From Fluviicola chungangensis (GTDB taxonomy: Bacteria; Bacteroidota; Bacteroidia; Flavobacteriales_D; Crocinitomicaceae), in assembly GCF_007558725.1 (NCBI RefSeq), contig NZ_VLPL01000005.1:248001-312000 (forward strand): a stretch of DNA of 64,000 nucleotides. The letters run 5' to 3'. Shown in pieces: positions 1 to 64,000 of the stretch. The notes beneath the pieces were generated by a model. The model was not told where the DNA came from. It worked only from the letters and a program-made list of their open reading frames with translations, and did not search any database. The position numbers were made by a program, and so were the translations under genes. Position 1 is the stretch's first letter. Every line of letters begins with the position of its first letter.

Positions 1-1
1 A

Positions 2-1735
2 TCGTGTTCCGCTACCGGAACAGTAACCGTAACAGTGACTCCCCTGGGGCTTACCGTTTCTCCTAACACGAGTATTTGTAATGGTGGATCAACCACATTA
101 ACAGCAGGCGGTGCAACCAATTATTCCTGGTCGCCATCAACGGGCTTGTCTTCTACTACCGGAGCTTCCGTTACGGCAAATCCTTCTACGACTACAACGT
201 ATACTGTTTCAGGAACCAGTGGAAGCTGTACATCGTCTTTACCTGTAACTGTTACCGTTACACCTGTAGTTGTTAGCGTTTCTCCAAACACCAGTATTTG
301 CAGCGGAACGTCAACAACAATAAATGCATCCGGAGCTGCTAATTACAGCTGGAGCCCTTCAACAGGATTGTCCTCCGCAACCGGAGCAACTGTGACGGCA
401 AATCCTACGGTCACTACAACCTATACTGTCACAGGAAGTACCGGGACCTGTGCGAATACAGCTACAATGACGGTAACAGTCAATCCTGTTCCAACTGTCA
501 ATGCAACGAATAACGGACCTTTGTGTGAAGGAAGCACCCTGCAACTCCAAGCGACAAGTTTGCCGGGAGCAAGTTACAGCTGGTCCGGACCAAACGGATT
601 CTCTGCCAATACGCAAAATGCTTCTACTCCTGCTACGCTCAATGCAGCAGGAACTTATACCGTTAATACCTCATTAAACGGCTGTACTTCTTCTGCCACT
701 ACGAATGTCGTTGTTAATTCCGGGCAAATACCGGTCATCGCTGCTGCGGGTCCTTTTTGTGAAACTGCTCCGAATTCCATTCTTTCAGCCAGCATAGCCG
801 GCGGAACCTGGTCAGGCAACGGGATTATTAATGCCACTACCGGTGAATTTTCACCTTTACAAGCAGGTGCGGGTGTTCATTCCATTAGTTATTCTGTTAC
901 AGGAGGCTGTGCAATACCAGGAACTGCAACTATTACCGTAAATCCAATACCGGTTGTACAAATTTCCTCTCCGAATACATCGGGCTGTGTACCGTTTACT
1001 GCTTCACTGGTCGATGCAAGTTCCCCGGTTTCAGGTTCCATTACCTGGGATTTTGGTGATGGAACAGCAAATTCCAATCAGCTGAACAATGTTAATCATA
1101 CATTCAACAGTGCCGGTTGTTATGATGTGACTGTCACTTCTACCAGTGCAGTGGGATGTTCAACAACAACAACTTTCCCAAGTTTCATTTGCGCATTACC
1201 CAATGCAATAGCCGAATTTTCGGTAAACGACCCGATCCATGGATTAATGAATCCCGAATTCCATACTTTCAACACCTCTGCAAATGCCTCTATTTATTCA
1301 TGGGATTTTGGTGATGGAGATGTCAGCAATGCCTTTAACCCGAGTCATATATATTCGGAAAATGCAGGAAATTACGTGATTACCCTGATCGCAAATAATG
1401 CCGGAAATTGTCCGGATACTGCTCAGGTAACAGTAACTATCCAGGAAGAATTGGTTTACTATGTCCCGAATACATTTACACCGGATGGCGATGAATTCAA
1501 CAATGTATTTTCTCCGGTATTCACTTCCGGTTTTGATCCTTACAACTATACGTTAACGATCTATAACCGCTGGGGGGAAACCTTATTTGAGTCAAACGAC
1601 ACGAAATTTGGCTGGGACGGAACATACAATGGAGAACTTTGTAAATCGGGAATCTATACCTGGACCATTCGTTTTAAATCCTCTCAATCAGATAAGAAAA
1701 TTACAAAAACCGGACACGTTCAATTATTAAAATAA
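2..1735 (+). CDS. T9SS type-B sorted adhesin-like protein, 5' truncated by window edge
   Basis: The frame is open from the first bases, so the true start lies upstream; 577 residues are visible. Two Ser/Thr-rich Ig-like repeats of about 75 residues (each with SPNTSIC and YSWSPSTGLSS) open the visible part. They are followed by a second Ig-like type (GPLCEG...YSWSGPNGFS), two PKD-like domains with WDFGDG motifs, and a C-terminal gliding-motility-associated domain (VYYVPNTFTPDGDEFNN, then YNRWGE and WDGTYNG), which is the type-B T9SS sorting signal. Known for the class: export across the outer membrane by T9SS and surface display or release, often as adhesins. The C-terminal half closely parallels the adhesin at 34583-39268, so the two are paralogues. 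The ligand cannot be read from the sequence. The gene ends in a bidirectional hairpin at 1761-1790. Confidence 0.9.
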   Translation, partial: SCSATGTVTVTVTPLGLTVSPNTSICNGGSTTLTAGGATNYSWSPSTGLSSTTGASVTANPSTTTTYTVSGTSGSCTSSLPVTVTVTPVVVSVSPNTSICSGTSTTINASGAANYSWSPSTGLSSATGATVTANPTVTTTYTVTGSTGTCANTATMTVTVNPVPTVNATNNGPLCEGSTLQLQATSLPGASYSWSGPNGFSANTQNASTPATLNAAGTYTVNTSLNGCTSSATTNVVVNSGQIPVIAAAGPFCETAPNSILSASIAGGTWSGNGIINATTGEFSPLQAGAGVHSISYSVTGGCAIPGTATITVNPIPVVQISSPNTSGCVPFTASLVDASSPVSGSITWDFGDGTANSNQLNNVNHTFNSAGCYDVTVTSTSAVGCSTTTTFPSFICALPNAIAEFSVNDPIHGLMNPEFHTFNTSANASIYSWDFGDGDVSNAFNPSHIYSENAGNYVITLIANNAGNCPDTAQVTVTIQEELVYYVPNTFTPDGDEFNNVFSPVFTSGFDPYNYTLTIYNRWGETLFESNDTKFGWDGTYNGELCKSGIYTWTIRFKSSQSDKKITKTGHVQLLK

Positions 1736-1760
1736 TCAATCACACAGATTATTTGCAATC

Positions 1761-1790
1761 AATAGGCAGGCGGTTAACTGCCTGCCTATT
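1761..1790. terminator. Bidirectional hairpin between convergent genes
   Basis: Near-perfect 30-nt inverted repeat (AATAGGCAGGC / GCCTGCCTATT arms) with a TTAA centre, followed by TTATTTT on the plus strand. It sits between the adhesin stop at 1735 and the convergent M61 peptidase stop at 1790-1792, so it can serve both. Confidence 0.75.
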
Positions 1791-3499
1791 TATTTTGACC
1801 AATATTCAAATGCTTTTTTCTGAGCTGAATTTGGATTCTCTATTGGTTTTACTCCGTATTCCAGGTAGAAGCTTCTTTGAACTTCCGGTAAAGGTAATTC
1901 CAGTATTTTGCCCTGACGGATAACAGTCAGACGTTTATTTTGGTCATCCAGGTAAGTCAGCCATTGATCGATGTCACCATTGAGTTTAAATTCATTGATT
2001 CCAATGATCTCATCTTGAAGCATCAAACCGGCCAGGTCGGCAGGAGACCCCGGATAAATTGCCGCAACCTGGAAATGTGCTCCCAACTGCACTGCTTTAA
2101 ACCCAATTCTTCCTGCAGAATATTTCTGGTTCGGTCTGTGGGTTAATTCCAATCCGATTGATTCCAACGCTTCCGTTAAAATCGCTTCAAAGGGTCTTGT
2201 CCCATAGAAGTAATCATGGATCAATTCTTCTGTTCCTGCTCCCGCCAATTCTTTCAATAAGTCCAGGTAATCCGTTTCACTTACCCCTTTTCCATTCAAG
2301 GCAAAGTTGAAATACAGGCGTTTCATCAATTCATCCAACCCATGTTTATTTGACGAATGCTCACGGATTTTCACATCACAAACGAATGCCAGCAAACAAC
2401 CTTCCGTATAGATGGAAACTTTACGACCCGGCGCACCCGGTATGTATCCATCCAACCAGGTATCATAAGAGGATTCGGCAACGGAATAATGGAAGCGTCC
2501 GAAATTATCAAAGTGCTTTTGCAATTGACCGGTAAACTCATGTAAGTATTGTTTCAGATCGAACACACCTGATTTGTATAACATCAAATCCCCCATATAC
2601 GTTGTGACGCCTTCACACAAGTAGCCCAATTTGGACAAGTTTTCGGACTGATAATCGTATGGAAACATTTCGATCGGGCGAATGGCCTTCACATTCCACG
2701 TATGATACAATTCATGGGAAGAAACCCCCAATAATTCCGTATAAAGTGCTCCGAAAATATCATAGGTAGGGCCAAGAGCAATCACCGTCGATTTCTGATG
2801 CTCCACCCCATGGTATGCTTTATAAGGCAGAATGTGGAACAAAAAGTGGTAATGTGGAACCGGGAATTCCATGAATTTCTCGATCTGTTTATCGGTAAAG
2901 GCTTTGAAATCATTGATCAAACGGACCCAGTCCACTGTACAGTCACCCTGGAACCACAAATGGAAGATCGTTCCATGCGATTCGTATTGATTGTACTGTA
3001 AAGTCGCAGAACAAATGAACGGAGAATCTGCCAGCTCATCAAAATTGGCAGCTTTCAGTACATTTCCTTCTCTTTCCATCGAACCGGCGATGTTCCAATC
3101 CGAAGGAATATCCAGGACAACTTCACATGGCTCATCTTTCTTTCCTTCCTGGTAAATGAAGCAATTCACCGGGTTGGAATACAGCATTTCCTTACTCAGG
3201 TAAGTTGACCCGGCATTTAATTCGGATGCGTAATAGCTGTATTCTACGCGAATAGTTGTAGGTTCCTTCACCTGGATTTCCCAGGATGAAAGGTCCACTT
3301 TCCGGAAATCAACCGCTTTCCCTTCCTGGTTAAACACTTTAAATCCGCGGACATTTTTTGCAAAATTACCCAGTTCGTATCTTCCCGGTCTCCATTTCGG
3401 TAAATGAATAATGGCGTTCGGGCTTACATTTTCAAAAATCACTTTGAATTGGATGTATTGCTGATTTGCCTGTTCGATCGCTAGATGATACTGAGCCAT
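1790..3499 (-). CDS. M61 family glycyl aminopeptidase-like metallopeptidase with PDZ domain
   Basis: A 569-residue protein. The zinc motif HELYHTWN (HExxH, near residue 263) followed by a CEG Glu about 30 residues later (near 296) is the gluzincin arrangement typical of family M61. An N-terminal beta-rich domain precedes it, and a PDZ domain occupies about residues 460-540 (AAIYPGSPADLAGL ligand-groove loop). Family members cleave N-terminal residues, with a Gly/Ala preference in characterised ones. No clear signal peptide is visible at this start (MAQYHLAIEQ), so a cytoplasmic location is possible. The ATG lies 16 nt from a TAATTTTG box on the same strand, which supports the start. It is convergent with the upstream adhesin and divergent from lpd, so probably monocistronic. 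Confidence 0.9.
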   Translation of the reverse strand: MAQYHLAIEQANQQYIQFKVIFENVSPNAIIHLPKWRPGRYELGNFAKNVRGFKVFNQEGKAVDFRKVDLSSWEIQVKEPTTIRVEYSYYASELNAGSTYLSKEMLYSNPVNCFIYQEGKKDEPCEVVLDIPSDWNIAGSMEREGNVLKAANFDELADSPFICSATLQYNQYESHGTIFHLWFQGDCTVDWVRLINDFKAFTDKQIEKFMEFPVPHYHFLFHILPYKAYHGVEHQKSTVIALGPTYDIFGALYTELLGVSSHELYHTWNVKAIRPIEMFPYDYQSENLSKLGYLCEGVTTYMGDLMLYKSGVFDLKQYLHEFTGQLQKHFDNFGRFHYSVAESSYDTWLDGYIPGAPGRKVSIYTEGCLLAFVCDVKIREHSSNKHGLDELMKRLYFNFALNGKGVSETDYLDLLKELAGAGTEELIHDYFYGTRPFEAILTEALESIGLELTHRPNQKYSAGRIGFKAVQLGAHFQVAAIYPGSPADLAGLMLQDEIIGINEFKLNGDIDQWLTYLDDQNKRLTVIRQGKILELPLPEVQRSFYLEYGVKPIENPNSAQKKAFEYWSK

Positions 3500-3515
3500 T
3501 TTGTCAATTTTTGCT

Positions 3516-3523
3516 CAAAATTA
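3516..3523 (-). promoter_or_regulatory. -7 promoter box (TAATTTTG) of the M61 peptidase gene
   Basis: The minus strand reads TAATTTTG, an exact match to the Bacteroidota -7 consensus TAnnTTTG, ending 16 nt before the ATG at 3499. No convincing -33 TTG was found at the expected spacing. Confidence 0.5.
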
Positions 3524-3676
3524 GAAATTCCCGAAGGAATAAACGCTTTTTTTGAAATATCCGTTTCCTCCCATGATGGATGGAGATGTGAGAAATTCTC
3601 AATTCGAAGACATATTCGTTCACAATTCCTGAGAATTGATTAATTTCGTGCCATTACCATTTTATTGATAAAAGAA

Positions 3677-5068
3677 ATGAATTACGATATCATAGTTATT
3701 GGGAGTGGTCCCGGCGGATATGTTACCGCTATTCGCGCATCACAATTGGGTTTGAAAACTGCAGTTGTAGAGCGTGATACATTGGGTGGAATCTGTTTAA
3801 ACTGGGGATGTATTCCAACAAAAGCATTATTGAAAAGTGCCAACGTGTTTGAATACATTCAACATGCATCTGATTACGGGATTACCGTAAAGGATTCAAA
3901 AGCAGATTTCGGAGGAATGGTCGAGCGTTCCAGAGGCGTTGCCAACGGAATGAGCCAGGGAATTCAGTTCCTGATGAAAAAAAACAAGATTGATGTGATT
4001 AAAGGAACCGGTGTTTTAAAGGCTGGGAAAAAAGTTGCTGTAACCGGTGAAGATGGTAAAGTGACTGAGTATTCCGCTGATAAAGGAATCATCATAGCAA
4101 CCGGAGCACGTTCCCGTCAGTTGCCGAACTTGCCACAAGACGGATCTAAAATCATCGGTTATCGTGAAGCAATGAGCATGAAGGCACAACCTAAAAAAAT
4201 GGTTGTGGTAGGTTCAGGTGCAATCGGTGTGGAATTTGCTTATTTCTACAATGCAATCGGAACGGAAGTAACGATTGTAGAATACTTACCGAACGTAGTT
4301 CCTATCGAAGACGAAGAAGTATCCAAGCAATTGGAGAAATCCTTCAAAAAAGCGGGAATCAATATCATGACAAATGCATCTGTTGAAGCAGTTGACACTT
4401 CCGGAAAGGGATGTGTTGTGACTGTGAAAACAGCTAAAGGAGAAGAAAAGATCGAATGCGATGTGGTTCTGTCAGCTGTCGGAATCCAGGCAAATATTGA
4501 AAATATCGGGCTGGAAGAATTGGGAATCGTTGTTGACAAAGGAAGAATCCTTGTAAATGATTTCTACCAAACAAATATCCCGGGTTACTTTGCAATCGGA
4601 GATGTAATTCCTACTGCTGCATTGGCTCACGTAGCTTCTGCCGAAGGAATTATCTGCGTTGAAAAAATCGCTGGTCACCACCCGGAACCATTGGATTACG
4701 GAAATATCCCGGGATGTACCTATTGTTCTCCGGAAGTAGCATCTGTCGGGATAACAGAAAAAGCAGCGAAGGAAGCAGGAATGGAGATCAAAGTGGGCAA
4801 ATTCCCGTTCTCCGCATCCGGTAAAGCATCTGCTGCAGGAGCAAAAGACGGATTTGTGAAGCTGATCTTCGACGCGAAATACGGTGAATTATTAGGAGCT
4901 CACATGATCGGTGCGAACGTTACAGAAATGATCGCTGAAATTGTTGCTATCCGCAAATTGGAAGTAACGGGAGAAGAATTGATCAAAACAGTTCACCCGC
5001 ATCCAACCATGTCTGAAGCAGTGATGGAAGCTGCGGCAGCGGCATACGGAGAAGTAATCCATTTGTAA
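3677..5068 (+). CDS. lpdA: Dihydrolipoyl dehydrogenase (E3)
   Basis: A 463-residue FAD-dependent pyridine nucleotide-disulphide oxidoreductase. The N-terminal GSGPGG dinucleotide fold is followed by the redox-active disulphide motif GGICLNWGCIPTKA (Cys40 and Cys45). A second NAD-binding GSGAIGVE motif lies mid-protein, and the C-terminal dimerisation domain carries the catalytic pair in HPHPTMSEA (about His442 and Glu447). It reoxidises lipoamide in the 2-oxoacid dehydrogenase complexes and glycine cleavage. ATG 3677 is preferred over an in-frame TTG at 3665 because the protein then begins MNYDIIVIG as in the family. No E1/E2 genes are adjacent, so it probably serves several complexes. A perfect palindromic terminator follows. 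Confidence 0.96.
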   Translation: MNYDIIVIGSGPGGYVTAIRASQLGLKTAVVERDTLGGICLNWGCIPTKALLKSANVFEYIQHASDYGITVKDSKADFGGMVERSRGVANGMSQGIQFLMKKNKIDVIKGTGVLKAGKKVAVTGEDGKVTEYSADKGIIIATGARSRQLPNLPQDGSKIIGYREAMSMKAQPKKMVVVGSGAIGVEFAYFYNAIGTEVTIVEYLPNVVPIEDEEVSKQLEKSFKKAGINIMTNASVEAVDTSGKGCVVTVKTAKGEEKIECDVVLSAVGIQANIENIGLEELGIVVDKGRILVNDFYQTNIPGYFAIGDVIPTAALAHVASAEGIICVEKIAGHHPEPLDYGNIPGCTYCSPEVASVGITEKAAKEAGMEIKVGKFPFSASGKASAAGAKDGFVKLIFDAKYGELLGAHMIGANVTEMIAEIVAIRKLEVTGEELIKTVHPHPTMSEAVMEAAAAAYGEVIHL

Positions 5069-5090
5069 TAGAAAATAATAATTATTGATA

Positions 5091-5124
5091 AAACAAGGGG
5101 CGGAAAATTTTCCGCCCCTTGTTT
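5091..5124 (+). terminator. Perfect 34-nt palindrome downstream of lpdA
   Basis: Two 17-nt arms meet at AAAA/TTTT with no unpaired loop: arm AAACAAGGGGCGGAAAA and its exact reverse complement. It is followed by TTATTT. It starts 22 nt after the lpdA stop. Its core GGGCGGAAAATTTTCCGCCC recurs at 10758-10777. Confidence 0.75.
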
Positions 5125-5393
5125 ATTTAAAAAAAAATCGTCAACTAGCGAATTCGTTCAGAAAGCTTCTTTTCCCCGATCATAAAATAACTAAGCAGAA
5201 CAGAACTAATTCCTTGGTGGTAAAATTTTACCTGACCTATCAATTTTTATTGAAATTGTAAAACAAAAATTCTAACTTGGGTTCTCTAAACTCCGACAGA
5301 ACTGATTCTCTTCTTCTCTCCTAATTAAAATCTAACTGGGTTTTATGACTTAGTCATTTTTGATTTTATAAAAAACGAACACAACTGGTACTT
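5125..5393 (+). other. Intergenic leader of the DUF1800/DUF1501 cluster
   Basis: With the preceding terminator this makes a 325-nt gap without a gene. I find no coding potential. It holds two short perfect palindromes, GGTAAAATTTTACC at 5219-5232 and ATGACTTAGTCAT at 5345-5357; the second is 36 nt before the DUF1800 ATG and could be an operator. A weak -7-like box, CATTTTTG, lies at 5354-5361 and overlaps the second palindrome. No RNA gene is recognisable. Confidence 0.4.
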
Positions 5394-7031
5394 ATGGCTT
5401 CACTCAATCCGATCACAGGGGCTTTAGGCACTCAAAAGGCTGCACATTTGCTGCGCCGTGCCACTTTAGGTCCAAGGCTGCAGGATATTTCCAATTTTGC
5501 TGGAATGACAGCTCAGGCAGCCTTTACTGCTCTTACACAAACCCAGGCTATTCCGGCACTTCCGATTGATCCGGCAAGCGGCACCGATTGGGTCTATCCC
5601 AATACCGTAAATCCCAACAGCACGAATTTATCCGATTATACCCGCAGCTGGTGGATGGAAAACATGCGTTCTTCCGGGCCGAATCTCACCGAACGGATGA
5701 TCTGGTTTTACCACACGCATTTTCCAATGATCATGAGCCGGATCGAAAACAATGCGCAATTTGCGATTGATTACCTGCGTTTGCTGCGTTATTATGCTTT
5801 GGGGAATTACAAAGACCTTACAAAAGCACTGGTCATCGACAATGCCATGCTGCTGCACCTGGATGGGAATCTCAACATCAAAGGGGTTCCACAGGAAAAT
5901 TTTGCGCGCGAATTCCTGGAGTTATACACCGTTGGGAAAGGTGAAGAAATCAGCCTGGGAAATTACACCAATTTCACCGAACAGGACGTTCAGGCCTTGA
6001 CAAAAGCATTGACTGGCTGGGGCATCGATCCGACTTTTCAAACCATTGATCCCGTAACCAGCATTCCTACCGGAAAAGTGAAAGGCTCTGCAACCACTTC
6101 TTCCCAACATGATGTAACTGCAAAACAATTCTCAAGTGCTTTCAGCAATACCTTGATTCAAACCGGAAGCGTTACCGGAACAAATGCAGCTGTTGCAGCT
6201 GTTTATACCGAGTTGGATGATGTCTTAAACATGGTTTTTGCTTCTCCGCACACTGCCAAACACATTTGCAGAAGAATTTACCGGGAATTTGTTTACTACG
6301 ATATAACTGCGGAAGTGGAGTCGGACATCATCGAACCATTGGCAGCAGCCCTGGTCAGCAACAATTACAACATTACTTCTGTATTAGGGATACTTCTTCA
6401 AAGTGAGCATTTTTATGACCTTGACACTCCTATTACAGAAGACAACAATATCGGTGCGATCATTAAATCCCCGATGGATTTGGTCATTGGCACCATGCGC
6501 TTGTTCAATTTAACGGTTCCGGATAAAACAACACAGTTACCGGCTCATTATGAAATGTACAGTCAACTGATCGGTCAGCTCGATCTCCAGGGACTTCAAT
6601 TCTTTGAGCCCTATGATGTTGCGGGATACGAACCCTATTACCAATTCCCGGATTACCATCGCTACTGGATTTCATCCAATTACCTGGCGAACCGGTATAA
6701 ATTTTCGGAATTGCTGATTACCGGTTTCACCGGAATGAGCGGGAACTTATTGAAACTGGATGTCGTAGAATTTGTAGAGACCAATTGCTCAAATCCGGGA
6801 GATGCGACGATTTTGGTCCAGGAATTAGTGGATTGGCTTTTCCCGATTACATTGGATGCCACCCGTTTCAATTATTTCCGCGACGATGTATTGCTTGATC
6901 AGCTGCCGGCATCCAACTGGACAACCGAATGGAACAATTACGTGAATACGAGCAGCGATGTAAACGTGCGTTTGCAATTAGAGTCGCTGATCACGGCCAT
7001 GATGCAAACACCCGAATACCAATTATTTTAA
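5394..7031 (+). CDS. DUF1800 family protein
   Basis: A 545-residue protein whose N-terminus (AAHLLRRATLGP near residue 16) and internal blocks (NFAREFLELYTVGKG, ALTGWGI, HTAKHICRRIYREFVY) are the conserved signature of DUF1800. The biochemical role of the family is unknown. In many bacteria it is encoded immediately before a DUF1501 protein, as here, with a 12-nt gap. No signal peptide is evident at this ATG. The 3' neighbours are a Tat/T9SS DUF1501 protein, an outer-membrane barrel and a lipoprotein, which suggests an envelope or extracellular role for the whole cluster; that is inference. Confidence 0.9.
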   Translation: MASLNPITGALGTQKAAHLLRRATLGPRLQDISNFAGMTAQAAFTALTQTQAIPALPIDPASGTDWVYPNTVNPNSTNLSDYTRSWWMENMRSSGPNLTERMIWFYHTHFPMIMSRIENNAQFAIDYLRLLRYYALGNYKDLTKALVIDNAMLLHLDGNLNIKGVPQENFAREFLELYTVGKGEEISLGNYTNFTEQDVQALTKALTGWGIDPTFQTIDPVTSIPTGKVKGSATTSSQHDVTAKQFSSAFSNTLIQTGSVTGTNAAVAAVYTELDDVLNMVFASPHTAKHICRRIYREFVYYDITAEVESDIIEPLAAALVSNNYNITSVLGILLQSEHFYDLDTPITEDNNIGAIIKSPMDLVIGTMRLFNLTVPDKTTQLPAHYEMYSQLIGQLDLQGLQFFEPYDVAGYEPYYQFPDYHRYWISSNYLANRYKFSELLITGFTGMSGNLLKLDVVEFVETNCSNPGDATILVQELVDWLFPITLDATRFNYFRDDVLLDQLPASNWTTEWNNYVNTSSDVNVRLQLESLITAMMQTPEYQLF

Positions 7032-7043
7032 AAACTACGCCCT

Positions 7044-8690
7044 ATGGACAGAAGAGACTTTGTACGCATTTCATCTTTGCTGGGAACAGGAATGCTCTTA
7101 AAATTTAATGGTATTGCTTTAAGCACGGTTCAACCCGACGGACTTTTGGAATCCATGGCCAAATCCAGTCTGAATGATAAAATACTGGTATTGATCCAAT
7201 TGCATGGAGGAAATGACGGATTGAATATGGTGATTCCGATCAACCAATACGGAAATTACTATAACCTGCGACCGAATATTGCCATTCCTCAAAGCGGGAA
7301 CCGGCATTACATCACATTAGACCCGAGCTTACCTGCCAACAAACAGGTCGGACTGCACCCGGACATGGTCGGTTCGAAAGCCATGTATGACAACGGACAT
7401 ATGGCAATCATTCAAAACGTTTCCTATGAAAACATGAACGGTTCTCATTTCCGTAGCCGGGATGTTTGGTATATGGGTGGAAATTACGACGACTACTTCA
7501 ATTCCGGTTGGATGGGACGCTATTTTGAGCATTATTATCCGGATTACCCGACCGGTTATCCGAATGCCACCGTTCCTGATCCTTTGGCACTCGAAATGGG
7601 GACAGGAGTTTCCCTTGCATTCCATAGAGAACAGGGAATTCCGGCTGGACTTTCCATTCAGAACCCGGACGCATTTTATAATCTGATAAACAGTGTCGGT
7701 GCAGAAGAACCTACCAATTTTCCTCCTACACACGCGGGTGATGAAATCGAATACATCATGCAAATTGAACGACAGTCCAATAATTATGCTGAGCGTTTGA
7801 GAGACGTATATGATGCCGGAACAAATTCAGGAACGGTTTATCCTGATTTGTACCCGTATATTGCTCCAAGTGGTTCTCTAAACAATCCTTTGGCTCCACA
7901 GTTGAAAATTATTTCCCGATTGATCAGCGGAGGGATCGGAACAAAAATCTTCCTGTGTCGGATCGGCGGATTCGATACACATGCCAACCAGGTAATCAAT
8001 AACAATACCACCATGGGTTCGCATGCTGCATTGATGTACCACATTTCATCAGCCGTAAAAGCCTTTTATGACGACCTGACAAACTTAGGATTGGCTGACC
8101 GTGTATTAACCATGACCTTTTCTGAGTTCGGTCGTCGCGTGGCATCGAATGCAAGTTATGGAACGGACCACGGAAATGCAGCCCCGATGTTGGTTTACGG
8201 AACCTGTTTGAATCCTGGAGTTTATGGAGACAACCCTGATTTGCAAAACCTGCAAAACGGAAATATTCCCTTACAGCACGATTACAGGCAAGTTTTCACT
8301 TCGGTGGTAAAAGACTGGTTTGGCGCACCTGATGCAGCAATCGAACATGTGAAGTTTGAGAATTTCGTCGCCAACCGGGTAGATTATGTAGCGTGCAAGG
8401 AATTGAGTGTCACCGAACTGTTCAAAGAAAATTTGTGGCTCAAATGTTATCCGAATCCAACGAATTCAGGTATCAGTATCTCGTATATACTGAAAAAAGA
8501 AACCAAGGTTCACATTGAAGTCAAAGATATTTCCGGGCGGACAATCGGGAATATTCCCGATGCACCAACTGTTCCCGGAGAACATGTACTGGAGTTTAAT
8601 TTATCCCGCTATGCCGACGGAACCTATTTTGTCACTTTAATTGCCAACGACAGCGTGGTTCTCACTGAAAAAGTAATCCTTTCCAAATAA
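7044..8690 (+). CDS. DUF1501 family protein with Tat-like signal and T9SS type-A sorting domain
   Basis: A 548-residue protein. The N-terminus MDRRDFVRISSLLGTGMLL has a twin-arginine-like motif followed by a hydrophobic stretch, as is usual for DUF1501. The body carries family blocks such as QLHGGNDGLNMVIP, FSEFGRRVASN and the GTDHGNAAPM segment, which resembles metal-binding His/Asp motifs of alkaline-phosphatase-like enzymes. The last ~80 residues (YPNPTNSGISISY ... GTYFVTL) form a type-A T9SS sorting domain. It would cross the inner membrane by Tat and the outer membrane by T9SS, an uncommon pairing. Its TAA stop overlaps the next gene's ATG (TAATG), so translation is probably coupled. The substrate is unknown. 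Confidence 0.9.
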   Translation: MDRRDFVRISSLLGTGMLLKFNGIALSTVQPDGLLESMAKSSLNDKILVLIQLHGGNDGLNMVIPINQYGNYYNLRPNIAIPQSGNRHYITLDPSLPANKQVGLHPDMVGSKAMYDNGHMAIIQNVSYENMNGSHFRSRDVWYMGGNYDDYFNSGWMGRYFEHYYPDYPTGYPNATVPDPLALEMGTGVSLAFHREQGIPAGLSIQNPDAFYNLINSVGAEEPTNFPPTHAGDEIEYIMQIERQSNNYAERLRDVYDAGTNSGTVYPDLYPYIAPSGSLNNPLAPQLKIISRLISGGIGTKIFLCRIGGFDTHANQVINNNTTMGSHAALMYHISSAVKAFYDDLTNLGLADRVLTMTFSEFGRRVASNASYGTDHGNAAPMLVYGTCLNPGVYGDNPDLQNLQNGNIPLQHDYRQVFTSVVKDWFGAPDAAIEHVKFENFVANRVDYVACKELSVTELFKENLWLKCYPNPTNSGISISYILKKETKVHIEVKDISGRTIGNIPDAPTVPGEHVLEFNLSRYADGTYFVTLIANDSVVLTEKVILSK

Positions 8691-9556
8691 TGATGTTAAA
8701 CAGAATTTTATTGCTATTGGCGGTTCTTCTGATAAGTTTCAGCGGAACGACCCAAACAAAATACACTGTGCACCGAAAAGGCCGGATCTATCTCGGAATT
8801 TCAGGCGGAATGAACTTCAGTGCAGCACATGTTGTTAAAGATTATAATCTACTGATGATTACCCCCCAATCATCGGCAAGTAATACTGATTCGGAAAAAG
8901 ATTACCAGCCTTTATTTAAAAACAAAGGTTCTCAATTCGGTTTGTATTTTTCCTATTCCTTTAAAAAGAATCTTGCAATCGTGTTTCAACCGGCATATCA
9001 AACATGCGGTTTTGATTACCGCACTGCTTATTCCTGGTCAGATACGATGAACGGTTCCGATTTCAGAATGGAAATGATGCATCAGCAAAAGTTGTCCGGG
9101 GTGAATCTTCCTTTACTGGTGCGCTGGGATTTTACAAGTTCCCAATTCTCTCCGTATGTCCAGGCCGGAATTTTTGCCAATTTCAGACACCAAGCGAAAA
9201 AAACAATCTTTTATGATTATACCATTGATGAAGAAGTGGACAAAAAAACAGCAGATAAAACGGGTGAAGCAGATCTTACCGAGCACATAAACAAAGCAAA
9301 CTTCGGACTCTCTGCCGGTGTAGGATTTACCTATTTTGCCAATTATTTTGCAATTAGCCTGGAAAGTAATTTCCGGTACGGATTTCGTTCCATTGTCAAT
9401 GATCAAAATCGCTATGCGGATTATACCGGTTTCAGTGTGCAATACCTGGATGTTATGGACCAGTTAAAGCTGATGAACCTCGACATTCAACTAACAGTCA
9501 TGTTCCCGATAGACAACTCCATTTCGTTAGGAATTCTTAGAAAAAGCAGACATTAA
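8690..9556 (+). CDS. Outer-membrane beta-barrel protein (PorT-like)
   Basis: 288 residues with an N-terminal signal peptide (hydrophobic RILLLLAVLLISF, then TTQ). Alternating amphipathic strands ending in aromatics follow (FGLYFSYSF, LAIVFQPAYQ, NFGLSAGVGFTYF, YFAISLESNFRYGF), a pattern typical of the Bacteroidota PorT/outer-membrane beta-barrel families. The start overlaps the DUF1501 stop by one base and the next gene begins 10 nt downstream, so it belongs to the DUF1800-DUF1501 transcript. It may be an anchor or channel for those proteins. No specific function can be assigned. Confidence 0.8.
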   Translation: MMLNRILLLLAVLLISFSGTTQTKYTVHRKGRIYLGISGGMNFSAAHVVKDYNLLMITPQSSASNTDSEKDYQPLFKNKGSQFGLYFSYSFKKNLAIVFQPAYQTCGFDYRTAYSWSDTMNGSDFRMEMMHQQKLSGVNLPLLVRWDFTSSQFSPYVQAGIFANFRHQAKKTIFYDYTIDEEVDKKTADKTGEADLTEHINKANFGLSAGVGFTYFANYFAISLESNFRYGFRSIVNDQNRYADYTGFSVQYLDVMDQLKLMNLDIQLTVMFPIDNSISLGILRKSRH

Positions 9557-9566
9557 TCCATTCAGT

Positions 9567-10745
9567 ATGAAATTAGTTATTTATTCATTGATCTTCCTGG
9601 GACTGGGAATGAGTTTTTCAGGCTGCAAAAAAGCAAAAGAAGAAGAAATCCCTTTCATCAAAATTTACGATGACCAGGACGGGAACAAACATTTTCATCC
9701 TTTAAGTATAAGCCCATCTGCAAGCAACGATGGTTATATTGTGATGAGCGCTTATGACAGCTGGAGGATCCATTTGATGAAAGTCGATAATACCGGGGAA
9801 TTTGTATGGAATTACGAACTTCCGGCAAACTATGTCAATGCTGTACCCAACCTGATTACAAGTAACGGCGAAAACTATTTGGTGTGCATGGATGCCGTAG
9901 GTTTGTTTACTTATGTCCTGAAAATTGACGAAAACAATCACTCCACAACGGAAGTTGCCACATTTACAGATGTCCTCTACCCGACTTACGTTTACAATTC
10001 CGGACAATACATCTACCTCCAGAATTATAACAGGTTAAGCATGCAAACCGGACTTCATAAGTTAACCGCAGATTTAAGCACTATTACTCAATCTGCGGAC
10101 CTGGATATTTTCACGGATGTGGAGGACCGGATCGTAGAACACATTACTTTCAGCGGAAAACGCATGCCTTTCTTTGTCAGTTCAACACCGGAACAAAATT
10201 ACATTGTCATGAACGGTTTTTACAATTACAGTTTTTCACTGGTCTTCCTGGATCAGAATCTCAACTTTGCAGGAGTATATAATGGTGCCGGATTTAACGG
10301 GGGATTGGCAGCAATTTCCCCATCGGGAGGTAACCAGTTTTCACTGGCGCGTTTTTCATACGACAACCTGTATTACAACGCGCAAGCAAGCCTTACCCCA
10401 ACAACTGTTGACATTACCGAATCCATTTCGGCACAGGGCCAATCCGAATTGGATGCTCAAAAACCGGTGTTAATCAAGGATATTTCTATCAATAGTGTAG
10501 CATACAAAGCCTTTTTGTCCTCTACAAGAAGTAATCAGCTCCTATTGAGTATTTATGACAAATCCAGCGGAACATTGGCAGGGAAAAAGTATTTGGGAAA
10601 AAACATTCCGATTACAGCTTGTGATTTTCTGCAAACGGAAAACGGAGAATTGAATATCCTTGTTCAGGCTAAAATTATGGGGAGCTTTGATCGCATTGCA
10701 ATCATGAAGTTGTCCAAAGAACAGATGGAGGCTATTCCGAAATAA
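9567..10745 (+). CDS. Hypothetical lipoprotein, last gene of the DUF1800/DUF1501 cluster
   Basis: 392 residues. The N-terminus MKLVIYSLIFLGLGMSFSGC is a lipoprotein signal with lipobox FSGC and lipidated Cys20, followed by a charged KKAKEEE tether. The body is beta-rich with repeated hydrophobic/aromatic strands (GYIVMSAYDSWRIHLMKV, FVWNYELPANYVNAV), suggesting a propeller-like fold, but I recognise no named family. The short spacing to the barrel gene indicates co-transcription. A 36-nt palindrome downstream ends the unit. Confidence 0.75.
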   Translation: MKLVIYSLIFLGLGMSFSGCKKAKEEEIPFIKIYDDQDGNKHFHPLSISPSASNDGYIVMSAYDSWRIHLMKVDNTGEFVWNYELPANYVNAVPNLITSNGENYLVCMDAVGLFTYVLKIDENNHSTTEVATFTDVLYPTYVYNSGQYIYLQNYNRLSMQTGLHKLTADLSTITQSADLDIFTDVEDRIVEHITFSGKRMPFFVSSTPEQNYIVMNGFYNYSFSLVFLDQNLNFAGVYNGAGFNGGLAAISPSGGNQFSLARFSYDNLYYNAQASLTPTTVDITESISAQGQSELDAQKPVLIKDISINSVAYKAFLSSTRSNQLLLSIYDKSSGTLAGKKYLGKNIPITACDFLQTENGELNILVQAKIMGSFDRIAIMKLSKEQMEAIPK

Positions 10746-10749
10746 TACA

Positions 10750-10785
10750 AAACATAAGGGCGGAAAATTTTCCGCCCTTATGTTT
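10750..10785. terminator. Perfect 36-nt palindrome between convergent genes
   Basis: 18-nt arms (AAACATAAGGGCGGAAAA and its reverse complement) meet at AAAA/TTTT with T-rich flanks. It lies between the lipoprotein stop (10745) and the convergent 5'-nucleotidase stop (10788), so it probably terminates both transcripts. It shares its 20-nt core with the palindrome after lpdA. Confidence 0.8.
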
Positions 10786-10787
10786 GT

Positions 10788-11705
10788 TTATGCTATATAA
10801 TCATCCAAAAGGCGATTGGTCGAAGCAATGGTGAATTTTCCTGAATCCATGCAACGTTCAATATCAATCCGTCCCAGTTTCAAACCTCCGTATCCAACCT
10901 GGTTCACAAAAACGGATTTTCCTTCCTTATTTTTAAATTCTTGCAAGTCTTCCAAAAAAGTATGGGTATGTCCCCCAATGATGACGTCAATTCCTGCGGT
11001 TGATGCAGCCAATACTTTATCTGAGACCTGATCGGTGTTATACTCATAACCTAAATGGGACAGACAAATAACCACATCACATCCTTCTTTACGCAAGGTA
11101 TCTGCCTGTTTTTGAGCTGCCGAAACAGGATCCAGGTAGGTTAATCCTTTCCAGTTTTCTACAGGAACCAAGCCCTGCAGATTCACGCCCAATCCAAAAA
11201 TACCGATCTTTAATCCGGCTTTTTTAATAATCGTGTACGGTTTTACCACTTCGGAAAGTGGTGTTGAAGCCAATTCGTAATTTGCATTTACGACTTGGAA
11301 CGAGGCATGAGACAATGCACTTTTGTAAGCCTCCATTCCAATATCAAAGTCGTGGTTCCCAAGAGTTACGATATCGTACTTCATAGCAGCCATGGTCTTC
11401 ATTTCCAGTACTCCTTTAAACTTATTAAAATAAGGTGTTCCCTGGAAAATATCTCCAGCGTCGAGCAACAAAACATGTTCTTCCTGGTCACGAATGGATT
11501 GGATCAGGCTGGCTCTTCGGGAAACACCTCCCATATTGGGAAATTTGGGATGATTTACCGGAAACGGGTCAATATTGGAATGCGTATCGTTGGTATGCAG
11601 AATTACTAATTTGTTTTGCTTTTGTTTTGCGCTCATTAGTGAGGGCGCAACCATAGCAGCTCCTGCAGCTACGCCTGTTTGCTGTAAAAATAATCGTCGT
11701 TCCAT
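10788..11705 (-). CDS. 5'-nucleotidase, metallophosphoesterase domain subunit
   Basis: 305 residues, about half the length of a full UshA-type 5'-nucleotidase. It carries only the calcineurin-like catalytic domain: dinuclear metal motifs LHTNDTH (near residue 37), DAGDIFQG, GNHDFDIG and GGHTHTF occur in order. The N-terminus MERRLFLQQTGVAAGAAMVAP resembles a twin-arginine signal, implying periplasmic export. The missing C-terminal substrate-binding domain is encoded by the gene immediately upstream (11707-12414), one base away, so the two products probably act together to dephosphorylate nucleotides. It is the last gene of the minus-strand nuclease/TonB cluster. Confidence 0.9.
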   Translation of the reverse strand: MERRLFLQQTGVAAGAAMVAPSLMSAKQKQNKLVILHTNDTHSNIDPFPVNHPKFPNMGGVSRRASLIQSIRDQEEHVLLLDAGDIFQGTPYFNKFKGVLEMKTMAAMKYDIVTLGNHDFDIGMEAYKSALSHASFQVVNANYELASTPLSEVVKPYTIIKKAGLKIGIFGLGVNLQGLVPVENWKGLTYLDPVSAAQKQADTLRKEGCDVVICLSHLGYEYNTDQVSDKVLAASTAGIDVIIGGHTHTFLEDLQEFKNKEGKSVFVNQVGYGGLKLGRIDIERCMDSGKFTIASTNRLLDDYIA

Positions 11706-11706
11706 C

Positions 11707-12414
11707 TTACCAATTTATTCTTTCTTCGGGATAAAATGCAATTTTTTTCTCTTTTTTAACAGCTTCAATGATGAAGTCCCTAAAGAGCACATTGGTATCC
11801 AATCGCTGCAAAGGATTGTTAAAGAAGAACATATTGTCTCCTCCGTTCGCAAGAAAATCAGAGGTAACCACCCAGAAATAATTTTTTTCTTTCGCCAGGC
11901 TATCCGGAAAAACCAATTTTCCCTTTTCCAGCTTGAATCCACCGATCGGTTCACCTCCCTTTTCTTTCAGATAAGCCTCCATTTCGGGAATTTTATCCAG
12001 GGATAATTTGAGAAAGACCATGCGATTATCAAAAGGCATAACCTTGTAAATATCACCTACTGTAATAGCTCCTTTGGGCAAATCAGCTCTCAAACCTCCG
12101 ATATTGATAAAAGCTACCACCGGCTCATTTTTAAAGAATGAGCTGTCTTTTGCTTTTTTGATCAATGCATCGCATAACCAAAAACCCAGCGTAGAATTAG
12201 GTCTTCCGACAACCAGATCCGTGGTAGCCTCACCTATTACCAAACCAAATTCCCGCATCATTTCTCTCCGATATGGTGCTATCAATGAATCCATTTCAAC
12301 GGAAGAACCGGCCGTATTATCTATGATTTGCTTCGATCCTTTGATCTGCAAATGATAAGAGCAGGCTGTAAGACCTGCTCCTATTAGAAAAAAAAGAAAA
12401 ACTAGTTTCTTCAT
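11707..12414 (-). CDS. 5'-nucleotidase C-terminal domain lipoprotein
   Basis: 235 residues with a lipoprotein signal (GLTAC, Cys18). The rest corresponds to the 5'-nucleotidase C-terminal domain: LGFWLCDAL, NIGGLRADLPKGAITVGDIY, MPFDNRMV and LANGGDNMFF are the hallmark blocks that bind and stack the nucleoside. It lacks any metallophosphatase motif. In transcription order this gene precedes the catalytic-domain gene, the reverse of the domain order in fused enzymes. It lies 2 nt after the endonuclease stop. It is probably membrane-anchored while its partner is soluble, which is inferred from the signals. Confidence 0.9.
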   Translation of the reverse strand: MKKLVFLFFLIGAGLTACSYHLQIKGSKQIIDNTAGSSVEMDSLIAPYRREMMREFGLVIGEATTDLVVGRPNSTLGFWLCDALIKKAKDSSFFKNEPVVAFINIGGLRADLPKGAITVGDIYKVMPFDNRMVFLKLSLDKIPEMEAYLKEKGGEPIGGFKLEKGKLVFPDSLAKEKNYFWVVTSDFLANGGDNMFFFNNPLQRLDTNVLFRDFIIEAVKKEKKIAFYPEERINW

Positions 12415-12416
12415 TG

Positions 12417-14588
12417 TTAATTCTTAACGATCGTTTTTTGAGTTGTACCGTATGGTGTTCTTACTTTCACAAGATACGAACCAGTTTTCAAATCCTGAAT
12501 ATTTAACTCGATTAAAACCTGGTTGATTGCATCAGCTGATTTTACCACTTTACCATCCATGGAGATGATTTCATAGCCTGTAATTGTTGTTGCATCAACG
12601 TTCATGTATAAGGTGTTTGTCGAAGGATTAGGATACAAAACAAACCCGTTCAGTAACGCTTCTTCTACGTCAGCAGTACATCCTAAGGATTCATAGCTCA
12701 CGTTTGTAAAGTTTACAAAACATGCAAAGTTCGGATTATCCACGAATGGATTACGGTTTTGTTGTAATGAATCGATGTAATCGTTTCTTGAAATTTCCCA
12801 TGAATCCGGTAAATCCTGAAGGTTCCATTGTTTCAGAATTGCCTGATCCTGTCCGTAAGGAATTGATCCGCTGATCGGATTAGGGAATCCCCAGTTGTTT
12901 CCTGAAACAGTTGTGTAACAAATTGCTTCGTACATCATTGCACGTGCAGCATCTCCTTTGTGCTCGTCTCTTGGTTCGAAAACCTTGTGACCGTTTGCGT
13001 CAAATCCGAATTTACATCCCAGATAAGTAGTTGTCGGAGTCACAACTTTCCCTAACGGGTAGTTACTTCTCAAAGCATTTGCATCATTTTGATTTGTAGG
13101 GAATAAATGGTGGTAGTCGTTGTACTCAGGAAGAGCGCTTGCATCATATGTAGGCATCCAGCTATGGCAGTATGTATGCTCACGGCTTGTTCCTGTTGCA
13201 GTAAAGTCAAACGGTTCCGTGTAGATAATATTCTCACCACTGTAAACACATGTAACTACACGACGGTTCAAAGTGGTATCTCTTGACGCAAATTTAGCAA
13301 CCATCAATGGTCCGTAATTGCTATAGAACTGCATGTTATGCGGGTTTGTCAGGTTATGAAGATCCGTAACAAATGTAGGGCTGCTTGTGGAGATACTTGA
13401 ATAATAACCTGCCGGCATCATGGAACCGGAAGAAGTTACGTTTCCTGTCAATGGAGCAGTTGTATTGTAATTTCTGTATGTTCCAGGTCCGTTGTAAGAA
13501 TAAACTGCAAAGTAGTATCCTGTACTTGCTACGATGTTATTTGGTGTAAAAGAAGTTGCTGTTCCTGAGTAAACAACTTGTCCATCTCCTACGATGTCAC
13601 CACGCTGGTAAACTGTTCCGTCTACAGGAACTCCGGTAATTGCAGATCCTTTTTTACGCAAAACAACGTATCCTTCTGCTGTTGCCGGTGTAAATCCTGC
13701 AGTCAATCTATATGATTTTACATTGGAGAAAACCAGGTTTGTCGGTTGACTTGCAGGTTCTGTTGCCAGGTTCCCACCGATACCATATAAATTGATGACG
13801 TAAGCAGCTTCGTCAGCATCATCATTGTTGATTGTCAAAACAGCATTTCGGTTACCTGCAACGGATGGAGTAAAGTTCACTGTCAAAGACTGGTTTGCCG
13901 TCGCAGCAACTGTCGAAGGGAAAGATGCAACTGAAAAATCAGCAGCGTCCGCTCCGGAAATCACCGCGCTTGAAATATTCAATGTGTTTGTTGTTCCTAA
14001 ATTTTCAACGGTAAAGACGATCGGAGTCATTGTTGAAACCGGCGAATTTACCAATTGCGTACCACCTGATACGATCGTAGTACTTCCGTATTTCACATTA
14101 ATTTCTTGAGCGGGTGTTGCTGCACCTACAGCAATACCTACATCATCCAAACCGATATTTCCACTTACTTTATTCGTGTAAATAAAACGGATAAAACGTG
14201 TCAGTGAATTCGGATTGTCCGTATACATCTGGTATACACCTGCAGGAGGTGTTGTGTGTGTATGCAACGCAGTATAAGTAGTACCATCTGCAGATTCTTC
14301 CACAGTGAATGTTCCACCGCTGAAAGAGTTTCCTGCCAGGTAATAAGTTAATGCACCCGGAGCACTTGCAAAATTGATAATCAGGTAATCACCGGTTCCG
14401 TCAAATTTCATTGCCGGAGGAGTATTTCCAGAAGCTGTATAAAATGCAGTTCCCGACTCTGTCCAACCTGTTGGTAGTGTTGTCGTTGTAAAACTCCATG
14501 AAGTAGGCAACACTGCTTGTGCCAAAGATACGCTATAAGCAAAAGCTGATAACAGTACCAAAAAGATAGACTTTCTCATTGTTCTCAT
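12417..14588 (-). CDS. T9SS-secreted endonuclease I family nuclease
   Basis: 723 residues from ATG 14588; a second ATG at 14579 is equally plausible, and a TTG at 14597 would overlap the TonB gene. Signal peptide MRKSIFLVLLSAFAYSVSLA. Then a ~140-residue beta-sandwich, a choice-of-anchor-D-like domain (FTVENLGTTNTLNIS ... VNFTPSVAGNRNAVLTINN, about residues 170-270), a fibronectin-like stretch, the endonuclease I domain with SREHTYCHSWMP and YHHLFPTNQNDAN (matching the EHtwP...DlHHLfP catalytic motifs), and a type-A T9SS sorting domain (LYPNPSTNTLYMN). It should degrade extracellular DNA or RNA. The adjacent nucleotidase genes suggest use of the nucleotides released. Confidence 0.9.
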   Translation of the reverse strand: MRTMRKSIFLVLLSAFAYSVSLAQAVLPTSWSFTTTTLPTGWTESGTAFYTASGNTPPAMKFDGTGDYLIINFASAPGALTYYLAGNSFSGGTFTVEESADGTTYTALHTHTTPPAGVYQMYTDNPNSLTRFIRFIYTNKVSGNIGLDDVGIAVGAATPAQEINVKYGSTTIVSGGTQLVNSPVSTMTPIVFTVENLGTTNTLNISSAVISGADAADFSVASFPSTVAATANQSLTVNFTPSVAGNRNAVLTINNDDADEAAYVINLYGIGGNLATEPASQPTNLVFSNVKSYRLTAGFTPATAEGYVVLRKKGSAITGVPVDGTVYQRGDIVGDGQVVYSGTATSFTPNNIVASTGYYFAVYSYNGPGTYRNYNTTAPLTGNVTSSGSMMPAGYYSSISTSSPTFVTDLHNLTNPHNMQFYSNYGPLMVAKFASRDTTLNRRVVTCVYSGENIIYTEPFDFTATGTSREHTYCHSWMPTYDASALPEYNDYHHLFPTNQNDANALRSNYPLGKVVTPTTTYLGCKFGFDANGHKVFEPRDEHKGDAARAMMYEAICYTTVSGNNWGFPNPISGSIPYGQDQAILKQWNLQDLPDSWEISRNDYIDSLQQNRNPFVDNPNFACFVNFTNVSYESLGCTADVEEALLNGFVLYPNPSTNTLYMNVDATTITGYEIISMDGKVVKSADAINQVLIELNIQDLKTGSYLVKVRTPYGTTQKTIVKN

Positions 14589-14593
14589 TTGTT

Positions 14594-17329
14594 TCAAATT
14601 CCTATTTTTAATCCCAGGTTAAATCTTCTTCCCATTCCAACGAAAACAGTCGCTGTATTGGCATCAAAGTTTGCCCCATTTTGTGAATCCGTGATATATA
14701 TTTTATCCAGGATATTCATAACTCCTCCGTTCACTGTGAAATACACTTTTGAAACACGGAAGGTATATCCTAAGTTAAAATCCAATAATCCATAGCTTGG
14801 CATTTGCCATGATTCCCTGTCCTTGTTTGGACCAACAAGTGCCAAAGGATCGAAATTCGCGAAGTTTCTACCGAAATACGTATATCTCAATTTGACATAT
14901 AAGTCTTTAATAATTTCGTAGCGCACGGAACCTCCGATCTGAAGCTGGGCCGCATCGCCCACATGCACATTCTTAGCACTGAAATCAACAGAATCCACCT
15001 GAACACCATTGTTATCCACAATGTATACTTTGGATCCCGAAATGGTTTTCCAGTCAGCAACCGTCACAACCCCTTCCAGGTTAATCTTTTTGGTTATCTT
15101 GTAATTGAAGTCCACTTCGACTCCTTTATGCAATGCATCCAATCCATTGATATTGTAAGAGAAGGTTCCATCAGGAGTTACTACAGTCGGTGTATATTGC
15201 GGTGGTTTGTTTCTCCACAACGTATAATACAGGTTCAGGTTTGCCGCAAACTTTTTGCTTTTATAGCCATAACCTAACTCAGCAGAATATACTTTTTGGT
15301 TTTTGGTCTCCAGGAACGGCATGTTGTTATTGTCAAAGACCGTATTCATTTTCGGTGCAATACTCAAATAACCCACATTCAGGAAGACATTGTGACTCTT
15401 ATTGATATTGTAATTCACACCTCCTTTGATCGTTCCTCCCAAAAACCACTTTCTGTCTGTTGTAGCCGTTCGGGCTTCTGCAGATTGATTGGTATATTTC
15501 TGTCCTTTATATACAACCGTATCTCCGTAACCGACCGCTTGTCTCATGGTTGTATCGGAAAAAACAAGGTCTTTTTTCTTGAAGTAATCAATTCGCTGAT
15601 TTCCTGTTTCGGAGAGTGAACCTGTTAAGAAAGTAGACCATTTATCTTTTTTGTACTCTACCTGTCCGAATGCTCCGCCCCACATAACGATCGCATCATT
15701 ATGGTAAGCAACCTTATCTCCTTCGCGTTTCATCGCATAGCTAAGATTGTTTATGCCTTTGGGTTGATTTTTATCTGCGTTGTCAATGGCATAGTCGCCC
15801 CCCATCAAATCATATACTGTTTGATAATGGCTTCCTCTATAATAACGTGCATCAATACCAAAAAGTGTGGAAATCTGATCGTTGATCTTATAAGAAACCG
15901 AAGAGATCAAACCAACCCATTTATGGTCGTTATTGGCAGATCTTAGATAATTGGAAGAAGAATGCTCTGTTGTACTGTACAAATTAGAGAAACTTTTAGA
16001 GTTCTGATCATAAATTCCCTGCAAATTATACAAGCCGGTTGTTGTATCCCTTGCTGGTGTATTCTTCATGGATGTTCCCCCTCCCTTCCCGATTGACAAG
16101 TATGCAATTGTTGTCCAATTAAATTTATTGTTCGGGTTCCAGGAATGCGACAAGTTGAATTGCGGCTTATGGAAATAATTCACTTTTTCATTGAAGATCT
16201 CATCGTTGATGTATCCGTAATTCGGATTGTATTTATTTCCGCGCGCACCAATTGCTGATGTCGTATAATACAAATTACTTGTACCTGCTACGGAATCAAT
16301 TTGTCGTTGATAATCAACTCCGGTTTGCTTCGCCAATTTTTCATCCACCACCGAAATTGGTAATTTGGTTGATCTTTGTCCATGAGATTGTGGCGCTCCG
16401 TTTACCCCGAAACTTAAGATATGGTGTTTTCCGAATTTCTTCTGAACTTTAAAAAAGTAAGACCAGGCATCATCAAATGTTGCATCCGCATAGCTTGACC
16501 CCCATTTTCTGGAACCTGCCACTGCAATTCCCCAGTTTCCTTTCAGTATCCCGGTATTTAAACCGAAAGAAGCCTTGTACAATCCATAATCGTTTACTTC
16601 TCCTTTCACGTGAACACCGAACTTCTGATCAATTCCCTTTGTCATGATATTCATCGTTCCACCCACAGAAGTAATTGCCAGCTTGGAAGCTCCTAATCCC
16701 CTTTGTACCTGGATGGTTCTTGTAATATCACTTAAACCGTCCCAGTTACTCCAATATACCTGGCCATTTTCCATATCGTTTACTGGAACTCCGTCAACTA
16801 ACACGGCTACATTTCGCTGATCAAAACCACGAATAGAAATGCGTGAATCTCCAGCTCCTCCTCCCTGCTCTGTTGCGTAAACACCCGGAGTAGAATTCAG
16901 AATCATTGGTAAATCCCTGGTTCCCAAGTCTTCCGCTATTTGTTTTGCAGTAATATTTGAAAATGCGATCGGTGTTTCTCTTAGTTTTGCAACGTCGCGA
17001 ACAATTTCCACCTCATCAATGACATTCCCACTAACTTTCAGTGTAAAATCATGAACATGATTTGTGTTATCGACTGCAACTTCAGCCCTATAATTTTCGA
17101 AGCCATAATATTCCATTGTAATAATATGCGTCGTGTTCTTAGCAACCTGAAAGGAATATCTTCCTTCAATATCAGTAATTGCCTTCGAAGTAGAATCACA
17201 TACGACCAACGCTCCGATCACCGGTTCATTTGTTTCAGGATCCATTACCACGCCGCTCAGCGTGACCGTTTCCTGAGAGAAAGCGGTCACCCCAAAAAAC
17301 AGGCAAAAGATGACTAGCAGATTTTTCAT
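14594..17329 (-). CDS. TonB-dependent receptor with carboxypeptidase-regulatory-like N-terminal domain
   Basis: 911 residues: signal peptide MKNLLVIFCLFFGVTAFS, then a CarboxypepD_reg-like domain (TLSGVVMDPETNEPVIGALV, to about residue 105), a plug domain (IRGFDQRNVAVLVDGVPVND, near residues 165-190), and a long 22-strand-type barrel ending in an aromatic-rich strand (GRRFNLGLKIGI). No SusD-like partner is adjacent, so it is not a canonical SusCD pair. It lies between a lamin-tail T9SS protein (gap 40 nt) and the secreted nuclease (start codons overlap its TGA region). Uptake of nucleic-acid breakdown products or a bound metal is the natural hypothesis. The substrate cannot be read from sequence. 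Confidence 0.9.
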   Translation of the reverse strand: MKNLLVIFCLFFGVTAFSQETVTLSGVVMDPETNEPVIGALVVCDSTSKAITDIEGRYSFQVAKNTTHIITMEYYGFENYRAEVAVDNTNHVHDFTLKVSGNVIDEVEIVRDVAKLRETPIAFSNITAKQIAEDLGTRDLPMILNSTPGVYATEQGGGAGDSRISIRGFDQRNVAVLVDGVPVNDMENGQVYWSNWDGLSDITRTIQVQRGLGASKLAITSVGGTMNIMTKGIDQKFGVHVKGEVNDYGLYKASFGLNTGILKGNWGIAVAGSRKWGSSYADATFDDAWSYFFKVQKKFGKHHILSFGVNGAPQSHGQRSTKLPISVVDEKLAKQTGVDYQRQIDSVAGTSNLYYTTSAIGARGNKYNPNYGYINDEIFNEKVNYFHKPQFNLSHSWNPNNKFNWTTIAYLSIGKGGGTSMKNTPARDTTTGLYNLQGIYDQNSKSFSNLYSTTEHSSSNYLRSANNDHKWVGLISSVSYKINDQISTLFGIDARYYRGSHYQTVYDLMGGDYAIDNADKNQPKGINNLSYAMKREGDKVAYHNDAIVMWGGAFGQVEYKKDKWSTFLTGSLSETGNQRIDYFKKKDLVFSDTTMRQAVGYGDTVVYKGQKYTNQSAEARTATTDRKWFLGGTIKGGVNYNINKSHNVFLNVGYLSIAPKMNTVFDNNNMPFLETKNQKVYSAELGYGYKSKKFAANLNLYYTLWRNKPPQYTPTVVTPDGTFSYNINGLDALHKGVEVDFNYKITKKINLEGVVTVADWKTISGSKVYIVDNNGVQVDSVDFSAKNVHVGDAAQLQIGGSVRYEIIKDLYVKLRYTYFGRNFANFDPLALVGPNKDRESWQMPSYGLLDFNLGYTFRVSKVYFTVNGGVMNILDKIYITDSQNGANFDANTATVFVGMGRRFNLGLKIGI

Positions 17330-17369
17330 AAATCAGTTAATAGACATTATAAAACTAGAGAATGAACAA

Positions 17370-18278
17370 TTACTCGATTATAATGCTTTGCTGTGAAGAA
17401 GATTTATCTGTAAAATTGATTCTTAACAGATATGCTCCTTTTTTGATTTTATCAGTAACCACTACCGCAGCCGTACTTTGGTCTTTCTTCACTTCCGCAG
17501 CAACCACTTTTCCAAGTAAATCAATCACTTCAATCGATTCGATTGTATTGTTTGTATTTACGTATAGAACTCCGTTTGCAGAAGGGTTCGGGAAAATAGA
17601 AACCGAATTCAGTTTGTTCTCACCCACACTCAGGAAACAATCACATGTGTGTGCCCCCAGGTTTGTCCAGGTATCTTTTGGCAAAGAATCCCATTGCTGA
17701 TTAACGATAAACGGATCCGGATTTGCAGTCACCCCTGTTTTAACAGACGCTTTGCGGATCAATGTATGATTTTCTGTCCAAACACGACCAACAGACCCAT
17801 CGTATGGAGGCTGATCTCCCCAACCGTAAGCACTGGTCATAGCCGCATCACCGATTTTCCCCATCAAGTCGATCATAACGGAGTTTTTAAATAATGCAAT
17901 AGCATCGTTTCCATTCATATACGTCGGAGCAGGATATGCACCGTCCAACTGATCCGCCATTGCCTGAAGTGCAGGTGAACATGCAGGTGAATTCGGTTGT
18001 GTTACCGTTTGTCCGTTTGTAATTACAAAAGTAGAATACGGTTGAATGGTACCCGTTAAGTTTGTTACACCACCTGAATTGGAAGTATTCGCCCCGTTAG
18101 AGAAACGCTCAATGCGGTAACCTGACAAGTTAATTGCCGTACCGGTTGGGTTATACAATTCCAACGCTTTGTCGTTTCCGGATCCCTCCACATACTCAGA
18201 AATAAAAATTTCCGTACAATTTTGAGCCTGAGCAGCAGCAGCAGATAACACACCTAAAAATAGTAATGCTTTTTTCAT
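17370..18278 (-). CDS. Lamin-tail domain protein with T9SS type-A sorting domain
   Basis: 302 residues. Signal peptide MKKALLFLGVLSAAAAQA. A lamin-tail (LTD) domain follows (IFISEYVEGSGNDKALELYN ... INLSGYRIERFSNG ... TFVITNGQTV), and the C-terminus is a type-A T9SS domain (IFPNPSANGVLYVNTNNTI ... YLLRINF). LTD domains are small Ig-like folds often attached to secreted nucleases in bacteria; here the domain stands alone, upstream of a TonB receptor and a secreted endonuclease. A cell-surface binding role is likely but not demonstrated. It is the first gene of the minus-strand cluster. Confidence 0.85.
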   Translation of the reverse strand: MKKALLFLGVLSAAAAQAQNCTEIFISEYVEGSGNDKALELYNPTGTAINLSGYRIERFSNGANTSNSGGVTNLTGTIQPYSTFVITNGQTVTQPNSPACSPALQAMADQLDGAYPAPTYMNGNDAIALFKNSVMIDLMGKIGDAAMTSAYGWGDQPPYDGSVGRVWTENHTLIRKASVKTGVTANPDPFIVNQQWDSLPKDTWTNLGAHTCDCFLSVGENKLNSVSIFPNPSANGVLYVNTNNTIESIEVIDLLGKVVAAEVKKDQSTAAVVVTDKIKKGAYLLRINFTDKSSSQQSIIIE

Positions 18279-18497
18279 AACTAATTGATTATTAAATTTA
18301 CAGATAAAATACAGTGTATAGGTATAACAAATCCACTCAGCTTATTTGCTGAAAAATAGCGCTTCAAACTTCGGGTGAAGTCTTTGCTATTATGGATGCG
18401 TTTCATTTCTATTTCATTATACCAAATATTGCATTTCTAAATGGTTTCAGTCTGCATAAAACACAGCATCAAGGAGAACATTTAGAAATTTACGAGG

Positions 18498-18505
18498 CAA
18501 AGTTA
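18498..18505 (-). promoter_or_regulatory. Candidate -7 box for the nuclease/TonB cluster
   Basis: The minus strand reads TAACTTTG, an exact TAnnTTTG match, but it lies about 220 nt from the first ATG (18278) and has no -33 TTG at normal spacing, so it is tentative. Confidence 0.3.
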
Positions 18506-18655
18506 CGGGAAATAATCTATTCTTACATTACATAATTGTTAACAATCAACTAAGGTTATACACGTTGGTTTGATTCGATCAAACGCATATTAAACAAGCT
18601 GTTAACTATTTTACACCACTCATCAATAATTCACCGCTTCGGAACAGTTTTTGGT

Positions 18656-18663
18656 TATTTTTG
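18656..18663 (+). promoter_or_regulatory. -7 promoter box (TATTTTTG) of the DPP-IV gene
   Basis: Exact TAnnTTTG match ending 17 nt before ATG 18681. It supports that start over the upstream in-frame ATG at 18651. Confidence 0.5.
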
Positions 18664-18680
18664 CCCAAAACACCAATTAT

Positions 18681-20843
18681 ATGAGAATTAAATTATTCAT
18701 TTCCTTTATTTGTATCATCTCATTCGGATATGCTCAAAACCTGACAGTTGAAAGTATCTGGAAATCGGGTGAATTTTACCCGAATCGCGTCGAAGGCTTT
18801 ACAGCTTTGAGTGACGGCCAGTCATTTACCAAGATCGTAGAAGAAAGCGGTCAGTATTTTTTAAAAAAATACCAATTCAAAGATTACAAAGGCGCCGGAA
18901 TGGTCCTGGTAAATTTGTCCGCAATCCAATTCAACGGAAAAGCGTTGGAATTTGACGATGTAAAACTGAGCAAAAGCGGAAAATGGTTACTGATCCAGTC
19001 AAACACAACACCGATCTACAGACACAGTTATTCAACAAAGTACTATATCTATAACATTCAGACAAAAGAAACACATAAAGTAAGCAACACGGAAGTTCCT
19101 CAAACGCTGGGAACATTCTCGCCCGATGAAACCAAATTGGGATATGTTGCAGGGAACAATCTATTCGTATACGATCTGGTAAATCACACGAACAAACAGA
19201 TTACATTCGACGGAAAACAAAACAGCATCATAAACGGTACAACCGACTGGGTTTACGAAGAAGAATTTGCAATCACCCAAGGGTTTGAATGGTCGCCGGA
19301 CTCCAAATACCTGGCATTCATGCGCTTTGACGAAACCAATGTGAAGCAATTCCAGATGGCCATGTACGGACATCTTTATCCCGATGAGTACACATTCAAA
19401 TATCCGAAAGCGGGTGAAGACAATTCAAAAGTAACTTTCCACATCGCGAACAGCGAAAGCGGAACTGTTAAAGCAGTAAATTTGGGTACTTATGAATATT
19501 TACCTCGTTTCCAATGGTCACCGATTAAAAACGAAGTCTTTGTTTCTACCCTGAACCGGCATCAAAGTGCAGTAAAATACCATTTGGTTACCGATCCGGA
19601 AAATCCGACGGACCGAATTTTTTACGAAGAACAATCCGATACGTATTTGGACGCAGACAACGTGATCTTATTGAAAGACGGAAACTCCATGCTCCGAACT
19701 TCCGAAAAAGACGGATATAACCACATCTACCATTTAACGTTCGCAGGAAAATTAAGTCCCGTTACCTCCGGGAACTGGGATGTTATTGATCTGTACGGAA
19801 TCGATGAAAAAAAGGGAATAGTCTTTTATTCTTCCTCCGAAAATGGGGCGATCAATAAAACCTTGTATTCGATCAATTGGAAAGGAACGGACAAAAAAAT
19901 GCTTTCAAAATCCAGCGGATATCACGAGGCTGAATTTGCTCCCGGTTTCAATTACTTTATCCGTTCCAGTTCAAGTGCCAATGTAGTACCTTCTTATACC
20001 TTATGTGACCGCAACGGAAAAGAACTCCAAGTACTTGAGGCCAATACGGAACTTCAGAATAAACTGAACGGAATGAACCTGAGCCAGAAGGAATTCATCC
20101 AGATAGATGGTGCTGACGGGAAACTGAATGCATGGATTATGAAACCTGCAAATTTCGACCCGAATAAAAAATACCCGGTTTACTTCAATGTTTACTGCGG
20201 ACCTGGAAGCAACATGGTGACCAATGATTACGATGGAGCAAACTACTTGTACCACCAACTGCTTACCCGCAAAGGATACATTGTATTTTGCGTAGATACA
20301 CGCGGTACTCAATTCCGCGGAGCGAAGTTTAAAAAATCAACTTATTTGCAGTTGGGTAAACTGGAAACCGAGGATTTGATTGCGGTAGCTAAGAACCTGC
20401 AAAAAGAGTCTTATGTCGATCCGGGAAGAATCGGGATTATGGGTTGGAGCTACGGAGGTTTCATGACTTCATTGGCGATGACAAAAGGTGCCGATGTATT
20501 CAAAATGGGAATTGCCGTTGCCCCGGTAACCAACTGGAGATATTATGACAATATCTATACCGAACGCTTCATGAGAACTCCACAGGAAAATGCAAGCGGG
20601 TATGATGACAATTCCCCTGTGAACCATGCAGACAAGTTAAAAGGGAAATTCTTATTGATCCATGGTTCTGCTGACGATAACGTCCATTATCAAAATACAA
20701 TGGAATTCATCACTGCCCTGGTGAAAGCGAATAAACAATTCGATTTGTTCATTTATCCGAATAAAAATCACGGCATCTACGGTGGGAATACAAGAAATCA
20801 CCTGTTTACCATGATGCTGGAATACACGGAGAAGAACCTGTAA
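18681..20843 (+). CDS. S9 family dipeptidyl peptidase IV
   Basis: 720 residues from ATG 18681: signal peptide MRIKLFISFICIISFGYA, an eight-bladed DPP-IV N-terminal propeller (blocks such as WSPDSKYLAFMRFDE, FQWSPIKNEVFVSTLNR), and a C-terminal alpha/beta-hydrolase domain. The catalytic triad is readable: Ser in GWSYGGFM (near 591), Asp in HGSADDNVH (near 665) and His in NKNHGI (near 697). The propeller segment WVYEEEF carries the Glu pair used by DPP-IV enzymes to hold the substrate N-terminus. It releases X-Pro/X-Ala dipeptides from peptides in the periplasm or on the surface. Monocistronic, ending in a strong terminator. Confidence 0.95.
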   Translation: MRIKLFISFICIISFGYAQNLTVESIWKSGEFYPNRVEGFTALSDGQSFTKIVEESGQYFLKKYQFKDYKGAGMVLVNLSAIQFNGKALEFDDVKLSKSGKWLLIQSNTTPIYRHSYSTKYYIYNIQTKETHKVSNTEVPQTLGTFSPDETKLGYVAGNNLFVYDLVNHTNKQITFDGKQNSIINGTTDWVYEEEFAITQGFEWSPDSKYLAFMRFDETNVKQFQMAMYGHLYPDEYTFKYPKAGEDNSKVTFHIANSESGTVKAVNLGTYEYLPRFQWSPIKNEVFVSTLNRHQSAVKYHLVTDPENPTDRIFYEEQSDTYLDADNVILLKDGNSMLRTSEKDGYNHIYHLTFAGKLSPVTSGNWDVIDLYGIDEKKGIVFYSSSENGAINKTLYSINWKGTDKKMLSKSSGYHEAEFAPGFNYFIRSSSSANVVPSYTLCDRNGKELQVLEANTELQNKLNGMNLSQKEFIQIDGADGKLNAWIMKPANFDPNKKYPVYFNVYCGPGSNMVTNDYDGANYLYHQLLTRKGYIVFCVDTRGTQFRGAKFKKSTYLQLGKLETEDLIAVAKNLQKESYVDPGRIGIMGWSYGGFMTSLAMTKGADVFKMGIAVAPVTNWRYYDNIYTERFMRTPQENASGYDDNSPVNHADKLKGKFLLIHGSADDNVHYQNTMEFITALVKANKQFDLFIYPNKNHGIYGGNTRNHLFTMMLEYTEKNL

Positions 20844-20874
20844 TACCGATCTTTCCATTTTACTGATAAAAATC

Positions 20875-20908
20875 AAAGGCCTGTGAATGTATTTTCACAG
20901 GCCTTTTT
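20875..20908 (+). terminator. Rho-independent terminator after DPP-IV gene
   Basis: 13-bp stem AAAGGCCTGTGAA / TTCACAGGCCTTT with a 6-nt loop, followed by further T residues; 31 nt after the stop. Confidence 0.9.
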
Positions 20909-21022
20909 AGCCATGCATTTTTGGTAAAAAAAAAGATTACCGGATGCAGTTTATTGTATTTAATTCTTTACTAATTTAGTGCGGCTAATAAAAATTGTTA
21001 GATAACACTCTTATAGATCATC

Positions 21023-22312
21023 ATGAGCAAAATTGCGAAAATCGAATTAGACGGGAAAGTATATGAATTCCCGGTTGTACAAGGTACTGAAAATGAATTG
21101 GCTATTGATATTTCAAAGCTTCGTCAGGAAACTGGATACATTACCCTGGATACAGGTTATAAAAACACGGGTGCTACCATGAGTGCCATTACTTTCTTAG
21201 ATGGTGAGGAAGGAATTCTTCGTTACCGCGGATATCCGATCGAGCAATTGGCGGAAAAAGCAAGTTTTATTGAGGTTGCTTATTTGTTGATTTATGGTGA
21301 TTTGCCAACTCAGGATCAATTGGATGAATTTATCTCGAGTATTACAAAACACACATTGGTACACGAAGATATGAAGCAATTTTTTGAAGCATATCCTGCG
21401 CAAGCTCACCCAATGGGAGTTTTATCTGCAATGGTTTGTTCCCTTTCTACATTCTACCCGGAATCTTTGGACCCGAACAGAAGTGCTGAGAAAAAGAACA
21501 GAACAATTTTACGTTTGTTAGCAAAATTACCGACATTGGCGGCCTGGTCTTATAAAAATTCCATGCGTCATCCGTTTATGTATCCGAAGAATGAATACGA
21601 TTACGTAAAGAACTTCCTGTACATGATGTTTGCAATGCCAACAGAAGATTACAAAGTGGACCCGGTTGTTGTTGATGCTTTGAATAAGTTATTGATCCTG
21701 CATGCTGACCACGAACAAAACTGTTCAACTTCGACAGTTCGCATCGTAGGTTCATCCCAGGCAAACCTTTACGCATCAATTTCTGCAGGTATTTCCGCAC
21801 TTTGGGGACCACTTCACGGAGGTGCTAACCAGGCTGTAATTGAAATGCTGGAAAAAATCCACAACGATGGGGGCGATGTAGACAAGTGGGTATTGAAAGC
21901 GAAAGACAAGGATGATCCATTCCGATTGATGGGATTCGGTCACCGCGTTTACAAAAACTTCGATCCGCGTGCTACGATCATTAAGAAAGCCGCAGATGAT
22001 GTATTGGAAAAATTGAAGATCGACGATCCATTACTGGATATTGCAAAGAAGCTGGAAAAAGTAGCTTTGGAAGACGACTATTTCAAATCAAGAAACTTAT
22101 ATCCGAACGTAGATTTCTATTCCGGAATTATTTACAAAGCGCTTGGAATTCCATCTGAAATGTTTACGGTTATGTTCGCATTAGGACGTTTACCTGGGTG
22201 GATTGCACAATGGAAAGAAATGTCTGAAGGTGGTGAACCGATCGGTCGTCCGAGACAAGTTTATACCGGGGAAATCACAAGAGATTACGTTCCGATTACA
22301 AAAAGAGGTTAA
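21023..22312 (+). CDS. gltA: Citrate synthase
   Basis: 429 residues, the usual length of bacterial hexameric type II citrate synthase, which also carries the N-terminal beta domain seen here (MSKIAKIELDGKVYEFPVVQ). Catalytic blocks are intact: GPLHGGANQAV (His), GFGHRVYKNFDPRA (His and Arg) and the Asp region NVDFYSGIIYKALG. It condenses oxaloacetate with acetyl-CoA in the TCA cycle. Single gene between two terminators. A TAATTTAG box upstream (near 20974) is a plausible but imperfect -7 element. Confidence 0.96.
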   Translation: MSKIAKIELDGKVYEFPVVQGTENELAIDISKLRQETGYITLDTGYKNTGATMSAITFLDGEEGILRYRGYPIEQLAEKASFIEVAYLLIYGDLPTQDQLDEFISSITKHTLVHEDMKQFFEAYPAQAHPMGVLSAMVCSLSTFYPESLDPNRSAEKKNRTILRLLAKLPTLAAWSYKNSMRHPFMYPKNEYDYVKNFLYMMFAMPTEDYKVDPVVVDALNKLLILHADHEQNCSTSTVRIVGSSQANLYASISAGISALWGPLHGGANQAVIEMLEKIHNDGGDVDKWVLKAKDKDDPFRLMGFGHRVYKNFDPRATIIKKAADDVLEKLKIDDPLLDIAKKLEKVALEDDYFKSRNLYPNVDFYSGIIYKALGIPSEMFTVMFALGRLPGWIAQWKEMSEGGEPIGRPRQVYTGEITRDYVPITKRG

Positions 22313-22335
22313 GAATCATTTTTTATATAGAATCG

Positions 22336-22367
22336 AAAGGTGTTTGTTTTGGCAGACACCTTTTTTT
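22336..22367 (+). terminator. Rho-independent terminator after citrate synthase
   Basis: AAAGGTGT/ACACCTTT stem extended by TTG/CAG pairing, then a run of seven T; 24 nt after the stop. Confidence 0.8.
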
Positions 22368-22649
22368 GTGCGGTCAGGGGAAAATACTCGAACGTTATTC
22401 TGTAACAGTACTTCCTGAAAACAATCGAATCATTTCTTCCGAATTCCCTTCAAACACACTCAATCAAAGCTATCCGAAGAACCACCTGAATAACACTGTA
22501 ACATTGTCTTTAAATAGAATTAAACAAAATCAATTTAGTAGCATCCAAAACTTATCCGATTCATAACTTACTCATAAACAACTACCTAAACCCTTGCTAT
22601 ACATTTGTTTCGATCCAATCGGATGAATGAACTCTTCTATTATAGCAAC
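22368..22649 (+). other. Intergenic leader before the Cys-rich T9SS gene
   Basis: Together with the terminator this is a 337-nt gap with no gene. It is AT-rich and holds an exact -7 box TACATTTG at 22600-22607. An in-frame ATG at 22623 precedes the chosen start at 22650. Nothing else recognised. Confidence 0.4.
22600..22607 (+). promoter_or_regulatory. -7 promoter box (TACATTTG)
   Basis: Exact TAnnTTTG match, 42 nt before ATG 22650 (15 nt before the alternative ATG 22623). Confidence 0.45.
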
Positions 22650-23693
22650 ATGAAACAAACTACAACAACACTTAAAAACTTCTTGCTGATCACATTCTTG
22701 TGTGTGACATTTTCCATCGGCTCATCAGCACAATGCCCATCGGGAACCATTGGGGTAACAGGTGTCGGGTGCGGATGCCTTGCAGGCTGTAACCTGACCA
22801 GTTTGGGAGGACCGAATTGTTCGCCTTCCGTCAGCGGAGATTGCAGCGGCGGACAAAAAAGCATGTTTGTGAATATTGCGGTCCCAAACGGATGCACGTA
22901 TACCGTTACCGCAACGATGCGCCAAAGAGCCGGCGGATGTACGGCTTCCGGTGGAGATTCCGGGGATAAGATAAAAGTAGATGTTTCAGGAGGAAGCAAA
23001 GGATTTCAAAGTGGAAGCTCCAATGCTACATTGGACGACAGTTACACACTGGTTGGTCCGGGAACAATAACCGTTTCCGGAAGCGCAAACCGTGCTGACG
23101 AAATTATCACTTACACAACAACATCCAGCGGAGCCGCCTGCGTCAATTGCCTGAGCGTTTTACCTGTTGAACTAACTGCTTTCCGGGTTTCGCAAGAAAC
23201 AGATGCTGTTGCCTGTGAATGGTGGACAGAAACAGAATTAAACAATAATTTCTTTACGGTTGAACGCAGCCCTGACGGTATTCACTTCGAAGCAATTGCT
23301 TACATGAACGGTGCCGGAAACAGCTCCGAACCTTTACACTACAAGATCTATGATTATGATCCGTATGTGGATGCCGTAAATTATTACCGCTTGTCTCAAA
23401 CGGATTTTAACGGACTCACCAGGTTGCATGACATCCGGTCAATTAAAGTAAAAAGCACGCATAAACTGACGATCTATCCCAATCCATCCAACGGAACCAT
23501 TCAAATTACAGGAGACTATCAATCCTTGTTGGAAGCCCGGTTGTTTGACACATCCGGGAGAGAAATTTCTTTGGAGCGTGCACCTACAGAAAATGGCAAA
23601 TTGACCGTTTCAGGATTACCGGTTGGCGTTTATACCATTGTTTACTTCAATGCCGAAGAAATGATATCAGAACGCATCGTCATTATACCTTAA
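22650..23693 (+). CDS. Secreted protein with Cys-rich N-terminal domain and T9SS type-A sorting domain
   Basis: 347 residues from ATG 22650, chosen because it puts a normal signal peptide first (MKQTTTTLKNFLLITFLCVTFSIGSSA). The N-terminal ~160 residues are Gly/Ser-rich with about ten cysteines (CGCLAGCNLT, CSPSVSGDC), probably disulphide-bonded, and match no family I can name. A linker domain of the type common before T9SS signals follows (PVELTAFRVSQET ... WWTETELNNNFFTVERSPDG). A type-A domain ends the protein (IYPNPSNGTIQITG ... GVYTIVYF). The stop TAA shares the tetramer TTAA with the stop of the convergent methyltransferase gene. Confidence 0.85.
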   Translation: MKQTTTTLKNFLLITFLCVTFSIGSSAQCPSGTIGVTGVGCGCLAGCNLTSLGGPNCSPSVSGDCSGGQKSMFVNIAVPNGCTYTVTATMRQRAGGCTASGGDSGDKIKVDVSGGSKGFQSGSSNATLDDSYTLVGPGTITVSGSANRADEIITYTTTSSGAACVNCLSVLPVELTAFRVSQETDAVACEWWTETELNNNFFTVERSPDGIHFEAIAYMNGAGNSSEPLHYKIYDYDPYVDAVNYYRLSQTDFNGLTRLHDIRSIKVKSTHKLTIYPNPSNGTIQITGDYQSLLEARLFDTSGREISLERAPTENGKLTVSGLPVGVYTIVYFNAEEMISERIVIIP

Positions 23694-24835
23694 GCTTCTG
23701 AATTCTCCCTTTTTTTGGAACCCTCGTAAATGGTGTATTTCCGGAAAGAACATTCCAGATCACCATTGAATAGTTTGTATTTTTTATCCGGTTTCAAAGC
23801 CAGGTATTTGAAACCGGCTTCACTGGAAGAAATAACAAAGCAGGAATAACCCAGCAAGCGGTGTTTCATAATACTTCCCAGGGTTCCGTACAACTCTTCC
23901 ACATCCGTTTCCAGGCGCTCACCATACGGAGGATTCGTGATCAGAACAGCCGGTCCTTCCGGAAATGGAAATTCATCCAATGCCGCGTTGTGCACTTCCA
24001 CAAATCTCCCGAAGGAGAAACCACGCAGATTTCTTCTCGTTTTCATGACCATTTGAGAATCAATATCCCCACCAATCAAGGTACAAGGAAGTTCCTTTAC
24101 GATTCTATTGGCTTTGGAATGGATCTCCTCCCACAGATCGGAATCAAAATTCGCCATATTCTTGAATGCATAATGAGTCCTCTCAATATTTGAGGGAATT
24201 CCGGCAGCAAGCAGTGCAGCTTCGATCAGGATTGTTCCCGAACCACAGAACGGATCGATCAGGGTTGTTTTTTTATCCCATTCACTCATCCGCAAAAGTG
24301 CAGCGGCAACCACTTCATTCAGCGGTGCATCTCCGGTAGACTGACGATACCCTCTTTGGAACAACGGCAAACCGCTGGTATTTACAGAAATCACCCCTTC
24401 GTTTTCACGCACATATAAATCCACTACAATTTGAGGAGATTTGACGTTGATATCCGGTCTTTCACCTTTCACATCCCTGAAATGATCTACAATGGCATCT
24501 TTGATCAACAGGAAAGGGAATTGAGAGTGATTAAAAATAGTGGAATTCACAGCTCCTTTTACAGCAAATGTTTTCTTTACATCAAACAGGGAAGACCAGT
24601 TAATCTTCTTTGCTTCCTGGTACAGGTCCTTTTCCGTTTTAACCGTAAACTTGCGCAATTCGACCAAAACCGAGATCGCACAGCGAACATGCAGGTTTAA
24701 AAAATAAACATCTTTCCAATCGCCTTCAATCTGAACAGCCCTATTCAGTTTCGTACTAACGGGAAAACCCAACTCTTTCAATTCATCAGCGAGCACATCT
24801 TCTAAACCGTAAAACGTTTTCAGTACAATTTTCAT
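23690..24835 (-). CDS. THUMP-domain class I SAM-dependent 23S rRNA methyltransferase (RlmL N-domain type)
   Basis: 381 residues. The N-terminal ferredoxin-like and THUMP region (about residues 45-160) is followed by a Rossmann methyltransferase domain with LIDPFCGSGTILIEA (SAM motif I) and the catalytic NPPYGERL motif of N2-guanine methyltransferases. Closest in plan to the stand-alone RlmL/YpsC-type enzymes that make m2G in 23S rRNA; a tRNA target cannot be excluded. It overlaps the preceding convergent gene by 4 nt and starts 123 nt from the divergent patatin gene. Confidence 0.88.
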   Translation of the reverse strand: MKIVLKTFYGLEDVLADELKELGFPVSTKLNRAVQIEGDWKDVYFLNLHVRCAISVLVELRKFTVKTEKDLYQEAKKINWSSLFDVKKTFAVKGAVNSTIFNHSQFPFLLIKDAIVDHFRDVKGERPDINVKSPQIVVDLYVRENEGVISVNTSGLPLFQRGYRQSTGDAPLNEVVAAALLRMSEWDKKTTLIDPFCGSGTILIEAALLAAGIPSNIERTHYAFKNMANFDSDLWEEIHSKANRIVKELPCTLIGGDIDSQMVMKTRRNLRGFSFGRFVEVHNAALDEFPFPEGPAVLITNPPYGERLETDVEELYGTLGSIMKHRLLGYSCFVISSSEAGFKYLALKPDKKYKLFNGDLECSFRKYTIYEGSKKRENSEA

Positions 24836-24944
24836 AAGGCAAATTCAATTATGGATCCGGCGGCAAAAGTACTACAAAAGCACAGAGCTTTTCTAAATAG
24901 CAGAGAAATAAAGCAAAAGAAGCCGCGTTTAGGTAAAAAAAAAT

Positions 24945-24952
24945 TACTTTTG
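24945..24952 (+). promoter_or_regulatory. -7 promoter box (TACTTTTG) close to the patatin start
   Basis: Exact TAnnTTTG match ending 6 nt before ATG 24959. If used, transcription would start at or next to the start codon, giving a leaderless or near-leaderless mRNA. It also argues against the upstream in-frame ATG at 24851. Confidence 0.4.
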
Positions 24953-24958
24953 ATTTTA

Positions 24959-27247
24959 ATGCAATTAGCAAAGCGACTAACTATAATTTTACTTTTAAGC
25001 TTCGCCCCTTTATTCGTTCAATCTCAGGGGATTGGAGTTGTATTGAGTGGTGGTGGCGCATCTGGTTTTGCTCATATTGGCGTGCTTAAAGCATTGGAAG
25101 AAAACAACATTCCTATCAACTATATTACAGGTACATCATCCGGTGCATTGGTCGGGGCAATGTATGCGAGCGGTTATTCTCCGCAGGAAATCGAAGATTA
25201 TGTATTGAGCAATAAGTTTCAGCTGATGTCCCAGGGAGCAATCGAACAGCGTTACGAGTTCCTGCTTCGGGAGGACAATGAAAATGCTTCGGGAATCAGC
25301 TTTTCTTTCTCTATTGACAGTATTTTCAGCAAATCATTACCTACGAACTTTATCCGGCCGGAATTATTAGACTTTGAAATGTTGCGTTTATTCGGAGTTA
25401 GCGGAGCCTCACATACCTACAACTTCGACAGCCTGTTTGTTCCTTTCCGCTGTGTGGCCAGTGATATCGTTGCAAAAAAAGGAGTAGTTTTTTCCAATGG
25501 CCAGTTGAATGAAGCTGTCAGAGCTTCCATGACTTTCCCCTTTTACGTCAATCCGATCCGGATCAATGGTGTTCTTTATTTTGATGGCGGGCTATATAAT
25601 AACTTTCCGTCGGATGTCATGTACAACAGTTTCCCGGTCGATTTCATTATTGGAAGCAATGTTTCTTATAACGCCGCTCCTCCGAGGGAAGATGATTTGA
25701 TCAGTCAACTAACCAACATGCTGGTCACTCACACTTCTTTCAAAATTCCTTGTGAATCAGGAATCATCATCGAACCGAAATCCAATATCAGCACCTTTGA
25801 TTTTGACGACGTGGACGAAGCCATTGATGCAGGTTATGAATCTACCATCGCTATGATCGACAGTATCAAGCTCATGATTGATTCACGAATATCCTCCGAA
25901 GAGTTGAATAAACGAAGAACCGAATTCAGGGCATCCGTGCATCCGCTAATTATTTCAGAAGTCAATACAACCAATAAAAATGGATTGGATGAAAGTTACG
26001 TTCGGAAATCCATCCTGAAGAATAAAAAAACGGAAACTATTGCGGATATGCGTTTCAAACGCCGTTATTTCAGAACCTATGCAACCCCTCAAATCAAATA
26101 TTTATTCCCGACACTGGAAGCAAAAGCAGACTCAACTTACGCGCTGAACATCAAAGTTACCGAAGCAAAGCCATTCAGAATTGATCTTGGGGGAATTATC
26201 AGTACACGGGCAATTAATACCGGATTCATCCAGTTGAATTACATGCGCCTGGACCGTTTTGCCAGCACGATACAAGCCGGAGGTTATTTTGGTAAATTTT
26301 ACAACTCAGGAAGGGCAAATATCGATTTACACTTTCCCTCATATTATCCTATTTCGGCAAGCTTTTACGGCGTCATTAACCGATGGGACTACTTTAAAAG
26401 TTTTACGACCTTTTTTGACGATGAAAAACCATCGTTCCTAGTCCAAAATGAAGTCTATGTCGGAGGAGGAATCAAACTGCCGATCTTCAATAATTCCAAA
26501 TTCGGGTTGGATTACAGGCATTTTGAAACACAGGATCGGTATTATCAAACTACCGATTTTACGAATAAGGATACTACGGACCGGACTATTTTGTTCGGAA
26601 ACACCTTGATCCTGACATTGGAACACAATTCATTAAATCGAAAACAATGGGCAACAGCCGGAACATTGGCCCAATTTAAAGCCATCTATAGCGGAGCACA
26701 GGAACACAGTCTGGCAGGCTCTACCTCCCTTGAAAATTACGATTACAGAAATGGTCACCATTGGTTCAACATCCGTGGTGAAATCCAAAATTTCCCGTTA
26801 AGTACCAAGTACTTTTCATTTGGAATCCATGGACTGGCGAGCATTACCAACCTTTCTCTTTTGAAGAATTACACCGCGACACTCTTAAACATGAATGCAT
26901 TTCAACCACTTCCGGACCTGCAAACTTATTTCTTTTCCGAATACCGTTCCCCTCAATACGTCGGAGGTGGATTGAACATCATTTTCTCGCTTCGAAAAAA
27001 TATCGATATCCGGGTTGACGGATACTGGTACCAGCCTTTCATCTCCATCACCAAAAACGACGACGGAACATTTGGGTATTCCAAACCTTTTAAGGGAGAA
27101 TCCCAGGTAGCTTCCTTGTCTGCAATTTACCATTCTCCTTTAGGTCCGATCAGGGCATCGCTAAATTATTTTCCAAAGCAAAAAACTCCTTTGGCTTTCC
27201 AATTTACTTACGGTTTCATCATATTCCACGAACGGGCATTCCGGTAA
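24959..27247 (+). CDS. Patatin-like phospholipase fused to an outer-membrane beta-barrel
   Basis: 762 residues from ATG 24959, which begins a clean signal peptide (MQLAKRLTIILLLSFAPLFV); the longer frame from 24851 adds a Lys-rich, non-signal extension. The patatin domain (about residues 25-330) has the oxyanion motif SGGGASGF, nucleophile motif GTSSG (Ser60) and DGG catalytic Asp motif near 208. A POTRA-like linker follows and then a C-terminal Omp85/BamA-type barrel (about 400-762, many alternating aromatic strands, last strand YGFIIFHERAF). This plan resembles type Vd autotransporter phospholipases of the PlpD kind. Likely a surface or periplasmic lipase. Single gene. Confidence 0.88.
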   Translation: MQLAKRLTIILLLSFAPLFVQSQGIGVVLSGGGASGFAHIGVLKALEENNIPINYITGTSSGALVGAMYASGYSPQEIEDYVLSNKFQLMSQGAIEQRYEFLLREDNENASGISFSFSIDSIFSKSLPTNFIRPELLDFEMLRLFGVSGASHTYNFDSLFVPFRCVASDIVAKKGVVFSNGQLNEAVRASMTFPFYVNPIRINGVLYFDGGLYNNFPSDVMYNSFPVDFIIGSNVSYNAAPPREDDLISQLTNMLVTHTSFKIPCESGIIIEPKSNISTFDFDDVDEAIDAGYESTIAMIDSIKLMIDSRISSEELNKRRTEFRASVHPLIISEVNTTNKNGLDESYVRKSILKNKKTETIADMRFKRRYFRTYATPQIKYLFPTLEAKADSTYALNIKVTEAKPFRIDLGGIISTRAINTGFIQLNYMRLDRFASTIQAGGYFGKFYNSGRANIDLHFPSYYPISASFYGVINRWDYFKSFTTFFDDEKPSFLVQNEVYVGGGIKLPIFNNSKFGLDYRHFETQDRYYQTTDFTNKDTTDRTILFGNTLILTLEHNSLNRKQWATAGTLAQFKAIYSGAQEHSLAGSTSLENYDYRNGHHWFNIRGEIQNFPLSTKYFSFGIHGLASITNLSLLKNYTATLLNMNAFQPLPDLQTYFFSEYRSPQYVGGGLNIIFSLRKNIDIRVDGYWYQPFISITKNDDGTFGYSKPFKGESQVASLSAIYHSPLGPIRASLNYFPKQKTPLAFQFTYGFIIFHERAFR

Positions 27248-27249
27248 AA

Positions 27250-27340
27250 AGGTTGAACCTGTTCCAACTGTTTAAAGGTTCAAATCATTGCTAATCATCT
27301 AAACTTTGAACCATTGAACTTTTGAACGATTGAACTTTTA
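27250..27340. repeat. TTGAAC/GTTCAA-rich short repeat tract
   Basis: This 91-nt gap contains repeated TTGAAC or GTTCAA hexamers spaced 10-15 nt apart (GGTTGAACC, GGTTCAAA, CTTTGAACC, CATTGAAC, TTTTGAAC, GATTGAAC). A very similar tract lies at 57842-57895 between two haem-transport genes, suggesting a dispersed intergenic repeat. Confidence 0.5.
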
Positions 27341-27341
27341 G

Positions 27342-27349
27342 TATATTCG
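27342..27349 (+). promoter_or_regulatory. Promoter-like TTG-N17-TATATTCG before the VOC gene
   Basis: TATATTCG is one mismatch from TAnnTTTG and a TTG lies 17 nt upstream (27322-27324); the box ends 16 nt before ATG 27366. Confidence 0.35.
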
Positions 27350-27365
27350 CATCAAATTCAAAAAA

Positions 27366-28433
27366 ATGGCAAAAATCATCTGTGGTATCCAGCAAATGGG
27401 AATCGGTGTTCCCGATGTTCAATCAATCTGGAAATGGTATAGAGAACACTTCGGCATAGATGTGCGGATCTTCGAGGAAGCAGCTGAAGCTCCCCTGATG
27501 ACAAGATATACCGGTGGAGTTATCCATTCCAGAACTGCCACTCTTGCCCTTTCTATGGAAAGTGGCGGTGGATTTGAGATTTGGCAGTTTACTTCCCGCC
27601 CGACGGAAAAAAGTACCGAACCGATCATCCTGGGTGATTTCGGTTTATATGCTTGCAGGATCAAATCAAAAGATGTAAAAGCAACCCATGCATTCCTGGT
27701 AAAAAAAGGAGCAAACGTATTATCGGAACCTCAGCAACTCCCAAACGGAAGTTACCATTTTATGGTAGAAGATCCGAATGGAAACATATTCGATATCGTT
27801 GAAGGATCCGGCTGGTTCATGGAAACCGGGTTTGAAGGAAAAACGGGAGGAGTTGCCGGCACAATGATCGGGGTGAGTTCCATTGAAAAAGCACTGCCAC
27901 TTTATCAAACCATTTTAGGTTATGACAAGATCGTTTACGATGTAACGGATACATTTGAGGCCTTCAATAACATCCCGAATGGAAATCAAAAGATCAGAAG
28001 AGTATTGTTACAGCATTCGGAAGACAGAAAAGGCCCATTCGCTAAATTATTAGGACCTACTCAAATTGAATTGGTCCAGGCAGTTGATCGCACGGACGCA
28101 AAATCGATCTTTAAGAACCGTTTTTGGGGAGATTGGGGATTTATTCATTTGTGCTTTGATGTACAGGGAATGGACGAACTGCAAAAAGAATGTGAACAGG
28201 CAGGCTTTCCTTTCACGGTTGATTCGGGAAAAACATTCGATATGGGAGAAGCCGGCGGACGGTTCAGTTATATCGAAGATCCGGACGGAACATGGATCGA
28301 GTTCGTAGAAACCCATAAGGTTCCTGTGATGAAAAAACTAGGCTGGTATATCCACCTGAAGAATAAAAAACCGGGAGCTTTCTTGCCCAACTGGATGCTC
28401 AGAGCAATGAGGTTCAATCGCGTAAAGGATTGA
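27366..28433 (+). CDS. VOC superfamily (glyoxalase/dioxygenase-like) protein with two VOC domains
   Basis: 355 residues with two tandem vicinal-oxygen-chelate modules, about 5-150 (GIGVPDVQSIWKWYREHFGI ... EDPNGNIFDIVEG) and 160-315 (IGVSSIEKALPLYQTILGY ... IHLCFDV ... EDPDGTWIEFVET). The second module keeps a His (in FIHLCFD) and Glu (in WIEFVE) at metal-ligand positions. The bidomain plan recalls 4-hydroxyphenylpyruvate dioxygenase, but the HPPD C-terminal signature is absent. The substrate is unknown. Probably cytoplasmic, monocistronic. Confidence 0.8.
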   Translation: MAKIICGIQQMGIGVPDVQSIWKWYREHFGIDVRIFEEAAEAPLMTRYTGGVIHSRTATLALSMESGGGFEIWQFTSRPTEKSTEPIILGDFGLYACRIKSKDVKATHAFLVKKGANVLSEPQQLPNGSYHFMVEDPNGNIFDIVEGSGWFMETGFEGKTGGVAGTMIGVSSIEKALPLYQTILGYDKIVYDVTDTFEAFNNIPNGNQKIRRVLLQHSEDRKGPFAKLLGPTQIELVQAVDRTDAKSIFKNRFWGDWGFIHLCFDVQGMDELQKECEQAGFPFTVDSGKTFDMGEAGGRFSYIEDPDGTWIEFVETHKVPVMKKLGWYIHLKNKKPGAFLPNWMLRAMRFNRVKD

Positions 28434-28486
28434 TTCAACAGTAGCTTCTGTTGATTTTAATCGTTTTATCCTATTAATTAAAATTG

Positions 28487-28494
28487 TACTTTTG
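28487..28494 (+). promoter_or_regulatory. -7 promoter box (TACTTTTG) of the lipoprotein gene
   Basis: Exact TAnnTTTG match ending 18 nt before ATG 28513, supporting that start over an upstream in-frame TTG at 28492. Confidence 0.5.
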
Positions 28495-28512
28495 AGACAA
28501 ATTGTATACACT

Positions 28513-29679
28513 ATGAAATTTCTCCAATTTTCACTTTACTCTATTATCCTGACTTCTCTGGTATTGATCGCTTCCTGTGAAGATGATATCGATTTTGCCG
28601 GAGACCATGTGGAAACACCTGTTTTATTCGGGATATTGGATAAAACTGATTCTTTGCACTACATAAAACTGACCCGTACTTTTGGAGGTTCCAACAATTC
28701 ATTGGAGGTTGCTCAAATCGCAGATTCCAGTTATTTCCAGGATGCAGAGATTAAAATTGAAGAATGGGCATCTTTGCCCCCGAACAATGTGAATACAAAA
28801 GTGCGTACCTGGACTTTAAGAGATACCATTTTAACCACTAAAGTTCCGGGAGCTTTTTATAGCCCGAATCAAAAAGTATATTATTTCAAAACGGAGACCT
28901 TCAATATTTCATCACCACCATCCGTTTCAGACCCGAATTTAAATGTAGCATTAAAAGATGAAGCAACGTACAAATTAATCGCAACAATCAACGGAGGACA
29001 AATTGTGGTAAATGCCGAAACGAAATTGGTAACGGGAATGGCTATCAGTCAGCCATCAGCTGCCGGTGCGCTGGCTTTTGTTAAAACCGTAAATGGCGTG
29101 AAGCAATATAACCAACTGAGTATGAAAGCAAATGCCGGAAATGCAAAAGTGATAGACGCACGCATTCAGTTCTTCTTCAACGAATACTTCAATGGTGTTC
29201 CGGTTGAAAAATCATTTATTTGGAAAGTTGGTGAAGCGAATGGAGAACAAATCACCGGTTCCCAGGCAACCTTTGTTGCTAGTGGTGAAACGTTCTATAC
29301 ACTCGTAAAAGATAACTGTACCAATGATCCAACCATTACCAAACGTGAAATGACTTCTATCCGCGTACTAATGACCGGAGGTTCCGAAGAACTGAGCAAA
29401 TATATTTTGGTAAATCAGCCAAGTTCTTCTCTGGCGCAGAATAAACCCACATTCACCAATCTAGCGCGAGCAGATGGTGGACCGGTAATTGGAATATTCA
29501 CCTCGCGTATGACGAACAAACAAGACAAACCGAAATTCAACCCGACTATTCCGAATCAAAGGGCATTAGACTATTTGTCACTCAAAGAATTGTGCACCGG
29601 ACCTATTACGGGTTTACTTTTATTTTGTAGTGATAATCCAATCGATATTAACAATGGTGAATCCTGGATCTGCCAATAA
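28513..29679 (+). CDS. Hypothetical Bacteroidota lipoprotein
   Basis: 388 residues from ATG 28513. Lipoprotein signal MKFLQFSLYSIILTSLVLIASC with lipidated Cys22 followed by acidic EDDIDF, which in Bacteroidota may favour surface exposure. An Ig-like N-terminal region (VLFGILDKTDSLHYIKLTRT, then DAEIKIEEW) and a C-terminal segment with GIFTSR and SLKELC resemble a family of Bacteroidota lipoproteins of unknown function; the plan recalls DUF4249-type proteins but I cannot confirm membership. Single gene with its own promoter box and terminator. Confidence 0.75.
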   Translation: MKFLQFSLYSIILTSLVLIASCEDDIDFAGDHVETPVLFGILDKTDSLHYIKLTRTFGGSNNSLEVAQIADSSYFQDAEIKIEEWASLPPNNVNTKVRTWTLRDTILTTKVPGAFYSPNQKVYYFKTETFNISSPPSVSDPNLNVALKDEATYKLIATINGGQIVVNAETKLVTGMAISQPSAAGALAFVKTVNGVKQYNQLSMKANAGNAKVIDARIQFFFNEYFNGVPVEKSFIWKVGEANGEQITGSQATFVASGETFYTLVKDNCTNDPTITKREMTSIRVLMTGGSEELSKYILVNQPSSSLAQNKPTFTNLARADGGPVIGIFTSRMTNKQDKPKFNPTIPNQRALDYLSLKELCTGPITGLLLFCSDNPIDINNGESWICQ

Positions 29680-29700
29680 GATCTAAAAACTGAAACTTAA

Positions 29701-29739
29701 AAATCCCGTTTATCAGCAGCAGATAAGCGGGATTTTTGG
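29701..29739 (+). terminator. Rho-independent terminator after the lipoprotein gene
   Basis: 14-bp stem AAATCCCGTTTATC / GATAAGCGGGATTT (one G-T pair) with loop AGCAGCA, then TT; 21 nt after the stop. Confidence 0.85.
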
Positions 29740-29833
29740 CTTTTCGGGGATAAGTGCAAGATTATCCACCAGCTACCAGGGTAAATAAATCATTTATACC
29801 TCGAACAAAGACACGAATTTGTTTTTAGTTCAT

Positions 29834-29841
29834 TAAATTTG
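29834..29841 (+). promoter_or_regulatory. -7-like box (TAAATTTG) abutting the priA start
   Basis: Exact TAnnTTTG match ending only 4 nt before ATG 29846, which would imply a leaderless mRNA; it could also be chance in AT-rich DNA. Confidence 0.3.
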
Positions 29842-29845
29842 TTTC

Positions 29846-32329
29846 ATGAGCGAGCGTGTTACTCTTTTCGTTGACGTCATTTTACCCATTCCGTTAAACC
29901 AGGAGTTCACTTACAGGGTTCCGTTCGAAATGAATGACACTGTCAGGGAGTACCTGCGCGTGATCGTTCCGTTTGGAAAAGGCAAGCTCTACACCGGAAT
30001 TATAACGAAAATCCATCAGGAAGCACCCCGCTTGTATCAGGCCAAGTATCTCGAACACATCCTGGATGAGACTCCCATTATCACCAAAAAACAGTTTTCA
30101 TTCTGGAAATGGATGTCCGAATATTATATGGCTCCGCTTGGAGATGTCATGAATGCAGCACTTCCGGCTAATTTCAAACTGGCAAGTGAAACAAAGATTG
30201 TTATTCACCCGGATTTTGACGGAGAAAGTTCCCTGTTAACCGATCGGGAATATTTAGTTCTTGAAGCACTTCAGATTAAAGAAACGCTCGATTTAAAAGA
30301 AATATCCGAAATCATCGGGATCAAAACCATCCAACCGCTTATTAAAACCTTGCTCGAAAAGAACATCGTTCTGACACTGGAAGAGGTTTCAAATAAGTTT
30401 TCCCCTAAAACGGGGCTATTTGTTGTTCTTCACGAGAATTATCGGTCAGATGCGGTATTAAATGAATTGTTTGAACAACTTGCCCGAAAAAAAACAACAC
30501 ACAAACAAGAACAGGTGCTGCTGAAAATCCTTCAATTGGGAGGTTTTCATGATGGACAAGTAACTCCCATTCTTCGAAAATCATTGGAAGATCAGGGTTG
30601 TTCCTTATCTGCCATAAATACATTGGAAAAACAAGGTGTTTTACGTATTGAACGTCTGGAAATATCACGTATCCACTCGTTGGATCAAACCAAATTTACA
30701 TTCCCTGAATTAAGTCAGGCCCAATCGAGTGCACTGGAAGAAATCAAATACGTTTTTGAAAAGAAAGATACGGTCTTATTGCAAGGCATTACCGGGTCGG
30801 GAAAAACAGAGATTTACATTGAATTCATTCGAAACGTATTGGATCAGGGAAAACAAGTGTTATTTCTTGTTCCCGAAATTGCTCTGACGACACAGCTGAT
30901 CCAGCGTTTGTCTGCTTATTTCGGCGAAAAGATCGGAGTCTATCATTCCAGGTTCAATTCCAACGAACGGGTAGAAATCTGGAACAAAGTGCTTCAAAAT
31001 GATCCGAACCAATTCCGATTGGTTGTTGGTGCCCGCTCTTCGATATTTTTACCGTTCCAGGATTTGGGATTGATCATCGTGGACGAAGAACATGAAACTT
31101 CCTACAAACAACACGATCCTTCTCCGAGATACAATGCGCGGGATATGGCGATCGTTCTGGCACATTTTTTCAAAACCAAAACACTGTTAGGATCGGCAAC
31201 TCCATCCATCGAGAGTTTTCAGAATACACGGGATGGAAAATACGGACATGTGTTATTGACCGAACGCTTTTCACAGGTTCAGCTTCCGGAAATTTTATGT
31301 GCAGACATGAAAGAAGAACGCAGACAGAAAAGCATGAACGGACATTTTTCAAAGTTCCTGCTGGAAAACATCATCGAGACCATAAAAAACCAGGAACAAG
31401 TTATTCTTTTCCAAAACAGAAGAGGCTACACTCCGATATGGACTTGCGAGATTTGTGGTTTCAGCCCAAATTGCATCAACTGCGATACAACTTTAAACTA
31501 TCACAAACATTCCAACCTGTTGAAATGTCATCATTGCAGTTACCAGACACCTCCAATCGGGACCTGCCCGGCCTGCGGAAGCAACCGGTTAAAAATGCTG
31601 GGGTTCGGAACGGAGAAAATTGAAGATGATCTTTCATTGATCTTACCTGAGGTTCGGATCGGAAGAATGGATTTGGATACAACCCGGAATAAAAATAGTC
31701 ACTTGGAATTGATCCAAGGATTCGAAAACCGTGAAATTGATGTTTTAATAGGAACACAGATGGTTGCAAAAGGACTGGACTTTGATCATGTCGGTCTTGT
31801 TGGAATTCTCGATGCCGATTTAATGCTCAATAAAACCGATTTCAGAGCATTTGAACGTGCATTCCAGCTAATGACTCAGGTCGCAGGTAGATCGGGCAGG
31901 AGAAACAAACGGGGTAAGGTCATTATCCAGACGGGGAATCCGGACCATTGGGTGATTCAAAAAGTAATGGAACACGATTATGATTCATTTGCAATCAATG
32001 AACTGGTAGAACGCAGAAATTACCACTATCCGCCATTTTATAAGTTGATCCGTTTTACATTAAAACACAGGGACCGAGATTTGGTGGATGCCGGAGCATT
32101 GCATTTCAGTAAATTACTGAAAGATCAATTCCACGAACGTGTTTTAGGTCCTGAATCCCCGGTAATTGCGAGGATTCAGAACTTTTATTTGAAAGAAATT
32201 GTTTTAAAAATTGAGCAAGATGCTCCACAAAAGAAAGTAAAGGAACGCCTACATGAGCTGACGGATCAATTTTTCAGCGTTCCCCATTTCAAACCTATTC
32301 GACTCATTACTGACGTAGATCCCGCTTAA
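29846..32329 (+). CDS. priA: Primosomal protein N' (replication restart helicase)
   Basis: 827 residues, normal PriA length. N-terminal 3'-DNA-binding domain ([18 protein letters not shown]), winged-helix region, then the SF2 helicase core: Walker [14 protein letters not shown] (near 312), DEEH box (near 412), GSATPSIES, and motif [17 protein letters not shown]. The zinc-binding insertion has eight Cys ([13 protein letters not shown] ... CHHCSY ... CPACGS, about 533-582). It reloads DnaB at stalled forks. Its stop shares a TTAA with the convergent rpoD stop, and no terminator sits between them. Confidence 0.97.
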
Positions 32330-33195
32330 CCTAGGTATGATTTAAGCATCCGGCTTCGGGATGTATGCTTCAGGCGTCGAATGGCCTTTTCTTTTATTTG
32401 TCTTACCCGTTCTCTTGTCAGATCGAATAAATCTCCGATCTCTTCCAGAGTAAGGGGGTGTTTTCCGTTTAATCCATAGTAAAGTCTGACTACATCGCCT
32501 TCCCTGCCCGACAAAGAAGAAAGTGAGCGTTCGATTTCTTTTCGCAACGACTCTTTTGTCAATTCATTTTCCGGGCTTGGAAGTGAATCATTCGGCAGCA
32601 CATCGTACATACTCGACGAACTTTCGTCTCCATCAACCAACGGAGCATCCATGGATAAATGTCGGGCAGTATTTGCCAGCGACTGACGAACATCTTCCAC
32701 TGAACATTCCAGGTATTCAGCCAATTCGTCTGCTGAAGGCGGACGTTCATAAAGCTGCTCCAATTCGCTGTAAGCTCTGTTAATTTTATTGATTGTCCCG
32801 ATTTTGTTCAATGGGAGTCTCACAATACGCGCCTGCTCTGCTAGAGCCTGCAGGATTGATTGACGGATCCACCAAACCGCATAGGAAATAAATTTAAATC
32901 CTCTGGTCTCATCAAAACGTTCTGCCGCTTTGATCAAACCTAAATTTCCTTCATTGATTAAATCGGGAAGTGATAATCCTTGATTTTGGTACTGTTTGGA
33001 GACAGATACCACGAATCTTAAATTAGCTTTCGTTAAACGTTCCAACGCCCTCTTATCCCCTGCCTTTATTCGTTTAGCTAATTCTACTTCTTCGTCAGCA
33101 GTAATTAATTCAACGCGACCAATTTCCTGAAGGTATTTATCGAGAGAGGCCGTCTCCCGATTTGTAACTTGCTTTACAATCTTTAACTGTCTCAT
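32326..33195 (-). CDS. rpoD: Primary RNA polymerase sigma factor (Bacteroidota type)
   Basis: 289 residues, the short form typical of Bacteroidota housekeeping sigma factors, lacking the long region 1.1 of E. coli RpoD. Region 1.2 ([25 protein letters not shown]), region 2 core-binding and -10 recognition ([20 protein letters not shown]), region 3 and region 4 helix-turn-helix ([29 protein letters not shown]) are all present. Sigma factors of this type recognise TTTG-N19-TAnnTTTG rather than TTGACA/TATAAT, which agrees with the boxes seen across this window. Convergent with priA, sharing its TTAA stop tetramer. Confidence 0.96.
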
Positions 33196-33376
33196 GGTCT
33201 TTACTATTGATTTACATGAATATAACGATTATAAGATACATAGAGTTGTGTTCGTTGGAATCAAAAAATGTTAAATGAATAAACGGTTTGTTTAAACTAA
33301 CAAATTGTGTGAATCAACGAAGATTTCGAATAATCAAGTTAAAAAAGTAACTTTACACCCAAATCAAAATCAAAAG

Positions 33377-33844
33377 ATGCGTGTTTTAATGGTTTGTTTG
33401 GGAAACATTTGCCGATCCCCGATGGCAGACGGCTGGCTGCGGCAGAAAGCAAAATCACTTGATCTATCAATTGTAGTAGATTCTGCCGGAACAGCTAATT
33501 ATCATACAGGAGAAAAACCGGATCATCGGATGCGAAAACTTTCACTGGAATATGGTGTATCGATTGATGAATTACGGGCACGTCAATTCACAATTGCCGA
33601 TTTTGACAATTATGACATTATCTTTGCAATGGATAAAAGCAATGCGAAAAACATCCTGCACTTAGCCAGAAATGATCAGGACAAACAAAAAGTCAGACTT
33701 TTCCTGAATGAATTATACCCGAACCAGGACCTGGAAGTTCCGGATCCTTATTATGGAACAGAACAAAATTTCAAAGAAGTCATTGAGTTACTGGAACGTG
33801 CCACTGATGCATTTTTAAAAAACAACCAATTAATCGAAAAGTAA
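33377..33844 (+). CDS. Low-molecular-weight protein-tyrosine phosphatase
   Basis: 155 residues from ATG 33377; starting at 33305 would add 24 atypical residues. The N-terminal P-loop MVCLGNICRSP (Cys7, Arg13) is the CX5R catalytic motif of LMW-PTPs, and DPYYG near residue 123 supplies the general-acid Asp. Cytoplasmic. It may act on phosphotyrosine or phosphoarginine proteins. Its TAA overlaps the ATG of the next gene (TAATG), indicating translational coupling with the methylase. A TAACTTTA box (33348-33355) is a possible promoter. Confidence 0.93.
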   Translation: MRVLMVCLGNICRSPMADGWLRQKAKSLDLSIVVDSAGTANYHTGEKPDHRMRKLSLEYGVSIDELRARQFTIADFDNYDIIFAMDKSNAKNILHLARNDQDKQKVRLFLNELYPNQDLEVPDPYYGTEQNFKEVIELLERATDAFLKNNQLIEK

Positions 33845-34554
33845 TGAGTGCAGGTAATTTATACCTTATTCCAAATACCCTTGGAGGAGAATCCACGGAA
33901 GATATTATCCCGCAAAAAGTGGCTGAGATTGCCTCCGAATTGCGCGTGTTCGCAGTGGAGGACATTAAATCTGCGCGCAGGCTACTTCGCAAAATAGACC
34001 GTACTTTTCCGATTGACGAATCTGAATTTTTTGTCCTGAATAAAGCTACCGCGGCAACAGAAGTTCACCACTTGATCAAAACAATGAAATCAGGAAAAAG
34101 TGTGGGAATCATCAGTGAAGCAGGTTGTGCCGGAATCGCTGATCCAGGGGCTGTTCTGGTTGCACTGGCTCATGAGAACAACATTCACGTTTGCCCCATG
34201 GTTGGCCCGAGCTCAATCCTTTTGACCTTGATCGGGAGCGGCTTTAACGGACAGCAATTTTCATTTCACGGGTATTTACCCAAGGAACAAAAGGAACGGA
34301 TCCGGAAATTAAAAGACCTGGAACAACGCGTGAAAAGAAGCGGTGAGACTCAGTTATTTATGGACACTCCTTTCAGAACAATGCACGTTTTTGAAGATTT
34401 GTTAAACATGCTTGCAGACGATACCTTACTGTGCGTTGCTTCGAACCTGACTTTATTTAATGAACGTATCCAAACAAAAACAATTAAGGACTGGAGAGAA
34501 AACGCATACGATCTGAGCAAACAACTGACGATGTTCGCGCTAGGGAAATTATAA
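33844..34554 (+). CDS. RsmI-like SAM-dependent (tetrapyrrole methylase fold) rRNA methyltransferase
   Basis: 236 residues of the tetrapyrrole-methylase fold: SAM-binding blocks GIISEAGCAGIADPGAVLV and PMVGPSSILLTLIGSG match the RsmI family, although the N-terminus (LYLIPNTLGGEST) and total length differ from classical ~280-residue RsmI. This shorter RsmI-like type is common in Bacteroidota; 2'-O-methylation of 16S rRNA is the likely but unproven activity. Overlaps the phosphatase stop by one base. Confidence 0.85.
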   Translation: MSAGNLYLIPNTLGGESTEDIIPQKVAEIASELRVFAVEDIKSARRLLRKIDRTFPIDESEFFVLNKATAATEVHHLIKTMKSGKSVGIISEAGCAGIADPGAVLVALAHENNIHVCPMVGPSSILLTLIGSGFNGQQFSFHGYLPKEQKERIRKLKDLEQRVKRSGETQLFMDTPFRTMHVFEDLLNMLADDTLLCVASNLTLFNERIQTKTIKDWRENAYDLSKQLTMFALGKL

Positions 34555-34582
34555 ATTCTCAAAACTCTTTAAACCCTTTGAA

Positions 34583-37500
34583 TTATTTCACAAGTGTTAA
34601 ATGCCCGTTTGCAGTATATTTTTTGTCTGTATCCGGATCTTTAAAACTTACTGTCCAGGTATAAATCCCCTCCTGGACCAGCATCCCATTGTACGTACCG
34701 TCCCATCCCACTTTTGCATCTTTTGATTCAAACACCGTTTCTCCCCACCTGTTAAAAATGAGGAGTTTGAAACTATACGGATCAAATCCGGAAGTGAAAA
34801 CAGGCTGAAAAGTATTGTTGTGCTCATCTCCATTTGGTGTAAAACTATTCGGAACATAATAGATCAATTCATCCAGTATGCGAACAATGACCTTTGCCGT
34901 ATCTGAGCATCCAAAGGCATTGGTAGCAGTCAATTTCACAACATAGTTACTCGGCACCTCATCATAGGTGTAGGTCGGTGAAAAAGCTACCGAATTGCCT
35001 CCATCTCCAAAATTCCAGGCATAACTTGTCGCATTGGAAGAAGTATTGATGAAATGGATTTCAGGATGCGTAATTGTTGCCTCATACGGAGATGGAGTAA
35101 AGGAGGCATCTGCTTTCGGGTGGATACAAATAAAGTTTACTTTCGTGAAAGTTGCAGCACATCCGTTCAGATCCGTTACGTTTAAAGACACAGTGAAGCA
35201 CCCTGCAGATGTGTAATTTGCCGATGCATTTAACAGCGAAGCAGATGTTTGTCCATTCCCGAAACTCCATTGCGCATTGACACTTGACGGAGTTTGATTC
35301 GTAAAGTTGACGGATAAAGGTGCACAACCGGATAAGGTATCTGCTGTAAAATCGGTCGCCGGTAAGGGATTCACCACAATTGTTGTAGTGGAAGCACCTG
35401 AACACGATCCCGGAATATCGTATGTAATTACAAATGAGCCAGGACCTGAAACACTCGGATCAAATAAACCTGTTACAGGGTTTACGATTCCTGTTCCTGA
35501 CCAATTTCCTCCCGGGTTTGCAGCAGAGAGGGTAATTGCACCATCATTCGCACAGAATGGCCCTACAGCTAAAATAGCAGTGGAGATACCCGAATTGAGG
35601 GTCACATTGGTAGTTGCCGAAGCCGTGCATGAATTGACCGATATTGTTACCGTATAAACTCCAAAATCAGCACCCGTTACAGAAGCAATTGTTGGATTTT
35701 GAGAAGCGGAACTAAAGGAATTCGGCCCTGTCCAGGAATAAGTTCCGCCTGCCGTTCCCGATGCTGTTAAGTTCAATGGTTGATTCACACATAAAGGGCC
35801 GTTATTTGATGCCGTAACTGTCGGGATTGGATTCACCGTAACAATCGTTGCCGCAGATGCCGAAGAACAACCTGATGCAGAAACTGTCACGGTGTAAGAA
35901 CCACCGGTTGAAACGGTAATGGATTGGGTTGTCGCTCCGGTAGACCAGATATTGCCCGTTGAAGCAGATGAAGTTAAGGTAACGGAACCACCCGAACAAA
36001 AGGTTGTTGGGCCGCTGGCTGCAATGGTCGGTACAGCTGGTAACGGATTCACCGTAACAATCGTTGCCGCAGATGCCGAAGAACACGAGCCATTCGAAAC
36101 CGTAACGGTATACGAACCACCGGTTGAAACGATAATGGATTGGGTTGTTGCTCCGGTAGACCAAGTATTCCCGCTTGCAGCAGACGAAGTTAAGGTGACG
36201 GAACCACCGCTACAAAACGTTGTTGGGCCGCTGGCTGCAATGGTCGGTACAGCTGGTAGCGGATTCACCGTAACAACTGTAGCCGCAGATGCCGAAGAAC
36301 ACGATCCGTTCGAAACCGTAACGGTATAGGAACCACTGCTTGAAACGGTAATGGATTGGGTTGTTGCTCCGGTAGACCAGGTATTGCCACTTGCAGAAGA
36401 AGAGGTCAATGTGACAGAACCACCCGAACAAAAGGTCGTTGGACCGCCGGCTGTAATAGTCGGCACCGCTGGTAGTGGATTTACTGTAACTAATGTCACA
36501 GCAGATGTTGAGGAACATGATCCACTGGAGACTGTAACCGTATAAGAACCACTTGTTGTTACATTTATTGCCTGAGTTGTCTCCGTTGTCGACCAGGTAT
36601 TTCCGGTCGCAGCAGAGGAAGTCAACGTAACAGAACCACCTGCACAGAATGTCGTGGAGCCGCTGGCTGAAATGGTCGGTATCGCTGGTAGCGGATTCAC
36701 TGTAACAACCACTGCTGCAGATGCCGAAGAACACGATCCGTTCGAAACCGTAACGGTATAGGAACCACTGCTTGAAACGGTAATGGATTGGGTTGTCGCT
36801 CCTGTTGACCAGGTATTTCCGGTCGCAGCAGAAGAGGTCAATGTGACAGAACCACCCGAACAAAAGGTTGTTGGGCCACCGGCCGAAATGGTCGGTACCG
36901 CTGGTAGCGGATTCACCGTGACAACTGTCGCCGCTGAAGTTGAAGAACACGATCCGTTCGAAACCGTAACGGTATAGGAACCACTGCTTGAAACGGTAAT
37001 GGATTGGGTTGTCGCTCCTGTTGACCAGGTATTCCCGCTTGGGGAAGAAGAAGTCAATGTGACAGAACCACCCGAACAAAACGTTGTTGGACCGCCGGTC
37101 GAAATGGTCGGTACAGCTGGAAGTGGGTTCACTGTAATGGTTGTTGAAGCAGGCGCTGAAGTACACCCACTCGTAGTAACAGTCAAGGTGTAGGTTCCTG
37201 CTGTAGTTACGTTAATCGATTGTGTTGTGGCACCGGTTGACCAGGTGTTTCCTGTTGCAGATGAAGAAGTCAATGTCACAGAGCCTCCGGTACAAAATGA
37301 AATCGGTCCGCTTGGTGTAATGGTTGGTGTTGCAGGAAGGGGTGTAACTGTTACTACTGTTGCTGAAGAAGTGGAAGAACAACCTCCTCCCCCAACGACG
37401 GTTACCGTATAGGAACCTCCTGTCGTAACAGTAATTGATTGTGTCGTGGCACCATTTGACCAGGTATTTCCTGTTGCAGATGAAGAAGTCAATGTCACTG

Positions 37501-39268
37501 AACCACCTGCACAGAATGTGGTGGGGCCACCGGCTGCAATGGTCGGAGGTGTTCCCGGTGTAACTGTAACTGTTCTGTTACTGGTGATCTGGTTACCACA
37601 AAGATCTGTTACGATTGAATAAAGTGTCACTGAACCCGAAGTTGGAAACGTAATATTTACACTTGTTCCGGTTCCAATACTTGGAGTACCGGTTGGACTA
37701 AAACTCCAGTTGTAATTATAAGTCGGAATACCATAAATCGCGGAAGTAGATGCAGTCAATGATCCTCCCTGACAGACAGTTGTACCGGAAAGCGTAATCG
37801 GTGTTGTGGGATTGGTATACTCCAGCGATCTACCTACAATATTCATTACCCAGGGCGAACCTGCTCCGATACAGGTATTGGAACAACCGCTTGCTCCCCA
37901 GCATGAACGGTAAAATTTCAAAGTAAAGGTTATGTTTTGTCCACCGGCTGTACAGTTTGCAACGGTAGGAGCAGGTATGCAGGCTGCTAAATCCGTATAT
38001 ACTGTTTGGTTAGTTGCTGAACAGGTTCCTCCACCTATTGCATTACAAAACCAGTAAAATCCAGCTGCTGAAGGACTTGTACATCCCCCGGTTGCAATGC
38101 GCATTGCTCCATCCTGAAGCCAACAGGTTGTTCCGTTAGCAGAATAGGTAAATGAGAATGTTAAATCTGTAATAGATGCACCGGCCGGACAAGGAACCGT
38201 CAGGTTGTAATCACATGAATTCGTAAAATTACACGAAGCATTATACCTGGATCCGGTAATCGATGCCTGTGCCAAAGTAGCTGTTCCTGTTATCAGTGGA
38301 TCAACGATTAACTGATAAGAACCAATATGTGCGTTGATCCAGTCATAATCAACGAGTAAGTCAACCTTATTGGCATGTATGACGTATTCCCCTGAACGTG
38401 CCAGACTTTTAGGTCCATCCTTTGCAAATAATTTTGCTTCGTCCATGAGGGCCAATTGTGTCGTGCCAGTCATTAATTTTAAGCTCCCGATTCCACGGTT
38501 ATGTGTTCCTTCGGAGAATTCGGCATGTACCGGAGATAATGCACTATGTAGCTCTTCCCGGAAAACTAACTGATCAAACACACCGAATTCATTGGTCTTA
38601 ATAATGAAACTTGTTTTGATTCCTCCGCGTTGAACAAGCATTTCAGCATCGATTCCCGGAAAGACATTGTGAATCAGCGTACCATCAGATCCTACTGTAT
38701 AATCGGACCAGTTTGCTGTTAATTGACTGGATTCCGCTCCGTTTTGAACAACGATTAATTTCCAATTATTGAAAAACAATGTACCATTGGCTGTCTTCAA
38801 CTCGGTTCTCGCAGCAGAAAAATCAATCACCGGCTGATCTGACAAATAACCGGATTCATACCTCGTACCTGATACGGGATGTAACGCAGGTTCAATCGTG
38901 ACCCATGCCCCATCTATCCGTTCATGCAGATCTCCGAGTGCTTTTTGTGAATAAAATTCATGCGTATCCTCCAGGTTAATGAAATAACGCTCGTCAACAG
39001 TCCTCTTTTCCAGAACCTCAATACAATTCTCACATGGAGCATTTTCAGGGAGCTTTCCAAAATTAGGGTGCGAATAATACCCGGGATCGTTGTATTTTCT
39101 CCAAGCTTCTATATTCCTGATCTCAGAAACAGGGAAAGAAGTCAGGTTCTTTTCAACTGCCGTCATACCGGATTGAGCATGTTTCTCCTGACCATACAGA
39201 GAGGCAATTCCCACTAAAAAAAAGAATAGGACAGAAACGCAGTTTCGAGAGTAGTTTGTTGTCAGCAT
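34583..39268 (-). CDS. Large T9SS type-B adhesin with eight Ig-like tandem repeats
   Basis: 1561 residues, complete. Signal peptide (NCVSVLFFFLVGIASLYG). A ~300-residue N-terminal region (to about DPLITGTATL) resembles those found before SprB-type repeats, then a Cys-rich module, then eight tandem 72-75-residue Ig-like repeats (each with TFCSGGSVTLTSS, GNTWSTGATTQSI and GSYTVTVS), then a GPLCVN...YSWTGPNSFS domain, PKD domains (WSFGNG, WNFGDGG), and the gliding-motility-associated type-B T9SS domain (IYYVPNSFTPNGDEHNN ... FNRWGE ... WDGTYNG). Probably a surface adhesin, plausibly for gliding or attachment. Its C-terminal third parallels the truncated gene at 2-1735. Single gene. Confidence 0.93.
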   Translation of the reverse strand: MLTTNYSRNCVSVLFFFLVGIASLYGQEKHAQSGMTAVEKNLTSFPVSEIRNIEAWRKYNDPGYYSHPNFGKLPENAPCENCIEVLEKRTVDERYFINLEDTHEFYSQKALGDLHERIDGAWVTIEPALHPVSGTRYESGYLSDQPVIDFSAARTELKTANGTLFFNNWKLIVVQNGAESSQLTANWSDYTVGSDGTLIHNVFPGIDAEMLVQRGGIKTSFIIKTNEFGVFDQLVFREELHSALSPVHAEFSEGTHNRGIGSLKLMTGTTQLALMDEAKLFAKDGPKSLARSGEYVIHANKVDLLVDYDWINAHIGSYQLIVDPLITGTATLAQASITGSRYNASCNFTNSCDYNLTVPCPAGASITDLTFSFTYSANGTTCWLQDGAMRIATGGCTSPSAAGFYWFCNAIGGGTCSATNQTVYTDLAACIPAPTVANCTAGGQNITFTLKFYRSCWGASGCSNTCIGAGSPWVMNIVGRSLEYTNPTTPITLSGTTVCQGGSLTASTSAIYGIPTYNYNWSFSPTGTPSIGTGTSVNITFPTSGSVTLYSIVTDLCGNQITSNRTVTVTPGTPPTIAAGGPTTFCAGGSVTLTSSSATGNTWSNGATTQSITVTTGGSYTVTVVGGGGCSSTSSATVVTVTPLPATPTITPSGPISFCTGGSVTLTSSSATGNTWSTGATTQSINVTTAGTYTLTVTTSGCTSAPASTTITVNPLPAVPTISTGGPTTFCSGGSVTLTSSSPSGNTWSTGATTQSITVSSSGSYTVTVSNGSCSSTSAATVVTVNPLPAVPTISAGGPTTFCSGGSVTLTSSAATGNTWSTGATTQSITVSSSGSYTVTVSNGSCSSASAAVVVTVNPLPAIPTISASGSTTFCAGGSVTLTSSAATGNTWSTTETTQAINVTTSGSYTVTVSSGSCSSTSAVTLVTVNPLPAVPTITAGGPTTFCSGGSVTLTSSSASGNTWSTGATTQSITVSSSGSYTVTVSNGSCSSASAATVVTVNPLPAVPTIAASGPTTFCSGGSVTLTSSAASGNTWSTGATTQSIIVSTGGSYTVTVSNGSCSSASAATIVTVNPLPAVPTIAASGPTTFCSGGSVTLTSSASTGNIWSTGATTQSITVSTGGSYTVTVSASGCSSASAATIVTVNPIPTVTASNNGPLCVNQPLNLTASGTAGGTYSWTGPNSFSSASQNPTIASVTGADFGVYTVTISVNSCTASATTNVTLNSGISTAILAVGPFCANDGAITLSAANPGGNWSGTGIVNPVTGLFDPSVSGPGSFVITYDIPGSCSGASTTTIVVNPLPATDFTADTLSGCAPLSVNFTNQTPSSVNAQWSFGNGQTSASLLNASANYTSAGCFTVSLNVTDLNGCAATFTKVNFICIHPKADASFTPSPYEATITHPEIHFINTSSNATSYAWNFGDGGNSVAFSPTYTYDEVPSNYVVKLTATNAFGCSDTAKVIVRILDELIYYVPNSFTPNGDEHNNTFQPVFTSGFDPYSFKLLIFNRWGETVFESKDAKVGWDGTYNGMLVQEGIYTWTVSFKDPDTDKKYTANGHLTLVK
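35820..37546 (-). repeat. Eight tandem ~216-bp repeats inside the adhesin gene
   Basis: Eight in-frame units, seven of 72 residues and the first of 75 (7 x 216 + 225 nt). Several adjacent units share long identical DNA blocks (around 36350, 36780 and 36995 the text repeats almost verbatim at 216-nt multiples), consistent with recent duplication or gene conversion. Units 3, 4, 6 and 7 are the most alike. Such arrays expand and contract and may be mis-assembled from short reads. Confidence 0.9.
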
Positions 39269-39408
39269 GTACCTAAAATTATTAACGCTATATGCAAATA
39301 GACGTAAATAATCTCACATGGTGGTGTCAGTTTTTTGTTTTTTTAATCCCCAATTAATATATCGCTAAACCGGCGAAAACTAGAACGTTGTAGCCTTAGC
39401 TATTTGAG

Positions 39409-40182
39409 TCAAAGTCCCCTGGCCTTTTTAATATTATCATACGCTTCCTGAATGCGCTGGAATTTTTCTTTGGCTCCTTTTTGATACTCTTCTCCAAGAG
39501 AAGCTACTTTATCGGGATGATACCGCACAGCCATTTGACGATACGCTTTTTTTATTTCTTCATCGGAAGCGGATTCATCAAGTCCTAAAATCTCATAGTC
39601 CGCGTTCAGATTTTGTTTGAACATTCCCTGTACAGACCTGAAATCCATTGGCGGAACCTGCAGCAAATTTGCGAGATACTGCAATGTTTTAATCTCCTGA
39701 TCGGAAACTTGTCCGTCTGACTGGGCAATTCCGAACAGGTAGTGAAGCAGCTGAATGCGGATCTCTACCTGTGCACGCATACGGATATCCGAACAGATCT
39801 GATCAATTGGTATAGCCGGGGCATCCAAAAAGTGCTTCAGGGTTTGTAGGTGCGAAGTATTAAACTGGTTTCCAAACTGTTGAGCCAGAAAAGTTTTCAC
39901 GAAATCCAATTCCGATTTTACCACTTTTCCATCGCTCTTCATCATATAAGCAGAAAGAGCCAAAAGCTGGGTAGGGAAATCGTATCGTTGTGTTTGCTGT
40001 CTGTAATATTCAAAAATATCCTGGAACGACTGACGGGAACCGTCACTATTCCTGTCTCCCTGATTATTTCTCGATCTCATGACCTGGTCAACGATCCCTC
40101 CGATAAAAAAGCCGATAATTGCCGGGATAATTCTTCCTCCGGAAACAGCAAATGCTACAATTGCAAATATGATACTATACAC
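39409..40182 (-). CDS. TerB/DnaJ-domain membrane-anchored co-chaperone (DjlA-like)
   Basis: 257 residues. An N-terminal glycine-rich membrane segment ([25 protein letters not shown]), a TerB-like helical domain (about 60-175, [20 protein letters not shown] ... [17 protein letters not shown]), and a C-terminal J-domain with the HPD motif ([20 protein letters not shown] ... VRYHPDKVA, about 190-257). This is the DjlA plan: a J-protein stimulating DnaK at the inner membrane. The only start that keeps the membrane segment is GTG 40182, since an in-frame TAA lies 12-15 nt upstream; the next Met is residue 35. A terminator hairpin of htpG ends 14 nt before the GTG. Confidence 0.88.
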
Positions 40183-40195
40183 GTTACAAAATTAA

Positions 40196-40229
40196 AATCC
40201 CCGTCTCAAAGACCTTCTCGACGGGGATT
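40196..40229 (-). terminator. Hairpin between htpG and the DjlA-like gene
   Basis: 10-bp stem AATCCCCGTC / GACGGGGATT with a 14-nt loop, followed on the minus strand by TTTAATTTTG. It probably terminates htpG; being only 14 nt before the next gene's GTG, it may also affect read-through. Confidence 0.7.
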
Positions 40230-40235
40230 CATTTA

Positions 40236-42125
40236 TTAGACAAATGAGATGCTTCTCTCAATAAATTTATTCAGTTCCTCACCTTTTAACATTCCTTGGG
40301 CAAGCAGGGCCAAGTCTGTGAGTTGTTTCACTTTGGTTGATTTTTCCGAGTCATCAGACATTTTTAAAAGCGCCTCCACTTTTTGATGGTTCGCATTGAC
40401 AACCAGGTTATACGTTTCAGGGAAAGCTCCGAAGAAACCCCCTCCTCCGTACTTTTGCTGCTCCATCATTCTCCGAATGAATTCCGGTTGTGTAACAATA
40501 ATCGGGGCATCTGATTCGCTCATGGACTTAAATTCCACTTTGAATTTTTGATTGTCAACAGCCGATTCAAACAGCGGTTTCAACTCCGATTGCTGCTCTT
40601 CCGTCAATTTTGACGGTAATTCGCCTTCTTTTTGGATCAAGTGGTCCAGCGTATCCGCATCAACTCTGGCAAAGCTTAAATTCTCAACCGTTTGTTCCAT
40701 TTTCGAAATCCAATGTGAAGCCAATGGTCCGTCGATAACTGCAACCTGGTAACCACGATCTTTTGCCTGTTTCACAAAGGAAAAATGTTCTTCCAGACTA
40801 TGAGTATACAGAACAACTACCTTTCCGTCTTTATTTGTCTGAAGCGGTGCAATTTGTTCTTCAAGCTCTTCGATGGTGTAATACTTCCCGTCTGTATTTT
40901 TGATCAACGCAAACGTCTTCGCTTTTTCTGCGAACTTATCATCCGAAAGCATACCGTATTCCACGAAAATCTTCAGATCATCCCACTTCGCCTCAAAATC
41001 AGCGCGGTCCTTCTTGAACATTTCGGCCAATTTGTCCGCCACTTTCTTGGTAATGTGTGCAGAAATTTTCTTCACATTCCCATCACTCTGAAGGTACGAA
41101 CGGGAGACATTTAACGGAATATCCGGGGAGTCAATCACCCCGTGAAGCAAGGTTAAAAACTCCGGTACGATCTCCGCCACCGAATCGGTAATAAATACCT
41201 GATTGGAGTACAGATTAATCTTATTTCGCTGAACCTCTACATTCTCTTTGATTTTCGGGAAGTACAAAATCCCGGTCAAATTGAATGGATAATCCACATT
41301 CAAATGGATATGGAACAATGGATCTTCAAAAGACATCGGGTATAATTCGCGGTAGAAAGCAGTGTAATCTTCGTCTTTCAAATCAACAGGAGCTATCGTC
41401 CAGGCAGGTTTCGGATTATTCACCTGATTCGGAACATCTACCGAAACACGTTTCACTTTCCCGTCTTCGTCTTTTTCACCTTCCGGTGAGTCGATATACT
41501 CTACTTTTGTTCCGAAAAAAACCGGAATCGGAAGAAATTTACAGTATTTATCCAGAATTCCCTGGATACGCGATTTTTCAAGGAACTCTGCGGACTCTTC
41601 ATTGATGAATAAGACAATATCCGTTCCGCGTGTATCTTTTTCAATTTCTGTCAGGGTAAATTCCGGTGAGCCGTTACTTTCCCATTGAACTGCCTGTGCA
41701 CCTTCGTGGCGGGATAAAGTCCGTATTTGTACTTTTTCAGCAACCATGAATGCGGAATAAAATCCTAACCCGAAATGACCGATAATGCTTTCAGCACCCT
41801 CTTTTCCTTCGTATTGTTTCACAAATTCTTCTGCGCCCGAAAATGCAATCTGGTTGATATATTTATCGATCTCTTCGGCTGTCATACCAATTCCATTATC
41901 GCGGATTGTCAGTGTTTTGGCTTCTTTGTCTAAAAGTACTTCCACTTTCAGTTCCCCCAACTCTCCTTTATATTCACCGGTTGAAGCAAGCACTTTCAAT
42001 TTCTGGCTTGCATCTACTGCATTTGAAACCAACTCACGCAAAAAAATCTCATGGTCGGAATACAAGAATTTTTTAATGATTGGAAAAATATTTTCCGTTG
42101 AAACATGTATTTGTCCTGTTTTCAT
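40236..42125 (-). CDS. htpG: Molecular chaperone HtpG (Hsp90)
   Basis: 629 residues, normal length. N-terminal GHKL ATPase domain with FLRELVSNAVDASQKL, DNGIGMTAEE and GHFGLGFYSAFMVA motifs, middle domain with the catalytic-loop Arg in PLNVSRSYLQSDGNVK, and the C-terminal dimerisation domain. ATP-dependent cytosolic chaperone. No CIRCE-type repeat or clear promoter box was found upstream. Flanked by the DjlA-like co-chaperone downstream, so two chaperone-system genes are adjacent though separated by a hairpin. Confidence 0.96.
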   Translation of the reverse strand: MKTGQIHVSTENIFPIIKKFLYSDHEIFLRELVSNAVDASQKLKVLASTGEYKGELGELKVEVLLDKEAKTLTIRDNGIGMTAEEIDKYINQIAFSGAEEFVKQYEGKEGAESIIGHFGLGFYSAFMVAEKVQIRTLSRHEGAQAVQWESNGSPEFTLTEIEKDTRGTDIVLFINEESAEFLEKSRIQGILDKYCKFLPIPVFFGTKVEYIDSPEGEKDEDGKVKRVSVDVPNQVNNPKPAWTIAPVDLKDEDYTAFYRELYPMSFEDPLFHIHLNVDYPFNLTGILYFPKIKENVEVQRNKINLYSNQVFITDSVAEIVPEFLTLLHGVIDSPDIPLNVSRSYLQSDGNVKKISAHITKKVADKLAEMFKKDRADFEAKWDDLKIFVEYGMLSDDKFAEKAKTFALIKNTDGKYYTIEELEEQIAPLQTNKDGKVVVLYTHSLEEHFSFVKQAKDRGYQVAVIDGPLASHWISKMEQTVENLSFARVDADTLDHLIQKEGELPSKLTEEQQSELKPLFESAVDNQKFKVEFKSMSESDAPIIVTQPEFIRRMMEQQKYGGGGFFGAFPETYNLVVNANHQKVEALLKMSDDSEKSTKVKQLTDLALLAQGMLKGEELNKFIERSISFV

Positions 42126-42233
42126 AACTTATTTGAAATTTGGCATTTTCATGTCAAGGTTTGTGCCAAGGAATATTTTGTGACAAAATGACAGCATTAA
42201 ACCGAATAAAAACCGGCCACGCATAAGCTGGTT

Positions 42234-43118
42234 TCATGCTGAAGGAATGCAAATAATGTTGTCGTGATCCGGCAGTTCCTGAACATGTAAAATCTTCAAG
42301 AGTTTTCCACTGCGTTCTTTGGTTCCTTTGTGTTTGAAAAACTCATAAGGACCAATCTTTTCAACCAATTCTAGTATCTCCTTAGGAGTTGGTCCCGCTT
42401 CTTTTTCCCGCTTTTCGGATACTTCGATGATAAATACCGGTAGCTGTTTCTTAAACCAGTTCATTCCTCCGCGAATAACTTGGGGCTCAAATCCTTCTAC
42501 ATCGATTTTCACCAGGTCGATCCGCGTATTTTCGTCAAACAAATCATCCAGGCGTTCCATTTTCACTTCAATGCCTTTCTCCTCTGAACTTTGAGAAATC
42601 AGGGATGCTCCTCCCCGGTTGACTTCCCAATTTTCAAATAGCAATGCGGTTCCTTGTGTATCTGAAAGCGCAATCGGGAGTACCTCGATATTTTTGCATT
42701 GGTTCAGTTCGATATTGGTTTGTAAAATCGGAACTGTCGCCGGATTGGCTTCCACCGCATACACGATTCCTTTTTCACCAACACACTTCGATGCGATCAC
42801 GGACATGAGCCCGATATTCGCTCCGATGTCCAAAAAGGAAGCTCCGGGTTTCAGGTGTTCTTTCAGGAATTGAATTGTTCCTTTCTCGTAAGTCCCGGTT
42901 TCAAAAAGCGAAAGTTCTACTCCTTTATCCAAAGAAGGATCGATCATCATTTTAATACCGTGGATCGTTTTCAGGACATGCTTTCCCATGGATTTAGGAT
43001 CAGGAAGAAGAAGTTTGGGCAAAGCAACGGAAAGTCTGCGAATTCCTTTCACATCCCAGTCACGCAAGGCGGAGATGAGCTTGTGACGGAATAAAAAGGA
43101 TCTTTCTGGAATTGACAT
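42234..43118 (-). CDS. FkbM family SAM-dependent methyltransferase
   Basis: 294 residues. The FkbM fold is recognisable from GASFLDIGANIGLMSVIASK (SAM motif I), VYAVEANPATVPILQTNIELN and IDLVKIDVEGFEPQVIRGG. FkbM enzymes O-methylate sugars or small molecules in polysaccharide and natural-product pathways. No glycosyltransferases are adjacent, so the substrate is open. It is divergent from the broken ArsR-like gene; a TAACTTCG box (43124-43131, minus strand) and the AT-rich dyad at 43185-43220 lie in the shared region. Confidence 0.88.
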   Translation of the reverse strand: MSIPERSFLFRHKLISALRDWDVKGIRRLSVALPKLLLPDPKSMGKHVLKTIHGIKMMIDPSLDKGVELSLFETGTYEKGTIQFLKEHLKPGASFLDIGANIGLMSVIASKCVGEKGIVYAVEANPATVPILQTNIELNQCKNIEVLPIALSDTQGTALLFENWEVNRGGASLISQSSEEKGIEVKMERLDDLFDENTRIDLVKIDVEGFEPQVIRGGMNWFKKQLPVFIIEVSEKREKEAGPTPKEILELVEKIGPYEFFKHKGTKERSGKLLKILHVQELPDHDNIICIPSA

Positions 43119-43184
43119 GGAGGCGAAGTTATCACTTATTGTTGGAATATCTGCTCTGTCAAATCTTCATGTTATGATTTCGTT

Positions 43185-43220
43185 ATATCACGAATACATG
43201 ATATTATCATATTCGTATAT
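43185..43220. promoter_or_regulatory. Imperfect AT-rich dyad, possible operator
   Basis: Arms ATATCACGAATACATGAT and ATCATATTCGTATAT share the inverted cores ACGAATA / TATTCGT around a central ATT, with small insertions in the left arm. It lies in the divergent gap between FkbM and the ArsR-like remnant, where an autoregulatory ArsR operator would be expected. The assignment to that regulator is inference. Confidence 0.35.
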
Positions 43221-43295
43221 CATTTTTAGTTTTTTTCATTCAGGTACTTGTTTCCGATGATCTTTTCTGCCAACTTATTTAAGAAACAGTAACTT

Positions 43296-43601
43296 ATGGG
43301 ACGATCTAAACAACATCAGTACACCAAACAAGAATTAAACAGGGCACGAATCGGAAGAGCAATTTCTGCAACTGCGAGAGTAGTTATTCTTCAAGAAAGA
43401 AACAAATAGCACATCGTAACGAATAAATCTATTTCCAAACGGGTAAATTTAAGTGGTGCAGCAGTGTCTCAGCATATCCAAATACTGAGGGAAACAGGAT
43501 TTATCAAAAGTAAATACCTTGGAGAGATTGAAGCCTTTCGCGGTTATGTATTCACGACACAAGGTGAGATTGATTTCTACAACTTACAGAGAGTACTATA
43601 A
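43296..43601 (+). pseudogene. ArsR-like winged-helix regulator interrupted by an amber codon
   Basis: From ATG 43296 the frame reads MGRSKQHQYTKQELNRARIG ... VVILQERNK, hits TAG at 43407-43409, and continues in the same frame with HIVTNKSISKRVNLSGAAVS, QHIQILRETGFIK and FVFT-like wing residues to TAA at 43599-43601, 101 codons in all. The post-stop half contains the AAVSQHIQILRETGFI recognition helix typical of ArsR regulators, and the pre-stop half the AISATARVVIL helix. A CAG to TAG transition would create the interruption. No good start follows the TAG. Either a recent pseudogene, a sequencing error, or a natural truncation. Codon usage is otherwise normal. Confidence 0.75.
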
Positions 43602-43603
43602 AA

Positions 43604-43630
43604 AACGCCAACCTGAAATGGGTTGGCGTT
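43604..43630. terminator. Bidirectional hairpin between ArsR remnant and ABC-F gene
   Basis: 10-bp perfect stem AACGCCAACC / GGTTGGCGTT with loop TGAAATG, A-rich on the left and followed by CTCATC and A9 on the right. The A-tract reads as a U-tract only for the minus strand before the hairpin, so the strongest use is from the plus strand or as a convergent barrier. Confidence 0.6.
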
Positions 43631-43648
43631 CTCATCAAAAAAAAAATC

Positions 43649-45346
<1,698 letters not shown>

Positions 45347-45359
45347 TTATTAATGTTTT

Positions 45360-45400
45360 AATTATCAAGGGCAATCCAACCGGACATACCCTTGATAATT
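45360..45400 (-). terminator. Hairpin downstream of the metalloprotease gene
   Basis: 12-bp perfect stem AATTATCAAGGG / CCCTTGATAATT with a 17-nt loop, 12 nt after the metalloprotease stop (minus strand). The following minus-strand sequence is AT-rich rather than a pure U-tract. Confidence 0.6.
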
Positions 45401-45412
45401 CATCATTGCTGA

Positions 45413-47608
45413 CTACTGAACAATTACCCGGTGCGTCGATTTCGCAGATCCCTGAACAGCATTCAGAATATAACATCCTTTGGCCACATTCATTGGAATA
45501 CTTACAGTTTGAACTCCCGAAGATGCAGGAACATCCGTTGTTGAAATGATTGCACCTTTCAAGTCCATCACAATCAACTTCATTCCGGTCCCCGAATCGG
45601 CAAGCTCAACCACGAGGTCAGAACCACTTGCAACCGGATTCGGAGCAAGAGAAACAGCAGGCACCAATCCCTTGTCCTCAATGCCAAGCGTTCCGGTAAT
45701 GTTGAAATTGTCGAAATAGAAATTGGAAGAAAAATCGGACGCTATAAACTCAAACTTGAATTTGGTTTTGTTATCAGCTGCAGTTGGGGTATACGTGAAA
45801 CTGGCTGTTTTCCAATCCAAGTCGTTATCCGGCACAAAATCCGTGTTGCCTACATAACCGGCTGTTAATAAATCTGTTCCGGTAAGCATTTCCTTTTGAA
45901 TCCATGTTTTACCGCAATCCCTGGAGGAATAAACGATTAATTTCTCCGTAATATCTGCAGCAGCTACGGCTTTTGTCCCGTAAGCGTAATCGAATGAGAT
46001 CGTGATATTTGAGGTGTTTCTTAAATCAATTGCCGGCGAGATCAGGTAATCCTTGGAATTTCCCAAACGATCGTTGTAATACCAATCTTCCGTAAATAAT
46101 TGAGCTCCCGAAACGTCTTTAAAATTGTTTAATTTGAAACAGCCTGAATTTCCTCTTCCGCCGGTCGCAACCCGGTTAAATGACGCGTAATTATTCTCCG
46201 GATTATGTGTGATCCAGAAGTTTCCGTTCTGGTTGAAATCTTCCATTCTCGGTCCGGTATATTCGGCCCAGTCTCCCTGAACATAAATCATGTGATTGAT
46301 CGTCTTTGTATCTGATCCGGCTGTATTGGAAACCGTTAAAGTAATGGAATACCATCCCGGTGAGGCGTAAGTTACCGTTGGATTCTGAGCAGTAGAAGTG
46401 GCGGGACTTCCTCCAGGGAAACTCCACGACCAGGAAGTTACCAATGCCTTCCAGGAAGCATCTTTGAAAGCAATCGGATCATTGACACAAGCTGTCATGG
46501 CATTCGCATTTTGTGCCAGGTTTCCACTTGCACCATTGACATCCACAAAGAAATCAGCCACCGGGATACAAATCACAGGAGTTAAGGTAGACGTTCCTGT
46601 TGCCATCAGGTTTTCTCCGGTATACAAATTATTCCTGCTGCTCGTTGGCTGATCGAGCACATTATTCATAAAGTTTGCCTGGCCATTGGTGAACATCGCA
46701 TTGCAATACGAATAATCCATGTAGTTCTGTGTATTATCATTAACGTCTACAGGCCAGTAATTCCCCGGCATGGTCGATTCAACACACGTATTCGCATTCA
46801 GATCACAGGATTCTAACCCGATACAGTTTGGAGTATCCCCGATTCCGTCATCCTGGTTACAGCTGCTGGCAATTCCCGGATCGTTATCACTTCCCCAGGT
46901 ATGTGCCAGGCCCAAATAATGACCGATCTCATGAGTCAATACCCTGGAACGGCCAATAGCACTTGTCCCGATACTTCCGGTATAATTGTGAAGAATAACC
47001 ACCCCATCCCGCCAGAATCCGGCTCCGGTAACATCTGTAGGATAATGGGCAAATCCAGCAACATCCGGATCCCCCATTGTTCCGATAACCCAAACATTCA
47101 GGTATTTATCCCGGTCCCACTGGTTCAGTTTTGAATAGGCATCTGCCTGAACTGTTTGATGATTGTAAATGTGCTCAATGCCATTTGTACAATTCCCGTA
47201 TGGATCCAGGGTAGCCAAACGGAATTCCAGGTGCGTATTCCCGATAATGGTATCGAAAGGTGAAACAACATTAATCGTATCCTGGTTCTGTTTCCCGAAA
47301 TCTTCATTTAAAACCCGAACGGCATCCCGGATCTGTTGATCGGAAATGTTTTCTGCCCCATATTCATGAATAACGTGGAATACGATGGGAATGACACGAA
47401 CAGTTTCGGATTTTCCATGAGAAACACGGTTTTCTGTGCAGCGATGGAGCAGTTTTTCATAATCTTCTTTGATTTGCGGGTTTTCGGCAATCAGTTTTTG
47501 ACGCTGTTTGTCAATTCCGCAACTGAAGTGTGTTTCCTGTGCAATTGCATTTCCCGTCGCAAGAAATCCGGTGAAAACAAGAACACTTAAAGGTAAATTT
47601 TTGCGCAT
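45413..47608 (-). CDS. Secreted M43 (pappalysin-like) zinc metalloprotease with PKD and T9SS type-A domains
   Basis: 731 residues. Signal peptide (NLPLSVLVFTGFLATGNAIA), propeptide-like region, then the metzincin catalytic domain with LTHEIGHYLGLAHTWG (HExxHxxGxxH, about 225-236) and the Met-turn in NYMDYSYCNAMFTNGQ. Cys pairs in the CNQDDGIGDTPNC loop are typical of the M43 family. A PKD-like domain (SWSWSFPGGSPATSTAQNP) follows, then a jelly-roll-like domain with FYFDNFNI and the type-A T9SS domain (SLAPNPVASGSDLVVEL). Exported protease, probably for protein degradation outside the cell. Monocistronic, with a -7 box TACATTTG about 92 nt upstream. Confidence 0.93.
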   Translation of the reverse strand: MRKNLPLSVLVFTGFLATGNAIAQETHFSCGIDKQRQKLIAENPQIKEDYEKLLHRCTENRVSHGKSETVRVIPIVFHVIHEYGAENISDQQIRDAVRVLNEDFGKQNQDTINVVSPFDTIIGNTHLEFRLATLDPYGNCTNGIEHIYNHQTVQADAYSKLNQWDRDKYLNVWVIGTMGDPDVAGFAHYPTDVTGAGFWRDGVVILHNYTGSIGTSAIGRSRVLTHEIGHYLGLAHTWGSDNDPGIASSCNQDDGIGDTPNCIGLESCDLNANTCVESTMPGNYWPVDVNDNTQNYMDYSYCNAMFTNGQANFMNNVLDQPTSSRNNLYTGENLMATGTSTLTPVICIPVADFFVDVNGASGNLAQNANAMTACVNDPIAFKDASWKALVTSWSWSFPGGSPATSTAQNPTVTYASPGWYSITLTVSNTAGSDTKTINHMIYVQGDWAEYTGPRMEDFNQNGNFWITHNPENNYASFNRVATGGRGNSGCFKLNNFKDVSGAQLFTEDWYYNDRLGNSKDYLISPAIDLRNTSNITISFDYAYGTKAVAAADITEKLIVYSSRDCGKTWIQKEMLTGTDLLTAGYVGNTDFVPDNDLDWKTASFTYTPTAADNKTKFKFEFIASDFSSNFYFDNFNITGTLGIEDKGLVPAVSLAPNPVASGSDLVVELADSGTGMKLIVMDLKGAIISTTDVPASSGVQTVSIPMNVAKGCYILNAVQGSAKSTHRVIVQ

Positions 47609-48203
47609 GTTTAATAGCTTAATAGATTGGACATCATTTACTTATGATGTGAATCTTTCAAATCCGAGGGCCCATTCGCATTTTTAAAATCACATGAAAC
47701 AAATGTAGACGAAGTAATTATACGTTTTGTTAAATGTTCAATTGTTTAGTTAAATGTCTATCAGGAGAATTTAAAGTCATTCAAATGAGAATGAACGGTA
47801 GCCAATTTTAAGATAATGATCAATTATAAATGACTTAATTATCAAATAATTGAAAAATTAAAATGGAAAATTGAAAAGCTTTTTACCTCATTTGATTCAA
47901 TGCACAAGATTAAACCTCGGAAAAAAGTCAATAGTTAAAATTTCATTTAAACTTAGATCATTATCACCATCCAGATTCGAAATATTTATTCCATCCACAG
48001 ACTTTGATCTTATTAGATGTGTAAAATGACAAAAAAATATCGGGCATATAAGAACTATTTGTTTGTCTCTTTAAAGCAAGCAGTGTAATTATTGCCACTA
48101 TGGCTGAGGCAAACGTTCCTAAAGAAGCTAATTACTTATATAACTTTCGAAATCTTTCAATCAAATTTCTTGTTTTAAATTCTTTTCAATTCTCCATTTT
48201 CAA
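47609..48203. other. 595-nt AT-rich intergenic region
   Basis: No convincing gene. The only start-to-stop frame of note (about 48100-48242 on plus, MAEANVPKEANYLYNF...) is short and low-complexity. A short minus-strand frame around 47980-48110 (ending near ESGW*) has no recognisable family. The segment is bracketed by an inverted repeat, 47848-47879 and 48182-48205. Confidence 0.5.
47700..47707 (-). promoter_or_regulatory. -7 promoter box (TACATTTG) of the metalloprotease gene
   Basis: Exact TAnnTTTG match on the minus strand; 5' leader of about 85 nt to ATG 47608. Confidence 0.4.
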
Positions 48204-48205
48204 TT
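47848..48205. repeat. Inverted-repeat-bounded AT-rich segment (possible decayed small element)
   Basis: The left end contains AAAATGGAAAATTGAAAAG; the right end read on the minus strand is AATTGAAAATGGAGAATTGAAAAG. Their inner 19-20 nt match with one difference, about 300 nt apart. The right copy overlaps the stop codon of the membrane-protein gene (48204-48206). Low sequence complexity weakens the case; no target-site duplication was identified. Confidence 0.35.
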
Positions 48206-48728
48206 ACTTATTCATCCACTTCAAATTCAAGCTGTAGAGGAAAATAAACAACCCTGAAATGATCAGGTTCATAATCACGGAAGCCATTGGAACCATGTGA
48301 GACGGAACGATCAGAAAAGTCCCCCCCACACTCAACAAGTTATAAATGATGTACAAATGGAAACCCAATTTCTTCCCCCTGAACATCAACAAAACTCCTG
48401 CAAAACCGGTAAGCATTGTCAGGGTATTAATTCCTAAAACCGACCAATACCGATGTTGCTGATATACTGTTAGCTCTGCCCCCTGCTCCAACATGTCCGC
48501 AATGGTTGTTAACTGCTTGTCCCGCATTTCACTTGCCATTTGGACAATTTGGTTATAAGCTGCATCAATTTCATCCGGTGTAGGTTGTCCACTTATGAGA
48601 GAAAACAAAGCGCCCAGTAATCCAAAACCAACTACAACGAAACTTAAAATGCACAATACCGTTAATAAAACCGGTCTTTTGCGTCTTTGTTCTTCTTGTT
48701 GCTCCATATCTGTATATCCTTCACTCAT
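48204..48728 (-). CDS. Hypothetical four-helix membrane protein
   Basis: 174 residues. After an acidic/basic N-terminus (MEQQEEQRRKRP) there are four hydrophobic segments: LLTVLCILSFVVVGFGLLGALFSLIS, GINTLTMLTGFAGVLLMF, LYIIYNLLSVGGTFLIV and VIMNLIISGLFIFLYSL. A periplasmic or cytoplasmic loop between helices 1 and 2 carries PTPDEIDAAYNQIVQMASEM. This plan is common among uncharacterised Bacteroidota membrane proteins. Its ATG overlaps the hutH stop by 4 nt (ATGA), so it is translationally coupled to hutH as the last gene of the hisS operon. Confidence 0.75.
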   Translation of the reverse strand: MSEGYTDMEQQEEQRRKRPVLLTVLCILSFVVVGFGLLGALFSLISGQPTPDEIDAAYNQIVQMASEMRDKQLTTIADMLEQGAELTVYQQHRYWSVLGINTLTMLTGFAGVLLMFRGKKLGFHLYIIYNLLSVGGTFLIVPSHMVPMASVIMNLIISGLFIFLYSLNLKWMNK

Positions 48729-50209
48729 ATTCCGTTTTTTACAAATTCTTTACTCGTTTGCATCAATGGATGCATATATCCGTCCTCTTTTACAAAAGGA
48801 ACTTTTCCTCTAAAGTTAGCAAATATCTCTTCCTGCCGTTTACCGGAAGTTGCCGGTCTTCGGAATTCCAATGACTGACAGGCATGCAAAAGCTCTATTC
48901 CCTGGATCGAATAGCAATTGTCGATCACACGGAACAATTTCGTAGCCGCATTGGCGCCCATAGAAACATGATCTTCCTGTCCGTTACTGGAATCAATGGT
49001 ATCGACGCTGGCCGGGGTGCACAACTGCTTGTTCTGGCTTACAATGGATGCACAGGTATACTGCGTGATCATGAACCCGGAATTCAATCCTGGTTTTGCA
49101 ACCAAAAATGCTGGTAAATTGCGTGTGCCGGAAATCGATTTGTAAATTCTGCGTTCGCTGATACTTCCCATTTCTGCCAAAGCAATTGCCAGGAAGTCCA
49201 TTGCCAAGGCAAGCGGCTGTCCGTGGAAATTTCCCGCTGAAACCACAATATCGTCATCCGGGAAAACAGTTGGATTATCTGTAACGGCATTAATCTCACG
49301 TTCTATGATCGTTGCACAGTGTTCAATCGTATCGTAAGAAGCTCCATGTACCTGTGGAATGCAACGGAACGAATACGGATCCTGAACGTGTGCTTTTTCG
49401 CGATTTGCCAATTCACTGTCAGCCAGTAAGTTTCTGAAAATTTCAGCCGTTTTGATTTGCCCGACCTGGTTGCGGATTTCATTCACCTGTACTCCGAAAG
49501 GTTCTCTGCGCCCATCGTATCCATCCAATGAAATAGCTGCAATCTCGTTGAACTGCTTCCATAATTTACGTGCGTGGGAAATGGCGTAAGAAGCATATCC
49601 CGACATGAACTGTGTTCCGTTCAACAAAGCCAATCCTTCTTTCGATCTCAAAACAATCGGCTGTAGACCGAAACGTTCATTGATTTCTTGCGAGGAGTAT
49701 TCTTTTCCTTCGAATAATACGGTTCCTTCCCCCAAAAGCGGCAACACCAAATGTGCTAAAGGAGCCAAATCTCCGGATGCTCCTAAACTCCCCTGCTGGA
49801 AAACAACCGGATGAATGTGATTGTTGTAAAAGAAAACCAAACGCTCTACTGTTTCCAATTGCACTCCCGAAGCTCCGTGAGAAAGCCCCATCACTTTCAG
49901 AATCAGTAATCTTCTGACAATTTCTTCCGGAACACGCTCGCCCATTCCGCAAGCGTGTGAAAGCACCAAATTCCGTTGCAACTGTTCCAGATCTTCAGTG
50001 GAAATTGCCGTGTCACACAAACTTCCGAAACCGGTGTTTACGCCATAGATCAACCGATCGCTTTTGGCCACCTTTTCATCCAGGTAAGTACGACATTTTA
50101 TAATTCCGGCTTTCGCATCTTCACTAATGGAAATTTTTGCGTTTGATGCTAGTATTTCATCGAGTTTCTCCAAAGAAACCCATTGATTATCTATGATAAA
50201 ATGGTCCAT
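48725..50209 (-). CDS. hutH: Histidine ammonia-lyase
   Basis: 494 residues, the usual HAL length. The MIO prosthetic group forms from Ala144-Ser145-Gly146 in GSLGASGDLAPLAHL; YGVNTGFG (Tyr active-site loop) and the C-terminal QEDHVSMG motif are also present. It converts L-histidine to urocanate and ammonia, the first step of histidine degradation. No hutU, hutI or hutG genes are nearby. It begins 6 nt after the hisS stop and overlaps the following membrane-protein gene, so it is expressed with histidyl-tRNA synthetase. An aromatic ammonia-lyase activity cannot be fully excluded from sequence alone, but the block set fits HAL. Confidence 0.92.
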   Translation of the reverse strand: MDHFIIDNQWVSLEKLDEILASNAKISISEDAKAGIIKCRTYLDEKVAKSDRLIYGVNTGFGSLCDTAISTEDLEQLQRNLVLSHACGMGERVPEEIVRRLLILKVMGLSHGASGVQLETVERLVFFYNNHIHPVVFQQGSLGASGDLAPLAHLVLPLLGEGTVLFEGKEYSSQEINERFGLQPIVLRSKEGLALLNGTQFMSGYASYAISHARKLWKQFNEIAAISLDGYDGRREPFGVQVNEIRNQVGQIKTAEIFRNLLADSELANREKAHVQDPYSFRCIPQVHGASYDTIEHCATIIEREINAVTDNPTVFPDDDIVVSAGNFHGQPLALAMDFLAIALAEMGSISERRIYKSISGTRNLPAFLVAKPGLNSGFMITQYTCASIVSQNKQLCTPASVDTIDSSNGQEDHVSMGANAATKLFRVIDNCYSIQGIELLHACQSLEFRRPATSGKRQEEIFANFRGKVPFVKEDGYMHPLMQTSKEFVKNGI

Positions 50210-50215
50210 TTTCGT

Positions 50216-51586
50216 TTAAGCTTTAAAATAGTGAAGCAATTCTGTTTCCGTCATTGCCTGCTGTTCTCCCGATTCCATGTTCTTGATCTGCAGCTGGCCT
50301 TTGTTCAGCTCGTCTTCACCGATCAGCGCCACAAATTTCACTTTGCGGTTATCTGCATATTTGAATTGCTTCTGCATCTTGGCTGCACTCGGATATACTT
50401 CACAATCTACCCCATTCTGTCGCAGTTTCTTCGTCAGTTTCATGCAGTATGCAGCTTCTTTGTCTCCAAAATTGGCAAACAACAGGGTCAAACCGGCATT
50501 CGTATCTTCCGGGTATAAGTTCAATTCGTTCAATACATCGTAAATGCGGTCTGCCCCGAAAGAGATTCCCACTCCCGAAAGTCCGGAAAGCCCGAATAAA
50601 CCGGTCAGGTCATCGTAACGTCCGCCACCGCAGATCGACCCCATTTTTACGTCGTTTACCTTCACTTCGAAAATGGCTCCGGTATAATAGTTCAATCCGC
50701 GCGCCAGGGTCACGTCGAATACTACTTCTGCACGCTCCAGACCCAATTCTTTCGTTTGGTTCAAGACAAATTCCAGTTCTTCGATTCCTTTCAACCCGAT
50801 TTCCGAGTCTTTCAAAAAGGATTTCATTTGGTCCAAACGGGCCTCGTTACTTCCCGAAATTTTAAACAAAGGCGAAATAATTTCAATGGCTTTGTCGGAA
50901 ACTCCTTTTTCCTTCAATTCCTTCACCACCCCTTCTTCCCCAATCTTGTCCAGCTTATCGATTGCTATCGTTATATCGATCAATTTTTCACTTTCTCCCG
51001 AAACTTCTGCAATCCCCGAAAGGATCTTGCGGTTGTTGATTAGAATGGTAAATCCGGGAATTTGAAGCTTGGTCAACACCTGGTCGAAGATCTGCACGAA
51101 ATCCACTTCGTACAACAAAGAATCCGAACCAACTACATCGGCATCGCACTGGTAAAATTCCTGGTAACGGCCGTGTTGCGGACGATCTGCTCTCCAAACC
51201 GGTTGGATCTGGTATCGTTTAAAAGGAAAAGACAACTCATTCTGGTGCTGTACCACAAAACGCGCAAAAGGAACGGTCAAATCGTAGCGCAAGGCTTTTT
51301 CAGCCAATGAATTTGCAAAACGGGCCAAATTTTCAGATTGTAAGGCTTCTAAATCTGCCTTTTTCATCTTTTCTCCCGAATTCAAAATGCGGAATATCAA
51401 ACGATCTCCTTCTTCGCCATATTTCCCCAATAAGGTGGTGGACAATTCAAAAGAAGGTGTTTCGATCGGTGCAAATCCGTAATTCTTGAATACAGACTTG
51501 ATCGTATCGAAAATATACGTACGGCGCGCCACCTCATCGGGTAGAAAATCTCTTGTTCCTTTTGGAATTGCCGGTTTTTGAGCCAT
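50216..51586 (-). CDS. hisS: Histidyl-tRNA synthetase
   Basis: 456 residues from ATG 51586 ([16 protein letters not shown], the family N-terminus); the longer frame from 51685 would include a terminator hairpin. Class II core motifs: motif 2 in [20 protein letters not shown], the histidine-A loop region [14 protein letters not shown], and motif 3 in [21 protein letters not shown] is also conserved. The C-terminal anticodon-binding domain ends the protein. A TACCTTTG box ends 17 nt upstream. First gene of the hisS-hutH-membrane protein operon. Confidence 0.96.
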
Positions 51587-51603
51587 TGTAAATTTATTTG
51601 CGG

Positions 51604-51611
51604 CAAAGGTA
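51604..51611 (-). promoter_or_regulatory. -7 promoter box (TACCTTTG) of the hisS operon
   Basis: Exact TAnnTTTG match on the minus strand, ending 17 nt before ATG 51586, the same spacing as at the DPP-IV gene. Confidence 0.55.
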
Positions 51612-51638
51612 ATTTTTTCTGGCGAAAACGGGATATAA

Positions 51639-51674
51639 AACAGTAGGCGTGCGATTAATCGCACACCTACTGTT
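51639..51674 (-). terminator. Terminator of the haem operon
   Basis: 36-nt near-perfect inverted repeat (AACAGTAGG ... CCTACTGTT outer arms, GTGCGATT / AATCGCAC inner arms, one mismatched pair), followed on the minus strand by TTATATCCCG. It lies 65 nt after the last haem-operon stop and just upstream of the hisS promoter. Confidence 0.75.
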
Positions 51675-51739
51675 CGGTCAGTCACCTTTCAAATATGTGA
51701 ACGTAAATATAGACAGGTGACTAACCGGAGCTAAAAAAA

Positions 51740-52699
51740 TCAAGGGATCAATTCCTGCAATTCGAATTTCGGGGCGCCTTTTATTCCATTTGCATCGTAA
51801 TAATCCACGAAACGCATTTTATAATAACGGCCTGAAACAGTTTTCACGATAAAGGTTCGGTTGCTGTTTACGACATAAATCCCGTTATCAAAATCGTAGG
51901 TTTTCCAGTCGTAACCGATTACGTTGATGCGATCTTCAAAAGCGGATTCTGCAATATCGGAATGTTTCAGATCTGCAAACGGGATCGTTACTTCCTGTAC
52001 CTTCACTCCGTAGCGATTGGATAAAACCCCAACCACTGAATACGGAGTATGACTGTCAAACACATGACAATAAGCTGTGAAAATCAGGTCCCACGTTTCC
52101 TTATTGGGTTCGATATCCACCAAAGAACCACTTCCGGTCATGGAAAAATAGGTGAATCCGGCGATGGTCGATTTCGGAATGGTAAAAGTTTGAATGACTG
52201 AACTGTTCAAATCTGCAAATTGGATTTGATATTCAGCAGAAGTGACCGAAACAACTTTCAGTTTTTTCTTACCCAAACTTCCGCCGGTAAGTGCTGTTCC
52301 CAAATCAATTGCATACACTTTTCCCAAACTCTGCCAATCACCGATTGCTGTGGAATCCAGGTTTCCGGTATGAAAATCCCAGTGATAAGTCAAACCGGCA
52401 TCAGACGTTAAAGCTGTGATATCTGTTTCGTTGGAAAGTGCCGCTGCCATGATCCGTGATTCGTTCAGTAAAATGTGAAAACCATTCTCTCCTGCTTCAA
52501 AAGCCAGGTCCCAAACCTCCCGGTTATTTTGCCGGATAATGGAACTCGTTTCCAGGTCATAATAAATCTGGTTGGCATAATTCCCTCCCAATTCAACCTG
52601 GCTGGATGTAGCTCCGTAAACAGGTTTATCCACCGGGATTTCCTTTTTAAAACATCCGCTTAAAAGTGGGATCAATGCGATTAAAAGCGCTTTTTTCAT
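51740..52699 (-). CDS. HmuY-like haem-binding lipoprotein
   Basis: 319 residues. Lipoprotein signal MKKALLIALIPLLSGC with Cys16 followed by FKKE. The body has two copies of the HmuY-like motif pattern: QIYYDLETSSIIRQNNREVWDL and WDLIFTAYCHVFDSHTPYSVVG, plus VIGYDWKTYD near the C-terminus. HmuY of Porphyromonas gingivalis is a surface haemophore that hands haem to the TonB receptor HmuR; in that order here the receptor gene precedes it with a 4-nt overlap. Haem ligands cannot be assigned with certainty. It has a T9SS paralogue at the head of the same operon (58775-60019), which shares IGYDWKTY. Last gene of the operon. Confidence 0.85.
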   Translation of the reverse strand: MKKALLIALIPLLSGCFKKEIPVDKPVYGATSSQVELGGNYANQIYYDLETSSIIRQNNREVWDLAFEAGENGFHILLNESRIMAAALSNETDITALTSDAGLTYHWDFHTGNLDSTAIGDWQSLGKVYAIDLGTALTGGSLGKKKLKVVSVTSAEYQIQFADLNSSVIQTFTIPKSTIAGFTYFSMTGSGSLVDIEPNKETWDLIFTAYCHVFDSHTPYSVVGVLSNRYGVKVQEVTIPFADLKHSDIAESAFEDRINVIGYDWKTYDFDNGIYVVNSNRTFIVKTVSGRYYKMRFVDYYDANGIKGAPKFELQELIP

Positions 52700-54939
52700 T
52701 GTTTTGATTTGATCAGGTATGTCATATTCAAATAGAAACTTCTTCCCCAGGCGATCGGAGCGGTTCCTGCATTTGAACCGTGTGCGCCACCGGATGTACC
52801 GCTTCCTGAGTTAATATTGGTTACATCCAACAGGTTTTTGCCTCCCAAAGAAACACTCAGCGTTTTCTTCAGGAACCAGTGCTGCACCTGCAAATCCAAC
52901 AAGCTGTAATCGGAAATGAAAGATTGCGTGATGAAAGCGTCTTCATTGACAAAGTAAGCCACCACTTTACCGGTGTACTTGTAAAACGCGCTGAATTTGG
53001 TTGTTCCGTTCTTTAGTTGGTACGATACGGTTGAAACCAATTCCGGAGAATAAGCATACCGGTTGTTCGAATAATTGGAAGCTGTGCCGATGTAATTGAA
53101 CCCTGCACTCACGCTCCATTGCTTTTGCCCTATTTTCACAGATGACTGAATTCCGCGTGCATGGAACCGATCGATGTTGAAATAACTGTAGTTCACTCCA
53201 TCGGCAGATTGTGACAAACTGATGCGATTGTGAATGTCCTGGTAATACCCCGACAATTCAAATCCGGACTGGAATTTCTTTGGTTCCCAGTTGAAGTTAT
53301 ACCAGCCCTGAACGTGATTTGAGATTTCCGGTTTCAGATCCGGATTCCCATGAATATTGTGATTGATATCTACAAATTCCATGTATAACTCTTTAATAGA
53401 AGGCGAACGGAATCCGGAAGCGATACTTCCGCGTAAAAGGTGTTTCTTCTTCCCGATTTTTACATTCAAAGCCGGCACAAATGCTTCCTTGTATAAGGAA
53501 TTGTACGTAATACGCAATCCGGGTTTGAGGTTTAGCCAATTCCAGGGTGACCAATTAAAGGTTCCGAACAGGGCATAATCCCCTATTTCTTTTCGTTTAT
53601 TTTCAATGCGATTCCCAAAACCGGTTTCGTAATTGATATCATACCCGACTTCGTAATTGAATTTACGGTCAAAATTATTGCGTGTAAGCGTAACACGGTT
53701 AAAATATAAAACGAAGCGCGAAGTATCCTGTTCCGTATTCGCCAACAATTTCCGGTCAAGTGTAGTTAGATCCGATAAGTAAGAATTCTTGATACGTTTG
53801 TAATTGGAATAATTCAATTGAATGTCCAGTTTCAAGTCTTTTTTCAACCAGCTGATCACTTCCAACCCTGCATTCTGACGATGGGTAACATATTCGTCAT
53901 CAAAAGCAGAAATCTGATAAGGTGCTCTCGGGTAACCGCGGTTCACGATTTTCTCGCGGAACAAATCCAATGACGGGATGAGTTCCGCTTTTTTGAATTT
54001 GTATCCGTATTTTAATCCTCCCAAATACTGTTCTTTCATTTTCCATTGCTGGAAACGCCCGGAATCTGCCAGTTCTTTTTTCGGAAATTCGATCCATTTG
54101 TCTCCGGGAGTCCAGCCGTCAAAAAAGTTACGTGCACCATAGGCCGAAATCGAATGGTTTTTAATCCGCGAAGTCACTCCCAGGTTCAGGTTGTAGTTTC
54201 CAACCGTTTCGTAAAAAGCTCCCAGGTTTATGTCGTAGCCTTTATTCTTCGGCTTTTTTGTAATCAAATTAATGGTACCGGCCATGGCGTTGCTTCCGTA
54301 GTTGGTACTAAGCGGTCCCTCAACAATTTCCACTCGTTCAATATTTCCCAAATTGATCTGGCTCAGGTCAATGTTTCCGTTTTGACGGCCGATAACCGGA
54401 ACTCCGTCTATCAATATTTTTACACCTTCTCCGCCGATTCCAAGCAGGGACATCCCGCTTCCAAGAATTTGGTCTTGGCTGATGCGGATATTGAGTTCAT
54501 TTTGCAACAAGTCGCGTAAATTAACGGCTCCTTTTGCTTCAATAGTAGCACGATCAATCAGTTTTACTTTGTTTGTGGACCCTGACACTGATCCTGCGCC
54601 CAATTGACCGGTAATCACTACTTCACCGATATCCCTGGTGTTTGTTTTTAAGTACACGAGGTGCCTTCCTTTTGAAATGGTATCTATTTGCTGATGAAAA
54701 CCGTCTGTGCTGACTTTTATGATCAATTTCCCAGCAGAAAAAAGTCCATGCGGAACGAGTAACATTCCTTGTTCATTGGTTTGGACAAACTTTATTTTCT
54801 TCGCATCCACATCCTGGATCGCGACTTGTGCAAAAGACACAGCTGTTCCCGCCTCATCCTTAATATACAAGGTATCCTGAGCGGCAGCCACACCACTCAG
54901 GACGCTCATCAAAAGTAGTACATATGTTTTCCGGTTCAT
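52696..54939 (-). CDS. TonB-dependent haem receptor (HmuR-like)
   Basis: 747 residues. Signal peptide (YVLLLMSVLSGVAAA), a short carboxypeptidase-regulatory-like region, a plug (GIGGEGVKILIDGVPVIGRQ, near 165-185) and a barrel. Between residues ~510 and ~540 lies GFRSPSIKELYMEFVDINHN followed by HGNPDLKPE, matching the FRAP and NPNL boxes of haem receptors, with His residues between them where the invariant haem-ligating His occurs. This supports haem or haemoprotein transport rather than siderophore uptake. Overlaps the HmuY-like lipoprotein gene downstream by 4 nt; 3 nt after the HmuS-like stop. Confidence 0.9.
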   Translation of the reverse strand: MNRKTYVLLLMSVLSGVAAAQDTLYIKDEAGTAVSFAQVAIQDVDAKKIKFVQTNEQGMLLVPHGLFSAGKLIIKVSTDGFHQQIDTISKGRHLVYLKTNTRDIGEVVITGQLGAGSVSGSTNKVKLIDRATIEAKGAVNLRDLLQNELNIRISQDQILGSGMSLLGIGGEGVKILIDGVPVIGRQNGNIDLSQINLGNIERVEIVEGPLSTNYGSNAMAGTINLITKKPKNKGYDINLGAFYETVGNYNLNLGVTSRIKNHSISAYGARNFFDGWTPGDKWIEFPKKELADSGRFQQWKMKEQYLGGLKYGYKFKKAELIPSLDLFREKIVNRGYPRAPYQISAFDDEYVTHRQNAGLEVISWLKKDLKLDIQLNYSNYKRIKNSYLSDLTTLDRKLLANTEQDTSRFVLYFNRVTLTRNNFDRKFNYEVGYDINYETGFGNRIENKRKEIGDYALFGTFNWSPWNWLNLKPGLRITYNSLYKEAFVPALNVKIGKKKHLLRGSIASGFRSPSIKELYMEFVDINHNIHGNPDLKPEISNHVQGWYNFNWEPKKFQSGFELSGYYQDIHNRISLSQSADGVNYSYFNIDRFHARGIQSSVKIGQKQWSVSAGFNYIGTASNYSNNRYAYSPELVSTVSYQLKNGTTKFSAFYKYTGKVVAYFVNEDAFITQSFISDYSLLDLQVQHWFLKKTLSVSLGGKNLLDVTNINSGSGTSGGAHGSNAGTAPIAWGRSFYLNMTYLIKSKQ

Positions 54940-54942
54940 GAT

Positions 54943-55974
54943 TTACAAAGCTGCGATCAATTTTCTCCACGATTCCAATTCAGGAACTCCGGGCTTACGT
55001 GCCCCGAAAAGGGTACATACCAGTTCTTTCTTCGTATTGAACAACTCCAGTGAAGTCACCATTCCGTCTTCTGTTGGTTTGCGTACAATCCAGGATTCCG
55101 TAATCGCATCCTCTTTTGCATGCAGATTGAACATCGGATCCAGCACATTGATCCACGGACCGTGTTCCACGATGTTTTTCACTTCACCTGTATGAATTTG
55201 GATCATACCTGCATTTCCAACAAACACCATGATCGAAACCTGATCCTTAGCAGCCGCTTCCAACGCTCTTCGCAATGCTTTGTTATCGGTTTTTTTCGCA
55301 TAATTCTCATCCGGGGCCAAACGCAAAGCCTGTGTTCTTGTCAATTTGTGTTTTCTCAACAAACCGAAGAATTCATGCGTGTCTTTCAGATTAATCCATT
55401 GTTCACGGAATGCTTTCACGTCAATTTCACTATCCGGTAATTCAGGAGATTCCAATGGCAATAAAGCTCCAATCTCCAATTCAGATGACTGATTTTCGTC
55501 TTTGTATTTCGCAACCAAAGCTTCATATGCTTCCATGTTGCTTTTGGGTTCCATGTAAATCTTGTGTGTTGCAACACCATCGTTAGTGAAGAACTGCAAG
55601 CTGTGACGTGGTTTGTCCTCTCCTTCCGTTACTGCAAATGCATATGCCCAGGAATTTGGGAAAATGCGTAAATCGATATCTTTTCCAACAAAAAGGGATG
55701 CATGCGGAGTAGTACTGAAGTTCTCGTAAACTCCTTTACGCTCATGGACCACATCGTCATTTCTGGTTAAAGCCATTACGAAACCAAGTGATTCGATCTC
55801 ACCCAAGATTGCTGTAAATTCCGGGCGTAAACGAACCGCAGCAGTTCCAACACTCAATGCGACCAATTCCGCTTCTGAAGCATTCAATCGCTTCGCGTAT
55901 TCTCTGATTCTCAATTTAGGTTCGCTTTCCTTTAAATGTGTGAAAGCTTCTTTTAGTGACAACGTTGTTTCCAT
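54943..55974 (-). CDS. hmuS: Haem-degrading/transport factor HmuS (ChuS/HemS family)
   Basis: 343 residues, normal for the family, which consists of two structural repeats. Conserved blocks: RIREYAKRLNASEAELVAL near the N-terminus, LGEIESLGFVMALTRNDDVVHERKGVYENF, FVGKDIDLRIFPNSWAYAF, SLQFFTNDGVATHKIYM, and in the second half VFVGNAGMIQIHTGEVKNI. Cytoplasmic; binds incoming haem and in some bacteria breaks it down. Begins 2 nt after the hmuV stop. Confidence 0.93.
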   Translation of the reverse strand: METTLSLKEAFTHLKESEPKLRIREYAKRLNASEAELVALSVGTAAVRLRPEFTAILGEIESLGFVMALTRNDDVVHERKGVYENFSTTPHASLFVGKDIDLRIFPNSWAYAFAVTEGEDKPRHSLQFFTNDGVATHKIYMEPKSNMEAYEALVAKYKDENQSSELEIGALLPLESPELPDSEIDVKAFREQWINLKDTHEFFGLLRKHKLTRTQALRLAPDENYAKKTDNKALRRALEAAAKDQVSIMVFVGNAGMIQIHTGEVKNIVEHGPWINVLDPMFNLHAKEDAITESWIVRKPTEDGMVTSLELFNTKKELVCTLFGARKPGVPELESWRKLIAAL

Positions 55975-55976
55975 CT

Positions 55977-56795
55977 TTATTTTATTAGTGTATTATCAAG
56001 TAAATTCGACGTGTAAGACAGATGTCTGTAAAAAACCTCTCCGTCGAATGATTGGATTTGTTCTAATTCGATTTGGTATGTCTGGCTTAATAATTCCGGG
56101 ATCATAACTTCATGGACAGAACCATCCCGGATGACTTTTCCTTTTTGCATCAACAGAACGCGGTCTGCATATTGGTAACATAAATTAATATCATGCATCA
56201 CTACAATCACGCTCCCATGTTTATCATCCACAAATTTGCGTGCATGCTTCAGTAATTCGATTTGGTAGCGCACATCCAGGTTGTTCAAGGGTTCATCCAG
56301 GAACAAATATTTGATTGGCTGAATTTCCCCTTCACTTTCCAATTGGAGCAAAACCCTTCCAAACTGGACCCGCTGCTTTTCCCCTCCCGAAAGGAAATTG
56401 AATTCCACGTCTAAAAGTGCCAGGAGGTTTAATTCATTTGCAATTTTCTCAATAACCGTTTTGTTAAACTGGCTTTTGATTTCCGGATAGCGGTAACGGG
56501 CCATTTCCAAGACTTCACGAACCGTAAAACTGGAGGCGATCATGCTTTCCTGGTGCATATACGCACGGTATTTTGCCAAATCGCCGGGTGCCCATTCCTT
56601 CAGCTCTTTTCCATAATAGGAAATACTTCCCGAGCCTGGTTTTAGTCCGTTCGAAAGCAATTTGACCAGGGTACTCTTCCCTGCTCCGTTCGGACCGAGA
56701 ATGACGATAAATTCTTCCCGATCAGTCGTGAAATTAACCGGATGCAGGATTTGTTTCCCTTTTACTCCAAATGCTATGTTTTTTGCTTCGATCAA
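55977..56795 (-). CDS. hmuV: Haem ABC transporter ATP-binding protein
   Basis: 272 residues. Walker A GPNGAGKST (34-42), Q-loop MHQESM, signature FLSGGEKQRVQFGR, Walker B YLFLDEPLNNLD and the switch His in VVMHDINLCYQ are intact. Belongs to the FecE/BtuD-like ATPases of iron and haem importers. Overlaps the permease stop by 4 nt (56792-56795). Confidence 0.94.
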   Translation of the reverse strand: MIEAKNIAFGVKGKQILHPVNFTTDREEFIVILGPNGAGKSTLVKLLSNGLKPGSGSISYYGKELKEWAPGDLAKYRAYMHQESMIASSFTVREVLEMARYRYPEIKSQFNKTVIEKIANELNLLALLDVEFNFLSGGEKQRVQFGRVLLQLESEGEIQPIKYLFLDEPLNNLDVRYQIELLKHARKFVDDKHGSVIVVMHDINLCYQYADRVLLMQKGKVIRDGSVHEVMIPELLSQTYQIELEQIQSFDGEVFYRHLSYTSNLLDNTLIK

Positions 56796-57832
56796 ACCGA
56801 AAATTTGCGTTTGTGTTTAAAAATGATGGCGATGAAAACCGGTGTTCCCATCAAAGCGGTAATAATCCCGATAGGTACTTCTGTTGGCGGGAGAATTGTT
56901 CGGGAGATCATATCGGCAACAGCAAGTAAAATGGCACCGAAAAAAGCACTGAAAGGCAATAATAACTGATGATTCGGCCCCGATACAATGCGAATGATGT
57001 GTGGTACCACCAAGCCGATAAATCCGATTACACCAGCCATTGAAACTGCCGATCCCACCATACAGGTCGAACAAACGATCACCAGGAGTTTGATATTTTT
57101 CACTTTGTATCCCATGTAGTGCGCATTACTTTCTCCCAAAGCCAATACATTTAAGCTCTTAGCCCGGAAGAAAATAAGGATCATGGGAACAAGCGTGAAT
57201 ACAGCCAGTAACCCAAGTGAATCCGTGTTGGCCGACCCTAAACTTCCCAGGGTCCAGAAAGTCAGATCGCGCAGTTCATCATCCGTTGCAAAAAATGTCA
57301 ACAAACCTGTCAAAGCTGCTGTTAATGCATTCAATGCGATTCCTGCCAAAATGAGGGTCAATGAATTGATTTCACCCTGACTCAATGACAAGCGATAAAC
57401 AATAAATGCCACAAGGGAGGCCCCAAAGAATGCCACAATGGAAAGGGAAAATCCCTCGCTGAACAGAATCAACCAGGGAACCAATCCGTTGAACAAAATG
57501 AATAGTGAAGCAAACAATGAGGCGCCCGTTGAAATTCCTATTAAAGCGGAATCCACTAAAGGGTTTCTAAAAATTCCTTGTAATGCTGCACCTGAAACCG
57601 CCAATCCTGCCCCAATCAAACACGAATAAACTGCCCTTGGGAACCGGATATTGTAAACAACCTGGTATTCGATATCCGTTATTTCCAGACCGGTAGTGCA
57701 TCCGAGCTTCTCAATTAAACTGCCAAAGACATGAGAAACCGGGATACGAACATTCCCTACTGAGAGGTTCACAATAAAGCAAACGACCAGTAAAATAAGT
57801 AATGAAAAACCGATTATCCTTTGTCTTGACAT
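56792..57832 (-). CDS. hmuU: Haem ABC transporter permease (FecCD family)
   Basis: 346 residues from ATG 57832 (MSRQRIIGFSLL); a TTG at 57841 is an alternative. About ten hydrophobic segments in the BtuC/FecD pattern. Conserved ARFPRA-like NIRFPRAVYSCLIGAGLAVSG, LIGISTGASLFASLF, and the FIGLVVPHIIRIVSGPNH loop that contacts the ATPase. Inner-membrane channel. The 63-nt gap to hmuT holds a TTGAAC-type repeat tract. Confidence 0.94.
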   Translation of the reverse strand: MSRQRIIGFSLLILLVVCFIVNLSVGNVRIPVSHVFGSLIEKLGCTTGLEITDIEYQVVYNIRFPRAVYSCLIGAGLAVSGAALQGIFRNPLVDSALIGISTGASLFASLFILFNGLVPWLILFSEGFSLSIVAFFGASLVAFIVYRLSLSQGEINSLTLILAGIALNALTAALTGLLTFFATDDELRDLTFWTLGSLGSANTDSLGLLAVFTLVPMILIFFRAKSLNVLALGESNAHYMGYKVKNIKLLVIVCSTCMVGSAVSMAGVIGFIGLVVPHIIRIVSGPNHQLLLPFSAFFGAILLAVADMISRTILPPTEVPIGIITALMGTPVFIAIIFKHKRKFSV

Positions 57833-57841
57833 ACTTCTCAA

Positions 57842-57895
57842 TGTTCAATGAGTTGAAAAGGTTCAATGAGGTTCAAAACCAATTGAACACTTGAA
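57842..57895. repeat. GTTCAA/TTGAAC short repeat tract inside the haem operon
   Basis: The gap between hmuT and hmuU contains GTTCAATGAG twice, 18 nt apart, plus further GTTCAA and TTGAAC copies. The same motif style fills 27250-27340. Confidence 0.5.
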
Positions 57896-58756
57896 CTATT
57901 TAATCTTTTTGAATTCTTTATTTAACTCCATTAGTGCTTCAGCCACACGGGGACCGAACCCACTCAATAACTGTCCATCCATTTGGATCAGCGCTTTATT
58001 CTTACCTGCGTTTGTTGCCGCAACTCCGGGAACATGGAAGATTCCATCAGGCCCCAAACTTTGAGCTCCTGAGGTAAACATCAAAATCACATCCGGATTG
58101 GCGGCAATGACTGATTCACTTGTAAGCGGTTTGAAATCCGTGAATCCCTTACCGGCATTTTCCCCTCCTGCCAAAACGATCATTTTTTCAAGCGGTGTAT
58201 TTTCCCCGGCAACCATTAATGTTCCTGCTCCTCTTGCGTACACGAACAATACTTTAGGCTTTTTGTCCGGTTTTGAAATTTTCCGTACATCCGAATTGAT
58301 TTGAGTAACAATGGGTGCTGATTCATCTGCTTTTCCTAACCAGGCAGCCACTTCTTTTACCAGGTATTTTGCACCCTCTACGCTGTTCGGGTGTTTAAAA
58401 GTGATCAATTCGATCTTAGCCTGTTTTAATTTTGATTTCAAGTCCGGAGACACCTCATCCTCCAGCATCACTACATGGGAAGGATTTAATGCCAATAAAC
58501 TTTCAATGGCCAATTTGCGTACATGGCCTAAATTCGGGAGCTTTTCAGCGACCGCAGGATATGTACTCGTTACATCAATCCCAACGAGTTCCTTTTCTGA
58601 ACCTACCGCATAGATGATTTCTGTAACCGAACCGCTTAAAGAAATGATTCGTCTTTCTGCTGTTTTTCCCTCTCTTTTTTCTACCGGCTTTTCACCCGAA
58701 TTGCAAGCAGCTGTCAGTGCTAAAAGAGTCAGAAATAAAAAACTGATTTTTTTCAT
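57896..58756 (-). CDS. hmuT: Haem ABC transporter substrate-binding lipoprotein
   Basis: 286 residues. Lipoprotein signal with Cys18 (LALTAAC). Class III/TroA-type periplasmic binding protein: RIISLSGSVTEIIYAVG, LVGIDVTSTYPAVAEKLPNLGH (Tyr at the haem-ligand position of HmuT/ShuT), ALNPSHVVMLED, and FTDFKPLTSESVIAANPDVIL. Carries haem from the outer-membrane receptor to HmuUV. It starts 18 nt after the T9SS HmuY-like stop. Confidence 0.93.
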   Translation of the reverse strand: MKKISFLFLTLLALTAACNSGEKPVEKREGKTAERRIISLSGSVTEIIYAVGSEKELVGIDVTSTYPAVAEKLPNLGHVRKLAIESLLALNPSHVVMLEDEVSPDLKSKLKQAKIELITFKHPNSVEGAKYLVKEVAAWLGKADESAPIVTQINSDVRKISKPDKKPKVLFVYARGAGTLMVAGENTPLEKMIVLAGGENAGKGFTDFKPLTSESVIAANPDVILMFTSGAQSLGPDGIFHVPGVAATNAGKNKALIQMDGQLLSGFGPRVAEALMELNKEFKKIK

Positions 58757-58774
58757 TTTCTATTCAATCAAAGA

Positions 58775-60019
58775 TTAATGTTGTACAACCAAACGTTGCG
58801 TTGTTGTCGCTGTTCCGTTCGAAACTTCAAACAGGTAAACCCCGTTTGTGAAAGTTGCCGTAGAAAGGGTCATTACTTCCAACGTGCCGGATCCGGCAGC
58901 GTTTTCAAATACCACCTGACCGGTCATATTCATTACTTTGACCGTTGCATTTGATTTGGAATCAACCATTACTGTAACTATATCTGCAGCCGGGTTCGGG
59001 AAAATCCCCATAATCAACTGGTTCTTTTCAGCGACATTCAGCGTAGCTACTTTTTCTTTTTTGAACAGGGTTTTGCCTAAACTGCTTCCTGAGAAACCGG
59101 TCATGATCAATCTCCAGTAATCCCCATCTGCATCTTTCACGAAGTAAACCAGGGAATCTTCAATGGTATAAGTCCCTGCGTATGTTTTCCAATCGTACCC
59201 GATCGTGTTGATGTCTTCAGAATAGGTCACCGAAGTATATGTCATATCCGTAACAGGATCATCTACCGGGTGAACTTCAGCCACTTGCACTCCAACATTG
59301 TGTAATATCCCTGTTACCATGTTGTAAGGATAAGGAGCGCCGTTATTTGCAGCGTATTGGGTAAACACTAAATCCCAGCTCGTCGAAACGGGTTCTCTGT
59401 CAATTACGGTTCCGCCCAAAGTCAAATAAACAAAGTTTTTTGTCGCATAAGCTGTGATCCCGACAGTTGCAGTTCCTATCCCACTGTGGTCTGCATTCGA
59501 GTAGTCCACCGTGTATTCGGAAGACATAAATGACAGGGAAACAGTAAACAATTTGACAGAACCGTTTGAGTATTTAATGGCAAAAACGCGATTCGCAACA
59601 ATTCCTGTGTGGTTTACCGCATCGTAATTTCCCCAACCGTAATCCGTACCGCCGGCACTGGCAGTATTCAAAGCTCCTTCACTCCATGTTGCTTCCGAGT
59701 TGTAAAGCGGAGTCCATGAGGTCATACCCGTAGTATCAGCAGTAGCCAAATCTGTTCCGTCCGTACCCGGAACCGCATAGACAGATCCGATCTTGTTATT
59801 AAAAATAATCGATGCTGCCAGCGGATTGGAAGGGTTAATTGTTGTCGCAAAACCCAAATCCCAGTTATTTGCGGCCTGAGCGGTACCTTGCTCATCGTTT
59901 TGCAAGCTGTACCAAATGTTGTTTGCATATCCTGCGCCCATCGTTACTGAGTCGCTTACCAGCTGCGCATTTGAAAATCCAGCCAATGTTAAGAATGATA
60001 GAAGTAATCCTTTTTTCAT
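58775..60019 (-). CDS. HmuY-like protein with T9SS type-A sorting domain, first gene of the haem operon
   Basis: 414 residues. Sec signal MKKGLLLSFLTLAGFSNA without a lipobox. The N-terminal ~320 residues carry HmuY-like blocks: GAGYANNIWYSLQNDEQGTA, NWDLGFATTINPSNPLAASI, SWDLVFTQYAANNGAPYPYN and NTIGYDWKTYAG, most of which line up with the lipoprotein at 51740-52699. The C-terminal ~80 residues (IFPNPAADIVTVMVDSKSNA ... GVYLFEVSNGTATTTQRLVV) are a type-A T9SS sorting domain. Prediction: a T9SS-exported haem-binding protein, surface-bound or released as a haemophore. A -7 box with a -33 TTG sits upstream, so it leads the operon. Confidence 0.85.
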   Translation of the reverse strand: MKKGLLLSFLTLAGFSNAQLVSDSVTMGAGYANNIWYSLQNDEQGTAQAANNWDLGFATTINPSNPLAASIIFNNKIGSVYAVPGTDGTDLATADTTGMTSWTPLYNSEATWSEGALNTASAGGTDYGWGNYDAVNHTGIVANRVFAIKYSNGSVKLFTVSLSFMSSEYTVDYSNADHSGIGTATVGITAYATKNFVYLTLGGTVIDREPVSTSWDLVFTQYAANNGAPYPYNMVTGILHNVGVQVAEVHPVDDPVTDMTYTSVTYSEDINTIGYDWKTYAGTYTIEDSLVYFVKDADGDYWRLIMTGFSGSSLGKTLFKKEKVATLNVAEKNQLIMGIFPNPAADIVTVMVDSKSNATVKVMNMTGQVVFENAAGSGTLEVMTLSTATFTNGVYLFEVSNGTATTTQRLVVQH

Positions 60020-60092
60020 GTGATGTGTTTTTATTTATTGGGTATCCGTTCTAGCGGATTATTTTAATTTAAACTCAATCTAAATAACACGG

Positions 60093-60100
60093 CAAAATTA
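60093..60100 (-). promoter_or_regulatory. Promoter of the haem operon (TTG-N20-TAATTTTG)
   Basis: On the minus strand TAATTTTG is an exact -7 box and TTG (60121-60123) lies 20 nt upstream; 5' leader of about 68 nt to ATG 60019. No Fur box was identified by eye. Confidence 0.55.
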
Positions 60101-60165
60101 GGTTCGAAACGGAGTGGATGCAATCGCTAAAACAAGCGGAAAAAGATACCTTTGACAGGGTAGGT

Positions 60166-60789
60166 TTATTTCTTGAACACCTGGTTTTCCATTTCAAACA
60201 ATAAAAGCTCGGATAAGGATTTCACTTTTAATTTTTTGAAACAATTTTTGCGGTGTGTTTGAACGGTATGCGGACTTAATCCCAGTTCCCTGCTTATTTC
60301 TATTGTTGATTTACCATTTAACAGGGATTCTATGATTTCAATTTCGCGTTTGGTTAAGCTGAACGGGGCAGACAGGGTACTTTCATCATCGTGGCTCAGG
60401 ATCTTATTCCAAACCAATTCACAATAGTAGTTCTGGTTGTGTAACACTTTTCGAAAGGCTTCTTTTAATTCATCCCGGGTACAATTTACATCAATGAATC
60501 CGGAGACACCGAACGAAACCAATTTAGGAAGGTCGGATACATCTCTGTTTTGAATCAGTATCACCTTAACACAATTGGCATCTTCCGGAGTTTCTTTCAG
60601 ATTATTCTCAATTTCCTGGTAATTCCCTGCAAAGTTGTAAACGACTACCTGCTTCTGACCGGAAGATGTATGTTGCACTTTTGGATTTCCCGCATGCCAC
60701 TCAATTGTGACCTCTCCAAGAATTGATTGTACCAACTCTTTGAATCCCAGGCTTATCAATTGATTTCGACTATCTAAATGCAGGTTCAT
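60166..60789 (-). CDS. LuxR/NarL-type transcriptional regulator with receiver-like N-terminus
   Basis: 207 residues from ATG 60789; TTG 60816 would add nine residues. The C-terminal LuxR helix-turn-helix is clear (LTKREIEIIESLLNGKSTIE ... LGLSPHTVQTHRKNCFKKLK, about 145-200). The N-terminal 130 residues have receiver-like alternation (QVVVYNF, VKVILIQNRD, FGVSGFID), but where the phosphoacceptor Asp should end strand 3 the text reads VVVYNF with no Asp, so conventional phosphorylation is doubtful. It lies 147 nt upstream of the haem operon on the same strand. A regulatory link is possible but untested. Confidence 0.82.
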   Translation of the reverse strand: MNLHLDSRNQLISLGFKELVQSILGEVTIEWHAGNPKVQHTSSGQKQVVVYNFAGNYQEIENNLKETPEDANCVKVILIQNRDVSDLPKLVSFGVSGFIDVNCTRDELKEAFRKVLHNQNYYCELVWNKILSHDDESTLSAPFSLTKREIEIIESLLNGKSTIEISRELGLSPHTVQTHRKNCFKKLKVKSLSELLLFEMENQVFKK

Positions 60790-60929
60790 CTTATGTAGAA
60801 TAATTCTAAATAGCAAAATTGCCCTCTTGAGAAGGAATCTACAATACCGTAAAAAAGGTAAATCATCTACCCGATCCCTGTGAATCAGACAGTCGAAATT
60901 TGAAGTATGATGGTAAAAACGGGAATCGG

Positions 60930-63524
60930 TTAATGTTGTTCTACATGCCCTTTTTTACCCGAAGGAATTGCAAGTACCCAATCGTACCAGCCCACAAAGT
61001 GGGAATCAAAATACCCCTTGTGATTGTAGAGGTTTTTGGGAATATAAATTCGCTGTTTTTCCGACAATCCTTTCACAGAAGCCTGTGGCGCAACACCATC
61101 CTGCAGACAGGGTGCATCCTGGTTCACTGTATGCAAGTTACTGCCGTATTGCCAGACGTGCTTCCATTCTTTCCGGTTTACAGTTCCGGTTGATGCATTT
61201 TCAGGTGCCAGAATGTAATAAGCTCCAAAATTTATTTTGCCTCTCAATTGTTCGATCATTCCTTGAGCATAGGCGAATCCCATGCTGTGTACAACCAAAT
61301 AAAGGGTGTCATTTTTGGAAGAATTCGGTAATTCATTGAGCATTTGGAACAAATTTCGGCCCGCAATTCTTCCTCCGTTTACGCGAACCGCAAAACCTCG
61401 TTTATTGGGCTTAGTTGCCAGCAGACTGAGTGTCTTCGCCTTCCGGGAGCCGAAGAGTTTGGAACCCACCGTACTGGTCGTATAACAAGTATGCATTTTC
61501 GGATTCCGGCATCTTTTCGGGTAAATACCCGAGTTTGTACTGAAGTTCAGCAAGCTCCTGTGATTGGAGGTTGAAACGGAATGATGTCCGTCTGCATAAT
61601 AATACTCTGTCGGATTAATTCTCAACCGGAAAGTATCATCGATTTGTTTCCAGGGATGCCAATAATTGTAGCGGTCTTCCGTAAACAACCGATTGAGTGA
61701 ATTCGGGAATTCCAATCCATTGCTCCGGATATCTTCAAAATTCTCTTCAAACGTACTTCCCAGGGAAGTAGGACGATATCCGTTCACAAAAACCAATATC
61801 CGTTTGGGAGGATCCTCTAATTTTAATTTGGAAGTCAAATCCACCCCCAAATGATTATAGACCTGGTCCCGAAGCCATTTTCCTTTAGCCGAATAGATTT
61901 TGACCACGATATAATGGCTTTTTGCATCGATCGCTTCTTCCAGCAGATCGGTTTTCAGGGAATCCGAATTGGCGATCAGCCGCAACTTTACCGGAACCTG
62001 CTGTTTGGAAACATTCATTTTAAAATAAAGTACTTTCTTTCGTTCGTAAAGAAAATACTGCTTATTCCGTTTGACAATCAATTCAGATCCGACACGTTTT
62101 TCCTCCAGTTTATGGGGATGCCTGTTATCAAACAGCAGGTCCAGAACTTTCTTCTCATTCAATCCCGAATACGATTTGATCACTCCATCTGTTACTTCAA
62201 ACCAGGAATATCCCAAATCAACAGCTTTCATTAAAACAAATGAAAGTACGAGTATACCTGTCCATTGAATGAACCGTGAAAAGAAGGAAACCAGGCGTGG
62301 CTTTTTCATGCGCATTTTCAGCCATCCGCGTAATTTCCGGAACCCATAAACAAATCCTCCAACAGACAACAATACGCTTAGCAGATGCAGGATGTTAAAG
62401 GGTTTTGATTTGATGCGGAACAGGGTTTTGTACAAAATATTATCAATCTGAAGGTGATACGAATACGTATTTTTCTTCATCGGACGAATAACCGAAGCCA
62501 GGAAACTCTTATTTTTCAAAACAATGCTTCCGTCTTTATTTTGTTCAAAGAAATAATAGGCAATCAGTCCGTTGTTCGTAACCACTTCTTCATAATCATC
62601 GATAATGGAATAAATGCTCGGATTTTTATTGACCCGGATCCACATTTCGTTATCCAGGCCCCAAACTTCCGGATTTTCCTGTTCCGACTCTATATTGGCA
62701 AATCCTTCCAAGTACTCCATTGCCATAGTGTGCGCCAATTCCCTTGAATTGTTTTTCATCAAAAAGCCCAACGACTTGTTTTTCACAATGTATCCTTTCA
62801 AAGCAGGATTTACAAACCGGGGAATAACAAAAAAAAGAAGCGTATTGATTGTTTTATCTTTATAACTATTCTGATAGACATCCCGAACATGGCGCATCTG
62901 ATTGGTGTATTTCAAACGGTCCGGACCCGGATTTTCAAAAGATTCTCCCATTTCAAACGCATCGCTTTCGAACACGGGGTCTACCGTTACTTCGAAGCGG
63001 ACGTTTGCCGGAGCAAAGAGCACATTCAATTCCTTTTCAAGGCTGTCTGCGTTGATTTTGGCTTTCATTAAGGGAACAATCCGTACCTTTTGAATAACAA
63101 CCGGCAATACGGAAACATGTAGGGTTGAAATGACCCCTCCCTGGAACTTCGCAACCAGGTCGTAATCTTTATTCGAAGCCGGTAAAAAGATCCGTTGTTT
63201 GATCTCATTGACCCGTGTACTTGCAATACGTTCCGTGCGTATGTAAAACTCAATCGAATCAACAGATGGGAATTTAAGACGATTAATCTTAAAATCCACC
63301 ACATCCGTTTGTGCTTTTCCTACAGATTTGAATACTTCTGCTTCATATCCATTTTTATTGTTCTCCTTCACCCGTTCAAAAAAACCAAACCGTTGATTCT
63401 GATTCTTAACGAATTGTCCGGATTCAATCGGTAAATGGGGAAGCGTATCCTTTCGTTCCTGTGAAAAGCCATAAACGCCTGTTAAAAGGCATATACTGAA
63501 AAGAAAGAAATTCTTTCTAAGCAT
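60930..63524 (-). CDS. Multidomain membrane protein: degenerate zincin-like domain, two membrane helices, hydrolase-like domain
   Basis: 864 residues from ATG 63524 (MLRKNFFLFSICLLTGVYG signal peptide). The N-terminal ~250 residues end in a stretch that in plan resembles Bacteroidota metallopeptidase domains with a LAHELGHG motif, but here reads SRELAHTMAMEYLEG, so the second His and Glu are missing. Two hydrophobic helices follow at about 376-398 (LHLLSVLLSVGGFVYGF) and 420-440 (TGILVLSFVLMKAVDL). The C-terminal half begins ILVFVNGYRP and contains YADGHHSVSTSNH and YLVVHSMGFAYAQGM, the last resembling a lipase nucleophile elbow, with a late His in SHFVGWYDW. No named family is assigned. It follows the ACMSD-like gene by 8 nt. 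Confidence 0.65.
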   Translation of the reverse strand: MLRKNFFLFSICLLTGVYGFSQERKDTLPHLPIESGQFVKNQNQRFGFFERVKENNKNGYEAEVFKSVGKAQTDVVDFKINRLKFPSVDSIEFYIRTERIASTRVNEIKQRIFLPASNKDYDLVAKFQGGVISTLHVSVLPVVIQKVRIVPLMKAKINADSLEKELNVLFAPANVRFEVTVDPVFESDAFEMGESFENPGPDRLKYTNQMRHVRDVYQNSYKDKTINTLLFFVIPRFVNPALKGYIVKNKSLGFLMKNNSRELAHTMAMEYLEGFANIESEQENPEVWGLDNEMWIRVNKNPSIYSIIDDYEEVVTNNGLIAYYFFEQNKDGSIVLKNKSFLASVIRPMKKNTYSYHLQIDNILYKTLFRIKSKPFNILHLLSVLLSVGGFVYGFRKLRGWLKMRMKKPRLVSFFSRFIQWTGILVLSFVLMKAVDLGYSWFEVTDGVIKSYSGLNEKKVLDLLFDNRHPHKLEEKRVGSELIVKRNKQYFLYERKKVLYFKMNVSKQQVPVKLRLIANSDSLKTDLLEEAIDAKSHYIVVKIYSAKGKWLRDQVYNHLGVDLTSKLKLEDPPKRILVFVNGYRPTSLGSTFEENFEDIRSNGLEFPNSLNRLFTEDRYNYWHPWKQIDDTFRLRINPTEYYYADGHHSVSTSNHRSLLNFSTNSGIYPKRCRNPKMHTCYTTSTVGSKLFGSRKAKTLSLLATKPNKRGFAVRVNGGRIAGRNLFQMLNELPNSSKNDTLYLVVHSMGFAYAQGMIEQLRGKINFGAYYILAPENASTGTVNRKEWKHVWQYGSNLHTVNQDAPCLQDGVAPQASVKGLSEKQRIYIPKNLYNHKGYFDSHFVGWYDWVLAIPSGKKGHVEQH

Positions 63525-63532
63525 GTTTTCTC

Positions 63533-64000
63533 TTAAATTGAAGTCTTTCCAAGCCAACGCAACACATTGTCATACCAGATCGCATCCGATTCTTTTTGAT
63601 CCAAAATCCCGACTTCAACCGCAAAGTCAATCACCCTTCCGGGATAGGAGTTCGCTACACCTTCCATTTCACCTAATGGGTACGGATCATCCAACCCGGA
63701 AACAATCTGGGACGAGCCTACCCGGATTTTGAGTAATTGCAAGGTATAGGAATCGTGTACCAGGGTGTCAAAAAACAAGTTCGGATGACCTAAGCTTGCC
63801 CTCGGGTCCCTGGTTTCGGTAAACAGGTCCGGTCTTCCGTCAAATCCCTGTAATCTTCTTCCGTAATTTGCCTGTCCCAGCATACACCCATGAGCAAAAC
63901 ACGTGCGGATATCCGGGTATTTATTGACAAAGTCTTTGAGTGCATACATGTGCAAGGTATCTGCAGTTTGGGCCATCATCCAAACCAAGTGAAAACGCCA
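63533..64000 (-). CDS. ACMSD-like amidohydrolase (2-amino-3-carboxymuconate-6-semialdehyde decarboxylase family), 5' truncated by window edge
   Basis: Visible C-terminal ~155 residues; the frame is open to the window end. Blocks TCFAHGCMLGQANYGRRLQG, FDGRPDLF, FDTLVHDSYTLQLLKIRVG and SGLDDPYPLGEMEG match the decarboxylase: CFAHG, GRxxxGFxxRPDL, and the GTDYPFPLGE metal-ligand region (here GLDDPYPLGE, with the Asp retained). ACMSD acts in the kynurenine branch of tryptophan degradation. Upstream kynurenine genes would be outside the window. The next gene downstream starts 8 nt after this stop. Confidence 0.88.
   Translation of the reverse strand, partial: WRFHLVWMMAQTADTLHMYALKDFVNKYPDIRTCFAHGCMLGQANYGRRLQGFDGRPDLFTETRDPRASLGHPNLFFDTLVHDSYTLQLLKIRVGSSQIVSGLDDPYPLGEMEGVANSYPGRVIDFAVEVGILDQKESDAIWYDNVLRWLGKTSI

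Follow-up and report, generated by a model that had tools for sequence, protein, structure and literature searches.

The hmuYRSTUV locus of Porphyromonas gingivalis brings together an HmuY-fold lipoprotein and a TonB receptor; as the accessible portions of the literature describe it, this locus has one HmuY and no T9SS-exported HmuY partner, and its HmuSTUV block consists of a CobN-like/reverse-ferrochelatase-like protein together with membrane proteins (PMC9331221, PMC12106395). In Flavobacterium psychrophilum, the iron-repressed hfpR-hfpY locus encodes a TonB receptor and a single HmuY-family protein, HfpY, which binds haem; a DoxX-family gene lies between the two, and HemS-HmuTUV is not part of the locus in the sections of that report that could be consulted (PMC9331221). 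Flavobacterium columnare has an HmuY (C6N29_01035) with both PF14064 and a Por_Secre_tail, stated to be T9SS secreted, and it is the sole “Heme uptake” entry, with no lipoprotein partner, in the covered part of the published table (PMC9618737). In the hmu operon of Porphyromonas endodontalis, an extra gene for a T9SS type A protein, POREN0001_0445, is found upstream of hmuY, but the available text describes its product as a beta-barrel-like possible transporter and not as an HmuY homologue (PMC11208336). In Riemerella anatipestifer, RhuH, a released, vesicle-borne haemophore with a haem Kd of 3.44e-11 M, is encoded beside the TonB receptor RhuR and the membrane haem-binding protein RhuA under one Fur-box promoter region; RhuH has 7.69% identity to HmuY, and T9SS goes unmentioned in the parts of the article at hand (PMC11967795). 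The initial annotation of the DNA described below had assumed that the classical locus contains only one HmuY. This is true of P. gingivalis, but the accessible text of PMC12106395 records two or three homologues for further Porphyromonas species and at least two for B. fragilis and P. intermedia. HmuYs secreted by the T9SS, genomes with several HmuYs, an hmu operon with an additional T9SS protein, and HmuY operons repressed by iron are already in print. A conserved locus that pairs T9SS and lipoprotein HmuYs, or one that joins HmuY and RhuH, was not found in the literature searched, outside of which most subscription papers fall.

The window analyzed in the current study (64,000 nucleotides of the Fluviicola chungangensis genome) carries, on the minus strand from 60019 to 51740, seven packed genes in the order YT9, HmuT, HmuU, HmuV, HemS, TonB receptor, and YL, with intergenic gaps of -4 to +54 bases (Table 1). 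Family searches agree with the initial annotation on the gene set and coordinates of an operon with HmuY-like proteins at both ends, and these two proteins, YT9 and YL, are the only PF14064 matches genome-wide. Like the loci of P. gingivalis and F. psychrophilum, the window combines a protein of the HmuY type with a TonB receptor; unlike them, it has two such proteins, one of which (YT9) shares its domain makeup with the F. columnare HmuY. It also resembles the P. endodontalis operon in its T9SS type A gene and, in the form proposed below, RhuH-RhuR-RhuA in its combination of released haemophore, receptor, and membrane-bound haem binder. The uptake genes originally listed as an HmuT-U-V-S set are indeed present, but their type was misjudged: by Pfam family (PF01497, PF01032, ABC ATPase, and PF05171) they form a HemS-HmuTUV block, and the CobN-like HmuS and HmuTUV membrane proteins of a P. 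gingivalis-type hmu locus were not found. With a binding protein, FecCD permease, haem-type ATPase, and HemS, the block has the composition of a haem ABC importer, the substrate of which is predicted.

Table 1. Features of the YT9-to-YL operon and its upstream region (positions in the window)
Feature	Position	Strand	Evidence or remark
Second Fur-box-like palindrome	60791-60813	minus	directly before in-frame ATG of LuxR gene
LuxR-type regulator adjoining operon	60166-60816	minus	PF00196, 67.6 bits
Bacteroidota-type promoter, TTG-N20-TAATTTTG	60093-60123	minus	sequence; form of the Bacteroidota consensus
Fur-box-like palindrome TTATTTAGATTGAGTTTAAATTA	60065-60087	minus	between promoter and YT9 start, 45 bases before YT9; kept in genus
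YT9, 414-aa HmuY-like protein, Sec-type N-terminus and T9SS type A sorting domain (residues 339-413)	58775-60019	minus	PF14064, PF18962, TIGR04183, model
HmuT-like periplasmic binding protein	57896-58756	minus	PF01497, 101 bits; IsdE-type haem binding protein model, 75 bits, under cut-off
HmuU-like FecCD permease	56792-57841	minus	PF01032, 306.5 bits
HmuV-like ABC ATPase	55977-56795	minus	best NCBIfam match haem ABC transporter ATP-binding protein, 247.7 bits (cut-off 261)
HemS/ChuX-type haem utilisation protein	54943-55974	minus	PF05171, 253 bits, two stretches
TonB-dependent receptor	52696-54939	minus	PF07715 plug, 71.6 bits
YL, 319-aa lipobox HmuY-like protein	51740-52699	minus	PF14064, 89.4 bits; HmuY-type model

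The receptor scores under all curated haem-receptor cut-offs in NCBIfam; its best match, TonB-haemin, reached 94.6 bits against a cut-off of 316.85, and the B12 receptor model was nearly equal at 94.2 bits. We infer its haem specificity from the locus context. One could suppose that the operon serves the uptake of a siderophore or of a tetrapyrrole other than haem and that the HmuY-like proteins are distant relatives without a haem function, given that both permease and receptor score about equally against vitamin B12, siderophore, and haem models. We consider this very improbable in light of the 253-bit HemS/ChuX match, the haem-type best match of the ATPase, the HmuY folds of both end-protein models, and the RhuH-family haemophores found in sister loci. 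Based on sequence and structural models, we interpret the locus, with moderate confidence, as an operon for haem uptake under iron repression of the Fur type, in which two candidate haem binders with the HmuY fold would be exported by different routes.

YT9 and YL align with 28% identity over 299 columns (E = 5e-25), a likeness that is not due to chance, and chance similarity was rejected on this basis. A profile comparison of the two cores covered 265 columns at 100% probability. The shared blocks IGYDWKTY and WDL[IV]FT, on which the proposal of a common origin was based, fall inside the 299-column alignment, and that proposal is upheld by it. In terms of family membership, YT9 passes the curated PF14064 cut-off (27 bits) by less than 1 bit, with a score of 27.8, and no Pfam family matches its N-terminal half at E 1; at E 1e-3, PF14064 was matched by 58/58 aligned YL rows and 53/75 YT9 rows (window rows included). 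AlphaFold2 models built from these 75 and 58 rows had mean pLDDT values of 90.7 (YT9) and 93.4 (YL) and pTM values of 0.75 and 0.87, respectively. In a Foldseek search, every one of the ten best rows for YL was a chain of the HmuY family (E 3e-4 or better); in the YT9 list, unrelated proteins with long but poor matches came first, followed by the HmuY family (probability 0.80-1.00, E 1.6e-3 to 2.9e-2). Since the target-normalized TM-scores against HmuY-family chains were low (0.28-0.42 for YT9 and 0.35-0.57 for YL), the claim of an HmuY fold depends on a second structural aligner. With the latter, YT9 residues 18-327 matched HmuY (3h8t) with a Z score of 13.5 (133 aligned residues, rmsd of 2.9), and solved HmuY-family entries topped the list (PinO, Z 14.2; BfrB, Z 13.3). 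YL matched 3h8t with a Z score of 15.3 (136 aligned, rmsd of 2.6) and BfrB with 14.9, the first row from outside the HmuY family appearing at Z 8.7 and the next at 5.5. The initial annotation had asked for this comparison and had held the lack of an HmuY-like fold in the 58775-60019 product to be fatal to its reading; given the 3h8t matches, such a lack can be rejected, and both proteins are predicted to have an HmuY-type fold. The RhuH structure (8xjc) gave no row at E 1 with either the YT9 or the YL profile and was absent among the structural matches listed for the two models, although a difference in fold does not follow from this absence. As for a possible internal tandem repeat, the halves of YT9 align with 86.9% probability over 119 columns and those of YL with 69.4% over just 23 columns, and the Pfam picture is mixed.

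The proposal that the two proteins bear different export signals was also borne out. The tail of YT9 scores 48.3 bits with TIGR04183 (cut-off, 23 bits) and 49 bits with PF18962; it is present in 75/75 YT9 rows (window included), and in the model, residues 335-413 match T9SS sorting domains (mirolase CTD, Z 11.2; NucA, Z 10.2). The Sec signal was assigned by visual inspection of the N-terminus together with a helix predicted at residues 3-15. The genome encodes SprA (2393 bits) and the PorU sortase (1221 bits), along with at least 150 Por_Secre_tail matches, YT9 among them (150 were scored out of 238 candidates). The sequence of YT9 therefore has the signature of a T9SS type A cargo (Sec signal, Por_Secre_tail, and a T9SS in the genome), its export and tail cleavage being predictions. 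YL, for its part, has the lipobox LSGC, whose Cys16 is invariant in 58/58 aligned rows (window included); the Cys is followed by Lys at +3 in 47/58 and by Glu or Asp at +5 in 58/58. A surface lipoprotein export signal, C-x-K-(D/E)2, has been defined in Capnocytophaga (PMC5080379). The pattern C-x-[KR]-[DE]-[DE] is found in 36/58 YL rows; the window YL reads CFKKE, with no acidic residue at +4, and its export signal is thus imperfect. Because the genome encodes a PorU sortase, it may be that YT9 stays on the cell as a glycolipid-anchored surface protein and gives the receptor a second docking partner instead of acting as a released haemophore. We hold this to be the less probable course, albeit one of some weight; the F. 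columnare HmuY is described as T9SS secreted in the accessible part of PMC9618737.

The region upstream of YT9 is consistent with iron control. The promoter has the form TTG-N20-TAATTTTG, which we take to be that of Bacteroidota promoters, and its TTG and TANNTTTGC are kept in 9/9 aligned genus rows representing 7 distinct genomes. Scans for sigma-70-type promoters and simple terminators gave matches no more frequent than in shuffles. Within about 100 bases of the YT9 start, the palindrome at 60065-60087 conforms to the operator ATTTAGA-N5-TCTAAAT, and Fur is predicted to bind there; a Fur homologue is encoded in the genome. In R. anatipestifer, the 19-mer ATTTAGAATTATTCTAAAT is reported as the Fur box, with EMSA on the promoters of hmuR and others, although the abstract of the same paper prints the classical consensus instead (PMC5609570, as far as its text was available); a near-identical box is reported upstream of rhuB (PMC10986502). 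The YT9-upstream palindrome matches this EMSA-tested box. The pattern taken from the genus alignment has four strand-matches in the window, as many as were found in 0/100 shuffles; since the pattern was partly derived from the palindrome itself, the independent tests are the genome scan and the upstream regions of 80 relatives. The genome scan returned ten operator-like places at two mismatches or fewer, two of them in the window, versus one with a reversed control. Among the eight outside the window, three neighbor multihaem cytochrome, suf, and nuo genes (as named by Pfam), one is beside a LuxR-type response regulator, one is beside an ABC1-type kinase, and the remaining three (L169, L170, and L173) have no neighbor with a Pfam name. 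At least 12 of the 14 operator positions were present in 38/80 YT9 upstream regions, where mononucleotide shuffles predict about 0.9. A similar LuxR gene adjoins YT9 in 9/9 same-genus stretches, in two of them at 27-28% identity.

PF14064 matches were found in 51/200 genomes of the family (own included), and four same-genus genomes among these 200 had no match at all. From the 50 other PF14064-bearing genomes, 52 stretches were examined: 43 contain YT9, receptor, and YL, 7 contain YL but no YT9, and in 2 a lone YT9 lies where the contig ends. For 6 of the 7 stretches that lack YT9, the contig stops in or at the receptor gene; in L055, no YT9 was found in the 1.8 kb beyond the receptor. A second set, of named genomes, comprises the best 80 of 322 matching stretches; it represents the closest YT9 relatives, overlaps the family set, and does not stand for the phylum. 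The best relatives among these 80 were a Fluviicola MAG (L084) and a Flavobacteriales MAG (L085), each with 83% identity in YT9. After the 17/80 loci with less than 6.3 kb of downstream sequence were left out, receptor and YL lay downstream of YT9 on the same strand in 59/63. The four exceptions are L094, L101, L119, and L130, and L119, from a MAG named Azovibrio, is perhaps a foreign contig. As the two sets share genomes (e.g., L084/L036, L085/L035, and L086/L038), the two counts are not independent. In three genomes (L174-L176), YT9 is divergent from receptor-YL-HmuTUV, and a plasmid collection held no match to YT9. The search for the same pair in relatives, suggested at the outset, was therefore successful, and because the pairing recurs in many related bacteria, we regard it as genuine and as a conserved modification of an uptake system already known. 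For alignment, 38/45 YT9 frames (A1) and 44/50 YL frames (A2) of the family set were used, each with the window; from the named set, 79/80 YT9 loci passed the length limit, 74 of which plus the window make up A5 (75 rows), while 57/59 YL frames plus the window make up A6 (58 rows).

Beyond the family, in a phylum sample of 296 genomes, the YT9 profile matched 234, mostly through the sorting domain alone; counting YT9 only at near-full model coverage (E 1e-62 or better) left 13. A match to the YL profile, which picks up YT9 as well, was present in 34/296 genomes. In 7 of the 13 YT9 genomes (own included), a YL-type match lies within about 6 kb, in 2 it is on another contig, and in 4 none was reported, one of these (G365) having a weak, short HmuY match elsewhere. 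Along with the marginal PF14064 score of YT9, the low Foldseek TM-scores, the imperfect CFKKE signal, the receptor scores under the haem cut-offs, the four same-genus genomes lacking PF14064, and the F. columnare mutant described below, those 4 genomes and the 2 with YL on another contig speak against our main explanation. Another 21 genomes have a YL-profile match but no YT9, which indicates that the lipoprotein is the more widely distributed of the two partners and that YT9 is the added one.

The inner block of the YT9-receptor-YL locus is exchangeable. In the 59 complete loci (the Pfam names of inner-block genes being taken from single examples), HemS-HmuTUV is present in 10, arranged as in the window in 9 and on the other strand beyond YL in L124; a DUF6607 gene is present in 23; a CbiX-like chelatase is present in 13, accompanied in 10 by a PepSY-type membrane protein; and 13 have none of HemS-HmuTUV, DUF6607, or CbiX-like chelatase. 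The DUF6607 protein of L106 matches 8xjc with an E value of 3e-74, and DUF6607 (PF20311) is thus the RhuH haemophore family; its members are found inside the YT9-receptor-YL locus in relatives of the window genome. The named loci have 28 DUF6607 genes, of which 15 are located between the YT9 and receptor genes and 9 are upstream of the YT9 gene. DUF6607 and HmuTUV were never found in one stretch (0/28 genes of the named loci, 0/26 of the family set), and PF20311 had no match in the window genome or two same-genus genomes in a search that was positive in 3/3 Brumimicrobium-type genomes. RhuH-RhuR-RhuA is the nearest experimental precedent that we found for a released and anchored pair.

How old is the pair? 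A quick tree without bootstrap, built from 60 rows (both proteins of the window and of 29 of 58 paired loci), placed the YT9 and YL types on opposite sides of one branch with an SH-aLRT of 100; a recent tandem duplication in the window genome can thus be rejected. Path lengths of the two proteins correlate across loci (Mantel r of 0.58, with 0/2000 permutations as high), which reflects shared descent and does not alone show interaction. The haem binding typical of the HmuY family uses two axial ligands, either His-His or Met-Met. A His at position 137 is kept in 99% of the 75 YT9 rows, and the best-kept His of YL is found in 67% of its 58 rows; alignments of the YL profile to 3h8t span chain positions 10-60 and 145-186 alone, with HmuY His134 and His166 falling outside by our own count. 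The earlier view that the pair differ only in export route is consequently wrong, as they are anciently separated types with different His conservation. The same two features would suit a scheme without a haem relay between the two proteins, in which YL supplies the receptor with haem and the ligand of YT9 is a different porphyrin, a protein that carries haem, or a partner at the surface. Published HmuY paralogues do differ in ligand, and HmuY-Bf-3 is reported to bind neither haem nor protoporphyrin (PMC12106395, in the sections available). However, YT9 and YL share an operon, an operator, and a fold and are conserved together with other haem genes, and we think it unlikely that their ligands are different.

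In the haem uptake operon that we favor, low iron would relieve Fur repression. YT9 would cross the outer membrane through the T9SS, PorU would remove its tail, and the protein, either released or fixed to a surface glycolipid, would capture haem away from the receptor. YL is presumably displayed at the cell surface as a lipoprotein beside the TonB receptor, taking haem from YT9 or from solution and loading the receptor with it. After TonB-driven import, HmuTUV would carry the haem through the inner membrane, and HemS may bind or degrade it. An F. columnare mutant without the T9SS HmuY is reported to show wild-type growth and to keep its virulence (PMC9618737, in its accessible text); this outcome would speak for redundancy or for a role under special conditions.

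A broader, more tentative possibility, which we place somewhat short of probable, is that the locus represents a widespread Bacteroidota capture module with two stages (three parts in some lineages), in which a T9SS HmuY forages at a distance from the outer membrane, a RhuH-type haemophore is optionally present, and a haem-receiving surface-lipoprotein HmuY caps the TonB receptor. The inner block (HemS-HmuTUV, CbiX-like chelatase plus PepSY-type protein, or others) would be interchangeable, and the two HmuYs, products of a duplication older than the divergence of the present families, would have been retained as donor and acceptor. Published HmuY work, as far as we searched it, deals mainly with oral and gut Bacteroidota, and the pair described here belongs to environmental members of the phylum. 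For the RhuH family, whose Pfam name is still DUF6607, these loci supply a genomic context that includes the HmuY pair, a receptor, and a Fur box. A conserved locus with both a T9SS HmuY and a lipoprotein HmuY offers a candidate natural donor-acceptor pair and so makes the passing of haem between HmuY-type haemophores directly testable.

The HmuY-like cores of YT9, which has a Sec-type N-terminus and a T9SS type A tail, and of the lipobox protein YL both span about 300 aa, whereas HmuY chains of solved structure have about 180 residues. In each core the WDL-type and VK..G..K-type motifs occur in two copies. It is possible that these cores contain an internal duplication. Two other stretches encode longer YL-type proteins with an extra N-terminal part, and YT9 was not found in either stretch. 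In three genomes, a gene for a secreted-looking protein of 260 to 272 aa, with Fur-like sites close by, sits between the divergent receptor-YL and YT9 genes.

The Fur-box-like palindrome ATTTAGA-N5-TCTAAAT occurs at ten places in the genome; besides the haem operon, its neighbors include genes for suf, nuo, and cytochrome. The second LuxR-type response regulator gene is followed by one for an unassigned, secreted-looking protein. Within the window, the 875-aa reading frame had no Pfam match at an E value of 0.01.

Features of the haem locus, its variants, and related sites
Feature	Position	Remark
YT9	window 58775-60019 (-)	
YL	window 51740-52699 (-)	
Fur-box-like palindrome	window 60065-60087, 60791-60813	
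875-aa reading frame	window 60930-63557	
Second LuxR-type response regulator	L167:1523-2200	elsewhere in same genome; start directly at Fur-box-like palindrome
Secreted-looking protein	L174:6225-7004, L175:6778-7581, L176:4455-5270	
YL-type protein, ~470 aa	L186:6023-7432, L187:6508-7923	downstream of receptor
DUF6607	L106:11460-12374	

Pfam still labels DUF6607 (PF20311) as of “unknown function.” In many relatives, a DUF6607 gene lies inside or adjoins the YT9-receptor-YL locus (L106 and 27 other named loci carry such genes), and DUF6607 is the RhuH haemophore family.
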